Positions 1 through 57,709 of a stretch of DNA of 57,709 nucleotides are shown here, in pieces. Source of the DNA: an uncultured Lachnospiraceae bacterium. Lineage in GTDB: Bacteria; Bacillota; Clostridia; Lachnospirales; Lachnospiraceae. The notes under the pieces are model-generated. The model worked only from the letters and a program-made list of their open reading frames with translations, had not been told where the DNA came from and made no database searches. Location: assembly GCA_900317585.1 (NCBI GenBank), contig ONHG01000017.1:1-57709 (forward strand), read 5' to 3'. Within the stretch, counting starts at the first letter, position 1, and each line of letters opens with the position of its first letter. Made by a program: the position numbers and the translations under genes.

Positions 1-101
1 ATGTTTGCAATGTTAGCACTTTCGGGAAATTACAGGATATATTAGCAGAATTTACATTTTAGGATAAGATGATATAAGCTACGTAAGGCAGGGAGAAGAT
101 A

Positions 102-2006
102 ATGAATAAGAGGATCGCAGTTTTGTCAACAGCCTGGAATGGTGAGCACATCGGAGGCATATTAAGGGGAATATGGAACAGAGCAAAACAGACCGGGGAT
201 GATATATTTATCTTTAATACATATGGTGGATTTCAGACTGAAAAAGAATTTAATAAGTGTGAATATCACATATTTGACCTGGCGATGAAGGCAGATATAG
301 ATGGGATCATAATATTATCAAACAGTATTTATTCAACTAAAAAGCTAAGAGAGACGGTCCAGAGATTTATTGACAGCGGACTTGCATGCATAAGTGTGGA
401 ACAGGATCTTGAAGGCATACCTTTTATCGGGACAGACAATTATGCGGCTATGTGCAGCATGGTGGAGCATTTAATAAACGTGCATGGATGTAAGAGGATG
501 CAGTTTGTGGGAGGACCGGTAGATCATATAGAAGCCTTTGAGCGTAAAAGAGCTTTTTTGGATACTGTTACAAAGCATGGCATTGATATATCAGAGTGCT
601 ATATGGGAGACTATAATTTCACGCATGAGGGTGGTGAGCTGGCTTTCGAAGAGTACAAAAAGCTGGGAAAAGGTATTCCTGATGCCGTAGTGTGTGCCAA
701 TGACGAGATGGCACTGGGATATGTGAATACGGCTGAAAAATACGGATATACCATACCAAATGATATACTTGTTACAGGCTTTGACAATCTTCTCCGTGCA
801 GAAAGCTACAATCCGGGCATAACAAGTGTGGAAAGATGTAAGGATGAGCTTGGACGCAGATGCTTAGACGAGGTGCTTGGAATGATAGAGGGACATGAGT
901 ATGCTCTTAAAGAATATGTTCCTTATGCGATCAACTTAAATGAAAGCTGTGGCTGCGGCATAGTAAAGAACAGGTATGTAAAGCTCAAAAAGAGATACTC
1001 AGAGATGCTTTACTCAAATGAAAAAATAAGACTTCAGATAAACTATATGCAGAAAAATCTTATGACCTGTAAGAGCATCGAAGAATTCAAGGAAGTATTG
1101 TCCGGTGAACTGAAACATTTTGATATAGGTAATTTTGCATTGCTGCTGGATGAGAAAGCATATAAGGGTGAGTATTTTGGCAATAAATATCCAAAGCATA
1201 TGAAGATAATATTAAACAGCCGTGATCCACATATGGAGGAACGATATGTAGATACAGAAAAGCTTCTTCCAAATAATTTTCTTGACACAGATCAGAATTC
1301 ACACACTGTGATATTTATGCCGCTGCATCAGAACGGAAGAAATTTTGGATACTGCGTCATGGAAGACCATATCCGCTATATAGAGGATGGAAATCTGTAT
1401 TACTGGCTTAGTGTGATAAATGTTGCCCTTGAAAATATCAGGCAGAATATCTGTATCAGGCAGCTCAATAAAAAACTCGAGCACCTGTATCTATTTGATT
1501 CCATGACAGGCATATATAACAGATTTGCGCTGCAGAATTTCGGAATACCGTTGCTTAAGCAAAACAATAAAACCGGTAGGCGTACATTATTCCTATTTGC
1601 CGATATGGATGGACTTAAAAAGATAAATGACACATATGGTCACGAAAACGGTGATACCGCAATAAAAGCACTTGCCGGCATAATGAAAGGCATTACACCT
1701 GATGGAAGCTTTTTTGCAATCAGATATGGTGGCGATGAATTTCTTATGATGGGAACCTGCCCGGATGAAAAAATGGCAGAAAGCATAAAGGATATGATAC
1801 AAAATGCTATTGATGAGTATAACAGGTCAAATGTGATGCCGGTTCCGCTTGCAGTGAGCATAGGATATATACTTACTCCGGTAAATGATAGAAAGTCTGA
1901 CATTGATGATTATATCAGACAGGCAGACAGCATGATGTATCAGATCAAGCAGAGAAGAAAAAAGGAGCAGAAAGAGAGGGAGGAACGTGAAAAAACAAGC
2001 ATTTAA
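102..2006 (+). CDS. LacI-type sugar-sensor domain fused to GGDEF diguanylate cyclase
   Basis: Predicted cytoplasmic diguanylate cyclase of 634 residues. Residues 1-290 resemble the periplasmic-binding-like effector domain of LacI/GalR regulators (NTYGG near the start, CANDEMALGY, VTGFDNL), but there is no DNA-binding helix-turn-helix and no signal peptide, so the sensor should see an intracellular ligand. A middle region (about 300-470) looks like a GAF/PAS-type linker, and residues 480-625 are a GGDEF domain with an intact GGDEF at 543-547. No RxxD inhibitory site was seen five residues upstream of it. A GGGAG ribosome site precedes the ATG. It lies just upstream of a GH43 remnant and the xylanase, so a xylan-derived sugar ligand is a reasonable inference but is not shown. 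Family assignment is confident; ligand is unknown. Confidence 0.88.
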   Translation: MNKRIAVLSTAWNGEHIGGILRGIWNRAKQTGDDIFIFNTYGGFQTEKEFNKCEYHIFDLAMKADIDGIIILSNSIYSTKKLRETVQRFIDSGLACISVEQDLEGIPFIGTDNYAAMCSMVEHLINVHGCKRMQFVGGPVDHIEAFERKRAFLDTVTKHGIDISECYMGDYNFTHEGGELAFEEYKKLGKGIPDAVVCANDEMALGYVNTAEKYGYTIPNDILVTGFDNLLRAESYNPGITSVERCKDELGRRCLDEVLGMIEGHEYALKEYVPYAINLNESCGCGIVKNRYVKLKKRYSEMLYSNEKIRLQINYMQKNLMTCKSIEEFKEVLSGELKHFDIGNFALLLDEKAYKGEYFGNKYPKHMKIILNSRDPHMEERYVDTEKLLPNNFLDTDQNSHTVIFMPLHQNGRNFGYCVMEDHIRYIEDGNLYYWLSVINVALENIRQNICIRQLNKKLEHLYLFDSMTGIYNRFALQNFGIPLLKQNNKTGRRTLFLFADMDGLKKINDTYGHENGDTAIKALAGIMKGITPDGSFFAIRYGGDEFLMMGTCPDEKMAESIKDMIQNAIDEYNRSNVMPVPLAVSIGYILTPVNDRKSDIDDYIRQADSMMYQIKQRRKKEQKEREEREKTSI

Positions 2007-2190
2007 TCCATATTTACCGTCATGGGAGTATATACCGGACGGAGAACCATTAGGCAGCATACCCGTAGAATTTACAAATGTGTGGGAAGACTATACAGCC
2101 GAAGTAAAGATACCGGATGGAACACAGGCTGTATATTTTAAATACAAGGGATCTGGTACCGCAGACTTATTATCGTTTGAACTGATTTAG
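1987..2190 (+). pseudogene. Collapsed GH43 (arabinofuranosidase/xylosidase) remnant: N-terminus joined to CBM6-like C-terminus
   Basis: A 67-codon open frame with a GTG start that overlaps the end of the GGDEF gene by 20 bp and has a GGGAGG just upstream. The first 21 residues contain NPYLPSWEYIPDGEP, the characteristic start of intracellular GH43 enzymes, where it is normally followed by the catalytic propeller. The rest (VEFTNVWEDYTAEV, then VYFKYKGSGTADLLSFEL) looks like the last strands of a CBM6-type module at the C-terminus of the same enzymes. The catalytic part, roughly 400 or more residues, is missing and the two ends are fused in frame. I read it as an internal deletion of a xylan-debranching enzyme gene. 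A functional small protein is possible but unlikely. Assignment rests on recalled family sequence. Confidence 0.72.
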
Positions 2191-2295
2191 GACAGATATA
2201 ATTTGACTTGTTATATTCTATAATTTGTCCCATATTTTAAAACCTCTCTTATGGTAGAGTATTTTTGGAATTACAAATACACATGTAAGGAGGAC

Positions 2296-5200
2296 ATGGG
2301 GTTGAAAAGGAAAAAACTATTGAAACAAGGAGCATGTATTGCGGTATGCAGTACTATGCTTGCCACAGGTGTCACACAGCTTATACCTGCGTATCAGGCG
2401 CAGTCGTTAGTATTCGCTGATGAAGTTCAGCAGAATATAAAGAAAACGACATACAGAGCTGATCAATTGAAAGAAGACTGGGGAAATGCCGGCTATGAGC
2501 TGAAAGATGGTGTGTGGAAAGTGACATTTAACAATCAGTATGATCAGGTTAAATGGAGACTGCCGGAGGCTGTTGATATGTCAACTGTAAAATCTGTGAC
2601 CTTTAAGGTGAAGGATCAGAAAGGAACAGTTTCGCTAAAGGTCTACAAGAGAGGAGATGAAGATGCTGATGGCGCAAATACGAAGTATGAACTTACAGGC
2701 GCAGAGGAATACTCGATAAATCCGACAGGTGAAGGCAAAATGGAAGCAGTTGGTCTTATGACTACTGATAATGCCGGTTCGGGATCAGCTATCAGCCTCG
2801 TTAGTGTGACGGTGGAAACTGATACAACACCACAGACACCACCTGAGATAGAGCAGAATATTGAGGACTGGAAAGAATCTGTCACAAGCAATGATGCTCT
2901 TGGAAAAGATGCAATCGCAGGAACAGGTATTATATTAAAAGAGATTGATGACAATACGCTCATGGACCTTGTGGAGAAGCATTTTAATGCAGTTACATTT
3001 GGAAATGAATTAAAACCGGATGCACTTTTTAATTATAAGCTTGACAATTCGGTTGCTACAAAAACAGTTCAGTTTGATGGGAAGGATCTTTTGGTACCGG
3101 TGGTAAATGACGCAGGGGACAGCCTTGATTTCTCAAGAGCTGATGCGATGGTAGATAAGATTTTGGAGTGGAATGCGGCACATCCTGAAAGGAAGATACG
3201 CATAAGAGGTCATGTGCTCGTATGGCATTCACAGACTCCGGAATGGTTCTTCCATGAGAACTATGATATCCATGAGGACTATGTAGATAAAGAGACTATG
3301 AACCGCAGACTTGAGTGGTATATCTCAAGTGTATTCGACCACTACTTCGGAGAGGCAGCAAAAGGAAAGTACGATGGACTTTTCTATGGCTGGGATGTAG
3401 TAAATGAGGCCGTTATCGGCAATACATATCGTACTGATAATGTAAACCCGGCAGAAAAACTTGATGAGATACGTCATGGGAACAATTCGAGCTGGTGGCA
3501 TGTATACCAGAGCAATGAGTTCATAATCAATGCATTTAAGTATGCGAATAAATATGCGCCTAGTAATGTAGAACTTTACTACAATGATTTCGGAGAGACA
3601 GACAATATCAAGTCAGAAGGAATCATAGAGCTCATAAGTGACGTAAAAAAAGTACCGGATACACGACTTGATGCTTTCGGTATGCAGGCACATTACAGTG
3701 TGGACAGCTTCTCAGCAGCACAGTTTAAGACAGTAGCAAAAAAATATGCCGAAGCAGCAGGAAAGGTTCAGCTTACAGAGCTGGATTTCCAGTCAAGCGC
3801 AGCTTACAAATCAGGAGCATCAAAAGAGAGCGAGTATACAAAGATGGCATACTGTCACAAACAGCTTTTTGATGCTGCAAAGGACTTAAAGAAAAATGGT
3901 ACAAATGTGGCAGGAATCACTGTGTGGGGAGTTATTGAGCCAAATTCATGGCTTCATGAACAGTCAAATGTTGGTGGCGGAGCTGACGGATCAAAGCAGT
4001 GTCCACTGCTTTTTGATGGAAAATACAAGGCAAAGCCTGCATACTGGGCTTATGTAGATGCCACAAAGCTTGAGCCGTTAATACAGAATATCGTTGTAGC
4101 TGAGCAGAAAGGTGATACAATGTCCGGAACAGAATACAGTTTTTCGGATGATGATACACAGGCAGCTTTTATTCCAACATGGGATAAGGATGGATTAAAT
4201 GTACTTGTAAGCGTAAAGGATGCCACAATAAATGATACGGATGAAGTTACAGTATATGTGGATGAGACAAACTCAGCAGGAGATGTGACACCGGTAAAGA
4301 AGACAGTTAAGCGTTCTGAGGCACAGGCTGTTGATGGTGGATACCGTGCGACCATCAAAGTACCTATGACAGATTTAAAAGTTGCAAAGACTATCGGCAT
4401 GGATGTAAAAGTCATGAATAACAATAAAGCTGTAAGCTTCAATGACCTTATAGGAAAGCAGGAGACAAGCAGCAAATATTATGCAAAGGCTACTCTCAAG
4501 CCGGGCGTTGAAAAAGCAACAAAAGCAACGGTAAAGATCGACGGAGAAGCCGACAGCGAATGGGATAAGGCTGTGGCTATTCCTCTTACAATAAACCTTG
4601 GAGCTAAGGTAACAGCAGATGCCAAGGTGTTGTGGGATGACGAAAACCTTTATGTATATGCAACAGTTAAAGATCCGGTGCTTAATAAAGACAGTGGAGA
4701 TGCATATCAGCAGGATTCACTCGAGGTATTTATCGATGAGAATAATGCCAAGACAGAGTCATATGATGACGATGATAAGCAGTACAGGATCAATTATGAG
4801 AATGAGCATTCTTTCAATGGAAAGAAATGTCTCGAGGAAAATGTACAATCTGTCGCAAAAGTGACTGGGGATGGATATGTGATTGAGGCAGCCTTCAAGT
4901 GGACAGACATAAAGCCAAAAGAGGGTGACAGGATTGGTCTTGAGTTCCAGATAAATGATGCTGATGCTTCAGGAGCAAGAATCGGAACCTTAAGCTGGAA
5001 TGATGAAACAGGCATGGGATGGTCTAAACCATCGGTATACGGAACAATAGAGCTTGCAGCAGAGCCAAAGGATGAAGTGCCTGATGACAATAATAAACCG
5101 GGTACAGATGAGCCATCAACAGGTAATACAGAAAAACCTGGTACAAATAATCCATCAACAGGTAATACAGAAAAACCTGGTACAGGCAAGCCGGATATTA

Positions 5201-5385
5201 ATAAACCGTCAGCGGATAAACCGGCAACAGGCAGCACAAATAAGCCTTTAGCAAACAAGCCGGCGGCAAAAAAAGCTGCAAAGACATCAGATCAATCAGC
5301 AACGGCAGCGTTTATCGTGTTGTTTCTTGCAGGAGTTTCGATGGCAGGGGCTTCAAGATTAAGAAGAAGCAGAAAGCAGTCATAA
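2296..5385 (+). CDS. Secreted, cell-surface-attached GH10 endo-1,4-beta-xylanase with CBM9 modules
   Basis: Cuts the xylan backbone outside the cell. The ATG at 2296 lies only 2 bases after AAGGAGG; an in-frame TTG at 2302 has better spacing and may be the real start. About 1029 residues: signal peptide (about 1-41, ending VFA), a beta-sandwich module (about 50-180), GH10 catalytic domain (about 195-600), a divergent CBM9-like domain (about 610-760), a clearer CBM9 (about 770-925), a Pro/Thr/Asn linker with a 13-residue repeat (39-bp DNA repeat starting at 5113), and a C-terminal hydrophobic segment followed by RLRRSRKQS. The acid/base Glu is E371 in WDVVNEA and the nucleophile E495 in LTELDF. 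KTSD before the membrane segment resembles a degenerate sortase signal. A strong terminator follows, so this gene seems transcribed separately from the esterase gene. Confidence 0.95.
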   Translation: MGLKRKKLLKQGACIAVCSTMLATGVTQLIPAYQAQSLVFADEVQQNIKKTTYRADQLKEDWGNAGYELKDGVWKVTFNNQYDQVKWRLPEAVDMSTVKSVTFKVKDQKGTVSLKVYKRGDEDADGANTKYELTGAEEYSINPTGEGKMEAVGLMTTDNAGSGSAISLVSVTVETDTTPQTPPEIEQNIEDWKESVTSNDALGKDAIAGTGIILKEIDDNTLMDLVEKHFNAVTFGNELKPDALFNYKLDNSVATKTVQFDGKDLLVPVVNDAGDSLDFSRADAMVDKILEWNAAHPERKIRIRGHVLVWHSQTPEWFFHENYDIHEDYVDKETMNRRLEWYISSVFDHYFGEAAKGKYDGLFYGWDVVNEAVIGNTYRTDNVNPAEKLDEIRHGNNSSWWHVYQSNEFIINAFKYANKYAPSNVELYYNDFGETDNIKSEGIIELISDVKKVPDTRLDAFGMQAHYSVDSFSAAQFKTVAKKYAEAAGKVQLTELDFQSSAAYKSGASKESEYTKMAYCHKQLFDAAKDLKKNGTNVAGITVWGVIEPNSWLHEQSNVGGGADGSKQCPLLFDGKYKAKPAYWAYVDATKLEPLIQNIVVAEQKGDTMSGTEYSFSDDDTQAAFIPTWDKDGLNVLVSVKDATINDTDEVTVYVDETNSAGDVTPVKKTVKRSEAQAVDGGYRATIKVPMTDLKVAKTIGMDVKVMNNNKAVSFNDLIGKQETSSKYYAKATLKPGVEKATKATVKIDGEADSEWDKAVAIPLTINLGAKVTADAKVLWDDENLYVYATVKDPVLNKDSGDAYQQDSLEVFIDENNAKTESYDDDDKQYRINYENEHSFNGKKCLEENVQSVAKVTGDGYVIEAAFKWTDIKPKEGDRIGLEFQINDADASGARIGTLSWNDETGMGWSKPSVYGTIELAAEPKDEVPDDNNKPGTDEPSTGNTEKPGTNNPSTGNTEKPGTGKPDINKPSADKPATGSTNKPLANKPAAKKAAKTSDQSATAAFIVLFLAGVSMAGASRLRRSRKQS

Positions 5386-5417
5386 ACTATAAAAGACAGG
5401 ACAAATATCTATAATTT

Positions 5418-5445
5418 CTCCCGGTGCAAAGCACCGGGAGTTTTT
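5418..5445 (+). terminator. Rho-independent terminator of the xylanase gene
   Basis: Perfect 10-bp stem CTCCCGGTGC / GCACCGGGAG with an AAA loop, followed directly by TTTTT, 33 bases after the xylanase stop. Confidence 0.93.
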
Positions 5446-5498
5446 GTATCATATAGTCATTATAGCTGATAAAATCGACACAACAAGGAGGCAGAAAG

Positions 5499-7247
5499 AT
5501 GGCAGGGCCAAAAGCACCAAAGGATCCCGAAAGAAAAAGACCGTATTTCTACATCATGAAGGATAAGGATATATACGGCTCAGTACAGGAAGATGGAAGC
5601 ATTATACATTTTATATATGAAAGCGACGGAAGACTGATAAACAGTGCACAAATAGCCGGAAATATAGAAAATAAAGAGGAACTGGGGCTGTTAGAGACGG
5701 TGGAAGGTTTTGGCAGGCTTGTACACAGCATAGGTGTATCTGTGGAAACAGATAATCAAAACGAACAGATCGAATTTGTGTTTCAGATGTACGGAAAGCA
5801 GGACCTGTACGGAGGCGGTACTAATCTTAAGGTAAAGCTGACAGGCGATGGAATGGAGAGAAAGATATACCTGTCAGATTATAAGTGGACACCGGATGAT
5901 GATATACCGGGACAGATAAAGTTCATATTTAATACACCGGATATCATGGGAAAAGCGAGTGTCAGACTGTATCTGAATGACGGCTATGAGGCTCCGGCAG
6001 ATATTGAGGAAACAGAGGTGGATATGAACTCTGATGAATACTGCAGCATGATAAGCCATTCGCTTATGAATATGGGAAATGCATACCGCATAAGAAAAGC
6101 CATCGAAAAGACAAAAGCCGGAAAAGAGGTAACACTTGCATACATCGGTGGATCTATCACACAGGGAGCAGGTGCGACACCTATAAATACAGAGTGCTAC
6201 GCATACAAATCCTATCAGCTTTTCCAGAGGCGTTTTTCTGCAAAGAATAATGTGAAATTCATAAAAGCCGGTGTGGGTGGCACACCATCGGAGCTGGGAA
6301 TGATCAGATTTGACAGGGATGTACTAAGAGACGGACAGCAGCCTGATATAGTAGTTATTGAATTTGCTGTAAATGATGAGGGGGATGAGACAAAGGGTGA
6401 CTGCTATGAAAGCCTTGTACGTAAAGTACTTAATCTGCCATGGAAACCGGCAGTCATATTGCTTTTTTCCGTATTTGCTAATGACTGGAACCTTCAAGAC
6501 CGCCTAAGCCCGGTTGGAAAGCTCTATGATCTGCCTATGGTAAGCGTGCTGGATGCGGTTTCCCCTCAGTTTGCATTAAAAAATGACGAGGGAAGGGTAA
6601 TAAGCAAAAATCAGTTTTTCTATGATATGTTTCATCCGAGCAATGCAGGCCATTCCGTCATGGCAGACTGCATAGAGTATCTTTTTGAAAGAATAGATCA
6701 GGCAGGGCATGCAAGTTTGGATGCATTTGAAAAGGGACTGACAGAGGAAAAAATATTGCAGGAAAACCTAAATCTTGCACCGGTAATAGGAAACAGCTTT
6801 GAAAATATAAGACTGCTCGACAAAAAGGATATATATGCAAAGGCATATATTGACGAGGGTGGCTTCGATTCGACAGATACACAGCTGCAAAGCGTTGAGA
6901 TGGATGATCAGCTTTCGCTGACTCCGGAATTCCCGTATAACTGGATGTATGATGGCACAAAAAATACATTAAACAGGGAAAAAGCGTATTTCGAGCTTGA
7001 GATGGAGTGCAGGGCACTTCTCCTTGTATTTAAGGATTCGGGAGAGGTAAACGTGGGAAAGGCGAAGGTATATGTGGACGGAGAGTATCATTTTACGGCT
7101 GATCCACATATCAATAACTGGCAGCACTGCAATGCGGTAAAAATATTTAACAATAAGACCAGTGAAAATCATGTTGTAAGGATTGAAATTGCAGAGGAAG
7201 ACAGAGACAAGCAGTTTACGATACTGGGCTTTGGATATGTATTATAG
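5499..7247 (+). CDS. SGNH/GDSL-type esterase, probable intracellular xylo-oligosaccharide deacetylase
   Basis: A 582-residue protein with no signal peptide; AAGGAGG lies 7 bases before the ATG. Residues about 1-190 form an N-terminal region I do not recognise with certainty. Residues about 205-395 are an SGNH hydrolase fold: block I GGSITQGAG with nucleophile S219, block III Asn in FAVND, and the catalytic pair D376/H379 in DMFHPSNAGH. A C-terminal beta-rich region follows. The gene sits 19 bp before a GH43 xylosidase gene, which supports removal of acetyl groups from imported xylo-oligosaccharides, but substrate is inferred from context only. The pair has a terminator upstream and probably its own promoter. 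Confidence 0.85.
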   Translation: MAGPKAPKDPERKRPYFYIMKDKDIYGSVQEDGSIIHFIYESDGRLINSAQIAGNIENKEELGLLETVEGFGRLVHSIGVSVETDNQNEQIEFVFQMYGKQDLYGGGTNLKVKLTGDGMERKIYLSDYKWTPDDDIPGQIKFIFNTPDIMGKASVRLYLNDGYEAPADIEETEVDMNSDEYCSMISHSLMNMGNAYRIRKAIEKTKAGKEVTLAYIGGSITQGAGATPINTECYAYKSYQLFQRRFSAKNNVKFIKAGVGGTPSELGMIRFDRDVLRDGQQPDIVVIEFAVNDEGDETKGDCYESLVRKVLNLPWKPAVILLFSVFANDWNLQDRLSPVGKLYDLPMVSVLDAVSPQFALKNDEGRVISKNQFFYDMFHPSNAGHSVMADCIEYLFERIDQAGHASLDAFEKGLTEEKILQENLNLAPVIGNSFENIRLLDKKDIYAKAYIDEGGFDSTDTQLQSVEMDDQLSLTPEFPYNWMYDGTKNTLNREKAYFELEMECRALLLVFKDSGEVNVGKAKVYVDGEYHFTADPHINNWQHCNAVKIFNNKTSENHVVRIEIAEEDRDKQFTILGFGYVL

Positions 7248-7266
7248 GAAATGAGAGGTAAGAGAC

Positions 7267-8838
7267 ATGGTAACAGCAAAAAATCCAATACTTTCAGGTT
7301 TTTATCCTGATCCATCAATATGCAGAGTCGGGGAAGACTATTATCTGGTGACATCAAGCTTTGTGTATGCACCGGGTGTTCCCATATTTCATAGCCGGGA
7401 TCTGGCTCATTGGGAGCAGATTGGCAATATACTTGACAGACCATCGCAGCTATGCGTGGAGAATGAAGAAATATCGAGAGGTATTTTTGCACCGACCATA
7501 AGATATCATGAAGGAACTTTTTATATGATAACGACCAATGTATCGCATGGCGGCAATTTTATAGTGACAGCGCAGGATCCGGCAGGACCGTGGTCTGATC
7601 CGTATTATTTGGGAGAAGAAGCAGTCGGAATAGACCCAAGCCTTTTCTTTGATGATGACGGCAGATGCTATTATTGTGGCACACGCCCAAACCCTGAAGG
7701 AGTACGCTACAATGGAGACTGGGAGATATGGATACAGGAGCTTGATCTTGGAACCATGAAGCTTAAGGGCAGGAGCATGGCCATATGGAAAGGTGCTGTA
7801 AAGGGCTGCATATGGCCGGAAGGACCACATATCTACAAGATAAACGGATATTATTATCTGATGCATGCAGAGGGCGGCACTGGACCGGAGCACAGTATAA
7901 CGATAGCAAGAAGCAAGGAGCTTTTTAAATGGTTTGAAGGATGTCCGAGAAATCCGATATTTACACACAGAAATCTAGGGATGGATTATCCGGTCATCTA
8001 TGCAGGACATGGTGATCTGGTGGATGATATAAACGGAAACTGGTATGTGGTCATGCTTGCGTCAAGACCATGCAAAAAGCACAGCAGCATGGGCAGGGAG
8101 ACCTTTATTGCAAAAACAATATGGGAAAACGAATGGCCGGTAATAGCACCCGGGATAGGACATCTTGAGGATACAGTAGATATACCGCTTGAAGAGTGCA
8201 GATTTATAGATGAGATATCAGAAAATGATTTTATAACTTTCTGCGAAGCCAAGCTTGATAAGAGGCTGGTTGGAATAGGAAAACGCAACGAGTCTTTTTA
8301 CTCCCTTAAGGAAAATCCGGGAGTACTGAGACTGTACACAAACAAAGAGCAGATCACTGATCTTGGCACAAGCGCATTTCTTGGACTAAGACAGAAGGGC
8401 TATGAGTTTTCGGTAAAGACAGCAGTGCGTTTTATCCCACAGTCGGATAATGAGACAGCAGGACTTGTACTTTTCCAGAACAATGAGAATCATCTTCGCG
8501 CTGAGATAACAATGGAAGCCGGAAGGCTGGTATTTGTGGTGACTACACATATTAAGGGAACTGACAAAAAGATAGCAGTGGCAGATATTATGGAGTACAG
8601 CAATACAGAAAAAAATCCACTGTGGAATATATGTATGATATGTAAGGAACAGGAAGCATCTATATGGATAGGTACGGCCGAAAAGAGCGTAAAAGTCGCA
8701 GAAAAAATAAGTCTGCTGCCATATACCACAGAAGAAGCAGGTGGCTTTGTGGGCTGTACGGTCGGTATGTATGCATCCTCAAATGGCAGTAATAGTGATA
8801 ACTATGCAGATTTTTCATACATAATGCTCACCCAGTAA
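7267..8838 (+). CDS. GH43 family beta-xylosidase, intracellular
   Basis: Releases xylose from xylo-oligosaccharides. The 523-residue protein has no signal peptide. It starts with NPILSGFYPDPSI, typical of XynB-type GH43 enzymes. The predicted catalytic set is complete: general base D15 (YPDPS), pKa-tuning D123 (GIDPS), and general acid E185 (WPEGPHIY). Residues about 1-310 are the five-bladed propeller and 320-520 a C-terminal beta-sandwich, the usual two-domain length. It follows the esterase gene by 19 bp, so they are likely one transcript. Its 3' end overlaps the convergent araC-type gene by 11 bp, with no terminator visible between them. An arabinofuranosidase side activity cannot be ruled out. 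Confidence 0.93.
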   Translation: MVTAKNPILSGFYPDPSICRVGEDYYLVTSSFVYAPGVPIFHSRDLAHWEQIGNILDRPSQLCVENEEISRGIFAPTIRYHEGTFYMITTNVSHGGNFIVTAQDPAGPWSDPYYLGEEAVGIDPSLFFDDDGRCYYCGTRPNPEGVRYNGDWEIWIQELDLGTMKLKGRSMAIWKGAVKGCIWPEGPHIYKINGYYYLMHAEGGTGPEHSITIARSKELFKWFEGCPRNPIFTHRNLGMDYPVIYAGHGDLVDDINGNWYVVMLASRPCKKHSSMGRETFIAKTIWENEWPVIAPGIGHLEDTVDIPLEECRFIDEISENDFITFCEAKLDKRLVGIGKRNESFYSLKENPGVLRLYTNKEQITDLGTSAFLGLRQKGYEFSVKTAVRFIPQSDNETAGLVLFQNNENHLRAEITMEAGRLVFVVTTHIKGTDKKIAVADIMEYSNTEKNPLWNICMICKEQEASIWIGTAEKSVKVAEKISLLPYTTEEAGGFVGCTVGMYASSNGSNSDNYADFSYIMLTQ

Positions 8839-9685
8839 ACATTTTGCGGAATTCAGTCGGGGTGCAGCCCTTTTCAGCTTTGAACAGTCTTATAAAAGTG
8901 GATGGATTTGCAAAGCCTGACTGCATTGCAGCCTCGGTGACTGATATATTGGGATCAGCCAGAAGGGTCAGGGCAAGCTCTATTCTTTTCTGATTTAAGT
9001 ATTTGTAAAAGGTATTATTGGTAAACTGCTTAAATAGCCGGGTAAAGTGATATTTACTGAATCCGGCTATTTTTGCGATTTCATCAAGTGTTATGTCCTC
9101 AGTGCAATGTGCATCGATATACTCACAGATAGACAGAAAACGCTCCAGATATTCCTGCTGCTTGTGTCTGCCGACATTAAAATGACAACTGCTGGCAGTA
9201 TGATGTCTTCCAATAAGGACCAGTACTTCAAGCATTTTGGAGTAGATCACGGCTTCTGATAGAAATGAGTCGGTCTGGTATTCATCTGCTATATCAAGCA
9301 GCAGTTTACGGATATTGCTGTGGATATCACCGGAAGTTTCCGGGGTTAGCGTTATAGCAGGTGCTATAAGGGTAAGTATGGAATTTAATTCCTTTATTTT
9401 TGAGACAGCAGACCACTCAATCTGCAGGATAAGCCTTTTTCCGGTGTCAGGTGCGATAAGCCTGTGTTTTACACCGGAAGCTATAAAGATAATATCACTC
9501 TCATTAAGATGTACCAAATCATCCCCAATCTGCGTTGTATAGCCGCCTTCAAGCGGCATGATGATCTCCATGGGAGTATGCCAGTGAATGGGATAATCTT
9601 CTGCTTCCGCATTTATAAAAAGTTTTACATTGCTGTTTTCTTTATATTTTACTGTCTCATGTATTCCATTCAGATTTTCGATCAT
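8828..9685 (-). CDS. AraC-family transcriptional regulator with cupin sensor domain
   Basis: A 285-residue DNA-binding regulator. Residues about 15-140 form a cupin-type ligand-binding domain (HWHTPMEIIMPLEGGY; HLNESDIIFIASG), and the last 100 residues carry two helix-turn-helix motifs (LDEIAKIAGFSKYHFTRLF and VTEAAMQSGFANPSTFIRLF) ending in GCTPTEFR. The start has GGAGA about 9 bases upstream. It is convergent with the xylosidase gene and divergent from the yesM-type gene, so it probably controls one or both sides of the xylan region; its effector is unknown. Confidence 0.92.
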   Translation of the reverse strand: MIENLNGIHETVKYKENSNVKLFINAEAEDYPIHWHTPMEIIMPLEGGYTTQIGDDLVHLNESDIIFIASGVKHRLIAPDTGKRLILQIEWSAVSKIKELNSILTLIAPAITLTPETSGDIHSNIRKLLLDIADEYQTDSFLSEAVIYSKMLEVLVLIGRHHTASSCHFNVGRHKQQEYLERFLSICEYIDAHCTEDITLDEIAKIAGFSKYHFTRLFKQFTNNTFYKYLNQKRIELALTLLADPNISVTEAAMQSGFANPSTFIRLFKAEKGCTPTEFRKMFTG

Positions 9686-9769
9686 ATATACTTGTCTCCA
9701 TACGGCTGATATTTATGCGCATTTGCGTGAATATAGTTATTATATCACAAATAGCAATTTTTGAATATT

Positions 9770-9910
9770 GTGGGGCAACAATTAGAAAGAAAATTAATGT
9801 GTCTTGGATTTGATGCAATTATAGAAGGTGAAGAGGGTGATGCCGGAAATGAATATGCAAGCGGACAGAGCGCATTGAGATCACAAGATGTGGAGATAAA
9901 ACAGGGGTAG
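9770..9910 (+). other. Short unrecognised open frame in the araC-yesM gap
   Basis: A GTG-started frame of 46 codons (LERKLMCLGFDAIIEGEEGD) with no convincing ribosome site. Its composition is protein-like and could be the tail of a lost gene, but I recognise no family. The rest of the 9686-10014 gap is AT-rich apart from the hairpin at 9966-9989. Confidence 0.25.
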
Positions 9911-9965
9911 ATTATTAATAATAAATATGTTATTCTATAATTAATGACAAGTTAAAAAAGACTTT

Positions 9966-9991
9966 AGGAGCGGACATATGTCGGCTCCTTT
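9966..9991 (+). terminator. Possible terminator-like hairpin ahead of the sensor kinase
   Basis: AGGAGC (9966-9971) pairs with GCTCCT (9984-9989), with an inner GACA/TGTC pairing after one G-G mismatch, followed by TTTAA. The U-run is weak. It could end transcripts coming from upstream or act as a leader hairpin. Confidence 0.4.
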
Positions 9992-10014
9992 AAGTGATTT
10001 CAGAGGAATTGTTT

Positions 10015-11781
10015 ATGAGAGGACCAATATGGGATGCCATTGAGAGAAAGCTTGATGATTATTCACTCAGAAAAAAATTCTACATATTTTATGTACTTTG
10101 TGTTATGCTGCCGCTCATAGTGACTGATGCAGTGGTGCTTTCCATCGTAGAAAATGCTGAAAAAGAAAGCAGCAGACATGAAATGTCGAGCATAGCAAGT
10201 GCTGTGGGATATAATCTGAGCAGCATGGTCAATAACGCAGGAGAGGCAGCTAAGAGTATCTACACCAGCAAGCGCATAGACGATTTTATATCAAAGGAAT
10301 ACACAAGCTCTGCTGAGTATGTATCAGAGTATCAGAGCTTCTTTCAGGATACACTTTTTGAAAACACACTTGGAATGAGCAATATAGTATTTTTCCTGTA
10401 TGCTGACAATCCTACAATAGTAAATGGCGGAAAAGTAAATGATATGTCTGCTGTAAGAAATACGGATTCTTACAGACTTCTGGAGCAGAAGGAAAGCGGA
10501 GGACTCTTTTTTGTATATGAAAAAGGTGTAGCCGGATTGTCAGATGAAAGATGTATGATTTATATGCAAAAGCTGGATTTTTACTCATCTGATATCGAAA
10601 AGGTACTCAAGATAGAGTTTAATTATGGCAGCATGATGCGTACTTTTAAGAATATGAATTATGATAATGAAGTGCTTATCTGCCATGGAGATGACATAGT
10701 GCTGTCAAATGGGGCCTACAGTGGAGTCAACAAACCATTTAAGACATTGGAGGAGATTGGGAAAATAAGCGACTCCGTATACAGGCAGAAGATCTCTTTG
10801 TATGGCTGTGATCTTGATATATATGTGTTTAAGACACGCAGTAATATATGGAGTATGCTTATGCACAATGCACCGATTATTGTTTTTCTGATGCTTATAA
10901 ATGTATTCTTTCCACTTTGTCTGTTCAGTATCTTTAACCATTCCTTTACGAGCAGGATATTACAGCTTTCAAAGGTATTTAAGTCAGTTGACAGCGAAAA
11001 GCTTGTATCTATGACTGTCAGGGAGAGCAAAGATGAGATCGGCAGCATGATAAAAAATTACAACAGGATGGTAAGCCGCACAAATGACTTGATCCAGACT
11101 GTATATAAGAATAAGATAAAAGAGCAGGAGATGATTGTAAGTCAGAAAAATGCAGAGCTTCTTGCACTGCACAGCCAGATAAATCCGCACTTTCTGTTTA
11201 ATGCGCTTGAGAGCATACGAATGCACAGTCTGCTGAAAAGGGAAAATGAGACGGCTGATATGGTCGAAAAACTTGCAATCATGCAAAGACAGTATGTGGA
11301 GTGGGGAAATGATGCTGTAACCGTTGCAAAGGAATGTGAATTTGTAAAAGCCTATCTGGCATTGCAGAAATACCGGTTTGGCCAGCGGCTGAACTATAAC
11401 ATAGATATAGAAGCAGACTGCATGGAATGTCAGGTGCCAAAACTTACGCTTGTAACCTTTGTTGAAAATGCCTGTGTGCATGGCATAGAAAGTAAAGCTG
11501 CTCCGGGCTGGATATTTGTGCGTATATTCAAAAAAGCCGGGTTCATGCATATAGAGGTTGAGGATACAGGCAGCGGAATTGATCCGGATGCTCTTGAAAA
11601 AATGAAAAGTAACATGAAAAATGCAGATATCGATATGTTAAAGACCGGTGGCAGAGTGGGCGTGATAAATGCCTGTCTGCGTATCAAAATAGTAACGGAA
11701 TCTAAAGCAGTATTTGATGTGGACAGTGAGGAAGGCTGCGGTACGACTGTTATGATAAAAATACCGGAAACATATTTATAG
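10015..11781 (+). CDS. YesM-type membrane sensor histidine kinase
   Basis: Sensor of a two-component system for glycan uptake. The start at ATG 10015 is preferred over an upstream GTG because AGAGGA lies 7 bases before it. The 588 residues contain a membrane segment (about 17-40), an extracellular sensor region (about 41-275), a second membrane segment (about 280-305), a HAMP-like region, a His_kinase domain with the phospho-acceptor H392 in QINPHFLFNAL, and an ATPase domain with N-box FVENACVHG and the DTGSGI glycine box. It is followed 11 bp later by its response regulator. By analogy with YesM/YesN systems it should respond to extracellular oligosaccharides, here probably xylan-derived. 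Confidence 0.95.
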   Translation: MRGPIWDAIERKLDDYSLRKKFYIFYVLCVMLPLIVTDAVVLSIVENAEKESSRHEMSSIASAVGYNLSSMVNNAGEAAKSIYTSKRIDDFISKEYTSSAEYVSEYQSFFQDTLFENTLGMSNIVFFLYADNPTIVNGGKVNDMSAVRNTDSYRLLEQKESGGLFFVYEKGVAGLSDERCMIYMQKLDFYSSDIEKVLKIEFNYGSMMRTFKNMNYDNEVLICHGDDIVLSNGAYSGVNKPFKTLEEIGKISDSVYRQKISLYGCDLDIYVFKTRSNIWSMLMHNAPIIVFLMLINVFFPLCLFSIFNHSFTSRILQLSKVFKSVDSEKLVSMTVRESKDEIGSMIKNYNRMVSRTNDLIQTVYKNKIKEQEMIVSQKNAELLALHSQINPHFLFNALESIRMHSLLKRENETADMVEKLAIMQRQYVEWGNDAVTVAKECEFVKAYLALQKYRFGQRLNYNIDIEADCMECQVPKLTLVTFVENACVHGIESKAAPGWIFVRIFKKAGFMHIEVEDTGSGIDPDALEKMKSNMKNADIDMLKTGGRVGVINACLRIKIVTESKAVFDVDSEEGCGTTVMIKIPETYL

Positions 11782-11792
11782 GGAGATTTAAA

Positions 11793-13388
11793 ATGCTTAA
11801 AGTATTATTGGTGGATGATGAGCCTTTTATAATACAGGGGCTTAAGGTACTCATTGATTGGGAAAATGAAGAATTTGAGATAGCAGGAACGGCCTCAAAT
11901 GGAAAGGAAGCCCTGCAGTTTCTGGAAAATGAGAATGTGGATCTGGTCATAGCCGATATAAGGATGCCGGAGATGACAGGACTTGAGCTGCTTGAGACTT
12001 TGAGAAAAGATAAAAAATCAGATGTGTATTTTGTGATATTAAGCGGTTATGCAGATTTTAGCTATGCGCAGCAGGCCATGCAGAATGACTGTACGGATTA
12101 CATACTAAAGCCGGTGGATAAGGAGATGCTGCTTAAGGTACTAAACAAGGTTCTTGTGCTCAAAAACGAGAAAAACCAGATCAACGAGGATAACAAAAAG
12201 ATGAAACAGGCATACCTTGCAAGACACCTGATATCTCTGATACAGGGCAAATATGATGAAGTAAACCTGAACTATGTAAAAGACAATATGAGGTGTGAGG
12301 GTGGAGCAAGGTATGTTGAGATACAGATGGAGCAGCTTCCGGCAGGTGATGAGATACTCGATAGTGATATGAGAAGCTTACAGCGCAAGATGTACGAAAG
12401 CTGTGTTGCTTTTCTGGGGGCTGATTCGGCACATTGTGTATTTGATGTATCGGTAAATGAAAAAGTGTATGACATAGGCTTTATATTCTCAGATTATATG
12501 GCAGAGGAAGCCGCAAAAACCGAGAGAAAATATCTGGAGGATCTGAGAAGGTATATATGTGATAATACACAAAAGAATATAGTTATGCTGGTAGGAAGAA
12601 AAGTATCAGATATATCAAAGATAGCCAGATCATACGGCAATGCATGTATGCTCAGGTCGTTTCAGGGCTTTCGCATAGTAAAGAATATATATTACTATGA
12701 GGATGAAGTAAAGATATCGGCAGATGGAATAGTGCTTTGTAAAGATAGTCTGGATAAGCTGCTTAGGACAGTGGAACAGAATAACCATGTTGAGATAAGA
12801 AATGCAGTTGCCAAATTTTATGATGAGATGTCCAGCAAGGGTATGAATGGGGAAAGCATGAACTTAAATATTAATTATCTGTTGTTTCAGTTCATACACC
12901 TGGCAAGTGAGCAGGATGATAATGTAAATCAGCAGGAGATTTTGCGACTCATAAGTGAGAGCAGCTTTAAGACCGGTATTGAGAGGGGAAGCCGTGCACA
13001 TATGACCAGATTTTGCTGTGAGTATGGTGATTATCTGTCGCAGCTTAGAAAAAATGTGTCAAGAGGTGTGATCGGCATGGTAGAAAAGGAAGTAAGAGAC
13101 AATTATGCCACGAACATCACTCTTAAGAGCCTGAGTGAGAAGTATTATGTAAACAGTGCATACTTAGGGCAGCTTTTCAGGAAAAAATACGGACAGTCCT
13201 TTAAGGATTATCTGAACAATTACAGGATGGAACGGGCGGCAGAGCTTCTGCTTAGGACTGATAAGAAGATAATACAGATAGCAGAGGAAGTCGGATATCA
13301 TGATATGGATTATTTTGTGAACAGGTTTATACAGGTAAAAGGCTGCACACCGGCGCGTTTCAGACGCCAGATGCAAAGTGGAGAATAA
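11793..13388 (+). CDS. YesN-type response regulator with AraC DNA-binding domain
   Basis: Partner of the preceding kinase. The receiver domain (about 1-120) has the acidic pocket VDDEP, phospho-acceptor D55 in VIADIRMP and the conserved Lys in ILKPVD. A middle region (about 130-420) has no clear motif. The C-terminal 100 residues form an AraC-type double helix-turn-helix (LKSLSEKYYVNSAYLGQLFRKK; IIQIAEEVGYHDMDYFVNRF) ending GCTPARFR. GGGAG precedes the ATG. The long terminator at 13405 separates it from the importer operon, which is its likely target. Confidence 0.95.
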   Translation: MLKVLLVDDEPFIIQGLKVLIDWENEEFEIAGTASNGKEALQFLENENVDLVIADIRMPEMTGLELLETLRKDKKSDVYFVILSGYADFSYAQQAMQNDCTDYILKPVDKEMLLKVLNKVLVLKNEKNQINEDNKKMKQAYLARHLISLIQGKYDEVNLNYVKDNMRCEGGARYVEIQMEQLPAGDEILDSDMRSLQRKMYESCVAFLGADSAHCVFDVSVNEKVYDIGFIFSDYMAEEAAKTERKYLEDLRRYICDNTQKNIVMLVGRKVSDISKIARSYGNACMLRSFQGFRIVKNIYYYEDEVKISADGIVLCKDSLDKLLRTVEQNNHVEIRNAVAKFYDEMSSKGMNGESMNLNINYLLFQFIHLASEQDDNVNQQEILRLISESSFKTGIERGSRAHMTRFCCEYGDYLSQLRKNVSRGVIGMVEKEVRDNYATNITLKSLSEKYYVNSAYLGQLFRKKYGQSFKDYLNNYRMERAAELLLRTDKKIIQIAEEVGYHDMDYFVNRFIQVKGCTPARFRRQMQSGE

Positions 13389-13404
13389 TATATATTACTG
13401 CAAA

Positions 13405-13454
13405 ACAGGGTAAATTATAGTTTTTTTCTAGAAACTATAGTTTACCCTGTTTTT
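13405..13454 (+). terminator. Unusually long-stem terminator after the response regulator
   Basis: ACAGGGTAAA (13405-13414) pairs with TTTACCCTGT (13441-13450), and the inner TATAGTTT pairs with AAACTATA, joined by a T-G wobble, giving a stem of about 19 bp before TTTT. An extra ACTATAGTT just downstream (from 13456) repeats part of the right arm. Confidence 0.88.
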
Positions 13455-13528
13455 GACTATAGTTACTCCGATTGTTTGAAAACTTAAAAAGTATAAAATT
13501 AAGTTATCAAAAGGGAGGACATTACAAT

Positions 13529-15199
13529 ATGAGAAGAAAAAAAATTGTAAGCATGCTGCTTGTGGCTACCATGGCAGCAACACTTTTTGCCGGATGTGGC
13601 AATGATAGTGGCAAAAAAGGTGGCACTGAAACTGGAGGCGTGAAAGAGTTTGATGCATTCTTTGCTGTACCGGGATCTGAAATCAATGATGATAATGAAA
13701 TCCAGAAGATCATCGAGGAAAAGACAGGTGTAAGGGTAAAGGAAACCTGGCTTACCGGACAGACAGCAGATGAGGCAGTCGGAACAATGATCGCAGGTGG
13801 CGAGTATCCTGATTTCATTGAAGGTGCAAGTGGACAGATGCAGTTATATGAAGCAGGCGCACTTGTTCCATTGGATGACTACATCGAGAAATATCCAAAC
13901 ATCAAAAATCTTTTCACAGAACTTGAGTGGGAAAAACTTCGTCAGGATGACGGACATATCTATTGGATACCACAGTTTAGCTGCATAAAGGGAGAAGAGA
14001 AAGCCTGCGCACACAATGACGAGGCATTCTGGATCCAGGCAAGAGTACTTAAATGGGCTAACTATCCGGAGATCAAGACACTGGATCAGTATTTTGACCT
14101 CATCGAGAAATATAATGAAGCAAATCCAACAATGGCTGATGGAACAAAAAATATTCCATATACAATCCTTTGTGATGACTGGAGATATTTCTGCCTTGAG
14201 AATGCACCACAGTTCCTTGACGGATATCCAAACGATGGATCATGTATGGTAGATCCTGATACAAAGAAAGTACTTGACTATAATACATCTGATACAGCAG
14301 TTAAATATTTCAAGAAGCTCAATGAAGAGTATAAGAAGGGAATTGTAGATCCTGAGTCATTCACACAGACATATGATCAATATATCTCTAAGCTTTCTAC
14401 AGGACGTGTACTTGGAATGATTGATCAGTGGTGGGATTTTGCATACACAGCAGGTGATGCAATTAAACAGGCAGGTCTTGATGAGCAGGGATGCGATTAC
14501 ATTCCGGTACCTGTAACAATTGACGGCCGTCCAAATCAGTGGCACAATGCAGGCGGCGCTTTCAACGAGTCAACAGGTCTTGCTGTTACAACATCCTGTG
14601 ATGATGTAGATGCGGCCATGAAGTTTGTAAATGATCTTCTTGATCAGGATATCCACAATCTCAGATTCTGGGGTGTCAAGGGTACTGACTATGAAGTAGA
14701 TGAGAATGGTGAGTTTTACAAAACAGCAGATGAGAGAAAGAAGGCTTCTGATACAGCATACAAGGCCTCTCATTTATGCTCATACTCATACTTCCCACAG
14801 TACAATGGAACAAGTGATGATGGAATCAATGCCAACAAACCTGATGGACAGGCAAGAGAGTTCTATGATGGTCTTAACAGTGATGTACAGGAGACTTTCG
14901 ATGCTTATGGTGTTAAGACATACGTTGAAATGCTTGGAACAAACGATGCACCTGGAGATTGGTATCCAATGTGGTCATTCTCTAACAAATTTACCACAAG
15001 CACTCCTGGTGGAGTAGCTTGGACAAAGATTGGCGAACTTAAGCATCAACAGCTTCCAAAGGTTGTTATGGCAGAAGACTTTGACAGTGCATGGAATACA
15101 TACATGGATAAATACAATGCATGTAATCCACAGGATTTCCTGGGTGAATTACAGACCGAGCTTGATAGAAGATTAGAGCAGGCTGCTAAGTTTAAATAA
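13529..15199 (+). CDS. ABC importer extracellular solute-binding lipoprotein (LplA-like)
   Basis: Captures oligosaccharide at the cell surface for the two permeases downstream. The ATG at 13529 follows AAGGGAGG by 10 bases and gives a good lipoprotein signal: MRRKK, a hydrophobic stretch, then LFAGC with the lipidated Cys at residue 23 and a Gly/Lys-rich tether. The mature part (about 530 residues) is the large family-1 type found with LplB/YtcP permeases. Substrate is inferred to be xylo-oligosaccharides from the adjacent xylan genes. A stable hairpin in the gap before the permease gene could allow more binding protein than permease to be made. Confidence 0.93.
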   Translation: MRRKKIVSMLLVATMAATLFAGCGNDSGKKGGTETGGVKEFDAFFAVPGSEINDDNEIQKIIEEKTGVRVKETWLTGQTADEAVGTMIAGGEYPDFIEGASGQMQLYEAGALVPLDDYIEKYPNIKNLFTELEWEKLRQDDGHIYWIPQFSCIKGEEKACAHNDEAFWIQARVLKWANYPEIKTLDQYFDLIEKYNEANPTMADGTKNIPYTILCDDWRYFCLENAPQFLDGYPNDGSCMVDPDTKKVLDYNTSDTAVKYFKKLNEEYKKGIVDPESFTQTYDQYISKLSTGRVLGMIDQWWDFAYTAGDAIKQAGLDEQGCDYIPVPVTIDGRPNQWHNAGGAFNESTGLAVTTSCDDVDAAMKFVNDLLDQDIHNLRFWGVKGTDYEVDENGEFYKTADERKKASDTAYKASHLCSYSYFPQYNGTSDDGINANKPDGQAREFYDGLNSDVQETFDAYGVKTYVEMLGTNDAPGDWYPMWSFSNKFTTSTPGGVAWTKIGELKHQQLPKVVMAEDFDSAWNTYMDKYNACNPQDFLGELQTELDRRLEQAAKFK

Positions 15200-15218
15200 A
15201 GCATAAATGAAATTTAAG

Positions 15219-15251
15219 GCAGGCAGATATAATAGCGTTTTATCTGCCTGC
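15219..15251 (+). promoter_or_regulatory. Intergenic hairpin between binding protein and permease genes
   Basis: GCAGGCAGATA (15219-15229) and TATCTGCCTGC (15241-15251) form a perfect 11-bp stem with an 11-base loop and no T-run after it. This fits an mRNA 3'-end stabiliser or attenuator that keeps permease expression below that of the binding protein. Confidence 0.7.
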
Positions 15252-15271
15252 TACCTTTAAGGAGTGGTGTC

Positions 15272-16228
15272 ATGTCATTAACGAGAGAAAACAAAAAAGA
15301 GAAGGTCAGAGAACCTAGAACAAAAATTACATGGAAAGAAGTCAAACGTCAGAAAGTGCTGCTGCTCTGGGCAGCAATAATGGTGGCATATGGAGTTGTA
15401 TTCTATTATCTACCGCTCGCTGGCTGGGCAATGGCATTTCAGGATTACAAACCAAGACTTGGTATATTCCATTCTGCATTTGTTGGATTGGACAAATTCA
15501 AGATGCTGTTCTCGGATATGACATTTATCCGTGTTATAAGAAATACACTTGCAATGGGTGTTATCAATCTGGTTGTAACTTTTGTCACAGCCATAGCATT
15601 TGCAATCTTACTGAATGAGATTGCATCAAAGGGTGGAAAGAAAGTAGTACAGACTATATCATATCTCCCACATTTCCTTTCATGGATCATTGTAACAGGT
15701 ATTTTACACGATATGCTTTCAGGAACAGGTATTGTAAATGAGTTCCTTGTAAATATGCATTTTATAGACCGACCGATAGACTTTTTCGCACATCCGGGAT
15801 ATTTCTGGCCGATAGTGGCATTTGCCAATGTATGGAAAGAAACAGGATGGAATGCAATCATATATCTTGCAGCCATTACATCAATAGATCCTTCACTTTA
15901 CGAAGCAGCATCTATTGATGGAGCGGGACGCTGGGCAAAGATCAAGTATGTAACACTGCCGGGAATCAAACCAACTATCATAATCCTTCTTCTTATGAAT
16001 GTAGGTAATGTTTTAAATGCAGGATTTGAGATACAGTATCTCTTAGGAAACGGCCTGGTACAGGATGTATCACAGACTATTGATATTTATGTACTTAAAT
16101 GGGGCATAAGCCAGGGAGATTATGCAATAGGTACCGCAGCAGGTATATTCAAGAGTGCGGTAAGTATAATTCTTATATTTATTGCAAATAAGATTGCCAA
16201 ACATAATGGTGAAGAGCAGTTGTTTTAA
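15272..16228 (+). CDS. ABC sugar importer permease, LplB type
   Basis: First membrane subunit of the importer, 318 residues, with about six membrane segments. The cytoplasmic loop EAASIDGAGRWAKIKYVTLPGI is the EAA motif that docks the ATPase. A charged N-terminus precedes the first membrane segment (WAAIMVAYGVVFYYLPLAGW). AAGGAG lies ahead of the ATG, and the next permease starts 14 bp after the stop. No ATPase gene is linked, as is common for this class, where a shared MsmX-type ATPase serves several importers. Confidence 0.94.
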   Translation: MSLTRENKKEKVREPRTKITWKEVKRQKVLLLWAAIMVAYGVVFYYLPLAGWAMAFQDYKPRLGIFHSAFVGLDKFKMLFSDMTFIRVIRNTLAMGVINLVVTFVTAIAFAILLNEIASKGGKKVVQTISYLPHFLSWIIVTGILHDMLSGTGIVNEFLVNMHFIDRPIDFFAHPGYFWPIVAFANVWKETGWNAIIYLAAITSIDPSLYEAASIDGAGRWAKIKYVTLPGIKPTIIILLLMNVGNVLNAGFEIQYLLGNGLVQDVSQTIDIYVLKWGISQGDYAIGTAAGIFKSAVSIILIFIANKIAKHNGEEQLF

Positions 16229-16242
16229 GGAGGTCTTGTACG

Positions 16243-17151
16243 ATGGCAGATATAACAGCAGGCTCTGTAAAGAGCAAAAAGAAAAAGAAGATAAGTATAT
16301 TTCCAATTGTAAATGGCATCATTATGGTACTGTTTGTGATTATAACGCTTTATCCGGTACTTAATACACTTGCGATATCGCTTAATGATGGTACAGATGC
16401 ATTAAGAGGTGGAATTTACCTCTTACCAAGAAAGGTTACCTGGAAGAATTATACAACGGTTTTGCAAAAAAATAATCTTATAACAGGAGCATATATTACT
16501 GTTGCCAGAACAATAATTGGAACAGTCTTAGCACTGGTGGCAAATGCAATCCTTGCTTTTATAATCAGCAGAAAAAGATTTTTGTTCAAAAGAGGTTTAT
16601 CCCTATTTTGGGTTATTACAATGTATGTCAATGGTGGATTAATCCCTACCTTCCTCCTGTACAAGGGACTTGGGCTTACCAATAGTTTTTGGGTTTATGT
16701 AGTCCCTGGAATGGTCAGTGCGTTTAACATGCTCGTTATCAGGACCTATATGAATGGAATTCCTGACAGCTTAGAGGAATCAGCGCAGCTTGACGGTGCA
16801 GGATATACCACCATTTTTCTGAAGATTTATTCCCCTCTCTGCAAACCTGTATATGCGACAGTAGCTTTATTCGTAGCAGTAGGACAGTGGAACTCATGGT
16901 TTGATGCAATGCTTTATAACCGTATGAGTGCAAAGCTTACCACATTACAGTATGAGCTTATGAAGCTTCTTTCAGCTGTAACAAATCAGGGAGGATCAGC
17001 AGAAACATTGAAAAATGCTGTAGGCGCAGTTACACCTACCTCAGTTCGTGCCGCAGCAACAATTATAACAATGCTTCCTATCATATGTATTTACCCGTTT
17101 TTACAGAAATACTTTGTTACAGGACTTACACTTGGAGGAGTTAAAGAATAA
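16243..17151 (+). CDS. ABC sugar importer permease, YtcP type
   Basis: Second membrane subunit, 302 residues, about six membrane segments. The EAA loop reads ESAQLDGAGYTTIFLKIYSPL, and the C-terminus ends YFVTGLTLGGVKE, typical of the YtcP/LplC group. AAGGAGG precedes the ATG at good spacing. It ends the importer operon, as shown by the terminator just after it. Confidence 0.94.
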   Translation: MADITAGSVKSKKKKKISIFPIVNGIIMVLFVIITLYPVLNTLAISLNDGTDALRGGIYLLPRKVTWKNYTTVLQKNNLITGAYITVARTIIGTVLALVANAILAFIISRKRFLFKRGLSLFWVITMYVNGGLIPTFLLYKGLGLTNSFWVYVVPGMVSAFNMLVIRTYMNGIPDSLEESAQLDGAGYTTIFLKIYSPLCKPVYATVALFVAVGQWNSWFDAMLYNRMSAKLTTLQYELMKLLSAVTNQGGSAETLKNAVGAVTPTSVRAAATIITMLPIICIYPFLQKYFVTGLTLGGVKE

Positions 17152-17164
17152 ATATTTTTTTACA

Positions 17165-17196
17165 AAACACCCGGCAGGATAACTGCCGGGTGTTTT
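17165..17196 (+). terminator. Terminator of the importer operon
   Basis: CACCCGGCAG / CTGCCGGGTG stem (17168-17177 and 17183-17192) with a GATAA loop, flanked by AAAA and TTTT. Confidence 0.93.
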
Positions 17197-17257
17197 GGTG
17201 TAAATGTTTATTGGTAATCATGCCTGTCCGCTGGAAACCTCACTTATTATATAAAAT

Positions 17258-18208
17258 ATGAAAAAATTGGAAAAAGACTCACTTTGTCAATTACAATGTT
17301 TCTTATTGTGTTTGGTGTCATCATAATGGTGCTTTCAATGCTTATGCTAAAGAGGTCATTAAATTTCATACAGACTTTCTGCATTGCAATGTTTTCATTC
17401 CTTATTGGCTGCTGGACACTTTGCAATAATTCTTATATTAGTAATCAGTTTTATAGATATGAAAGTGAAAAAACAAAAGCCTTCAGTCGTGATGGTTGGA
17501 TTTTTGATTGCAATTGTAATTGTTATTGAGGAGCTTGTCAGGTTCAATCTGGATAAATATATAACAGGTTTCGATAAGAATGAATATAGCTCTAATTCGT
17601 GTTTTGCGGTGCTTATTATTGTGATTTCAATGCTTGTGGATTATGGTAACAAAATATCAAAGACCCTGTTTGAGAATGCGCAGAGGGCATATATGGATGA
17701 GCTTACAGGACTTGGCAACAGGAGATTATATGAGAAAAAACTTAAAGAGCTTGAAGTAAATGCAAAGACTTCTGATAGCAGGTATGCTATTTTGAGTCTT
17801 GACCTCAATTTCTTAAAGCATACAAATGATACCTATGGCCATGAAAAGGGAGATGAGCTCATAAGGAGCTTTGCCGATGTGCTGACGAATGTGTTTGGAA
17901 TGTATGGCTCTGTGATGAGGACAGGCGGAGATGAGTTTGTTGTCATTCTGGAGGATATCGCAGAGGAACAGGTGAAAAAGCTTCTGGCGCAGATGCTTGA
18001 TGAGCTTGAAGAGAAAAATAAGACAGAATCTGAGATAAAATTAAGCACGGCATATGGTTATGCCATGAGTGATGAGACTGTTTTGAAACAGGATTTTTCT
18101 GAGGAGCTTAAGATAAAGGTAGTGGATATTAATCCGCGTACCATATATCGTATTGCCGATGACAGAATGTACGAAAACAAGCGTAAATCAAAGCTTGGAA
18201 GGCAGTGA
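17258..18208 (+). pseudogene. Frame-disrupted membrane GGDEF diguanylate cyclase
   Basis: Coding is split over two frames. From about 17284 one frame encodes two membrane helices (MFLIVFGVIIMVLSMLML; a second ends FLIGCWTLCNN) and stops at 17529. From about 17420 the next frame continues with helices (ILILVISFID; FLIAIVIVIEEL) and a complete GGDEF domain with RTGGDEF, ending at 18208. A Met at 17258 (MKKLEK) would join the first frame if one A were added to the run at 17271-17275. So at least one and perhaps two shifts, or a small deletion, break the N-terminal membrane sensor. No good ribosome site precedes the internal ATG at 17384. It may be a pseudogene, a sequencing error, or a truncated active cyclase. 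Confidence 0.75.
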
Positions 18209-18272
18209 ATAACATAAAATAAAAATAGGACGTTGGGACTAAAAAATAGTGGATTATTATGAAAAAATGTTG

Positions 18273-18278
18273 TATAAT
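18273..18278 (+). promoter_or_regulatory. Possible -10 element of the chemoreceptor gene
   Basis: A perfect TATAAT lies 31 bases before the ATG, with no strong -35 hexamer at the expected distance. Confidence 0.4.
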
Positions 18279-18309
18279 ACAACTAATAAAACGAAAGAAG
18301 GGGGTCTAT

Positions 18310-19788
18310 ATGAATAATCAACAGTTTAACAGGGCAAATCAAAAAGTATTTATTGCAGTAATAATAGTATTTGCGTATGTAGCATTTTCATTATTTGCTG
18401 CATTGGGTGCAGACGGAGGAAAGAATTTTGTCGGGAAGCTGGTACAGCTTATTGCAGCAATTGCGGTAATAGTAGTCTCGGCCATAGCTTTTATGACAAA
18501 AAGAGAGTCAAAGAGCTGTTCAATTGTACTTGTTTCAGCAATGACTGCAGGTTACTTTTTTGTCAGATTACTCAATTCCACACCGGGCACATGGACATAT
18601 GCCCTGCCTCTTATGGTAGTAGCAGCGGCATATCTGGACAGCCGGCTCATAATCATTTCAAGCTCAGTTATGTTTGCAACTAATATCCTAAGACTTTTGA
18701 TTGAGCTTAATGCGGGAGGTGAAGTACTTCAAAGAAATGTGGTGGCTGTTTTGGTAATGGCGTTATCAGGCTATGCGCTAATCATGGTTACAAGAACTCT
18801 TGACCAGTTTTTTAAAGAGAACATGGAAGAAATCAAAGAAGCAGCCTTGCTGCAGGTTGAAAACGGTAAGAAGATGATTTTAGTTGCCGATAATATTTCA
18901 AAGCAATTTGATGAAGCCATGACCATGCTGAACGAGCTTGACGAGGCAGTTTCAGTGAGCCATAATTCAATTCAGGATATCGCAGACAGCACAGAGAGCA
19001 CAGCGGAGGCTATTCAGAAGCAGGCGTCTATGTGTGTTGAGATTCAGGGAAATTCTGATAGTGCAGAGAGCGGAATTAAGGCTATGATAGATGCTTCACG
19101 CCAGACAGACAAGACTGTAAAGCAGGGAGCTGATGTAGTTGAGGAGCTCAAGGAGCAGGCTAACAATGTGGCAGAGGCAAGCAATGTCACAGTATCGGTT
19201 ATCCAGAGCCTTACAGCAAAGGTAGAGGAAGTAAAGAGTTTTGTAGAGTCGATTATCAATATTTCAAACCAGACCAATCTCCTTGCCCTCAATGCTTCAA
19301 TTGAGGCAGCCAGAGCAGGCGAGGCAGGTAAAGGTTTTGCGGTAGTTGCAGATGAAATCAGACAGCTCTCAGAGCAGACTAAGGATGCATCAGCCAACAT
19401 CACAGATATTATCATCAAGCTCAATGAGGACACAAAGCGTGCTAATGAGAGCATCGAAAACTCTGTATCATCGGTTGAGAAGCAGAATGAGCTTATTGAT
19501 GATACAAGAGATAAGTTTAACGCTATGGGAGAGGCTGTTGAGCTGTTGATGAGAGATATCAGTGTGGCAGAGGAGAGCATCAAGAAGATTCTTGATTCTA
19601 CAACAGTAATATCAGAAAATATTACTCATCTTTCAGCTACTGGAGAAGAGGTCGCAGCTTCTTCAACAGAGGGAATTCGTATGGCTGACATTACGGTTGA
19701 GAACATGGCAAAGTGCAAGAAGGTACTTGAGAATATCTATATGCTTGCAGATGACCTTAAAAATTCAGCCGAGGATGAAGAGCAGTAA
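18310..19788 (+). CDS. Methyl-accepting chemotaxis protein with multi-helix membrane sensor
   Basis: A 492-residue chemoreceptor. The ATG at 18310 follows AAGAAGGGGG. Residues 10-175 contain about six membrane helices with little extracellular sequence, rather than the usual two-helix periplasmic sensor. No HAMP domain was recognised before the coiled-coil signalling region (about 200-490). The tip of the signalling hairpin is well conserved ([33 protein letters not shown]). The sensor type suggests a membrane-linked or membrane-soluble signal. It lies downstream of the sugar importer and a GGDEF gene, so a link to nutrient-guided motility is possible, though it has its own transcription signals. 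Confidence 0.93.
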
Positions 19789-19823
19789 ATAAGGTTTTGA
19801 ATAGTAAAATGATATGATTTTTT

Positions 19824-19855
19824 ATGGCAGGAACAGAAGTGGTCCTGCCATTTTT
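19824..19855 (+). terminator. Terminator after the chemoreceptor gene
   Basis: ATGGCAGGA (19824-19832) pairs with TCCTGCCAT (19843-19851), a 10-base loop lies between them, and TTTT follows. Confidence 0.9.
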
Positions 19856-20025
19856 AAGATTTAAAAATAGTTTGTAAATAAAAATATTTACATTATTGTA
19901 ATATATGATAAAATATTTGTAGTGGATTGCATTTATATGCATCACCTGCATGTGTGGCTTCACAGTATAATTTTATGGTGCAGATGGATCACATGCTATA
20001 CAAAGATAGATAAATGGAGGAAGTT

Positions 20026-20904
20026 ATGGACGATAACAATTATATGAACAATGACAACCGGTCGTCAGGCACACCGGACAATACAGGTGTATTCGGTCAG
20101 TCTTCAGGAACAGCAAATGGCTCAGACACATACAGCCAGCCGCAGGACACATACAGTCAGCCGACAGACACATATAATCAGTCTGTATCCCGGCAGGAAA
20201 GTGGGAATGCATATGCATATGGACAGTCATCAGACCAGACAGGCAGCACAGACGGATATGTCAATAATCAGGGCAGTGCATATGGTTATGCAAATCAGGG
20301 TGTATACAATCAGAACCCAAATGCCCAGGGCACATACAATCAGAATCAAAATGCCCAGGGCACATACAACCAGAACACATATGCTCAGGGCTCGTTTAAT
20401 CAGTCTGCTTATGGACAGACACAGTATGGCCAGCAGCCAAACGGACAGGGTGGCTACAATCAGACCGCATACGGACAGACAGCCTACAATCAGCCACAGT
20501 ATGGAGCTAATCCATACAACCAGCCACCAAAGGACAGCAATGGCTTTGGTATAGCTTCTCTGGTACTTGGAATTGCATCTATTGTACTGTTTTGTACATG
20601 CATCAATTATGTGACAGCTCTGCTTGCTATCATTTTTGGTATTATACATATAATAAAGGGCAACAACAAGGTGTTTGGTATAGTTGGTATAGCAACAGCA
20701 GCTATCTCAATTATAGTCAGCATCATATTCTGGGTTGTGGCAGGCTCAAGTGTAAGCACAGATTTAGAAAAGGAGTTCATGAAGGGCTTTGATGAGGGCT
20801 ATGAGTATTATAATGATGACGATTCCTATGAGGATTATGATTATGATTCTTATGATTATGACGATTTTGATTATCAGAATTTTGAGTATGATGGAATTTA
20901 TTAG
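20026..20904 (+). CDS. DUF4190-type membrane protein with Gln/Asn/Tyr-rich N-terminus and acidic Tyr tail
   Basis: A 292-residue protein of unknown function. ATG 20026 follows TGGAGG by 5 bases. Residues 1-165 are low complexity, with imperfect repeats of the type YNQNxxAQGT and TAYGQ, rich in Gln, Asn, Tyr, Gly and Ser. About 170-245 are two to three membrane helices in the DUF4190 pattern (GFGIASLVLGIASIVLF, LLAIIFGIIHI, VFGIVGIATAAISIIVSI). The last 45 residues are an acidic Asp/Tyr-rich tail. Small DUF4190 proteins commonly carry such cytoplasmic disordered N-termini. It stands alone between a terminator and the T-box promoter. The prion-like tail could self-associate, which is inference. 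Confidence 0.8.
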   Translation: MDDNNYMNNDNRSSGTPDNTGVFGQSSGTANGSDTYSQPQDTYSQPTDTYNQSVSRQESGNAYAYGQSSDQTGSTDGYVNNQGSAYGYANQGVYNQNPNAQGTYNQNQNAQGTYNQNTYAQGSFNQSAYGQTQYGQQPNGQGGYNQTAYGQTAYNQPQYGANPYNQPPKDSNGFGIASLVLGIASIVLFCTCINYVTALLAIIFGIIHIIKGNNKVFGIVGIATAAISIIVSIIFWVVAGSSVSTDLEKEFMKGFDEGYEYYNDDDSYEDYDYDSYDYDDFDYQNFEYDGIY

Positions 20905-20943
20905 AGTTAATTATTATCAAATTATTACTGAATCAATTACATC

Positions 20944-20973
20944 TTGACAACAGTGGCTTTTCAGTTATATACT
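20944..20973 (+). promoter_or_regulatory. Promoter of the T-box/ileS transcript
   Basis: TTGACA (20944-20949) and TATACT (20968-20973) are 18 bases apart, just upstream of the T-box leader. Confidence 0.75.
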
Positions 20974-20979
20974 TAAACA

Positions 20980-21247
20980 CAGTTAGTAAAAGGCAGTGAC
21001 GAAGACAGTAGAGATGGCAGGAAAGTCAAAGAGAGCCGGGGCAGGTGAGAGCCGGTATGAGTAGAGCCGTTTTGAAAATCACTTCTGAGCCGCAGGCTAA
21101 AATCGCAATACAGTGTTGTGAGAGTAGGTTCTGACGTATTCCCTACGTTACAGGGACAGGTATGCAAGGGTATTTCCCTTAAGTACATTGTAATAGGTGG
21201 TATAGACGTATCAGGCACGCGTTCCTAATTACAGGAATGTGTGCCTT
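20980..21247 (+). promoter_or_regulatory. Isoleucine T-box riboswitch with antiterminator/terminator
   Basis: This leader senses uncharged tRNA-Ile and controls ileS. A structured Stem I region runs from about 20985 to 21120. An ATC triplet at 21078-21080, set in GAAAATCAC, is the likely Ile specifier codon. AGGTGGTA at about 21196-21203 is the T-box; its TGGT would pair with the tRNA end ACCA including an A discriminator, as in tRNA-Ile. A terminator follows: GGCACGCGTTCCT (21214-21226) pairs with AGGAATGTGTGCC (21233-21245) with two G-T pairs, then a T-run. The ileS ATG lies about 125 bases further on. Confidence 0.88.
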
Positions 21248-21372
21248 TTTTTGTGAATATTCCATAAACCGAAAATTGTAGTGGCATAAGTCACAAATAA
21301 GCCTCGTAAGAGGCGAATTTGAGGTGCATGTTGGGGATGTTCACGAACAATATAGAATAAGGAGAGATAGTC

Positions 21373-24300
21373 ATGTACAACAAAGTTGACACCAATATGA
21401 ACTTCGTTGAACGCGAGAAGAAGACAGAGCAGTTCTGGAGAGAGAACAATATCTTCAGAAAATCCATGGAAAACAGAAAAGAAGGAGAGACATACACATT
21501 CTATGATGGACCTCCTACAGCAAACGGAAAGCCTCACATCGGACATGTTGAGACACGTACCATAAAGGATATGATTCCAAGATTCCAGACGATGAAGGGC
21601 AAATATGTGCCACGTAAAGCAGGCTGGGATACACACGGACTTCCAGTTGAGATTGAGGTGGAGAAGCTTCTCGGCCTTGACGGCAAGGATCAGATTGAGA
21701 ACTACGGACTTGAGCCATTCATCAAGAAGTGTAAAGAGTCTGTATGGAAATACAAGGGTATGTGGGAGGATTTCTCCAACACTGTAGGCTTCTGGGCTGA
21801 TATGGACAATCCATATGTCACATATGACGACAATTTCATTGAGTCAGAGTGGTGGGCTCTCAAGGAAATCTGGAACAAGGGACTTCTTTACAAGGGCTTC
21901 AAGATTGTTCCTTACTGTCCTCGTTGTGGAACACCGCTTTCTGCACAGGAGGTGGCACAGGGCTACAAGACAGTTAAAGAAAAATCAGCAGTAGTACGTT
22001 TTAAGGTAGTAGGAGAGGATGCATATTTCCTCGCATGGACCACAACTCCATGGACACTTCCAAGCAACGTGGCACTCTGTGTGAATCCTAATGACACATA
22101 TGTAAAGGTAAAGGCTGTTGATGGCTACACATATTATATGGCAGAGGCACTTGCAGACAAGGTGCTCTCACAGCTTCTTTCAAAAGAGGACGCAGAAGCA
22201 GGCAAGAAGGCATATGAGGTGCTTGAGACATACAAAGGAAAGGATCTTGAGTACAAGGAGTATGAGCCGCTTTATGACTGTGCTAAGCAGGTTGCTGACA
22301 AGCAGGGCAAGAAGGGCTTCTTCGTGACATGTGACACATATGTTACTATGTCAGACGGTACAGGAATCGTTCATATCGCTCCTGCATTTGGTGAGGATGA
22401 TGCCAATGTCGGAAGAAATTATGACCTTCCATTCGTACAGTTTGTAAACGACAAGGGAGAGCTCACAGCTGAGACTCCGTTTGCCGGTATGTGGGTAAAG
22501 GATGCAGATCCTGAGGTATTAAAGGACTTAAGCGGCAGAAAGCAGCTCTTCGATGCTCCGAAATTTGAGCATGAGTATCCACACTGCTGGAGATGTGACA
22601 AGCCTCTCATCTACTACGCAAGAGAGTCATGGTACATCAAGGAGACAGCAGTAAAGGATGACCTTATCAGAAACAACAATACAGTAAACTGGATTCCTGA
22701 GTCTATCGGTTCAGGACGTTTCGGAAACTGGCTTGAGAATATACAGGATTGGGCTATCTCACGTAACCGTTACTGGGGCACACCACTCAATATCTGGGAG
22801 TGTGAATGCGGACACAGAGAGTGTATCGGAAGCCGTGCAGAGCTCGCCGAAAAAGCAGGAGATCCAAAGGCAGCAGAGGTAGAGCTTCACAGACCATACA
22901 TCGACGCTGTGACAATCAAGTGTCCTGAGTGTGGCAAGGATATGCACCGTGTACCTGAGGTACTTGACTGCTGGTTTGATTCAGGAGCCATGCCATTTGC
23001 ACAGCACCACTATCCATTCGAGAACAAGGAAGTATTTGAGAAGCAGTTCCCGGCCAAGTTTATCTCAGAGGCAGTTGACCAGACACGTGGATGGTTCCAT
23101 TCACTCATGGCTGAGTCTACACTCCTTTTCAACAAGGCTCCTTATGAGAATGTCATCGTGCTTGGACACGTACAGGATGAGAACGGACAGAAGATGTCCA
23201 AGTCAAAGGGCAACGCGGTAGATCCGTTTGATGCACTTGAGACATACGGTGCGGATGCCATCAGATGGTATTTCTACACAGCATCAGCTCCATGGATTCC
23301 AAAGAAGTTTTCAGGAAAGCTCGTGCTTGAGGGACAGCGTAAGTTTATGGGAACACTCTGGAACACATACGCATTCTTCGTGCTTTATGCAAATATAGAC
23401 AACTTTGATGCTACAAAATACAGCCTTGAGTATGATAAGCTTGCAGTAATGGACAAGTGGATTCTTTCAAAGCTCAACTCAGCAGTGGCAGGAGTGGATG
23501 AGTGCCTGTCAAACTACAAGATTCCGGAGGCGGCAAAGTACCTTCAGGAGTTCGTAGACGACTTAAGTAACTGGTATGTACGCCGCAGCCGTGAGCGTTT
23601 CTGGGCAAAGGGCATGGAGCAGGACAAGATAAACGCATACATGACACTTTATACAGCACTTGTCACCATATCAAAGGCGGCAGCACCTATGATTCCTTTC
23701 ATGACAGAGGATATCTACAGAAATCTTGTCTGCTCTATCGACAAGAGCGCACCGGAGTCAATTCATCTGTGCGACTATCCTGTAGTTGATGAGAAGCTGA
23801 TTGACAAAAAGCTCGAAGCTGATATGGATGAGGTACTAAAGGTTGTAGTACTCGGACGTGCATGCCGTAACGAGGCAAATATCAAAAACCGTCAGCCAAT
23901 CGGAAAAATGTTTGTAAAGGCTCCGGAAAAACTGGATGAATTTTATGTGGATATCATCGCAGACGAGCTCAACGTAAAAGAGGTTGAGTTTACTGATGAT
24001 GTATCACACTACACCACCTACAAATTCAAGCCACAGCTTAGAACAGTGGGTCCTAAGTATGGTAAATACCTTGGCCAGATTAAGGCAGTTTTAGCTGAGC
24101 TTGATGGTCATAAGGCCATGGAGGAGCTTAACAACAGCGGCTCTCTCAAGCTTGACAGCATTAGCGATGAAGTTGTATTATCTAAAGAGGATTTACTTAT
24201 CGAGATGACTCAGATGGAGGGCTATGTGACACAGTCTGACAACAATATAACCGTTGTCCTTGATACCAACCTCACTCCTGAGCTTATCGAGGAAGGTTTC

Positions 24301-24540
24301 GTAAGAGAAATCATCAGTAAGATCCAGACAATGCGTAAGGACGCAGGCTTTGAGGTTATGGACCACATCGCTGTGACATACGAGGCAGATGAGAAGCTTT
24401 CAAATGTATTTGAAAAGTTTGGTGATGAAATCAAAACCGAGGTTCTTGCTGTATCAATTAAATCAGGCGAACTTAAGGGCTATAAAAAAGATTGGAAGAT
24501 TAATGGCGAGGCTGTTAAGCTTGCAGTTGAAAAACAATAA
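21373..24540 (+). CDS. ileS: Isoleucyl-tRNA synthetase
   Basis: Charges tRNA-Ile. The protein has 1055 residues with the class I signatures HIGH at 55-58 and KMSKS at 607-611, the tryptophan-rich editing entry AWTTTPWTLPSN, and Cys-pair zinc sites (CPRC, CWRC). The length and motifs such as YVTYDDNFIESEWWALKEIW fit the longer, eukaryote-like type (IleS2 group), which lacks the C-terminal Cys4 zinc finger of the E. coli-type enzyme. IleS2 enzymes are generally less mupirocin-sensitive; that is family knowledge, not tested here. GGAGAG precedes the ATG. It is controlled by the T-box leader immediately upstream and ends at a terminator before glgP. Confidence 0.97.
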   Translation: MYNKVDTNMNFVEREKKTEQFWRENNIFRKSMENRKEGETYTFYDGPPTANGKPHIGHVETRTIKDMIPRFQTMKGKYVPRKAGWDTHGLPVEIEVEKLLGLDGKDQIENYGLEPFIKKCKESVWKYKGMWEDFSNTVGFWADMDNPYVTYDDNFIESEWWALKEIWNKGLLYKGFKIVPYCPRCGTPLSAQEVAQGYKTVKEKSAVVRFKVVGEDAYFLAWTTTPWTLPSNVALCVNPNDTYVKVKAVDGYTYYMAEALADKVLSQLLSKEDAEAGKKAYEVLETYKGKDLEYKEYEPLYDCAKQVADKQGKKGFFVTCDTYVTMSDGTGIVHIAPAFGEDDANVGRNYDLPFVQFVNDKGELTAETPFAGMWVKDADPEVLKDLSGRKQLFDAPKFEHEYPHCWRCDKPLIYYARESWYIKETAVKDDLIRNNNTVNWIPESIGSGRFGNWLENIQDWAISRNRYWGTPLNIWECECGHRECIGSRAELAEKAGDPKAAEVELHRPYIDAVTIKCPECGKDMHRVPEVLDCWFDSGAMPFAQHHYPFENKEVFEKQFPAKFISEAVDQTRGWFHSLMAESTLLFNKAPYENVIVLGHVQDENGQKMSKSKGNAVDPFDALETYGADAIRWYFYTASAPWIPKKFSGKLVLEGQRKFMGTLWNTYAFFVLYANIDNFDATKYSLEYDKLAVMDKWILSKLNSAVAGVDECLSNYKIPEAAKYLQEFVDDLSNWYVRRSRERFWAKGMEQDKINAYMTLYTALVTISKAAAPMIPFMTEDIYRNLVCSIDKSAPESIHLCDYPVVDEKLIDKKLEADMDEVLKVVVLGRACRNEANIKNRQPIGKMFVKAPEKLDEFYVDIIADELNVKEVEFTDDVSHYTTYKFKPQLRTVGPKYGKYLGQIKAVLAELDGHKAMEELNNSGSLKLDSISDEVVLSKEDLLIEMTQMEGYVTQSDNNITVVLDTNLTPELIEEGFVREIISKIQTMRKDAGFEVMDHIAVTYEADEKLSNVFEKFGDEIKTEVLAVSIKSGELKGYKKDWKINGEAVKLAVEKQ

Positions 24541-24552
24541 TCTTTGCACGGG

Positions 24553-24577
24553 AGGGAGCATTAATTTGCTCCCTTTT
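24553..24577 (+). terminator. Terminator between ileS and the glycogen phosphorylase gene
   Basis: AGGGAGCA (24553-24560) and TGCTCCCT (24567-24574) form an 8-bp stem with a 6-base loop, running into TTTT. Confidence 0.8.
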
Positions 24578-24598
24578 GGTGCCATAAGGAGGAATAAG

Positions 24599-27067
24599 AT
24601 GAGAGATAATACGTTTAGCAAAAAGGTGTTTATTAAGACTGTATCAGACAATTTAAAAAATAAATATCGTAAGACTATAGATGATGCCACACAGCAGGAA
24701 CTTTATCAGGCTGTATCAGAGGCCGTAAAGGATGTCATCATGGATGAGTGGATTGCCACACAGAGAGTGATGGACAAGGACGATCCAAAGGTTGTTTACT
24801 ATATGTCCATGGAGTTTCTGATGGGAAGAGCTCTCGGCAACAACCTTATAAACCTCTCAGCATACAAGGAGGTCAAGGAGGCTCTCAATGAGATTGGTGT
24901 GGATATCAATGCTATTGAGGACCAGGAGCCTGATCCGGCACTTGGAAACGGTGGACTCGGAAGACTGGCAGCGTGCTTTATGGATTCACTTGCCACACTC
25001 GGATATCCTGCATACGGCTGTGGAATCAGATACAGATATGGTATGTTCAAGCAGCAGATTTCAGACGGCTTCCAGATTGAGGTGCCTGACAACTGGCTCA
25101 AGGACGGATATCCATTCGAGCTTCGTCGTCCGGAGTACTGCTATGAGGTCAAGTTTGGAGGATATGTGCAGGAGAGCACAGATGAAAACGGAGAGCTTCA
25201 TTTCGAGCAGAAGGACTATCAGTCGGTGCTTGCAGTGCCTTATGATATGCCTATAGTCGGTTATGACAACAATGTGGTCAATTCTCTCATGATATGGGAT
25301 GCAGAGCCAAAAAATGGCTTCTCGCTTGAGTCCTTTGACCAGGGTGACTACGACAAGGCAGTGGAGCAGGAAAATCTTGCAAGAAACCTTGTTGAGGTGC
25401 TCTATCCAAACGATAACCATGTAAAGGGCAAGGAGCTTCGATTAAAGCAGCAGTATTTCTTTGTATCAGCAAGCATCCAGCGTGCACTTGCAAGGTTTAA
25501 AAAGCATCACAGCGATTTAAAAGATCTCCCAAATAAAGCTGTTTTCCAGATGAACGATACTCACCCTACAGTTGCAGTCGCAGAGCTTATGAGAATCCTT
25601 GTGGACGAGGAACATCTGTCATGGGATGATGCATGGGATATCACTACAAGATGTGTAGCCTACACTAACCATACAATCATGGCTGAGGCGCTTGAGAAGT
25701 GGCCAATTGAGATATTCCAGAGATTGCTTCCTCGTGTATACCAGATTGTTGACGAGATAAACAGAAGATTTGTGATTCAGATTAATGAGAGATATCCTGG
25801 CAATGAGGACAAGGTAAGAAAGATGGCTATCCTCTATGACGGACAGGTCAAGATGGCAAATATGGCTATCGTTGCAGGTTATTCTGTAAACGGTGTTGCA
25901 AAGCTTCACACAGAGATACTTAAGAATCAGGAGCTTCATGATTTCTATGAGATGTTCCCTGAGAAGTTCAATAACAAGACAAACGGAATCACACAGCGTA
26001 GATTCTTAGCACATGCAAATCCACTCCTTGCAGACTGGGTAACAAAAAAGGTAGGAGCCGGCTGGATTACAGATCTTACAATGCTTTCAAAGCTCAAGGC
26101 TTATGCGGACAGCCCTGTTGCACAGCAGGAGTTTGCTGAGATTAAGAGAGCAAACAAGGTGCGTTTAGCAAAGTATATCAAGGAGCACAATGGTATTGAT
26201 GTAAATCCGGATTCTATCTTTGATGTGCAGGTTAAGAGACTTCACGAGTACAAGAGACAGCTCATGAACATCCTTCATGTGATGTATCTGTACAACAAGA
26301 TTAAGGAAAATCCGTCTATGGATTTCTATCCTAGAACATTCATTTTTGGAGCAAAGGCAGCAGCAGGCTACAGAAATGCAAAGAAAACAATAAAGCTCAT
26401 CAACAGTGTGGCTGATGTGATAAATAACGATGCTTCTATTGGCGGCAAGCTCAAGGTAGTATTTATTGAGGATTACAAGGTATCCAATGCCGAGATTATT
26501 TTTGCGGCAGCAGATGTCAGCGAGCAGATTTCCACAGCGAGCAAGGAGGCATCCGGAACAGGAAACATGAAGTTTATGCTCAATGGAGCGCTCACTATCG
26601 GAACTATGGATGGTGCCAATGTCGAGATGTTCGATGAGGTAGGGGCTGACAACATGTTTATCTTTGGAATGAGCTCTGATGAGGTTATCTCACACGAGAA
26701 CAGACATGACTACAATCCTGTTGATGTATATAATAACGATGCCGAGCTAAGAAAGGTAGTAAACCAGCTCGTAGACGGCACATATTCACCAAATGACCAT
26801 GAGCTTTTCAGGGAGCTTTACAACTCACTGCTCAATCCACAGCAGGGACAGGTGGCTGACCGCTACTTTATCCTCGCAGACTTCCGCTCATATGCAAATG
26901 CACAGCAGAAGATTAATGATTATTACAAGAACAAGAGCGCATGGAGAAAGAGTGCACTGCTCAATATCGCACATGTAGGAAAGTTCTCTTCAGACAGAAC
27001 AATCCAGGAATATGTGGACGATATCTGGCATCTTGACAGGATTACCGTAAATATGGCAGGAGTATAG
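24599..27067 (+). CDS. glgP: Glycogen/starch (maltodextrin) phosphorylase
   Basis: Removes glucose from alpha-1,4-glucans as glucose 1-phosphate. The frame is open further upstream into ileS, but ATG 24599, 6-7 bases after AAGGAGG, is clearly the start and gives 822 residues, the usual family length. Signatures include MEFLMGRALGNNL, GLGRLAACFMDS and the pyridoxal-phosphate site EASGTGNMKFMLNGAL with the Schiff-base lysine K658. It is cytoplasmic and followed 4 bp later by a TTG-started membrane protein gene, so the two may be cotranscribed. Confidence 0.96.
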   Translation: MRDNTFSKKVFIKTVSDNLKNKYRKTIDDATQQELYQAVSEAVKDVIMDEWIATQRVMDKDDPKVVYYMSMEFLMGRALGNNLINLSAYKEVKEALNEIGVDINAIEDQEPDPALGNGGLGRLAACFMDSLATLGYPAYGCGIRYRYGMFKQQISDGFQIEVPDNWLKDGYPFELRRPEYCYEVKFGGYVQESTDENGELHFEQKDYQSVLAVPYDMPIVGYDNNVVNSLMIWDAEPKNGFSLESFDQGDYDKAVEQENLARNLVEVLYPNDNHVKGKELRLKQQYFFVSASIQRALARFKKHHSDLKDLPNKAVFQMNDTHPTVAVAELMRILVDEEHLSWDDAWDITTRCVAYTNHTIMAEALEKWPIEIFQRLLPRVYQIVDEINRRFVIQINERYPGNEDKVRKMAILYDGQVKMANMAIVAGYSVNGVAKLHTEILKNQELHDFYEMFPEKFNNKTNGITQRRFLAHANPLLADWVTKKVGAGWITDLTMLSKLKAYADSPVAQQEFAEIKRANKVRLAKYIKEHNGIDVNPDSIFDVQVKRLHEYKRQLMNILHVMYLYNKIKENPSMDFYPRTFIFGAKAAAGYRNAKKTIKLINSVADVINNDASIGGKLKVVFIEDYKVSNAEIIFAAADVSEQISTASKEASGTGNMKFMLNGALTIGTMDGANVEMFDEVGADNMFIFGMSSDEVISHENRHDYNPVDVYNNDAELRKVVNQLVDGTYSPNDHELFRELYNSLLNPQQGQVADRYFILADFRSYANAQQKINDYYKNKSAWRKSALLNIAHVGKFSSDRTIQEYVDDIWHLDRITVNMAGV

Positions 27068-27071
27068 GATT

Positions 27072-27857
27072 TTGGAAAAAGTTATCGCAAAGTCTGGTAT
27101 CAGTGGAAGCACGCTTAAGCTTATAGCCATTTTTACCATGCTCATAGACCATACTGCGGCAACGGTTATTCTTCAGATGATAAATAACGGGATAGGTGGA
27201 CAAACGCTTATTGATATCTACTGGGTCATGCGTTCTATAGGGCGCATGGCCTTTCCTGTTTTCTGCTTTCTGCTTGTGGAGGGCTTCAAATATACACACA
27301 GCAGGGAAAAATATGCTGCGAGGATGTTTATATTCGCGCTTATCTCTGAGATACCGTTTGACCTTGCAATAAACAATACAGTGCTCGAATTTAAGAGCAA
27401 CAATGTGTTTTTTACACTGCTTTTAGGCCTGCTTGCCATCACAGTGCTTGATTGGCTTAAGTCGGTCGATAAAATAGAAAAGGCATCCTCTGCAGTCAAG
27501 TGGTTTTTTGTCACACTGATCAGGTGTATAGTAATGGTATCAGTGGTGCTTGTTATGATGATTATTGCAGAGTTTGTGCTTTACTGTGATTATGGTGCGG
27601 CGGGTGTAGGGTGCATTGTCATGATGTACCTGCTTTCTTCAAACCGGGATGTTGCATTTGCCGTGGCAGTCATACTGCTTGGACTTTTCTCAGGTACCAT
27701 AGAGTTTTTTGCACTGTTTATGCTTATACCGCTTCGCTATTACAATGGAAAAAGAGGCATTTCACTAAAATATGTCTTTTACGCCTTTTATCCGGTGCAT
27801 CTTTTGGGACTGTATCTGATATGCAGGCTTGCTATGGCTGCTGCTGTTCACACCTAA
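27072..27857 (+). CDS. TraX-family integral membrane protein
   Basis: A 261-residue membrane protein with about seven helices and the TraX-family N-terminus (STLKLIAIFTMLIDHTAA; IGRMAFPVFCFLLVEGF; FALISEIPFDLA). The TTG start lies 4 bp after the glgP stop, and no better start was seen, so translation may be coupled. TraX was named as a pilin acetylase in F plasmids, but chromosomal Firmicutes members are uncharacterised, and acetyl transfer to surface sugars or proteins is only a guess. The next gene follows after 35 bp and may belong to the same transcript. Confidence 0.8.
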   Translation: MEKVIAKSGISGSTLKLIAIFTMLIDHTAATVILQMINNGIGGQTLIDIYWVMRSIGRMAFPVFCFLLVEGFKYTHSREKYAARMFIFALISEIPFDLAINNTVLEFKSNNVFFTLLLGLLAITVLDWLKSVDKIEKASSAVKWFFVTLIRCIVMVSVVLVMMIIAEFVLYCDYGAAGVGCIVMMYLLSSNRDVAFAVAVILLGLFSGTIEFFALFMLIPLRYYNGKRGISLKYVFYAFYPVHLLGLYLICRLAMAAAVHT

Positions 27858-27892
27858 CAGAGAGACAGACAACGATTAAAATGGGGGAATAG

Positions 27893-29050
27893 ATGAAAAA
27901 GCTTTTAAAAATCATACCGGCACTTGTGTTTGCTGCCTGTTGCTTTATGTTCGCTGCAAAATGCTTAAAGGCAGGAGGGTTTACAGGTGCTATAGCTGAT
28001 TTCCCTACAGCTATACACAGGGCAGTAAAGGGGCAAATGCAGGCCACAACAGACTATTTAAACGGCGAACAGACAGAGTACGATGAGTCAGTATTTACAG
28101 GGGAATATCACTATTACTACGAGAAGCTGTCAGATGATGACAAGCTTATTTACAGGCAGATTTATGCGATGATGCAAAAGCGCATGGATGGAATTTCGTT
28201 AAATACTACAGACACTGACAACGTTAGCCGTATACAGCAGTTTGTGCTGTTAGACAATCCACAGTTTTTCTACATAGAAAAGAGTCAGTATATTGTGAGA
28301 AACAGCATCATTTTTTCGCCTGTATACAATATGTCTGAGTCTGATATCGACAACGCAATAAGTGCGATTTCAGGCTATGTGTCAGCCTGTATGGCAGGTA
28401 TTGATGAAGGTGCATCGGATTATGACAAGGCTGTGCATTTCTATGAATATGTGATAGAGCATGCCGAGTATGAGGAAAATTCTCCTCACAACCAGGATAT
28501 GTACTCAGCAGTGCTTGGAAGGACGGTCTGTCAGGGCTATGCGATGATGTTTAAGTATCTGTGTGACAGGGCCGGTATCAGCTCACTTATTGTGACAGGC
28601 ACCACATCTGATGCAAACCACGCCTGGAATATGGTATATCTGGACGGTGCGTGGTGTGCGGTGGACTGTACCTACGGTGATGGTGATTATCTGGGAAAGG
28701 GCATATCATACAGCTGGTTCGGAGTGCCGCTTGATGTGGTAAAGCTTACACGCACATTGGACAATGAGGATATGCTGCCGCAGGAAGCGTCATTGGAGGA
28801 TGACTATTATTACAGGAATGGGCAGTATTTTACCTCCTACGACCTTAAAGCATTACAGGGCATGACAATGTCATCAAACTATATCACGTTCAAGTTTTCG
28901 GACAGAGAAACCTATGATACTGCATGTCACAGTCTTTTTGAGAAGGGTGACTACAAATATCTGATTCCGACAGCAAGAGGCGGCACTATCACATATATGC
29001 AGGAGCCCAATTCGCTTGCAGTGTTTATACACATAGAGCTGGGAAGCTGA
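27893..29050 (+). CDS. Secreted or membrane-anchored transglutaminase-like domain protein
   Basis: A 385-residue protein beginning with a signal peptide or N-terminal anchor (LLKIIPALVFAACCFMFAAKCL). Residues about 190-265 form a transglutaminase-like core with a complete Cys-His-Asp triad: C213 in TVCQGYAMMFKYL, H243 in NHAWNMV, and D258 in AVDCTYGDGD. Such proteins in Firmicutes are usually cell-wall or surface cysteine peptidase-like enzymes of unknown substrate. GGGGGA precedes the ATG. No terminator is visible downstream. Confidence 0.85.
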   Translation: MKKLLKIIPALVFAACCFMFAAKCLKAGGFTGAIADFPTAIHRAVKGQMQATTDYLNGEQTEYDESVFTGEYHYYYEKLSDDDKLIYRQIYAMMQKRMDGISLNTTDTDNVSRIQQFVLLDNPQFFYIEKSQYIVRNSIIFSPVYNMSESDIDNAISAISGYVSACMAGIDEGASDYDKAVHFYEYVIEHAEYEENSPHNQDMYSAVLGRTVCQGYAMMFKYLCDRAGISSLIVTGTTSDANHAWNMVYLDGAWCAVDCTYGDGDYLGKGISYSWFGVPLDVVKLTRTLDNEDMLPQEASLEDDYYYRNGQYFTSYDLKALQGMTMSSNYITFKFSDRETYDTACHSLFEKGDYKYLIPTARGGTITYMQEPNSLAVFIHIELGS

Positions 29051-29280
29051 TAAACTCTGTTTGAGGCGGAATTTACTCCCACTAGGCTAAGGAATTATGA
29101 AAGCGTATGCCACAGACGTACGCCGCGCCGAAAGTGTGCATCTGGCGAATGTACACAAACCTTGAGCCGAAATTCGACGCCTGACAAATTAACGCAATTC
29201 TTACGAATTGTTCTGCCACAGTACCCGCCGGGTGGCACACCCCATGAAGGGCGGGCGGCTATACAAAAATAAAGAAAGAG
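29051..29280. other. Hairpin-rich intergenic region before dnaE
   Basis: This gap is more GC-rich than its surroundings and holds several local inverted repeats: GTGTGCAT with ATGTACAC (29133-29155), CAATTC with GAATTG (29195-29210), TGCCAC with GTGGCA (29214-29236), and a looser long-range pairing between TTTGAGGCGGAATTT (near 29060) and AAATTCGACGCCTGACAAA (near 29171). GCCACAG followed by GTAC and CGCC occurs twice. No known RNA family is recognised and no clear terminator is formed. Confidence 0.45.
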
Positions 29281-29288
29281 GAATCCAA

Positions 29289-32200
29289 ATGTCATTTTGT
29301 CATCTTCACACCCATACCGAGTACAGTCTGCTCGATGGGTCAAACAAGATAAAAGAATATGTAAAGCGCGTCAAGGAGCTTGGCATGAACTCTGCCGCAA
29401 TCACAGACCATGGTAATATGTACGGTGTGGTGGAGTTTTACAAGACGGCAAAGGCAAATGATATCAATCCGGTCATAGGCTGCGAGGTATATGTGGCACC
29501 AAATTCGCGCTTTGACAGGGAGACAAGCCACGGTGATGACAGGTATTATCATCTGATTCTGCTTGCTGAAAATAATACAGGCTATGCCAATCTCATGAAG
29601 ATAGTGTCAATAGGGTTCACAGAGGGCTATTATTACAGGCCGAGAGTGGATTTTGAGACGCTTGAGAGATATCACGAGGGGCTTATATGCCTGTCTGCCT
29701 GTCTGGCAGGAGAAATCCCCAGATACATCGTCAGAGGCTTTTATGACGAGGCGAAGGAGATTGCAAGGAAGTATCAGGACTGCTTTGGAAAAGACAACTT
29801 CTTCCTTGAGCTGCAGGACCATGGCATTGATGACCAGAAGCTTGTGAATCAGCAGCTTCTTAGGATGAGCAAGGAGCTTGAAATAGGGTTAGTGTGTACT
29901 AATGATGTGCACTACACCTACGAGTCCGATGCGGAGGCACATGATGTGCTTTTGTGTATCCAGACCGGGAAAAAAGTGTCTGACGAGGACAGGATGCGCT
30001 ATGATGGCGGACAGTTTTTCGTAAAGAGCGAAGAGCAGATGAGAGCGCTTTTCCCATATGCCACAGAGGCTATTGAGAATACGCAGAAAATTGCCGACAG
30101 ATGCAATGTGACGCTTGAGTTTGGCAATTACAAGATTCCAAAGTATGAGGTGCCAGAGGGCTATGATAGTGCCGAAGCCTTCCTTACAGAGCTTTGCGAG
30201 AAGGGCTTTAGGGAGAAATACATAGGCTGTGGCGAGTACAGTGCTGAGGAGCTTAAAAAGATACATGCAGATATGGACTATGAGCTTGGTATCATAAAGA
30301 CCATGGGCTTTATAGAGTATATCCTTATCGTGTGGGATTATATCAACTGGTGTCGCACGCACGACTGCTGGGTAGGCCCGGGACGAGGCTCAGCGGCGGG
30401 AAGCAGGGTGTGCTATTGTACCGGAATCACGGATATTGATCCGGTTAAATACAATCTGCTTTTTGAAAGATTTCTTAACCCTGAGCGAGTTTCCATGCCT
30501 GATATCGATGTGGATTTCGAGTATGCGGAGAGATATCGCGCCATAGAGTATGTTCAGCAGAAGTACGGACACGATTCTGTAACACAGATAGTCACCTTTG
30601 GTACGATGGCAGCAAGAGGAGTCATAAAATCAGTCGGAAAGGCACTGGATTTCCCATATGCAGAGACTGACAGGCTTGCAAAGATGGTGCCTCAGGAGCT
30701 TAATATCACGATTGACAAGGCTCTTCAGATGAACCCGGAGTTTAAGGGCATTTACGACAGTGATGCGAGAGTGCATGAAATGATAGATATGGCAAAAAGG
30801 CTTGAGGGACTGCCAAACCACACGTCCGTGCATGCAGCAGGTGTGGTAATCTATCCGGGTGTGGCGAGCGATTATGTGCCTCTTGGAAGGGCAAACGACG
30901 GAAGCCCTACCGCAGAGTACAATATGGTACAGCTCGAGGAGCTTGGCCTTTTAAAGATGGATTTTCTGGGGCTTCGTACACTCACGGTGCTAAAGGATTC
31001 TGTGAAGAATATCAAGGCATCAAGGGGCATTGATGTGGATATTGACCATATTGATTTCAACGATAAGGGCACACTTGACTTTATCGGAACAGGAAAGACG
31101 GAAGGGGTATTCCAGCTAGAGTCTGCCGGTATGCAAAGCTTCATGAAGGAACTCAGTCCACAGAGCTTTGAGGACATCGTGGCCGGTATTTCGCTCTACC
31201 GTCCGGGTCCTATGGATTTCATTCCCAACTATATAAAGGGCAAGAACAATCCAAAGGAGATAAGCTATGTGACACCTGAGCTTGAGAGTATTTTAGAGCC
31301 GACCTACGGCTGTATAGTATACCAGGAACAGGTTATGCAGATAGTGCAGAAGCTCGCAGGCTATACAATGGGTCAGGCGGACAACATCCGTCGTGCCATG
31401 AGCAAGAAGAAGCAGTATGTCATTGACGCAGAGCGCCAGAGCTTTGTGTACGGAGACGAGGAGCGCGGTATAAAGGGCTGTGTGGCAAACGGCATAGATG
31501 AAAAGGCTGCCAACAGCATATACGATTCGATGGTTGATTTTGCTAAGTATGCGTTCAACAAATCACATGCAGCCGCGTATGCAAAAATCAGTGTTCAGAC
31601 TGCATGGCTCAAAAACTACTATCCGGTCGAATTTATGGCAGCGCTCATGACTTCTGTTATAGACAATTCAGCCAAGGCGGCGCAGTATCTTTACAGCTGT
31701 CGTGATATGGGAATTAAGGTGCTTCCGCCGGATATCAACTGTGGACAGGGCGAGTTTACCGCAGAGGGTGACCATGTCAGATATGGCATGTACGCCATCA
31801 AATCTCTGGGCAGGCCGGTAATAGACCAGATAATCGAGGAGCGGGAAAGTGGCGGCAGATACCGCACACTCTCAGATTTTATCGAGAGAACCTGCCAGAA
31901 GGAGCTTATCAACAAGCGTGCGATTGAGAATCTGATAAAGGCGGGAGCCTGCGATTCACTCGACGGCACGAGAAAGCAGATGGCAATGGTGTATGCATCG
32001 ATTGTGGACAGGGTGCAGCATGACAAAAAGTCAACAATGGCAGGGCAGATGAGCCTGTTTGACCTGGTCTCAGATGAGGATAGGCAGTCATTTGAGCTTA
32101 AGTATCCAAATGTTGGTGAATATGACGCTGAGGAAGCCCTGGCCTATGAAAAAGAGGTGCTTGGCATCTATTTAAGCGGACACCCTCTGGAAAAATATGC

Positions 32201-32789
32201 AGCTGCCCTAAAGAAAAACATCACAGCAAATGCGATAGATTTTGTGCTTGAAGAGGAGAGCGGTGCCGTAAAGATAAAGGACAATGCGCACGTGGTAATC
32301 GGAGGCATGATAGCTGCAAAGACGATTAAGTTTACCAAGTACAATCAGGCCATGGCTTTTATCACGATAGAGGACCTGACAGGAACTGTTGAGGTAATTA
32401 TTTTTCCGAGAGATTACGAGCGCTACCAGAGATATTTACAGGACGATGCTAAAATATTTGTTATCGGACATGCGACAGTCGAGGATGAGCAGAACGGCAA
32501 GATAATCTGCGAGAGAATCATACCGTTTGATGAGCTTCCGAAGCAGCTATGGCTCAGGTTTGATACGATGGAGGACTATAAGAAAAACGAGAGCAGGCTT
32601 CTTGAGACAATCCGTGAATCTGACGGAGGAGATGAAGTCATAATTTACATCGCAGATACAAAGCAGATGAAAAAACTTGGCAGAAATTATTCCGTAAATG
32701 CAAATAATGAGCTCATGGAGCAGCTTTTGGAATTTTTAGACAAAGAAAATGCGAAAATTGTTGAAAAGAATATTGAAAAAATGTGCTAA
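29289..32789 (+). CDS. dnaE: DNA polymerase III alpha subunit, DnaE type
   Basis: Replicative polymerase subunit, 1166 residues from ATG 29289; the frame extends upstream but GAAAGAGGAA and the family N-terminus (SFCHLHTHTEYSLLDGS) support this start. It has a PHP domain (about 1-280), the polymerase core with GPGRGSAAGS and the catalytic PDIDVDF (D405, D407), the beta-binding and helix-hairpin-helix region, and a C-terminal OB-fold (about 1000-1075, VVIGGMIAAKTIKF). The architecture is that of DnaE, not PolC, because no proofreading exonuclease is inserted. In Firmicutes DnaE usually acts in primer extension beside PolC. A promoter for pfkA overlaps its 3' end. Confidence 0.97.
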   Translation: MSFCHLHTHTEYSLLDGSNKIKEYVKRVKELGMNSAAITDHGNMYGVVEFYKTAKANDINPVIGCEVYVAPNSRFDRETSHGDDRYYHLILLAENNTGYANLMKIVSIGFTEGYYYRPRVDFETLERYHEGLICLSACLAGEIPRYIVRGFYDEAKEIARKYQDCFGKDNFFLELQDHGIDDQKLVNQQLLRMSKELEIGLVCTNDVHYTYESDAEAHDVLLCIQTGKKVSDEDRMRYDGGQFFVKSEEQMRALFPYATEAIENTQKIADRCNVTLEFGNYKIPKYEVPEGYDSAEAFLTELCEKGFREKYIGCGEYSAEELKKIHADMDYELGIIKTMGFIEYILIVWDYINWCRTHDCWVGPGRGSAAGSRVCYCTGITDIDPVKYNLLFERFLNPERVSMPDIDVDFEYAERYRAIEYVQQKYGHDSVTQIVTFGTMAARGVIKSVGKALDFPYAETDRLAKMVPQELNITIDKALQMNPEFKGIYDSDARVHEMIDMAKRLEGLPNHTSVHAAGVVIYPGVASDYVPLGRANDGSPTAEYNMVQLEELGLLKMDFLGLRTLTVLKDSVKNIKASRGIDVDIDHIDFNDKGTLDFIGTGKTEGVFQLESAGMQSFMKELSPQSFEDIVAGISLYRPGPMDFIPNYIKGKNNPKEISYVTPELESILEPTYGCIVYQEQVMQIVQKLAGYTMGQADNIRRAMSKKKQYVIDAERQSFVYGDEERGIKGCVANGIDEKAANSIYDSMVDFAKYAFNKSHAAAYAKISVQTAWLKNYYPVEFMAALMTSVIDNSAKAAQYLYSCRDMGIKVLPPDINCGQGEFTAEGDHVRYGMYAIKSLGRPVIDQIIEERESGGRYRTLSDFIERTCQKELINKRAIENLIKAGACDSLDGTRKQMAMVYASIVDRVQHDKKSTMAGQMSLFDLVSDEDRQSFELKYPNVGEYDAEEALAYEKEVLGIYLSGHPLEKYAAALKKNITANAIDFVLEEESGAVKIKDNAHVVIGGMIAAKTIKFTKYNQAMAFITIEDLTGTVEVIIFPRDYERYQRYLQDDAKIFVIGHATVEDEQNGKIICERIIPFDELPKQLWLRFDTMEDYKKNESRLLETIRESDGGDEVIIYIADTKQMKKLGRNYSVNANNELMEQLLEFLDKENAKIVEKNIEKMC

Positions 32790-32801
32790 AACAAGTACAA
32801 T
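32773..32801 (+). promoter_or_regulatory. Promoter of pfkA overlapping the dnaE 3' end
   Basis: TTGAAA (32773-32778) and TACAAT (32796-32801) with a 17-base spacer, 52 bases before the pfkA ATG. Confidence 0.7.
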
Positions 32802-32852
32802 GGATTGGGATTAGAATAAATGATAATTTTTTAACATATGGAGGTTATACCA

Positions 32853-33824
32853 ATGGCAAAAGAGATTAACACAATAGGTGTACTTACAAGTGGTGGTGAC
32901 GCACCGGGAATGAACGCAGCGATTCGTGCCGTTGTTCGTCAGGCTCTCTCAAAGGGCAAGAAGGTTAAAGGAATCAAGAGAGGATACGCAGGTCTGTTAA
33001 ATGAAGAAATCGTGGATATGGATTCAAAGAGCGTTTCAGACACAATCTCACGCGGTGGTACAATCTTACAGACAGCCAGATGTAAGGAGTTCGTTACAGC
33101 AGAGGGACAGCAGAAGGGCGCTGAAATCTGCAAGAAGCATGGTATCGATGCTATCGTAGTTATCGGTGGTGACGGATCTTTCCAGGGTGCGCAGAAGCTT
33201 GCTGCACTTGGCATCAATACAATCGGTCTTCCTGGCACAATCGACCTTGATATCGCATGTACAGATTACACAATCGGTTTTGATACAGCCTGCAACACAG
33301 CTATGGAGGCTATTGACAAGGTACGTGATACATCTACATCACACGAGAGATGCTCAATCATCGAGGTTATGGGACGTGGAGCAGGATACATTGCATTATG
33401 GTGTGGTCTTGCAAACGGCGCTGAGGAAGTATTACTTCCAGAGAAGTATGACAACAACCTTGAGGCACTCGTCGAGAGAGTAGCTCACGCTAGAGAGCTC
33501 GGCAAGCAGCATTACATCATCATCAATGCTGAGGGTGTAGGACATTCACAGGAGATGGCTAAGGAAATCGAGGCTGCTACAGGCATCGAGACTCGAGCAA
33601 CTATCCTTGGACATATGCAAAGAGGTGGAAGCCCTACCTGCAAGGACCGTGTATACGCTACAATCATGGGCGCTATGGCAGTTGATTTACTCTGCGAGGG
33701 CAAGTCAAACAGAGTTGTTGCCCATAAGGATGGCAATTTCGTAGATTTCGATATCGACGAGGCACTTGCTATGAAGAAGAGTGTAGACGAGTACATGTAC
33801 GATATCTCTAAATCTCTGGTTTAG
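32853..33824 (+). CDS. pfkA: ATP-dependent 6-phosphofructokinase
   Basis: Phosphorylates fructose 6-phosphate in glycolysis. ATG 32853, 7 bases after GGAGG, gives 323 residues. The ATP site reads GGDAPGMNAA, and GGDGSFQGA has the Gly expected for an ATP-using rather than pyrophosphate-using enzyme. The substrate motif is GTIDLDIACTD: the catalytic Thr and both Asp residues are kept, but the usual Asn between the Asp residues (GTIDND) is Leu. MGRGAGYIAL and GHMQRGGSP are present. It stands as a single gene with its own promoter, and a U-poor hairpin lies downstream. Confidence 0.96.
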   Translation: MAKEINTIGVLTSGGDAPGMNAAIRAVVRQALSKGKKVKGIKRGYAGLLNEEIVDMDSKSVSDTISRGGTILQTARCKEFVTAEGQQKGAEICKKHGIDAIVVIGGDGSFQGAQKLAALGINTIGLPGTIDLDIACTDYTIGFDTACNTAMEAIDKVRDTSTSHERCSIIEVMGRGAGYIALWCGLANGAEEVLLPEKYDNNLEALVERVAHARELGKQHYIIINAEGVGHSQEMAKEIEAATGIETRATILGHMQRGGSPTCKDRVYATIMGAMAVDLLCEGKSNRVVAHKDGNFVDFDIDEALAMKKSVDEYMYDISKSLV

Positions 33825-33855
33825 TATCTAATATAGTTACTTTACAATAAATATG

Positions 33856-33919
33856 AATGCCCTTGTATCCGGCACATCAAATGCAGGTAATTGCGTGCAT
33901 GTGTCGGTGCAGGGGCATT
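33856..33919 (+). other. Long G-U-tolerant hairpin downstream of pfkA
   Basis: AATGCCCTTGTATCCGGCACAT (two parts, from 33856) pairs with the region ending GGGGCATT at 33919. Mismatches at the DNA level are T-G or G-T, so the RNA stem stays paired, with one bulge. No T-run follows, so it is not a classical terminator; an mRNA 3'-end stabiliser is possible. Confidence 0.55.
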
Positions 33920-34001
33920 TATGCATTCGGAGAAAGACGAATGTTGATCATGAAAATCACTGTCAGTAGGATTATTTAAATCGATATAGAAAGAGAAGAA
34001 A

Positions 34002-34793
34002 ATGATTACAAGTGCATCAAACAAAAGTATAAAAAATGTGCAGGCTCTTTTAAGCAAGGCAAAGGAGCGGAAAAAGCAGGGCGTATTCGTGGTTGAGGGT
34101 CCAAAGATGAGCTTTGAGGCGCCATATGACTGGGTAAGTGCCGTATATATGTCTGAGTCATTTTTTAATGATGACAGGTTTAAGGAAGAGAAGAATCGTT
34201 TCCTTGACAAAACAGAAATAGTGAGTGACCCGGTGTTTAAGAGCATGTCTGACACGCAGACTCCGCAGGGGGTGCTTGCTATAGTAAAGATGCCGCACTA
34301 TGAGATAGATGAACTTTTTAAGGGCGACAAGACAGAGCTTCTTGTGCTTGAGAGTATACAGGATCCGGGAAACTTAGGCACTATGATCCGCACAGGTGAG
34401 GGCGCAGGTGTAAGCGGCATTATAATGAATCGCACAACAGTGGACATTTTTAATCCAAAGACTGTGCGCTCAACCATGGGCTCACTCTACCGTGTGCCGT
34501 TTTTCATCACAGATGACCTTCCGGAGACTATAGAGTATGCAAAGTCAAAGGGAGTTCCTCTCTACGCAGCTCATTTAAAGGGTAAGTGCTCTTATGACAG
34601 ACAGGACTACACCGGAGCCTGTGGCTTTATGATAGGAAATGAGGGCAATGGATTATCAGATGAGATAGCTGACATGGCGGACACATATATCCGCATACCT
34701 ATGGAGGGAGCTGTGGAGTCGCTTAATGCCGCAATATCAGCCACTTTGCTCATGTATGAGTGCAATCGTCAGAGAAGACTTTTGGGAGAATAA
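34002..34793 (+). CDS. SpoU/TrmH-family rRNA methyltransferase
   Basis: Predicted S-adenosylmethionine-dependent 2'-O-methyltransferase, 263 residues. An N-terminal substrate-binding domain (about 1-95, with GVFVVEGPKM) is followed by the knotted SPOUT domain carrying its three motifs: ESIQDPGNLGTMIRT, FMIGNEGNGLS and IPMEGAVESLNAAISATLLMYE. This is the 23S rRNA methylase-like branch; the exact target nucleotide cannot be read from sequence. The stop is followed after one base by the next ATG, which implies translational coupling. Confidence 0.93.
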   Translation: MITSASNKSIKNVQALLSKAKERKKQGVFVVEGPKMSFEAPYDWVSAVYMSESFFNDDRFKEEKNRFLDKTEIVSDPVFKSMSDTQTPQGVLAIVKMPHYEIDELFKGDKTELLVLESIQDPGNLGTMIRTGEGAGVSGIIMNRTTVDIFNPKTVRSTMGSLYRVPFFITDDLPETIEYAKSKGVPLYAAHLKGKCSYDRQDYTGACGFMIGNEGNGLSDEIADMADTYIRIPMEGAVESLNAAISATLLMYECNRQRRLLGE

Positions 34794-34794
34794 T

Positions 34795-35058
34795 ATGCGT
34801 ATTTGGTTTAAGATTTATACTGACACGCACCTGATGCGTGATATTACAATAGAAAATGACAGTGACGACACACGTACACACAAGATTTTTAAGGCACTTG
34901 AGGATGCATGCCTTGCTTTTGACCTGGGAAAGCCCATCTGGCTTGAAAGCAACATAAGTGATTTCAAGAGGCATGGAAAGACCCGCTTTACGAAGGATAA
35001 TTTTGTGGAGGACATCGACTTTGATTTTCTCGAGATGCACATAATCGAGGAGGATTGA
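34795..35058 (+). CDS. Small conserved-looking protein coupled to the rRNA methyltransferase
   Basis: An 87-residue protein of unknown function. ATG 34795 starts one base after the methyltransferase stop, with GGGAG 6 bases upstream inside that gene, so it is translated as part of the same unit. The sequence is mixed alpha/beta and acidic at the C-terminus (EDIDFDFLEMHIIEED), with no membrane segment and no cysteine pair. I do not recognise a named family. Confidence 0.72.
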   Translation: MRIWFKIYTDTHLMRDITIENDSDDTRTHKIFKALEDACLAFDLGKPIWLESNISDFKRHGKTRFTKDNFVEDIDFDFLEMHIIEED

Positions 35059-35100
35059 TACCTCATTATGGATATGATGAGTTATTATTGATATAAGGAC

Positions 35101-35367
35101 GGTCCGCACGCTGCAGGCACGGTGGCGCGCACGTACTCTCTCGTAAGCGCATAGCGAAGCTATTTAGAATCTGTTGAATTATGCTTCACAACCAGAAATG
35201 CACCGGCATGGACGCCGGGGCAAGGTGTTATGCGCCATGGACGGCGCATAAAAGCCGGTTTCGTCAAGCATAGAAAACCAAAAGGCATAATTCCTACAGA
35301 TTCTTAATGGCGTAGCGTAGCTTACGAGAGAGTACGTGTGTGCCGCCGTGCCTGCAGCGTGCGGACC
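35101..35367. repeat. 267-bp giant inverted repeat / structured RNA or MITE-like element
   Basis: The outer arms (35101-35148 and 35320-35367) are inverted copies over 48 bases, starting GGTCCGCACGCTGCAGGCAC. They differ at only three positions, and each difference leaves a G-T pair, so a transcript would still fold. After an internal loop the inner arms pair again (AGAATCTGT with ACAGATTCT; GAATTATGC with GCATAATTC). The centre holds two hairpins with the same ATGGAC loop: CCGGC/GCCGG at 35203-35218 and TTATGCGCC/GGCGCATAA at 35228-35251. It contains no convincing gene. It fits a large structured RNA, a MITE, or a repeat element. Confidence 0.85.
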
Positions 35368-35435
35368 TGTGTACATACAAAATAAACAACATATAAAATA
35401 ACAAGAATAAAAAATATATAAATAATAGTTATAAT

Positions 35436-35466
35436 TTGCCAATTATGCGAATAAATATGCTATAAT
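35436..35466 (+). promoter_or_regulatory. Possible relQ promoter
   Basis: TTGCCA (35436-35441) and a perfect TATAAT (35461-35466) are 19 bases apart, a slightly long spacer, 54 bases ahead of the relQ ATG. Confidence 0.5.
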
Positions 35467-35520
35467 TGATTAGAAGGGTCTGATAAACATACAGGCGAAT
35501 AGATCACAGGGAGGTTTTTA

Positions 35521-36195
35521 ATGGAACAAGAGTTTGCGGAGGGCATTGATAGTTGGGAGACTATGATGTTTCTATACAATTCTGCACTGAAAGAGGTCAA
35601 TACTAAGCTCGAGATACTAAATGACGAGTTTGTTCACATACATAATTACAATCCGATAGAGTACATAAAGTCGCGTATCAAGACTCCTGAAAGCATAGTT
35701 AAGAAGCTCAAAAAGGGAGGCTACGAGAGCACTATAGAGAATATGGTCACATATGTAAAGGACATAGCGGGCATCAGAATCGTGTGCTCGTTCACATCTG
35801 ATATATACCGGCTTGCTGAGATGATTGGCAGGCAGAATGATTTGACTGTCATATCGGTAAAGGACTATATGAAGCATCCGAAGGCGAGCGGCTACAAGAG
35901 CTACCACATGATTGTTTCGGTGCCTATTTTCCTTTCAAACAAGGTGGTTGACACAAAGGTTGAGATACAGATTCGTACAATAGCTATGGATTTCTGGGCA
36001 AGCCTTGAGCACAAGATATATTATAAGTTCGAGGGCAATGCACCTGAGTATATCAGCCGCGATCTGCGCGAGTGTGCAGGTATCGTAGGACAGCTTGATG
36101 CAAAGATGCTTTCGCTCAATGAGGCAATCCTTGAGGCCAAGGAGAAGCAGGAGCATGAGAGGGAGGAGAAAATACGAGAAGATGAACATCATTAA
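35521..36195 (+). CDS. relQ: Small alarmone synthetase, RelQ/YjbM type (GTP pyrophosphokinase)
   Basis: Makes (p)ppGpp from ATP and GTP/GDP in the cytoplasm. The 224-residue protein is a single RelA_SpoT synthetase domain (YESTIENMVTYVKDIAGIRIVCSF; GYKSYHMIVSVPIF; VEIQIRTIAMDFWASLEHKIYYK) without the HD hydrolase, TGS or ACT domains of long Rel. The C-terminus is a charged helix. GGGAGG precedes the ATG. The following ABC-F gene starts inside its last codons, so stress alarmone synthesis and a ribosome-associated ATPase are made together. Confidence 0.94.
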   Translation: MEQEFAEGIDSWETMMFLYNSALKEVNTKLEILNDEFVHIHNYNPIEYIKSRIKTPESIVKKLKKGGYESTIENMVTYVKDIAGIRIVCSFTSDIYRLAEMIGRQNDLTVISVKDYMKHPKASGYKSYHMIVSVPIFLSNKVVDTKVEIQIRTIAMDFWASLEHKIYYKFEGNAPEYISRDLRECAGIVGQLDAKMLSLNEAILEAKEKQEHEREEKIREDEHH

Positions 36196-38062
36196 TGTCG
36201 AAAATATAACAAAGTCATATACTGGAAGGAAGCTTTTTTCTAAAGCTTCCTTTTATGTGCAGGAAAACGAAAAAATCGGTATCATCGGTATAAATGGTAC
36301 AGGAAAGTCTACACTTTTAAAGATTGTGGCTGGTGATGAAGAGCCGGATGAGGGAACTGTCACCACAGCAAATCATATAGTGATAAACTATCTGCCGCAG
36401 AATCCGGAGTTTGACCCGGACGAGACGGCACTTGAACATGTGATGAGCCGTGTGGTTACCTCGCAGCTGGATGAGGACATGCGCTGGAGCATAGAAAGTG
36501 ATGCAAAGTCGCTTCTTATGAAGCTTGATATCACAGATATGACGCAAAAGACCGGTGAGCTCTCAGGAGGACAGAGAAAGAGGCTTGCGCTTGCAACAGT
36601 CGTGCTTAAGCCGTGTGATGTACTTATATTGGACGAGCCGACCAACCACTTAGACTACGAGATGGTGGAGTGGCTTGAGGATTATCTGCGCCGTTTCAGG
36701 GGTGCAATCATCATGATCACGCATGACCGCTATTTTCTAGACAGTGTCTGCAACAGAATCGTGGAGGTGGACAAGGGACAGACCTACAGCTATGATACAA
36801 ACTACTCGGGCTTTCTTGAGCTTAAGGCAGCCAGAGAGGAGAGTGAGAGGGCAAGTGAGCGCAAGCGCCAGTCCATCCTTAGAAAAGAAATAGAGTGGAT
36901 GCAGCGCGGCGCAAGAGCTCGTTCCACAAAGCAGAAGGCACACATCCAAAGATATGAGGCTTTACGCGATCAGAAAGGACCACAGACAGACGCAAGGGTT
37001 GAGCTTTCATCGGTTTCATCGCGTATGGGAAGGACAACCATAGAGCTTCATGATATTTCAAAGGCGTACGGAGATATCGTCTGTGTAAAGGATTTTACGT
37101 ATATTTTCCTGAAAAATGACCGTATCGGTTTTGTAGGCAAAAACGGCTGTGGAAAGTCCACACTCATGAAGATAATTGCAGGTTTTATCGAGCCTGATTC
37201 AGGTGAGGTAGAGATAGGACAGACGATAAAGATAGGATATTTCGGTCAGGAAGTGGATATAGAGCCTGAGCTTCGAGTGATAGACTACGTGAAAGAAGCT
37301 GCAGAGTTTGTGCGCACGGCAGACGGGCTTGTGTCAGCATCTGCCATGCTTGAGAGGTTTTTATTCCCGCCGGAGCAGCAGTACAGTCCGGTAGGCAAGC
37401 TCTCGGGTGGAGAGAAGAGAAGACTCTATCTGCTTCGTGTGCTGATGAGCGCACCGAATGTACTGATACTTGACGAGCCGACCAATGACCTGGATGTTGA
37501 GACACTGGCTATTTTAGAGGATTATCTGGATGGCTATGACGGAATAGTCATCACGGTATCCCATGACAGGTATTTCCTTGACAGGATTGCAAAGCGTATT
37601 TTTGCATTTGAGGGAGCCGGAAAAATCGTACAGTATGAGGGCGGATACACCGACTATATGAATAAACGCCCACAACCTGCATCAGGAAAAACCGTATCAG
37701 AAAATGCATCATCCACAGGAGCATCCGCTTCAGGAGCACAGGGAAATACTGCATCAGATGGCACAGACTCAAAAGAAGCCCGGAAGAAGAAATCCATGGA
37801 AACCTGGGGGCATGAGAAAAAGCTCAAATTTACCTACAAAGAGCAAAAAGAGTACGAGACGATAGAGGCTGACATAGAAAAGCTCGAAACACGTCTTTAT
37901 GAGATAGATGATGAGATGGTAAAGAATGCCACTAACTTTGGTAAGTTAAACGAGCTCACAAAGGAAAAGGAAGACCTCGAGGGGCAGCTGATGGAGAAAA
38001 TGGAGCGTTGGGAGTATCTCGAGGATCTGGCGCAGAAAATTGCAAATCTGACAACTTCTTGA
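36182..38062 (+). CDS. ABC-F family ATPase, Uup/YfmR-like
   Basis: A 626-residue cytoplasmic protein with two ABC domains and no membrane helices. Walker A motifs are GINGTGKST and GKNGCGKST; signatures are LSGGQRKRLALA and LSGGEKRRLYLL; Walker B is LILDEPTNHLD and LILDEPTNDLD. The interdomain linker (about 235-300) is basic, and a Ser/Ala-rich spacer leads to a C-terminal coiled coil (about 540-620) typical of Uup/YfmR. These proteins bind the ribosomal E site and help stalled or difficult translation. ATG 36182 overlaps relQ by 14 bp. A drug-resistance role is less likely than the Uup-type role. Confidence 0.93.
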   Translation: MNIINVENITKSYTGRKLFSKASFYVQENEKIGIIGINGTGKSTLLKIVAGDEEPDEGTVTTANHIVINYLPQNPEFDPDETALEHVMSRVVTSQLDEDMRWSIESDAKSLLMKLDITDMTQKTGELSGGQRKRLALATVVLKPCDVLILDEPTNHLDYEMVEWLEDYLRRFRGAIIMITHDRYFLDSVCNRIVEVDKGQTYSYDTNYSGFLELKAAREESERASERKRQSILRKEIEWMQRGARARSTKQKAHIQRYEALRDQKGPQTDARVELSSVSSRMGRTTIELHDISKAYGDIVCVKDFTYIFLKNDRIGFVGKNGCGKSTLMKIIAGFIEPDSGEVEIGQTIKIGYFGQEVDIEPELRVIDYVKEAAEFVRTADGLVSASAMLERFLFPPEQQYSPVGKLSGGEKRRLYLLRVLMSAPNVLILDEPTNDLDVETLAILEDYLDGYDGIVITVSHDRYFLDRIAKRIFAFEGAGKIVQYEGGYTDYMNKRPQPASGKTVSENASSTGASASGAQGNTASDGTDSKEARKKKSMETWGHEKKLKFTYKEQKEYETIEADIEKLETRLYEIDDEMVKNATNFGKLNELTKEKEDLEGQLMEKMERWEYLEDLAQKIANLTTS

Positions 38063-38111
38063 CTTGAGAGCCAAAGCTGATAGAAAGATTGAAACAGTTG
38101 AAGAAAAACAT

Positions 38112-38150
38112 GGGCAAAGATTGGAAATAAACCAATATTTGCCCTTTCTT
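38112..38150 (+). terminator. Terminator after the ABC-F gene
   Basis: GGGCAAA (38112-38118) with ATTGG pairs with CCAAT and TTTGCCC (ending 38144), followed by TTTCTT. It lies in the gap to the convergent exporter genes and may work in both directions. Confidence 0.82.
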
Positions 38151-38195
38151 CATAAATTATTTAATATTGTGTGATTATAATTATACTATAGGATA

Positions 38196-38633
38196 TTATT
38201 TAGGCTTCAACAGATTAAACAAACTCTGCGGTATGCCAAACCCGAATATGATACCGAGCACGATGGCACCCGCCACCTCAAAGGTTTCAATACCCTTTGA
38301 GGAGGAAAGTGCCCTGTCGTTAGTAAAAAGATAATATGCCGTGTAAAAAATTCCTGCTCCGGGCACAAGAGGAAAGATACCGGAAAGTAGATAAACTGTC
38401 ACAGGCATAGAGCGTGCCGCAGCAAAAATACGCGCCATTATCGTAAGGCACAGTGTCGCGATAAGCGATGGAAACACAACACCCATATCAAATTGAAACA
38501 TTATATAGTAGATGATCCATCCAAGCGCTCCTGTAAAACCGCAGTAAAACAGCTCCTTTTTTGGAGCAGAAAAAATAACTGCAAACGATAATGTGGCAAA
38601 GAGAGCCACAATAAATTGTATTATAAACTCCAT
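38196..38633 (-). CDS. Threonine/serine exporter subunit, YjjB (ThrE_2/DUF3815) type
   Basis: A 145-residue protein with about five membrane helices (FIVALFATLSFAVIFSAP; GALGWIIYYIMF; YLLSGIFPLVPGAGIFYTAYYL). It corresponds to the C-terminal half of ThrE, including the conserved FPLVPGAGI motif. The larger YjjP-type partner lies 3 bp upstream on the same strand, so they form a two-gene exporter. Substrate is inferred from the family: export of small amino acids or dicarboxylates such as succinate is known for YjjPB. Confidence 0.9.
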   Translation of the reverse strand: MEFIIQFIVALFATLSFAVIFSAPKKELFYCGFTGALGWIIYYIMFQFDMGVVFPSLIATLCLTIMARIFAAARSMPVTVYLLSGIFPLVPGAGIFYTAYYLFTNDRALSSSKGIETFEVAGAIVLGIIFGFGIPQSLFNLLKPK

Positions 38634-38636
38634 AGC

Positions 38637-39404
38637 TTAAAGCCCTCCAATATATTTCATCACAACAAATGGCAGACATGCTCCCACAGCAACACACACG
38701 GCTGTAATCAGTGCATCGAGCAGATGTATCGTACCGGACAGATAATCCCCATTATAGATATCTCTGATAGATGTAGTAAATGCTATTCCCGGAACAAGCG
38801 GCATGATAGCTCCTATAATGATTTTATCAGGTAAAAGAGAAAGCCCTGTAAGTGTACTTGCGGTGGCAAGCAGTGTCACAAAAAGACTGGCAAGGATATT
38901 GGTTATAATCCTTGTGAAATTATATTTTTTAAGACCAAACAAAAGCACCTGCTCCAGTGAGCCTATAACAAATGCAAAAACAAAGTCAAGCCAGTTTCCG
39001 CCAAAAAGATAGCAAAAGCAGGCACTTCCGAGCCCACAGAAGAAAATCTGTGCGCTTTTTTTGTAATTAGGAATATTTTTGCACTGCTCAAGCTTGTCCC
39101 ATGAGTCAATCAGGGAGATTTTCTGGTCACATATGTCCCTTGCGAGCTGGTTTAACGCACTGATCTTTGCCAGATTGACAGCACCAAGCGGTACGTGACG
39201 CACGATGCTGCAGGCATCCTCCTTGTTCTCATTTGCACTTGCAAATATTCCGTTTGACAGCACATATACGTCAAATTCCTCCACCTCATATGAACTTAGT
39301 ATATGAACCACAGTGTCTTCCACTCTGTAGATTTCTGCACCGTTTCTGAGCATACAGTCGCCGATTTCCACTGCGAGAGTCAGTATTTCCTTAGTGTATG
39401 CCAT
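38637..39404 (-). CDS. Threonine/serine exporter subunit, YjjP (ThrE/DUF1212) type
   Basis: A 255-residue protein: a soluble N-terminal domain (about 1-110, with MLRNGAEIYRVEDTV) followed by about five membrane helices including LPDKIIIGAIMPLVPGIAFTTSIRDI, where the PLVPG motif matches that of the smaller subunit. It corresponds to the N-terminal half of ThrE. The start codon follows GAGGTAAC on the minus strand. The tight spacing to the YjjB-type gene indicates a single transcript and a hetero-oligomeric transporter. Confidence 0.92.
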   Translation of the reverse strand: MAYTKEILTLAVEIGDCMLRNGAEIYRVEDTVVHILSSYEVEEFDVYVLSNGIFASANENKEDACSIVRHVPLGAVNLAKISALNQLARDICDQKISLIDSWDKLEQCKNIPNYKKSAQIFFCGLGSACFCYLFGGNWLDFVFAFVIGSLEQVLLFGLKKYNFTRIITNILASLFVTLLATASTLTGLSLLPDKIIIGAIMPLVPGIAFTTSIRDIYNGDYLSGTIHLLDALITAVCVAVGACLPFVVMKYIGGL

Positions 39405-39464
39405 TTGTTACCTCACTTTATAAATTGATAATAGTATACAATAAATATGAATTATTACGATATT

Positions 39465-39602
39465 TTACAGACCAAATAAGTCACTATGAGTACCTGTGCG
39501 TGCAAGTGTTAGTACTAAAACTTCGATATCAAGACCACGACGTTTTGCTAGTTTATAATCTTTTTTAAATTGTGTTGTGTATTTGATTTCATATTTACTC
39601 AT
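39465..39602 (-). pseudogene. Collapsed YafQ/RelE-like toxin remnant
   Basis: A 45-codon frame whose ATG overlaps the antitoxin stop as ATGA, the normal arrangement of an antitoxin-toxin pair. It begins MSKYEIKYTTQFKKDYKLAKRRGLDIE, in the style of YafQ-type mRNA endonucleases, and ends VLTLARTGTHSDLFGL, which matches the end of the same family. About half of a usual 90-residue toxin, including the central catalytic strands, is missing, and the ends are fused in frame. A working nuclease is very unlikely. The call rests on recalled family termini. Confidence 0.78.
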
Positions 39603-39880
39603 GCATCAAGGTCTGCAAAAAGTTCATCCACATTTTTATAACCATCAATAGTTGAGTCTTTTGCAATCCTTTCTGCCTCAAGCATAGCTGAAACTGTCTC
39701 TTTGTTTGGAGAACCTTCTGTTATTTTAAATGGGATACCTCGTTCTCGTAAAGATTGACGAACAAAAATGTTGAATGCAGTGCTGATATTCATACCTAAT
39801 TCTTCATATAAAGCTTCAGCAGCAGCTTTTAAATTGCTATCCATGCGAATGCTGATATTACTTGTTGTTGTTTTAGCCAT
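39599..39880 (-). CDS. RelB/DinJ-family antitoxin
   Basis: A 93-residue ribbon-helix-helix protein: SNISIRMDSNLKAAAEALYEELGMNISTAFNIFVRQSLRERGIPF in part shows the DinJ/RelB DNA-binding core, followed by an acidic C-terminal toxin-wrapping helix (VDELFADLDA). GGAGG lies upstream of the start. It would normally bind a YafQ-type toxin and repress its own promoter, but the downstream toxin gene here is reduced to a 45-codon remnant. It may survive as an orphan antitoxin or autoregulator. Confidence 0.92.
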   Translation of the reverse strand: MAKTTTSNISIRMDSNLKAAAEALYEELGMNISTAFNIFVRQSLRERGIPFKITEGSPNKETVSAMLEAERIAKDSTIDGYKNVDELFADLDA

Positions 39881-40050
39881 GATAAAGTTCCTCCCTTAGA
39901 TTACTTATATTTATTATATGATGTTTGCACGAAAAAAACAATATATCGCACGAAAAATATTCATTTTAATACATGTGTATCTTTTAGTGTATAAAATCAA
40001 AATAAATGGAAATTATATACATATGAATATTAATCGAAGGGAGCATGAAA

Positions 40051-40680
40051 ATGCTGGAGCATACTGATACCTCAAAAGAAAAAATTCTCGTGTATATACG
40101 CGCAGAAAAGCAGAAAACACTTCACCGCAGGCAGGTCTGCATCAATGATATAGCAAGTGTGTATTGTAAATATTCACGCTATGAGGGACAGATAAAGGGA
40201 ATGATTGTGGATAAGATACGCGGTAAAAAGAGCGTGATATCTGTAATGAAAATAATAGAGCAAATCACGAAAATCTATGATGATGCACAGGTTATAAGCA
40301 TTGGTGAGCCGGAGGTACTTGTAGAATATGACGACAACAGCAAAAATAAGATTCTTGAAGCACTAAAGGTTGGAGCGGTGTGTATACTTATATTTTTTGG
40401 TTCAGCTTTTACAATCATGGCTTTCAATAATGATATTTCGATATCAGGTGTGTTTGAACATTTCTACAAGCAGATAATGGGAGTGGACAAGCCACAGGTG
40501 TCGGTGCTTGAGGTGTTTTACTGTATTGGTCTGGCGGTTGGAATCATACTGTTTTTTAATCATATCGGAAAGCGTAAGCTATCCGACGATGTCACACCGA
40601 TTCAGGTGGAGATGGATAAGCATAATAAGGATACGTGGAACACAATAATAGACAAGGTAAAGGAAAAGCAGGATGTTTGA
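40051..40680 (+). CDS. spoVAA: Stage V sporulation protein AA-like
   Basis: A 209-residue protein. ATG 40051 is 8 bases after AAGGGAG and is preferred over the ATG two codons upstream. Residues about 1-100 are a soluble domain (ILVYIRAEKQKTLHRRQVCINDIASVYC; SIGEPEVLVEYDD) and two membrane helices follow (VGAVCILIFFGSAFTIMAF; VFYCIGLAVGIILFF), the SpoVAA layout. In spore formers SpoVA proteins move dipicolinic acid into the forespore. The next gene is the matching SpoVAB, overlapping by 8 bp, but AC to AF are not present in this window. Confidence 0.85.
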   Translation: MLEHTDTSKEKILVYIRAEKQKTLHRRQVCINDIASVYCKYSRYEGQIKGMIVDKIRGKKSVISVMKIIEQITKIYDDAQVISIGEPEVLVEYDDNSKNKILEALKVGAVCILIFFGSAFTIMAFNNDISISGVFEHFYKQIMGVDKPQVSVLEVFYCIGLAVGIILFFNHIGKRKLSDDVTPIQVEMDKHNKDTWNTIIDKVKEKQDV

Positions 40681-41149
40681 ATATATATTGCGTGAAATAT
40701 TTTTGTCAGTGATAGCGTTTTTAGCAGGGGCAGGAGTGTCAGCCGGTGTATTTGCATTTGTGCTCGTGATAGGAGTGGTGCCGCGTATACTTCGGTGCAG
40801 CAGGATAGAAAATATAATACTTATAGAAAATGTCATGATATGTGGTGTGGTGGCAGGTAATATATCGTCAGTGCTTGATACGGCATATAATCTGGGCTTT
40901 GCAAATATGCCAAAAGTACCTGTAAGCAATATCTGTGGGAATATAATTATTGCAATATATGGATTGTGTGTCGGAATATTTGTCGGCTGTATTGCAGTTG
41001 CACTCGCAGAAATACTGCATACATTCCCTATTATATATAAGCGCATGAAGCTTCGCGCCGGTCTTGGGATTATAGTGATTTCTATGGCTATTGGAAAGGC
41101 ACTGGGAGCACTTTATTATTTCCTGACGGGATTTGTTGCCACTTCATAG
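40673..41149 (+). CDS. spoVAB: Stage V sporulation protein AB-like
   Basis: A 158-residue integral membrane protein with about five helices, overlapping spoVAA by 8 bp. The AB-type signatures visible are GAGVSAGVFAFVLVIGVVPRIL near the start in two parts, GIFVGCIAVALAEILHTFPI in the middle, and a C-terminal GKALGALYYF. The fit to SpoVAB and the gene order with SpoVAA support each other. Whether the host forms spores is not decided by this pair alone. Confidence 0.85.
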   Translation: MFEYILREIFLSVIAFLAGAGVSAGVFAFVLVIGVVPRILRCSRIENIILIENVMICGVVAGNISSVLDTAYNLGFANMPKVPVSNICGNIIIAIYGLCVGIFVGCIAVALAEILHTFPIIYKRMKLRAGLGIIVISMAIGKALGALYYFLTGFVATS

Positions 41150-41189
41150 GGCTCTTTTAAGTTATCTTTAGCTATATCATGTTATACTC

Positions 41190-41217
41190 TTGAAACAAAA
41201 GGCAAATAGGGTATAAT
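41190..41217 (+). promoter_or_regulatory. Promoter for the 41268 gene
   Basis: TTGAAA (41190-41195) and a perfect TATAAT (41212-41217) with a 16-base spacer. Confidence 0.78.
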
Positions 41218-41225
41218 GGAAATAA

Positions 41226-41594
<369 letters not shown>

Positions 41595-41648
41595 CAGCAT
41601 CCTTTAGAGAAGAGATAAAACATGGGAAGAGCATCACCAGCAGTCTAA

Positions 41649-41683
41649 ATGCCGCCGTAGAGCTTGCTCTGCGGCGGCATTTT
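41649..41683. terminator. Terminator shared by convergent genes
   Basis: ATGCCGCCG and CGGCGGCAT with an inner AGAGC/GCTCT pair form a near-perfect stem (41649-41680) followed by TTT. It lies between the 41268 gene and the convergent cellobiose phosphorylase gene and could serve both strands. Confidence 0.85.
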
Positions 41684-41729
41684 CGTATTCAAGGTCATAT
41701 TGAAGCAGTACAGAGGCCGTCTGGTATCT

Positions 41730-44183
41730 CTAACCCATTGTAACCTCGACTGTAACATCGTGTCCGGTTCCGTTAATAGCCGGAATCATATTGCCATCAA
41801 TAGCAGCACCATCCACGATGAGCTTTGTCACACCTTTTTGTACGTGAGCAGGATTTCTGACCGTAATGTGGTAAGTATTGCCACGGAACTTGCGCTTAGC
41901 TGTAAAGCCGTCCATAGTGTCAGGAATACAAGGATCTATGATAAGACCATCGTAGTCAGGACGGATACCGAGGATGTACTGTGAGACATCGAGGAATGTC
42001 CATGCAGCAGTACCTGTCAGCCAGCTATTCTTTGCTTCACCAAAGTTAGGAGCGTCTTTTCCGGCAATCATCTGGCTGTATACATAAGGCTCGGTGCGGT
42101 GAATCTCGCTGATATCCTCAATGTATGCAGGACAGGTTCGGGTGTATACCTGCCATGCTCTGTTTCCACGGCCGATAACAGTCTCAGCTATAGAAATCCA
42201 AGGATTGTTGTGGCAGAAGATGCCGGCATTCTCCTTGTATCCCGGTGGATAAGAAGAGATTTCACCAAGCTCCACATGATATCTGTGGTAAGGCGGCTGC
42301 AAGAGCACTATGCCATATTTAGTATCAAGATATTTCTCAACAGACTGCATTGCCTTAAGGCAGAGTCCTTCATCCTTTCCGATTTCAGCGATAACACAAA
42401 AGCCCTGTGGCTCAATAAAGATTTTTCCATCCTCACATTCCTTGGAACCAATCTTGTGCTTGTAGTGGTCGTAAGCACGAAGATACCACTCGCCATCCCA
42501 GCCGGCATCCATGACGGTCTTTTCCATCTGTTCAATAGCCTTTTGGGCTGTATCAGCCTCGTCGCAAAGTCCCTTGTGTCTGCAGATTTTTACATAGTCT
42601 TTTCCGTATTTTACAAACATGCCTGCGATAAAAACAGATTCGGCATTAGGTCCTTCAGATGGTCCAAAGGTCTGGAAGGACTCGCCAGGCTCCTCGGAGA
42701 AGCAGTTTAAGTTCAGACAATCGTTCCAGTCAGCACGTCCAATCTGTGGCAGACCATGAGGTCCGAGATGATTGATTGTATAGTTGAAGGAGCGGCGCAG
42801 ATGCTCCATAAAGTCAGTTGCCTTTGAAGGATCGCTGTCATATGGTGTTGACTCGTCAAGAATAGAGTAGTCGCCTGTCTCCTTGATGTAAGCAGCGGCA
42901 GCAGCGATAAGCCACAGAGGGTCATCGTTAAAGCCTGAGCCTATGTCGGCATTGCCCTTTTTGGTGAGCGGCTGGTACTGATGATAAGCAGAGCCGTCCT
43001 CAAACTGTGTGGCTGCAATGTCGAGTATTCTTTCCCTGGCTCTGTCCGGAATCAGATGCACGAAGCCAAGCAGATCCTGACAGGAATCCCTAAAGCCCAT
43101 GCCTCGTCCGATGCCTGATTCAAAATAAGAAGCAGAGCGGCTCATGTTAAAGGTAACCATGCACTGATACTGATGCCATACATTTACCATGCGGTCAAGC
43201 TTTTCCTCCGATGAAGAGATACTAAAGTGACCAAGCAGCTTATCCCAATAAGCCTTAAGCTCTGCTAAAGCAGCGTCGGCTTTTTCGGTGGTATCAAATC
43301 TGGCAAGGAGTGCATCGGCAGGAGCTCGGTTTATGATTCCGTCTTCAGCGCGTCCAACCCATTTTTCGTTCACAGGGTTTTCTACATATCCAAGTACAAA
43401 TATATATGTTTTTTCTTCGCCCGGCTCAAGAGCTACCTTCAGGTGATGTGAGCCGACAGGAGCCCAGCCGCTTGCAACAGAGTTCTTAGACTGATCATTT
43501 ACTACAACGGAAGGCGCGCTGTTTTCGCCGTAGGCACCTAAGAATGAATCCCTGTCTGTGTCAAATCCGTCAACAGAGGCATTTACAGCATATACAGCAT
43601 AGTGATTGCGGCGTTCTCTGTATTCTGTCTTGTGGAAGAGCTGGGAGCCACCGGCGTGAATCTCAACCTCTCCGGTAGAGAAGTTACGCTGGAAGTTGGT
43701 CATGTCATCCATGGCATTCCACAGACAAAACTCTACATATGAGAAAACCGAAAAGTCTTTTTTCTTATCAGATGTGTTTTTCAATGTGAGCTTATTGATC
43801 TCGCAGGTAGAGCCCATAGGAACGAAGTCGGTAAGCTGAGCCATTAAACCGTTTTTTACTCCTGTGAAAACAGAATAGCCCATGCCATGACGGCATTCGT
43901 ATGAGTCAAGCTCGGTCTTAGAAGGCATCCAGCCCGGATTCCAGATTGTGTCGCCATCCTTTATATAGTAGTAGTGTCCGTTGCTGTCGTACGGCACGTT
44001 GTTGTAGCGGTATCTGGTGAGACGCAGAAGCTTTGCATCCTTATAGAAGCTGTAGCCACCGCAGGTATTTGATACCAGAGAAAAGAAATCCTCACATCCG
44101 AGGTAGTTGATCCATGGTAACGGAGTCCTTGGAGAGGTGATGACGTACTCTTTGTTTTGATCATCGAAGTGTCCAAATTTCAT
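41730..44183 (-). CDS. Cellobiose phosphorylase (GH94)
   Basis: Splits imported cellobiose with phosphate into glucose and glucose 1-phosphate in the cytoplasm. The 817-residue length is standard for the family. Visible features are the N-terminal [21 protein letters not shown] in part, substrate-site [27 protein letters not shown], and the catalytic acid motif [12 protein letters not shown] with D488 as the likely proton donor. GGAGA precedes the ATG. It is divergent from a LacI-type gene, and an operator-like CAAACGTTTA lies 30-39 bases before its start, so repression in the absence of cello-oligosaccharide is likely. Confidence 0.95.
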
Positions 44184-44212
44184 ATATAAAATCTCCTTTT
44201 ATTGAATGTACG

Positions 44213-44222
44213 CAAACGTTTA
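44213..44222. promoter_or_regulatory. LacI-type operator-like site 1 (phosphorylase side)
   Basis: CAAACGTTTA lies upstream of the cellobiose phosphorylase start and shares the NAAACGWTTA core with two other sites in the same divergent gap. Confidence 0.65.
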
Positions 44223-44397
44223 AGTTGCTTATATATAGAAGTATATAATGCGAATATCTAAAAATCAAGCATAAAACAATAAAAAATAATGCTTTTATGA
44301 TATATATACAAAGAAAATTGCATATTATAGTTAAAAATGCTGATGAGATAATATCACTTAAGTAATTATAATTGTATAATAATTAAGTTTAAAAGCG

Positions 44398-44407
44398 TAA
44401 TCGTTTT
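44398..44407. promoter_or_regulatory. LacI-type operator-like site 2 (mid-gap)
   Basis: TAATCGTTTT, the reverse complement of AAAACGATTA, which is identical to site 3. Confidence 0.6.
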
Positions 44408-44490
44408 AAATACATAACATAAAACTATACAAAATATATAATAAAAGATAATAAAAAGTGTAAAAAAATGTTGAAAATGTAAATAAGGGG

Positions 44491-44518
44491 TTGCAATAAT
44501 AACGAATTGTGGTATAGT
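44491..44518 (+). promoter_or_regulatory. Promoter of the lacI-type gene
   Basis: TTGCAA (44491-44496) and TATAGT (44513-44518), 16 bases apart, with an operator-like site starting 9 bases after the -10 element. Confidence 0.72.
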
Positions 44519-44527
44519 AAAAATACG

Positions 44528-44537
44528 AAAACGATTA
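44528..44537. promoter_or_regulatory. LacI-type operator-like site 3 (autoregulatory position)
   Basis: AAAACGATTA overlaps the expected transcription start of the lacI-type gene, an ideal place for autorepression. Confidence 0.65.
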
Positions 44538-44565
44538 AGTAATCAATTCGAAATGAGGAAACGAT

Positions 44566-45576
44566 ATGGTATCACTGAAAGACATAGCACAAAGATGTGG
44601 TGTTTCGACAGCAACGGTCAGCAAGGCATTACATGACCAGAAGGATATTGGCCCTGAGACCAAAAACAGAATAAAGAAGATAGCTAAGGAAATGGGATAT
44701 CTTCCTAATGCTGCGGCCAGAGTTCTTAAGACAAACGAGTCGAACAACATCGGAGTACTGTATTTCGATGAGGCGGCGATGGGACTTACGCATGAGTATT
44801 TTGCCGGAGTGCTAAACGGAATCAAGGCACAGGCTGAGATGCTTGGATATGATATTACATTTATCAATACAAGTCCGGTCGGAAAAAAATTATCATACCT
44901 GGAGCACTGTAAGTACAGAAATTTCGATGGAGTCGTAATCGTATGTGCCAGGTTTCAGGACAATGAGGTGCAGGAACTGATGAGCAGCGACATACCGGTT
45001 GTCACAATTGACTACGTACACTATAGCTGTTCGGCAGTAAGCTCCAACAATGTAAAGTGTATGGGCGAGCTGCTTGATTACATAATAAGCATGGGACATA
45101 AGAAAATCGCTTACATACATGGACAGGATTTTTCGAGTGTTACACGCGACAGGCTGGCAGCATATTACAGGGCACTTGAGAATCATGGAATAGATATTCC
45201 TGAGGAGTATGTCAGGGAAGCAAGGTATCTGGAAACAGAGAATGTTACAAAGCAGACAGAATATTTACTCGATTTACCTGACAAACCTACATGTATCATC
45301 TATCCGGATGACACGGCGGCAATCGGAGGCATCAATGTTATAAGACGCAGAGGGCTTAGGATTCCGGAGGATATATCAATAGCCGGATACGATGGTACAA
45401 GAGTTTCACAGATGCTAAGCCCGAAGCTTACCACTATCAGACAGGACACTGACAAGATAGGCAGGGAGGCGGCAGACAGATTGATAAGCATCATTAAAAA
45501 GCCTAAAACAGCACTTGTGGAGAGAGCTGTTGTTGAAGGAATTTTGCTGAAGGGGGAGTCCGTAGGCAGAATTTAA
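44566..45576 (+). CDS. LacI-family transcriptional regulator
   Basis: A 336-residue regulator. The N-terminal helix-turn-helix and hinge read SLKDIAQRCGVSTATVSKAL and AKEMGYLPNAAARVLKT; residues about 60-330 are the periplasmic-binding-like effector domain (IGVLYFDEAAMG; CIIYPDDTAAIGG; SIAGYDGT). GAGGAAACG precedes the ATG. The gene is divergent from cellobiose phosphorylase, and three related 10-base sites lie in the shared gap, so it most likely controls that gene and itself. The effector, perhaps cellobiose or a derivative, is inferred. Confidence 0.95.
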   Translation: MVSLKDIAQRCGVSTATVSKALHDQKDIGPETKNRIKKIAKEMGYLPNAAARVLKTNESNNIGVLYFDEAAMGLTHEYFAGVLNGIKAQAEMLGYDITFINTSPVGKKLSYLEHCKYRNFDGVVIVCARFQDNEVQELMSSDIPVVTIDYVHYSCSAVSSNNVKCMGELLDYIISMGHKKIAYIHGQDFSSVTRDRLAAYYRALENHGIDIPEEYVREARYLETENVTKQTEYLLDLPDKPTCIIYPDDTAAIGGINVIRRRGLRIPEDISIAGYDGTRVSQMLSPKLTTIRQDTDKIGREAADRLISIIKKPKTALVERAVVEGILLKGESVGRI

Positions 45577-45686
45577 TATATTTTACTGCTTTTTTACTAA
45601 CATTTACTAATAGGTTTAAACCTGAAGCGAGAAGTAGGATTTTTCTATGAAAAAGAAACTTCTTGTATATTTTTCCCTTCATCTTA

Positions 45687-45717
45687 AAAGGACCACTCAT
45701 CCGGGCGGTCTTTTTTG
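45687..45717 (+). terminator. Terminator downstream of the lacI-type gene
   Basis: AAAAGGACC (45687-45695) pairs with GGTCTTTT (from 45708) across a 12-base loop, ending in a run of six T. Confidence 0.8.
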
Positions 45718-45777
45718 CGAGCAAAATGGCAGACGTTTTGTTTATCCCCTCTTGACAGAATACGTTATACTATAAGT

Positions 45778-46641
45778 ATGAACGATAAGAAACAAGGAAT
45801 AATATATATCATAATGGCAGGATTCTTTTTTGCCCTGATGACATTTTTTGTGAGGATGTCGGGGGATTTGCCGACCATGCAGAAGGCCTTTTTCAGGAAT
45901 GCGGTAGCAGCAGTAGCGGCTGTTATCTTACTTGCAAAAAGTGATGAAGGCTTCAAAATAAAAAAGGATAGCTGGAAGGATCTTTTTCTGCGAAGCTTCT
46001 TTGGAACAACAGGGCTTATATGCAATTTCTATGCAGTTGACCATCTGGCCATCGCAGATGCCAATATTCTAAACAAATTGTCACCGTTTTTTGCCATAAT
46101 CATGTCATATTTTGTGCTTAAGGAGAAAGCAAACAAGACAGAGTGGCTGTGCGTGGTGACGGCATTTATAGGTGCTGTTTTTGTGGTGAAACCATCTATG
46201 AATGTGCAGTTTTTTAATGCCATGATTGGTGTAATAGGAGGTTTTGGCGCAGGTGTAGCGTATACATTTGTGCGAAAGCTCGGTAAGCAGGGAGAGAGAG
46301 GACCTGTGATAGTCATGTGCTTTTCGGTATTTTCATGTATAGTGACGGCTCCGTTTCTGTTTGTCGGAGCAAAGCCTATGAGTGTATATCAGATTGTCAT
46401 GCTGCTTTTTGCAGGAGCTGCCGCTACAGGCGGACAGCTTTCAATCACAAAGGCATACACCAAGGCACCTGCAAAGGAGATATCGGTGTTCGACTATTCG
46501 CAGGTTATCTTTGCCGCTCTGCTGGGCTTTGTCTTTTTGCAACAGATACCGGACTATCTAAGTGTGATAGGATATGTTATAATAATAGGCAGTGCAATTT
46601 TTAAATGGAACTATAATCTCAGACACGAGGAAAAAGTATGA
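45778..46641 (+). CDS. EamA/DMT-family transporter
   Basis: A 287-residue membrane protein with ten predicted helices arranged as two EamA repeats (about 10-140 and 150-285; MAGFFFALMTFFVRMSG; NKLSPFFAIIMSYFVLKE; ISVFDYSQVIFAALLGF). Substrate is unknown; members export amino acids, nucleobases or other metabolites. ATG 45778 has no clear ribosome site, and TTGACA lies 21-26 bases upstream of it, so a very short or leaderless transcript is possible. Its stop overlaps the nrdG start (ATGA), so the two are translationally linked. Confidence 0.88.
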   Translation: MNDKKQGIIYIIMAGFFFALMTFFVRMSGDLPTMQKAFFRNAVAAVAAVILLAKSDEGFKIKKDSWKDLFLRSFFGTTGLICNFYAVDHLAIADANILNKLSPFFAIIMSYFVLKEKANKTEWLCVVTAFIGAVFVVKPSMNVQFFNAMIGVIGGFGAGVAYTFVRKLGKQGERGPVIVMCFSVFSCIVTAPFLFVGAKPMSVYQIVMLLFAGAAATGGQLSITKAYTKAPAKEISVFDYSQVIFAALLGFVFLQQIPDYLSVIGYVIIIGSAIFKWNYNLRHEEKV

Positions 46642-47165
46642 ACTACGCAGGAATAAAATATTGTGACATAGCAAACGGACTGGGCTGCCGCACTGTGCTT
46701 TTTGTATCAGGCTGCAGAAATCACTGTAAGGGCTGTTTTCAGCCGCAGACATGGGAATTTGACTATGGAGAGCCGTTTGATGAACAGATACAAAACGAGA
46801 TACTCGACTCGCTTAAGCCTTCCTATGTGCAGGGAATTACCCTTTTAGGTGGTGATCCTTTTGAGGAGGAGAATCAGGAGGCACTTGTGCCGTTTATGAG
46901 AAGAGTTAAGGAGCGCTATCCCAATAAGGATGTGTGGGCTTACACAGGCTATCTGTACGAGGAACTGCTTGCAAACGGACGCAAGCACACAGAGTATACG
47001 GATGAGCTTTTATCTATGATAGATGTCCTGGTAGATGGCCCGTTTATAGAGGAACAAAAGGATATCACGCTCAAATTCAAGGGCTCTGCAAACCAGCGTG
47101 TGATAGACATGGAGAAGACAAGAGCAACAGGAGAAGTGTCCATACTGGAATTTACGAAAATATAA
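46638..47165 (+). CDS. nrdG: Anaerobic ribonucleotide reductase activating protein
   Basis: A radical-SAM enzyme of 175 residues that makes the glycyl radical on NrdD. The iron-sulfur motif is CX3CX2C at C26, C30 and C33 (SGCRNHCKGCF), followed by QPQTWEFDYG and the SAM-site Gly-rich stretch ITLLGGDPF. The length is usual. The nrdD gene is not in this window. The start overlaps the DMT transporter stop, an unusual neighbour that gives no clear functional hint. Confidence 0.95.
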   Translation: MNYAGIKYCDIANGLGCRTVLFVSGCRNHCKGCFQPQTWEFDYGEPFDEQIQNEILDSLKPSYVQGITLLGGDPFEEENQEALVPFMRRVKERYPNKDVWAYTGYLYEELLANGRKHTEYTDELLSMIDVLVDGPFIEEQKDITLKFKGSANQRVIDMEKTRATGEVSILEFTKI

Positions 47166-47256
47166 ATCGTAATGTGTGACTAAATTGCTGTATTGTAATT
47201 AGAAAAGAAAATTTGAGAAGAAGCTTTGATAAGCGGATTTAAGAAGAGGATTTGAA

Positions 47257-47595
47257 ATGAAGAAAAAATGCGACAAATTATTAGGAATACTGTGCTATGC
47301 GCTTGGAATTTTAGCTGCGCTTTATGTGGGAGGCTGGCTTATGCTGATTAAGCCTATTCATGTGATTATCATAGCATTTGGCAATGATATGCTGACACTT
47401 CCACTCTTGCTTAAGAGTATCATAAAGATAGCATTTTCTACGACATTTGCAGGGCTTGTGTGGTGCATCGGATACATAGGCTACAACTTTTTTAAGGGAA
47501 ATGAGGACCCTGACTGGGCGGCTATAGAAGCGCGCTTCAGAAATAAGCACAGTGATACAACAAACGAAGATTTACTGAAGGAGAGAGAAGTATGA
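47257..47595 (+). CDS. Two-helix membrane protein upstream of fliB
   Basis: A 112-residue protein with two membrane helices (LLGILCYALGILAALYVGGWL; a second around FSTTFAGLVWCIGYIGY) and a hydrophilic C-terminus. GAAGAGGA precedes the ATG, and the stop overlaps the start of the flagellin methylase gene (ATGA), so both are made together. I do not recognise a named family. Confidence 0.75.
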   Translation: MKKKCDKLLGILCYALGILAALYVGGWLMLIKPIHVIIIAFGNDMLTLPLLLKSIIKIAFSTTFAGLVWCIGYIGYNFFKGNEDPDWAAIEARFRNKHSDTTNEDLLKEREV

Positions 47596-48641
47596 TAGTC
47601 CGTGTACCTGATTATTTTTCAGAGTTTAGCTGCATAGCCGGAGACTGCAAGGATAGCTGCTGTCTGGGCTGGGAAATTGATATTGATGAGGATTCATATG
47701 AGTATTATCAGACACTGCCCGGAGAGGTCGGAGAGCGTCTGAGAAATGGCATGTATGAGACGGAGGATGGCGGGCACGGCATCCGTACAAACAATTGCGG
47801 GCGCTGCATTATGCTAAATGACAAGAATCTGTGTGATTTGTACATAGCAGCTGGCGAGGCATCGCTTAGTGAGGTGTGTACCGATTTTCCAAGGTTTGGC
47901 ATAGAGTACAGAAACGTGGAACAGAAGTGCCTGAGCCTTGCGTGCGAGGAGGTATGCCGTATATTTTTCAGCAAAACAAAGCCTGTTAAGTTTGTAGAGC
48001 AGGAGCTTTTTGGCGACAGCGATGATGACCAGGGAGTCACAGAGGAAGAGGCAGCATTTTTTGAGGAGGTGCAGCGCGAGCTGATTGCCATACTCCAGGA
48101 CAGGACAAAGCCAATCGGAGTACGCGTGGATGAGTACCTTGACAGGGCAAACGAGTACCAGAAGAAGCTGAGCCAAAACGATGTTGAAAAGCATATAGAC
48201 TGGCTTTCGTTTAATGATTTTTCGTTTGAGCATTTTGATATCCGCTTCGGTATCATCAATGAGATGGAACTATTGCGCCAGGTATGGCAGGATTTCAAGG
48301 ATGATATGCAGACTGTCCTCACAGAGGATGATTATGAAAAACGCATGAAGGAGTACATGGCTAGCGGCGATTACCGTGAAAACGATATTGAGCAGCTTCT
48401 TGTATACTTTACCTTCAGATATATCATGAATGCCATCTATGACTCAAATATCATGGTTTATGCATATTTAAGCGTCATGTTTACCATGATAGTCAGGGAT
48501 ATGAATGCCACTCGCTTCTACAAAAACGGTGGCAGCTTCACAATAGAGGACCAGATGGAGGTGGCGAGAATCTTCTCCAAGGAAGTGGAACATTCCGAGG
48601 AAAATGTGGAGGCCGCCAAGGAGGAAATCATCTGGGGATAG
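47592..48641 (+). CDS. fliB: FliB-type flagellin lysine-N-methylase
   Basis: A 349-residue Cys-rich protein of the FliB family. The N-terminal cluster FSCIAGDCKDSCCLGWEIDID and CGRCIMLNDKNLC, together with LSEVCTDFPR, form the metal or iron-sulfur site, and the rest is mainly alpha-helical. FliB methylates surface lysines of flagellin, so this implies a flagellated host, in keeping with the chemoreceptor elsewhere in the window. No flagellin gene is nearby. Confidence 0.92.
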   Translation: MIVRVPDYFSEFSCIAGDCKDSCCLGWEIDIDEDSYEYYQTLPGEVGERLRNGMYETEDGGHGIRTNNCGRCIMLNDKNLCDLYIAAGEASLSEVCTDFPRFGIEYRNVEQKCLSLACEEVCRIFFSKTKPVKFVEQELFGDSDDDQGVTEEEAAFFEEVQRELIAILQDRTKPIGVRVDEYLDRANEYQKKLSQNDVEKHIDWLSFNDFSFEHFDIRFGIINEMELLRQVWQDFKDDMQTVLTEDDYEKRMKEYMASGDYRENDIEQLLVYFTFRYIMNAIYDSNIMVYAYLSVMFTMIVRDMNATRFYKNGGSFTIEDQMEVARIFSKEVEHSEENVEAAKEEIIWG

Positions 48642-48802
48642 TTGCAGCATGCATGTCAGGATAGTTGACTGAAAAATTAAATCTATAATTAAAAATAATA
48701 AGCTATTCAACTAAGTGTTGCAAACACGTAGTGACGTGTTATAAAATGCATATTGTAAAGGTTTTAGTTATCATTTCCCTTTTTATAGTTTTTAGTTTAC
48801 AA

Positions 48803-48836
48803 AAGGAGCTTGCACAGAAATGTGCGGGCTCTTTTT
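48803..48836 (+). terminator. Terminator in the post-fliB gap
   Basis: GAGC/GCTC and GCACA/TGTGC pair around a GAAA loop, followed by TTTTT (48832-48836). It lies about 160 bases after fliB; the stretch between 48642 and 48802 is AT-rich with nothing else recognised. Confidence 0.85.
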
Positions 48837-48911
48837 GTGTGAAATAATTAAAGGCTTCCAGCATTATGCCAGAATCCTCATATTTTTGAGCTGTATTGGG
48901 ATTTATAGTGA

Positions 48912-49190
48912 TTTCAGCTACTTTTTCTCGCAATTTTTCTGGCTTTTGGGCTGGATTTGGGAGCTGTTTTGGGAATTTCTGCAGTTTCAGCTACTTTTTC
49001 TCGCAATTATTCTGGCTTTTGGGCTGGATTTGGGAGCTGTTTTGGGAATTTCTGCAGTTTCAGCTACTTTTTCTCGCAATTATTCCGGCTTTTGGGCTGG
49101 ATTTGGGAGCTGTTTTGGGAATTTCTGCAGTTTCAGCTACTTTTCTCACAATTTTTCCAGCTTTTGGGCTGAAGTTTGGGGTGCTGTTTT
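48912..49190 (+). repeat. 73-bp tandem repeat, nearly four copies
   Basis: Units start at 48912, 48985, 49058 and 49131, each beginning TTTCAGCTAC. The first three are almost identical and the fourth decays toward 49190. The unit is G/T-rich on this strand. Because 73 is not a multiple of 3, one open frame passes through all three frames of the unit, and all frames are open here, giving misleading hydrophobic reading frames. The repeat runs straight into the eroded surface-protein coding region. It is not a CRISPR array because there are no variable spacers. Confidence 0.92.
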
Positions 49191-49194
49191 AAAA

Positions 49195-50004
49195 GATTTA
49201 GGGATTACAGCTCCCCAAGGTCTGCCTACTATACTATCAATCAATGAAACATTGATTCCGGAGTCTGTACCAACGGAAAAGAGATACCTTGTATTGTATT
49301 ATGAGAATCCGCGATTAAAAGAAAAAGGTATTACACCACAGTTCTATACATGGTCATCAGGATATGCTTCAGTATTAACCGATTTTACATATGCAGGTGG
49401 AGATCATTCAGTTACATTCCCTTCTGATTAGAAGGTTATCTATGCCAGCATGAAAGCCGGCAGTGAGCCGGAAATTGCTATGCCATATAATGTTGGCTAT
49501 GAAGTAGATGTAGAAAATCAGCAGGTATCATATTATTATCGTGATGATGCTGCATTTGTAGATGGCACCTTAAAGGATATGAAAGTATCTGTTGACGTAA
49601 ACGGAACAGAGTATCCAACGACATACAATGATACAACAAATCGTTTAGAGTATGTAAAGAGTGGTTTGTCAGATGGCAAAACACATTATCGTTACAAAGC
49701 AAATGGAACCTATGTTGTAGATGCATTCAATTCAAACAGCGAAAAGTATAATAATGCGGATTACTCATATTTTGAATACTATAAATTAAATGCAACAGTT
49801 ACAGCAGCAGTTATGAATAAATCTTTTAACTACAACGAAAATGATGTTGTTAAGTTTAAGGTTGAACAGGATGGTTCTGATACTAAAAAAGCAGCTCCAA
49901 AGAGTGGCGATGACAATGAAGCAGCTACATATATATGCATACTCGGACTTGCAATGGTTGCAATCACAGCAGCTACATATCGCAAGAAGAGAGCTTGCAA
50001 CTAA
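49195..50004 (+). pseudogene. 3' fragment of a cell-surface (probable starch- or glycan-active) protein, with in-frame TAG
   Basis: About 270 codons of good protein-like sequence in one frame, interrupted by a TAG at 49429-49431 (VTFPSD stop KVIYASM). After the stop, a beta-sandwich module (VGYEVDVENQQVSYYYRDDA; VSVDVNGTEYPTTYND; GKTHYRYKANGTYVVDAF) resembles accessory modules of secreted amylases and pullulanases in this family; that match is from memory and uncertain. The C-terminus AAPKSGDDNE, a membrane helix and YRKKRACN form a sortase-type anchor with a PKSGD motif. The 5' end is lost into the 73-bp repeat. The part after the TAG could start at ATG 49450 but lacks a signal peptide. Confidence 0.75.
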
Positions 50005-50040
50005 ACAGCTTTTAAACTAAACATTTTATAAACCTCTTAG

Positions 50041-50068
50041 ATGCCGCACCTTCGGGTGCGGCATTTTA
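50041..50068 (+). terminator. TTCG-loop terminator
   Basis: ATGCCGCACC (50041-50050), a TTCG tetraloop, GGTGCGGCAT (50055-50064), then TTTT-like sequence. It is intact although the gene before it is eroded. Confidence 0.93.
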
Positions 50069-50092
50069 CTATAAATTGGGAAAGAAGTCATA

Positions 50093-50122
50093 TTGCTATC
50101 ATCGCTTTAAATACATTATAAT
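50093..50122 (+). promoter_or_regulatory. Promoter of the Sel1-repeat protein gene
   Basis: TTGCTA (50093-50098) and TATAAT (50117-50122), 18 bases apart, 37 bases before the ATG. Confidence 0.65.
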
Positions 50123-50158
50123 AAGAATAAAACAGCAAAGGCTGTCAAGGAGAACAAT

Positions 50159-51067
50159 ATGAAAAGTACAGCGTTTGATATGGCTATGGTGGCATACAGA
50201 CAAAATGATATGGAGGGCGCATTCCGTCAGTTTCTGTCGCTGGCAGAGGCGCAAGATGCAGATGCCATGAATATGGCAGCAAATATGTTTGAAAGAGGTC
50301 AGGGCACATACCGAGATCCGGGACGTGCGGTGTTTTGGTGGAAGAAAGCGGTGGAGCTTGGAAATGTGGATGCACTTGCCGATTACGGACAGTATCTGGT
50401 CACTACCTTTTTTGATGGCAAGGAGCAGAAGCTTGGTGCAGGGTATCTGGTTACTGCGACGGAGCGTGGCAACAACAGGGCAGGAGAGAGCCTTGTGGAG
50501 TTTGCCCTTAAAAATAACGATGCCGGAGCCAAAGTATACAGGACAGCAGCCGAGTACTGCGACAGGGCTATTGCCTCTGCGACAGATTCTTATCTGCGTA
50601 CACAGTATGTGCAGAAAAAGGGTATGCTTAAATATAAGCTCAGACAGCACAGGATTGGAAATAGTTATATCTATTTTGCGGCGCTATTTTCAGTGATAGG
50701 CGCAATACTTCTCATGGTAGCATCTGTGGATTTATTCCTTGAGCTGCATATGGAATATCGTGATATGTTTGAAATTTTCACATATATAGACAGGATACCG
50801 TGGGAGATGGATATAGCAATGTTTTTTGCGTCAATGCTTCTTTTTACTCTCGGTAAAGTGACAAATAAGCTGCATCTTGCAAGCTTTATGCAGATGTTTT
50901 CATCTGTGTTTGCGGCGGCGGTCGTTGTGCTGCACTTTATCTGTGTGATAAATGATGGCAAGCTGTGGTATGACAAGCTTCTGTGGTATGTGGTGCTTGT
51001 TATCATTCCGCTTATGCTCGGAAAGCTGTTAGGTGAGATACTGAGAAAGATTATCGGTATACAGTAA
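50159..51067 (+). CDS. Sel1-like repeat protein with C-terminal membrane helices
   Basis: A 302-residue protein. Residues about 5-170 are helical with Sel1/TPR-like repeats (MVAYRQNDMEGAFRQFLSLAEAQDADAMNMAANMFERG in part; GRAVFWWKKAVELGNVDALADYG). Residues about 175-300 contain four membrane helices (YFAALFSVIGAILLMVASV; MFFASMLLFTLG; VFAAAVVVLHFICVI; WYVVLVIIPLMLG). Sel1 repeats usually mediate protein contacts, so a cytoplasm-facing scaffold on the membrane is likely; partner unknown. AAGGAG precedes the ATG. Confidence 0.82.
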   Translation: MKSTAFDMAMVAYRQNDMEGAFRQFLSLAEAQDADAMNMAANMFERGQGTYRDPGRAVFWWKKAVELGNVDALADYGQYLVTTFFDGKEQKLGAGYLVTATERGNNRAGESLVEFALKNNDAGAKVYRTAAEYCDRAIASATDSYLRTQYVQKKGMLKYKLRQHRIGNSYIYFAALFSVIGAILLMVASVDLFLELHMEYRDMFEIFTYIDRIPWEMDIAMFFASMLLFTLGKVTNKLHLASFMQMFSSVFAAAVVVLHFICVINDGKLWYDKLLWYVVLVIIPLMLGKLLGEILRKIIGIQ

Positions 51068-51069
51068 TA

Positions 51070-51105
51070 TTATATGATTAAAGGGGGAAAATACCTTTTG
51101 ACCCT
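51070..51105. repeat. Intergenic repeat unit, left of lysR
   Basis: ATATGATTAAAGGG followed by ATACCTTTTGACCCT (51091-51105). The second part is the exact reverse complement of a 15-base unit right of the LysR gene, and the first part is repeated there directly. Confidence 0.7.
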
Positions 51106-51232
51106 CATATCACTATATTGTAAGTAACTATTCAGAATAGTTACTTTTGTAATAGTTTCGAGATGACTTAAGCGATGTAAGACATTTAATGTGTAAAATA
51201 ATATTTCGATATGTAACAAAAGGAGAATGAAC

Positions 51233-52132
51233 ATGACTCTGCAACAACTAAAATACGTGGTGACAGTGGCAGAATGTGGCAATATAACAGAGGCTGCAAA
51301 GCAGCTTTTTGTCTCGCAGCCCACTGTGACCAGCGCTATACATGACCTGGAAAAAGAGATGCAGATAGTTATTTTCATCAGGACAAACAAGGGAGTGATA
51401 CTATCAGAAGATGGTGAGAGATTTCTCGGTCATGCCAGACAGGTGCTCGAGCAGGTAGATCTCATAGAGGGGATCTACAAGGATGATGTGGTGAGTAAGC
51501 CACACTTTGCGGTATCGTGTCAGCACTATTCCTTTGCGGTGAATGCATTTGTGGATGTAATCAGAGAGTTTGATGCATATCAGTATGATTTTACCATCAG
51601 GGAGGAGCAGACTCACGAAATTATTGAGGATGTCACGAATTTAAAGAGTGAGCTGGGAGTCATATATCTAAGTTCAAAAAATACAGAGGTGCTTTCAAAG
51701 ATGCTAAAGCGTAATGAACTCGAGTTCACAGAGCTTTTTACAGCCACACCGCATGTATTCATATGTGACAGTCATCCGCTTGCTTCAAAAAAGAGCATCA
51801 CGATGGATGATCTGCAGGACTATCCGTATCTGACGTATGAGCAGGGAGAGTACAATTCACAGTACTTTTCGGAGGAGTTTGTCAGCACTCTTGACAGCAG
51901 AAAGAATATCAGGGTAAGAGACAGAGCTACACTTTTTAATCTGATAATTGGCTTAAATGGCTACACAGTGTGCTCAGGAGTGATTTCCGCAGAGCTGAAT
52001 GGAAGGAATATTATATCAAAGCCACTTGATGTGGATGAGTATATGAGGATAGGCATTATCAGCAGAAAGGGTGTGGTACTCTCACGATATGCAAGGGAGT
52101 ATATCGAAGCATTGAAGGCGCACTGTATGTGA
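51233..52132 (+). CDS. LysR-family transcriptional regulator
   Basis: A 299-residue regulator; ATG 51233 is 7 bases after AAAGGAG and is preferred to an ATG two codons upstream. The N-terminal helix-turn-helix reads LKYVVTVAECGNITEAAKQLFVSQPTVTSAI in two parts, and residues about 90-295 form the effector-binding domain. The next gene, a thioredoxin-reductase-like flavoprotein on the same strand, is a possible target, with 140 bp of repeat-containing sequence between them. The effector is unknown. Confidence 0.94.
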   Translation: MTLQQLKYVVTVAECGNITEAAKQLFVSQPTVTSAIHDLEKEMQIVIFIRTNKGVILSEDGERFLGHARQVLEQVDLIEGIYKDDVVSKPHFAVSCQHYSFAVNAFVDVIREFDAYQYDFTIREEQTHEIIEDVTNLKSELGVIYLSSKNTEVLSKMLKRNELEFTELFTATPHVFICDSHPLASKKSITMDDLQDYPYLTYEQGEYNSQYFSEEFVSTLDSRKNIRVRDRATLFNLIIGLNGYTVCSGVISAELNGRNIISKPLDVDEYMRIGIISRKGVVLSRYAREYIEALKAHCM

Positions 52133-52150
52133 CGTCACAATAATATAATA

Positions 52151-52220
52151 TGATTAAAGGGTCAAAAGGTATCATCGATGCATGCTTGCATGCAATTCGA
52201 TGTATGCCTTAGTGCCCCAC
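52151..52220. repeat. Intergenic repeat and hairpin, right of lysR
   Basis: ATATGATTAAAGGG (from 52149) overlaps AGGGTCAAAAGGTAT (52158-52172), the inverted partner of the left unit. It runs into a bulged hairpin (GGTAT...ATCGA...TGCATGC TT GCATGC...TCGAT...ATGCC, about 52169-52208), closed by GGG and CCC at the outside. Confidence 0.68.
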
Positions 52221-52271
52221 ACTATATCTAAGGTCTAAATATATACAAACATTTGGTACAAGGAGTACAGC

Positions 52272-53129
52272 ATGTACGATAGTATAATAATAGGAACAGG
52301 TCCTGCCGGACTGTCGGCAGCCCTGAATTTAAAAACATATAAAAAGGATTTTATCTGGTTTGGCTCGAAGAACCTAAGCGAAAAGGTGCAAAAGGCAGAG
52401 AAAATCACAAACTATCCCGGATTTCCACAGATAAGAGGACAGGAGCTGTTTGAACGCTTTGACGCTCATAGGAGAGCTGCGGGAATTGATATAACAGAAA
52501 AGACTGTGACCAATATCATGCCTGCAGGAAACGGCTTTATGGTGCTTGCAGACAATGAGATGTATGAGGCAAGGACTCTCATACTGTGCATGGGTGTGAT
52601 GTCTGCAAAGCAGCTGGACAGGGAGGATGAACTGCTTGGAAAAAGGCTCAGCTACTGTGCCACCTGTGATGGCATGTTTTACAAGGATAAGAGGATAGCT
52701 GTCATATGTAATGACAAAAAGTATGAGCATGAGGTTAAATATCTTGCGGATCTTGCAGCAGAGGTGTTGTATTTCCCAGCCTATAATGACAGCGAAATAG
52801 AGCTTTCCAATGTAAAGATATCAAGGGATATGCCTGTTGCATTGACAGGTGACTCATTTGTGGAAGGAATTACGCTTCGAAGCGGAAAGACTGAGAGCGT
52901 AGACGGAGTATTCTGCCTCAGGAATGCCATCGCACCATCAAAGCTTATGCCGCAGCTTGAAATAGAAAACGGACATATATTGGTGGATAGAGCCCAACAG
53001 ACAAATGTGGCAGGCTGTTTTGCGGCGGGTGACTGTACGGGCAGGCCATACCAGTATACGAAGGCTGTCGGAGAAGGAAATGTGGCAGCACATTCGTGTA
53101 TACAATATCTTAGTAAATCAGAAAAATAA
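52272..53129 (+). CDS. Thioredoxin reductase-like flavoprotein, possibly ferredoxin-dependent type
   Basis: A 285-residue flavoprotein. The FAD site is intact (IIGTGPAGLSAALN near the N-terminus; GCFAAGDCTGRPYQYTKAVGEG near the C-terminus), and the redox-active cysteines are C129 and C132 in SYCATCDGMFY. The place where NADPH-dependent enzymes carry GGGxSA and HRR motifs reads IAVICNDKKYEHEVKYL, so the pyridine nucleotide site is missing. Clostridial ferredoxin-dependent flavin thioredoxin reductases share this loss, so ferredoxin may be the electron donor; this is inference. AAGGAG precedes the ATG, and a strong terminator follows. Confidence 0.88.
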   Translation: MYDSIIIGTGPAGLSAALNLKTYKKDFIWFGSKNLSEKVQKAEKITNYPGFPQIRGQELFERFDAHRRAAGIDITEKTVTNIMPAGNGFMVLADNEMYEARTLILCMGVMSAKQLDREDELLGKRLSYCATCDGMFYKDKRIAVICNDKKYEHEVKYLADLAAEVLYFPAYNDSEIELSNVKISRDMPVALTGDSFVEGITLRSGKTESVDGVFCLRNAIAPSKLMPQLEIENGHILVDRAQQTNVAGCFAAGDCTGRPYQYTKAVGEGNVAAHSCIQYLSKSEK

Positions 53130-53149
53130 TATAGTATTTTGTTAATAAT

Positions 53150-53195
53150 GGTGACTGCTTAGAATACACATTTTGAGCAGTCACCTTATTTTTTT
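53150..53195 (+). terminator. Terminator of the flavoprotein gene
   Basis: GGTGACTGCT (53150-53159) and AGCAGTCACC (53176-53185), a perfect 10-bp stem with a 16-base loop, followed by TTATTTTTTT. Confidence 0.93.
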
Positions 53196-53448
53196 AGAAT
53201 CACGGAATCAATTTCTTAATATAATTATAAGCATGAGTGAAAAATAAAGTCTTTTTAATAAGTTTCACTTAACATATTTACCTTTTCTTAAAAGAGTGCT
53301 ATCCTCGTTTCATTGAAAGAACGCGCGACTTCAAATTAATGTATGAAACTATTGCATAAATTTTAATGTGAAAAAGAGAAAATCTATTGCGAAAAATTAT
53401 GTATGAAAGTTAAATGTATACAGAAAATCGATAAGGAGAATTGTTAAA
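53196..53448 (+). other. AT-rich leader region of the aspartase gene
   Basis: No gene is seen. ATGTATGAAA occurs twice exactly 60 bases apart (53339-53348 and 53399-53408), and GTGAAA/TTTCAC form a weak inverted pair near 53237-53271. These could be regulator sites or chance in AT-rich sequence. No clear promoter was assigned. Confidence 0.35.
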
Positions 53449-54867
53449 ATGACAGAATACATGCGTTTGGAATCAGATTCAATTGGCGAGATGGAGGTAC
53501 CGGGCGAGGCCTATTACGGAGTACAGGCATTGAGGGCAAATGAGAATTTCCCGATAACAGGCAACAGCCTGCATCCTGACTTTATCAAAAACATGGCAAG
53601 GATAAAAAGAGCCGCAGCTATCACAAATATGAGAGCAGGACGATTAAAGCCTGAGATAGCAAATGCTATAGAGTCAGCCTGCAATGAGGTGGTATGCGGA
53701 ATGTTTGCATCTGAGTTTATAGTTGACGGAATACAGGGTGGTGCAGGAACCAGTGCAAATATGAATATGAATGAAGTGATAGCAAACAGGGCAATCGAGA
53801 TGCTCTGCGGTAAAAAGGGAGATTATTCTATCGTACATCCAAACGATCATGTAAATATGGCGCAGTCCACAAATGATGTGATACCGACAGCCGGAAAGCT
53901 CACGGTACTGGATTTGTTAAAGAAACTGGAAAAGAGCCTTAAGAAGCTGGATAGTGCACTATATAAAAAGGCGGATGAATTTGACGGAGTGATAAAAATC
54001 GGAAGGACGCAGCTGGAGGATGCTGTGCCGATGAGACTCGGACAGTCATTCCACGCATATGCCACAATGATAGAGCGTGATATGGACCGCATAGAAAAGG
54101 CGAAAAAAGAGATGTATACGGTCAATATGGGGGCAACAGCTATCGGAACAGGCATAAATACTTCTGAGTATTATTTTGACCACATCGTTCCAACACTGGC
54201 AAGGGTCAGTGGGTATCCACTTGTACAGGCAGATGATTTGTTTGATGCGACAGAAAATCTCGATGGCTTTGTCAGAGTCTCTTCGTGCCTCAAGGCATGT
54301 GCTGTAAATCTTTCCAAGATGTGCAATGACCTTCGTATACTGGCCAGTGGACCAAAGGCCGGCTTTGGTGAAATCACACTCCCTGCAATGCAAAACGGCT
54401 CCTCAATCATGCCGGGCAAGGTAAATCCTGTCATTCCTGAGGTTGTATCCCAGGTGGCATTTCACATAATAGGCCATGATGTGACCATCACCATGGCAGC
54501 AGAGGCAGGTCAGATGGAACTCAACGCATTTGAGCCTGTTGTATTCTATAATCTTTTTGATTCGATAAGCACACTCACGCATGCTGTAGACACACTTACT
54601 GACAACTGCATAATCGGAATAACCGCAAATGAGGAGCGCTGCCAGAAGCTGCTTGATGCTAGTGTCGGAATCACAACGGCACTCTGTCCGTACATCGGAT
54701 ACAAAAAGGCTGCAAGCCTTGCCAAGGAATCGCTGCGCACAGGTGTACCTGTAAAGAAGCTGGTTTTAAAGCACGGACTTATGAAGGAAAAGCAGCTTGA
54801 TGTGGTGCTTGATCCGTATGCGATGACAGAGGCAGCTACTAAGAAGAGCAAGGCAAAGGTTGGTTAA
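53449..54867 (+). CDS. aspA: Aspartate ammonia-lyase (aspartase)
   Basis: Converts aspartate to fumarate and ammonia in the cytoplasm. The 472 residues show the aspartase/fumarase fold with the signature GSSIMPGKVNPVIPE, in which S319 is the predicted catalytic base. Aspartase rather than fumarase is indicated by the N-terminal ESDSIGEMEVPGEAYYGVQ and by GGAGTSANMNMNEVIANRA, where fumarases have TQSNMN. AAGGAG lies 12 bases before the ATG. It is a single gene; the gap downstream contains a purA fragment on the other strand. Confidence 0.95.
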   Translation: MTEYMRLESDSIGEMEVPGEAYYGVQALRANENFPITGNSLHPDFIKNMARIKRAAAITNMRAGRLKPEIANAIESACNEVVCGMFASEFIVDGIQGGAGTSANMNMNEVIANRAIEMLCGKKGDYSIVHPNDHVNMAQSTNDVIPTAGKLTVLDLLKKLEKSLKKLDSALYKKADEFDGVIKIGRTQLEDAVPMRLGQSFHAYATMIERDMDRIEKAKKEMYTVNMGATAIGTGINTSEYYFDHIVPTLARVSGYPLVQADDLFDATENLDGFVRVSSCLKACAVNLSKMCNDLRILASGPKAGFGEITLPAMQNGSSIMPGKVNPVIPEVVSQVAFHIIGHDVTITMAAEAGQMELNAFEPVVFYNLFDSISTLTHAVDTLTDNCIIGITANEERCQKLLDASVGITTALCPYIGYKKAASLAKESLRTGVPVKKLVLKHGLMKEKQLDVVLDPYAMTEAATKKSKAKVG

Positions 54868-54883
54868 AGCATGTTAAAGGCAA

Positions 54884-55111
54884 TTACAGCCACTTACCAT
54901 TGAGAAGATATTGATTTCTCTCAGCTCCGATCGAGACAAATTGTATTTCGTGTCTTAGCATGTCCTCAAGGAAGTTTATGTAGCGCTTAGCATTTACAGG
55001 CAGCTCATCATATGACCTGCAATTTGATATATCGGTTTTCCACCCCGGCAGCATTTTGACTACCGGGGTATATTTTTCCAGATTTTCGGTGGGGTCAAAG
55101 ACGTTTGTTAC
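54884..55111 (-). pseudogene. purA (adenylosuccinate synthetase) 3' fragment
   Basis: About 75 codons on the minus strand ending at a TAA (54884-54886) and reading VVKMLPGWKTDISNCRSYDELPVNAKRYINFLEDM in two parts, then FVSIGAERNQYLL. This matches the C-terminal part of adenylosuccinate synthetase (LPGW, R-S-Y/F-DELP-NA, Y-I, VS-G--R-Q). No start codon, catalytic P-loop or nucleotide-binding region is present, so it is a remnant of a duplicate or displaced copy. The region 55112-55334 beyond it is very AT-rich with nothing recognised. Confidence 0.78.
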
Positions 55112-55334
55112 AGCATTTTTATATATAACATATGATACGCATAAATTAAATACATGTAAACAGAATACATATAAATTATATATGTATAAATATAGTGTAT
55201 ATAAACTATATAGTGTTGTTTATATTTTAGTATGATCAGAAATGATTATATTACCGATTAAAAAGATTGAATTTTAAAATTTATCTGCTAATATATTGAT
55301 GAAAATATTTTGAAATATACGAGGATATACATAC

Positions 55335-56783
55335 ATGAAAGACCTTACAAAAGGAAAACCATCAAGACTCATACTGGCATTTGCCATTCCAATATTTATG
55401 GCAAATATACTCCAGCTCACATACAGTATAGTTGACACGAGAATAGTCGGATCATATCTGGGAGAAAATTCACTGGCAGCAGTCGGAGCCACCACGACAC
55501 TCGGCAATCTGATGATAGGCTTTTTGATGGGCTTAGCTAATGGATTTGCCATAATAACAGCCCAGAAATTTGGCGCAAGGGATTATGCCGGTGTAAAGAA
55601 ATCGTTTGCACTGTCAATTAAAATGGGATGCATAATAGCGCTTGCTATAACGGTATTGTGCCTGTTATTTTTGCGTCAGATTCTTGGATTTTTAAATGTA
55701 TCAAATGATTTGATGGGAAGGGCTGTGTCATATATTTTTATTATAATAACGGGGCTAGTAGCGACATTTTTGTATGATGCATGTGCGGCGGCACTTAGGG
55801 CACTGGGCGATACAGTTACGCCGCTTGTCATACTAGCCGTCTCGGTCTGTCTGAATATGGCAGGTGATATTTTCTTTGTGGTCGTACTGAAGGCAGGAGT
55901 GGCGGGCGCTGCGATTGCCACTGTACTTGCACAGGTTATTGCGTTTATTGTGTGCTATGTATATATGGTAAAAAGATATGAGCTTTTGAGATTGTCCCGC
56001 AGTGATTTATTTGACAGTCATTTACTGCGAAGACACCTGAAATTTAGCGACGAAAATTGTTATACCGAAGGAGCAGAATGTAAAGGCATCGAGAATAATA
56101 TGACACCTGAAGTAATAGCTGTGATGAGAAAGACAATGCTTAAGGCAGGTCTTTCTATGGCATTTATGAGTTCGCTGGTCAATATAGGCTCGCTGACCCT
56201 GCAGACTGCCATAAACCGACTGGGACAGGATATTATAGTAGCTCACACGGCTGCCAGAAAGATATCGGAGATATTCATGGTCATGTTTACCGTGTTCGGA
56301 CAGACCATGGCGACCTTCTGTGGGCAGAATATAGGAGCGGGAGAAGTAGCCAGAGTGAAAAAGGGCATAAAACTGGCAATATTCTATACCTGCATATGGT
56401 GCACGATGGCAATTATCGCAAGCTACACTATAGGCCCGTGGCTGGTGAAGCTTGTAACAGGCACTGACAATCCGGTTGTCATAAAAAATGCCACAAATTA
56501 TCTCAAATTTGACACTTTGTTTTATTATGTGACCGCTGTTATATGTATAGTGCGAAATGCAATGCAGGGGCTTGGAGAGCAGATTACGCCGCTTGTATCA
56601 AGCTCACTTGAGATGGTGGGAAAGATAGTCATTGCATTTACACTTGTGCCACTGCTTGGTTATACAGGAGTGATAGTGGCAGAGCCGATAGTATGGTTTA
56701 TCATGGTGATACCTCTTTTGGTGAAGATATACACAATGCCGGTGCTTAGGAAGCAGCCGGTTTCAGTGAGTTTGAAAAAATAA
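55335..56783 (+). CDS. MATE-family efflux transporter
   Basis: A 482-residue membrane protein with 12 predicted helices in two MATE halves (LILAFAIPIFMANILQLTYSIVDTRIVG in two parts; FGQTMATFCGQNIGAGE in the second half). Exchange of Na+ or H+ for organic cations or drugs is the family role; the substrate here is unknown. A hydrophilic insertion (about 220-255, with FDSHLLRRHLKFSDENCYTEG) between the two halves is longer than usual. The ribosome site is weak (GAGG 11 bases before the ATG). Confidence 0.94.
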   Translation: MKDLTKGKPSRLILAFAIPIFMANILQLTYSIVDTRIVGSYLGENSLAAVGATTTLGNLMIGFLMGLANGFAIITAQKFGARDYAGVKKSFALSIKMGCIIALAITVLCLLFLRQILGFLNVSNDLMGRAVSYIFIIITGLVATFLYDACAAALRALGDTVTPLVILAVSVCLNMAGDIFFVVVLKAGVAGAAIATVLAQVIAFIVCYVYMVKRYELLRLSRSDLFDSHLLRRHLKFSDENCYTEGAECKGIENNMTPEVIAVMRKTMLKAGLSMAFMSSLVNIGSLTLQTAINRLGQDIIVAHTAARKISEIFMVMFTVFGQTMATFCGQNIGAGEVARVKKGIKLAIFYTCIWCTMAIIASYTIGPWLVKLVTGTDNPVVIKNATNYLKFDTLFYYVTAVICIVRNAMQGLGEQITPLVSSSLEMVGKIVIAFTLVPLLGYTGVIVAEPIVWFIMVIPLLVKIYTMPVLRKQPVSVSLKK

Positions 56784-56818
56784 AGAGAGAAATTTTAGAA
56801 TTTTTGTTTATAAAATAC

Positions 56819-56872
56819 AAACCGCTTGCTATTTCTTTCACATATGTTAAAATATAGTCAAAGCAGTTTTTC
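56819..56872 (+). terminator. Possible terminator after the MATE gene
   Basis: AAACCGCTTGCTAT (from 56819) pairs imperfectly with ATAGTCAAAGCAGTTT (56854-56869) and ends in TTTTT-like sequence, 36 bases after the stop. Confidence 0.6.
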
Positions 56873-56993
56873 TATAGCAACCTGTGCGGTCGTTGGCACA
56901 TTTATTACAGATATGACTATATGTTCTGTAGATATGTGAGGCATAATAAGATGTCGTCCGGCGATAAGGGCGTGCAGGGTCTTCAATACCTTA

Positions 56994-57067
56994 ATTATTT
57001 TTCATATTCCCTGAAATTCTTGCTTTTAAAATTATTTTTCATATTCCCTGAAATTCTTGCTTTTAAA
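56994..57067 (+). repeat. Perfect 37-bp tandem duplication
   Basis: Two identical adjacent copies (56994-57030 and 57031-57067), each starting ATTATTTTTCATATTCCC and ending GCTTTTAAA. They lie just upstream of the Rpn-type fragment. The rest of 56873-57144 shows no gene that I can support; a short frame near 56930-57000 reads SSGDKGVQGLQYL and may be part of a lost coding region. Confidence 0.92.
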
Positions 57068-57144
57068 TGTTTCATTATTTTATTATTTAAAGCAGGATAA
57101 GAGGGGTTTTACCACACAGATATTTCCTGCTTTAGTGTTTTCAA

Positions 57145-57432
57145 ATGAAGGAGGCTATAGACTATTGTATTGACAATGATATTCTGAAGGAGTTTCTAAA
57201 GACTTACAGAAGTGAGGTGACGAAGAGTATGCAGTTAAATTATGAATTTGACAGGCAGCTTGAGCTTGAAAGAGCTGATGCTATCGAGGAAGGAGAAAAT
57301 AAGATGTTGTTTACTCTGGTAACAAAGGGCAAGCTCGATATTGATACTGCAGCAGAGGAAGCCGGTGTCAGTGTCAGTGAGTTTGAAAAATTAATGAGTG
57401 AAGCAGGCTATAAGGTGCCGGAGACTGTGTAG
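57145..57432 (+). pseudogene. C-terminal fragment of an Rpn/PD-(D/E)XK-type nuclease family protein
   Basis: A 95-codon frame (MKEAIDYCIDNDILKEFLKTYRSEV; YEFDRQLELERADAIEEGENK) that resembles the C-terminus of Rpn-like recombination-promoting nuclease/transposase-associated proteins, which end in a helical EAV-CI--GIL--FL--H--EV motif and a charged EEG tail. The catalytic N-terminal domain is absent, and the upstream DNA carries a tandem duplication, so it is most likely a remnant. GAAGGAGG overlaps the start region, so a short product could still be made. Confidence 0.68.
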
Positions 57433-57471
57433 TATCAGGCATGAATAATTTATCGAAATGTAAATAGTAAA

Positions 57472-57508
57472 AATCCGCTAACCATTGTATTTGGTATAGC
57501 GGATTTTT
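57472..57508 (+). terminator. Terminator after the Rpn-type fragment
   Basis: AATCCGCTA (57472-57480) and TAGCGGATT (57497-57505) with an inner ACC/GGT pairing, followed by TTT. It may also serve the convergent membrane protein gene on the other strand. Confidence 0.8.
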
Positions 57509-57522
57509 GGTGCCAAAAAGTA

Positions 57523-57709
57523 TCACATCCGACTGTTATTGTACTGCGCTATTGCATCGGCACCGCCTAACAGCAGTATGATAAGTATAGCCCCAATCCA
57601 TGGAAACAACATCGTAAAAATTCCAAACCATGCGCCAAGTGAATCGCTGCTATAGTCCCAGAAAGGCTTGTTCGGGTCATCAAGCCAGTACACATTTATG
57701 ATAGTCCTA
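57523..57709 (-). CDS. Membrane protein, partial at the window edge
   Basis: The last 61 codons of a minus-strand gene whose start lies outside the window. It reads VYWLDDPNKPFWDYSSDSLG, then one long hydrophobic segment (FGIFTMLFPWIGAILIILLL) and a short tail ending YNNSRM. Coding is supported by the open frame, the helix-like hydrophobicity and the terminator after its stop. Too little is present to name a family. Confidence 0.6.
   Translation of the reverse strand, partial: RTIINVYWLDDPNKPFWDYSSDSLGAWFGIFTMLFPWIGAILIILLLGGADAIAQYNNSRM

Follow-up and report, generated by a model that had tools for sequence, protein, structure and literature searches.

Dispersed TwoAYGGAY RNAs with very long outer stems in Lachnospiraceae, candidate components of a distributed CsrA sink

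A giant inverted repeat at positions 35101–35367 of the window (the entire 57,709-nucleotide stretch of an uncultured Lachnospiraceae bacterium that we analysed) encloses an RNA core that almost certainly belongs to the TwoAYGGAY family, of which the genome carries at least 33 dispersed copies. On sequence grounds, we consider it reasonably probable that these copies constitute a dispersed CsrA-binding RNA, in which many loci of two sites each would act as a distributed CsrB-like sink and the outer stem would serve as a clamp. The core is that of a known family, and its copy number and very long arms are what is unusual.

A TwoAYGGAY core inside a giant inverted repeat

Scanning the window with cmscan returned a single match above the gathering score, TwoAYGGAY (RF01731), at 150.1 bits against a threshold of 43. 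The match lies on the + strand at 35152–35318 and spans model positions 1–168 of 168 (E = 5.9e-28). Outside it are the two arms of the outer stem, both given on the + strand: a 48-nt 5′ arm at 35101–35148 that is 94% complementary to the 3′ arm at 35320–35367. Read as + strand RNA, these arms form 45 Watson–Crick and three G–U pairs. Pairing resumes further in, where the 5′ strand of an inner helix (35154–35174, +) is 81% complementary to its 3′ partner (35296–35316, +). The fold and the sequence both place two hairpins at the centre, one at 35199–35222 (+) with an ATGGAC loop at 35208–35213 and one at 35228–35251 (+) with the same loop at 35237–35242, each loop closed by a C–G pair and the two GGAs separated by 26 nt. 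The preliminary description of this DNA had reported the giant repeat, the G–U nature of all three outer mismatches, the inner pairing and the twin ATGGAC-loop hairpins, and each of these observations was borne out. The + strand RNA of 35090–35380 folds at −182 kcal/mol, as against a shuffled mean of −92.7 (s.d. 5.2, z = −17.1), and none of 200 shuffles matched its energy. Two open reading frames of at least 80 amino acids touch the element, both on the minus strand: one of 87 amino acids crosses the hairpins, and one of 119 amino acids enters the 5′ arm by nine bases. We judge both to be spurious, in agreement with the earlier statement that no gene explains the repeat.

The suggestion that the repeat encodes an undescribed structured non-coding RNA was half right: the RNA is structured and covaries strongly, but its core is already in Rfam as RF01731. 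A 2010 table by Weinberg scores TwoAYGGAY as probably an RNA, probably not cis-regulatory (‘n’) and probably not a riboswitch (PMC2864571), and Rfam gives its type as ‘Cis-reg’. By the same tool, E. coli CsrB falls in the same Rfam clan as TwoAYGGAY, CL00106. A 2014 paper predicted CsrA binding of the family from motif matches, called its external stem ‘not well conserved’ and described validation as work in progress (PMC4333381). The portions available to us of the literature naming the family contained no experimental test of its function. The literature that we searched contained no description of giant outer arms, their concerted change, high copy number or possible inversion in place, and neither PMC11892184 nor PMC10939037 uses the terms E. 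rectale, Roseburia or Lachnospir- in its main text. Like the described family (RF01731, PMC2864571), the element has a full-length model match, twin AYGGAY loops and a covarying core; unlike it, the arms in the window genome run a median of about 40 pairs beyond the model, and genomes carry 33–49 copies.

The RNA is present in many copies in two Lachnospiraceae genomes

The search of Lachnospiraceae genomes that the preliminary description had proposed revealed homologous copies. The window genome holds 33 dispersed matches above the cut-off, a minimum in an assembly of 2.57 Mb in 52 contigs that is 86.6% complete. DNA similarity identified two further partial copies there, on contigs C8 (20113–20228) and C52 (4483–4569, close to the contig end), in each of which part of the core and one arm are missing or replaced. 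The congener G693, assembled as one contig of 3,449,685 bp, carries 49 copies. At least 45 of 299 genomes in a family-level sample have TwoAYGGAY (up to nine candidates scored per genome), as do at least 36 of 391 in a class-level sample (up to seven scored per genome). G693 also contains a tandem triplet of copies (C1:3438472–3439348), and pairs of opposed neighbouring copies occur at G693 C1:613736–614201 and C1:2296099–2296719 and on contig C30 of the window genome (79251–79875). These arrangements suggest local duplication.

The core covaries and its GGA loops are conserved

We aligned 60 trimmed cores, comprising 32 of the 33 copies of the window genome and 28 of 29 loci from relatives (L046 and L063 were excluded). 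The stems covary: 22 of the 24 consensus core pairs vary on both sides in some sequence, and the only two invariant pairs are the loop-closing pairs, which are C–G in all 60 cores. The bases pair in 94.0% of cells compared with 64.6% after shuffling, and cells with both sides changed number 379 compared with 98, values that none of 500 shuffles reached in either case; a control in which the structure was slid along the alignment gave 34–45% paired. These controls ignore kinship and use a structure drawn from the same alignment, which makes them somewhat flattering.

Both loops mostly read ANGGAN, with the GGAs usually 26–27 nt apart. A script that looks for two C-[GGA loop]-G hairpins found them in 30 of 33 copies of the window genome, 41 of 49 in G693 and 20 of 29 in relatives, and the spacing between the GGAs was 26 or 27 nt in 29 of 30, 39 of 41 and 15 of 20 of these, respectively. 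Among the copies that the script missed are some with mutated loops (ATTGAC in L021 and L046), some with other loop forms and some that reflect failures of the script. A review of CsrA describes contacts of RsmE with an ANGGAN hexaloop hairpin, and reports six-nucleotide loops in 44 of 55 hairpins selected by SELEX for CsrA binding, the AC and GU on either side being paired (PMC7652899). The TwoAYGGAY loops mostly have this form, that of the ANGGAN hexaloop hairpins of CsrA/RsmE targets (PMC7652899). CsrA binding by TwoAYGGAY is accordingly a prediction from loop sequence and shape that we regard as likely. The same review notes that a very stable structure might be disadvantageous (PMC7652899).

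Outer arms are long, private to each copy and change in concert

Arm pairs were counted with one strict, strand-neutral aligner. The outer stem has a median of 41 pairs in the 33 copies of the window genome (range 23–71), 39 in the 49 copies of G693 (5–55) and 31 at the 29 relative loci (7–92). Arms of at least 25 pairs were found in 32 of 33, 40 of 49 and 22 of 29 copies, respectively, compared with 2 of 283 random flank pairs, whose median was 7. Four genomes of other families, assembled in one or two contigs, have shorter arms of 11–29 pairs over 15 stretches. The sequence of the arms varies among the copies of the window genome, and in all 33 the best partner of a 5′ arm is the 3′ arm of the same copy; exchanging arms between copies abolishes pairing, with a median score of 9 over 1,056 swaps compared with 36 for a copy’s own arms. 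Arms do not evolve more slowly than flanks (5.8% divergence compared with 4.4%). With the 10 arm pairs that fall in gaps set aside, the arms change in concert above chance, and one-sided changes are still more frequent. Concerted change in stems can arise, by a published mechanism, from template switching during replication (PMC8794818). The concerted change seen here may reflect hairpin-templated repair, selection that preserves pairing or the two together.

A further feature of the arms is an end motif, CACARCGTAAGG, which lies at the base of the outer stem in 15 of 33 copies of the window genome and 23 of 49 in G693 when at least 10 of its 12 letters are required (examples in the window genome are L003, L006, L009, L015 and L026). 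With at most one mismatch the motif occurs at 28 places, compared with 11 for the reversed control. At five sites outside the RNA copies (L181–L185) no long inverted repeat was found at the motif; the best self-inverted score was 10–12 at four of them and 22 at L185, away from the motif.

Mismatches suggest some selection on the RNA strand

A G–U mismatch is tolerated in RNA, and its mirror on the opposite strand is A–C, so the ratio of the two reports on which strand is selected. In the outer arms of G693 this ratio is 52:17 (49 copies, P = 3e-5, an optimistic value since the copies are partly related), and on this evidence we dropped the notion that the arms are strand-symmetric. The ratio is 26:21 over the 33 copies of the window genome and 31:24 over the 29 relative loci, giving 109:62 when pooled; these two sets refute any general claim that all outer-arm mismatches are G–U. 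The core gives 7:2 in 32 cores of the window genome and 6:13 in 28 cores of relatives, which are less well aligned. A separate count over the core plus hairpins yields 16:4 in the window genome (29 of 33 loci) and 1:4 in relatives (11 of 29 loci). The preliminary description had taken the G–U mismatches as a mark of selection for an RNA fold. That interpretation is only partly general: the G–U preference is seen in G693, and is not clear in the window genome or in relatives. We read the whole as some selection on the RNA strand, clearest in the single-contig genome and mixed overall. Cores flipped in draft genomes would be expected to dilute a G–U signal.

The position beside relQ is not conserved

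The window copy starts 42 nt past an upstream gene on the same strand. Upstream of the element are a SpoU methylase and an 87-amino-acid protein without a Pfam match, and downstream are a RelA/SpoT-domain protein and an ABC-F-like ATPase. An action on the downstream relQ–ABC-F transcript had been proposed. Among 80 relQ loci in public genomes, 48 have the 87-amino-acid gene upstream and none of these 48 carries TwoAYGGAY in the gap; the three model matches found among the 80 loci all lie outside the gap between the 87-amino-acid gene and relQ. Between the element and relQ, moreover, is TGCTATAAT (35458–35466, +), which resembles an extended −10 element by eye, was not called by a consensus scan and may be part of a promoter. 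The orthologous-gap comparison and this promoter-like sequence both argue against an action on the relQ–ABC-F transcript, and with 0 of 48 gaps occupied we rejected a relQ leader or riboswitch. The congener G693 does have TwoAYGGAY at the window site. In another locus, L095, the gap between the 87-amino-acid gene and relQ (2782–2997) contains a different inverted repeat, with a self-inverted score of 34 and no match to the TwoAYGGAY model.

A more general cis role would make the element a 3′-UTR or intergenic stabiliser of upstream transcripts or insulator of neighbours, acting through RNase III processing or an exonuclease block, with loops that allow CsrA-dependent control of decay. The placement of the window copy just behind a same-strand gene, the ‘Cis-reg’ type in Rfam and the sparing use of divergent intergenic regions (4 of 33 copies) fit such a role. 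We nevertheless hold it to be very improbable: the position is not conserved at orthologous gaps, the 2010 table scores the family against cis-regulation (PMC2864571), and antisense copies are about as common as sense copies. Relative to co-directional neighbours, sense and antisense copies in the window genome number 11 and 9 by one gene caller and 14 and 12 by a second, which gives 19 and 17 in G693. Both callers are rough and miscalled relQ at the window copy: the first placed spurious minus-strand reading frames beside it, and the second, codon-based and conservative, missed relQ. This lack of an orientation preference would be unexpected of cis elements and says nothing about small RNA genes.

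Shared sites point to inherited copies and remnants suggest decay

The preliminary description had offered a MITE-like mobile element as its alternative. The part of this proposal that held is that the element is dispersed and multicopy; no target-site duplication, clean empty site or Y1/RAYT transposase was seen. A non-autonomous palindromic repeat of the REP/BIME or MITE kind could spread through the genome with its fold and loops merely tolerated by an enzyme or the host, and any affinity for CsrA would then be incidental. The dispersal in both genomes, the absence of overlap between cores and open reading frames (0 of 33 in the window genome, 0 of 49 in G693, by a rough caller) together with the balanced orientations, the end motif shared by many copies, and the tandem and opposed clusters are all features that such a repeat would show. 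Weighing against it, 19 of the 33 sites in the window genome are shared with G693 by both flanks; these copies were therefore inherited rather than freshly moved, and any spread has been slow. Inspection by eye of six site comparisons, which showed a half-deleted copy, a replaced copy, a deleted core, a disrupted copy, one cut by the edge of its stretch (L011) and one without a match (L025), revealed neither a target-site duplication nor a clean empty site. The Y1/RAYT transposase family PF01797 had no match in the 86.6% complete window genome, which argues against mobilisation by RAYT. A DNA palindrome, finally, would have no need of strand-specific GGA loops and heavy covariation. TwoAYGGAY thus resembles REP/BIME and MITE elements in being a short dispersed palindrome that lies outside called genes and has an end motif. 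It differs in its strand-specific covarying RNA core, and no target-site duplication was seen and no Y1 transposase found; we regard an origin of this kind as unlikely. At L275 (about 6363–6560, contig C15 of the window genome), comparison with L245 shows that the core has been lost and the two arms joined as a near-perfect palindrome, where the G693 copy is full. The partial copies and arm-only remnants suggest decay by deletion.

Some cores appear inverted in place relative to the congener

Among the 19 sites shared with G693, 13 copies have the same orientation in the two assemblies and six have opposite orientations at an unchanged position. One of these six is the window copy: its flanks are 97–98% alike in the two genomes, and its core matches that of G693 on the other strand at 97% identity. 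The side on which CACARCGTAAGG lies offers a second indicator of polarity. With at least 10 of 12 letters required, it is on the 5′ side in 13 copies of the window genome and on the 3′ side in two (L002 and L171), both of which are among the six inverted sites and had stood out by the placement of their motif before the two genomes were compared. In G693 all 23 copies with the motif carry it on the 5′ side, and the other 26 of 49 lack it. A joint orientation score from two motifs left 18 of the 33 copies in the window genome ambiguous and made no call for L002.

The flipped sites represent either real inversions or assembly errors. Were they real, the element could be an invertible cassette in which recombination between the arms, or template switching, flips the core and so switches it between sense and antisense relative to neighbouring transcription. 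The fraction of shared sites inverted, the coincidence of wrong-side motifs with inverted sites, and flipped site L014, whose arms share no exact match longer than 13 bp and are thus awkward to explain by simple k-mer misassembly, speak for this reading. Polarity nevertheless looks fixed in G693, and inverted-repeat loops are easily misassembled in a draft of 52 contigs such as the window genome, so we consider an invertible cassette quite unlikely. The comparison with invertons is divided in the same way: inversion in place between flanking repeats is seen between two assemblies, whereas polarity looks fixed in the single-contig congener and the difference may be an assembly error. A broader proposal, drawn from the sequences, combines these elements into a clostridial distributed CsrA sponge of dozens of two-site cassettes with concerted arms, in which inversion would tune the sink dose of each locus; it is a speculative idea, and we think it rather improbable in this full form.

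TwoAYGGAY genomes tend to encode CsrA

The dispersed CsrA-binding RNA that we favour calls for CsrA in the same cell, and in the window genome csrA lies directly after fliW. A second, divergent CsrA-family gene is located near a flagellin gene on contig C39 (L060, 1366–1635). In the family sample csrA is present in 44 of 45 genomes with TwoAYGGAY and 110 of 254 others (Fisher P = 1.7e-13), and in the class sample in 31 of 36 and 94 of 355 (P = 2e-12), statistics that ignore the kinship of the genomes. In the family sample, flagellin is found in all 45 genomes with TwoAYGGAY and in 111 of the 254 without it, and csrA and flagellin occur together in 151 of 299 genomes. Because flagellin tracks TwoAYGGAY equally well, the link to csrA is inseparable from motility. 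In flagellated Firmicutes, the target of CsrA is chiefly flagellin mRNA, and FliW is a known protein antagonist of CsrA. A csrA match was absent from one of the 45 TwoAYGGAY genomes in the family sample and five of the 36 in the class sample, all of them drafts; other genomes in the genera of the five from the class sample do have csrA, and the absence may be true.

A proposed distributed sink for CsrA

We propose the following model. Each RNA would present two C-(ANGGAN)-G hairpins about 26 nt apart, and these twin hairpins would most likely engage both faces of a single CsrA dimer. Transcripts from the many loci could jointly form a distributed CsrB-like sink or buffer, which would release CsrA targets alongside FliW, an antagonist that is a protein. 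The very long outer stem would be a clamp that closes the RNA and is indifferent to its own sequence. The model starts from what we observed, namely family membership, copy number, covariation, conservation of loops and spacing, concerted arms and the presence of csrA and fliW; transcription, CsrA binding, titration and the role of the stem are the parts that it would add. A consensus scan found no terminator-like site at the end of the element. With CsrB, CsrC and RsmX/Y/Z, TwoAYGGAY shares GGA in hairpin loops, the clan that contains CsrB and a csrA gene in the genome. Those small RNAs carry many sites on one molecule, whereas TwoAYGGAY would have two sites per locus at many loci, and we did not assign it to the CsrB family for this reason.

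The 33 copies described here and the 49 of a single-contig congener make the CsrA prediction of 2014 directly testable. The many paralogous and orthologous pairs that they offer could help to tell templated repair of a palindrome apart from selection for RNA pairing. If the model is true, RNA-based control of CsrA would extend to Clostridia of the gut, in which the antagonist known so far is FliW.
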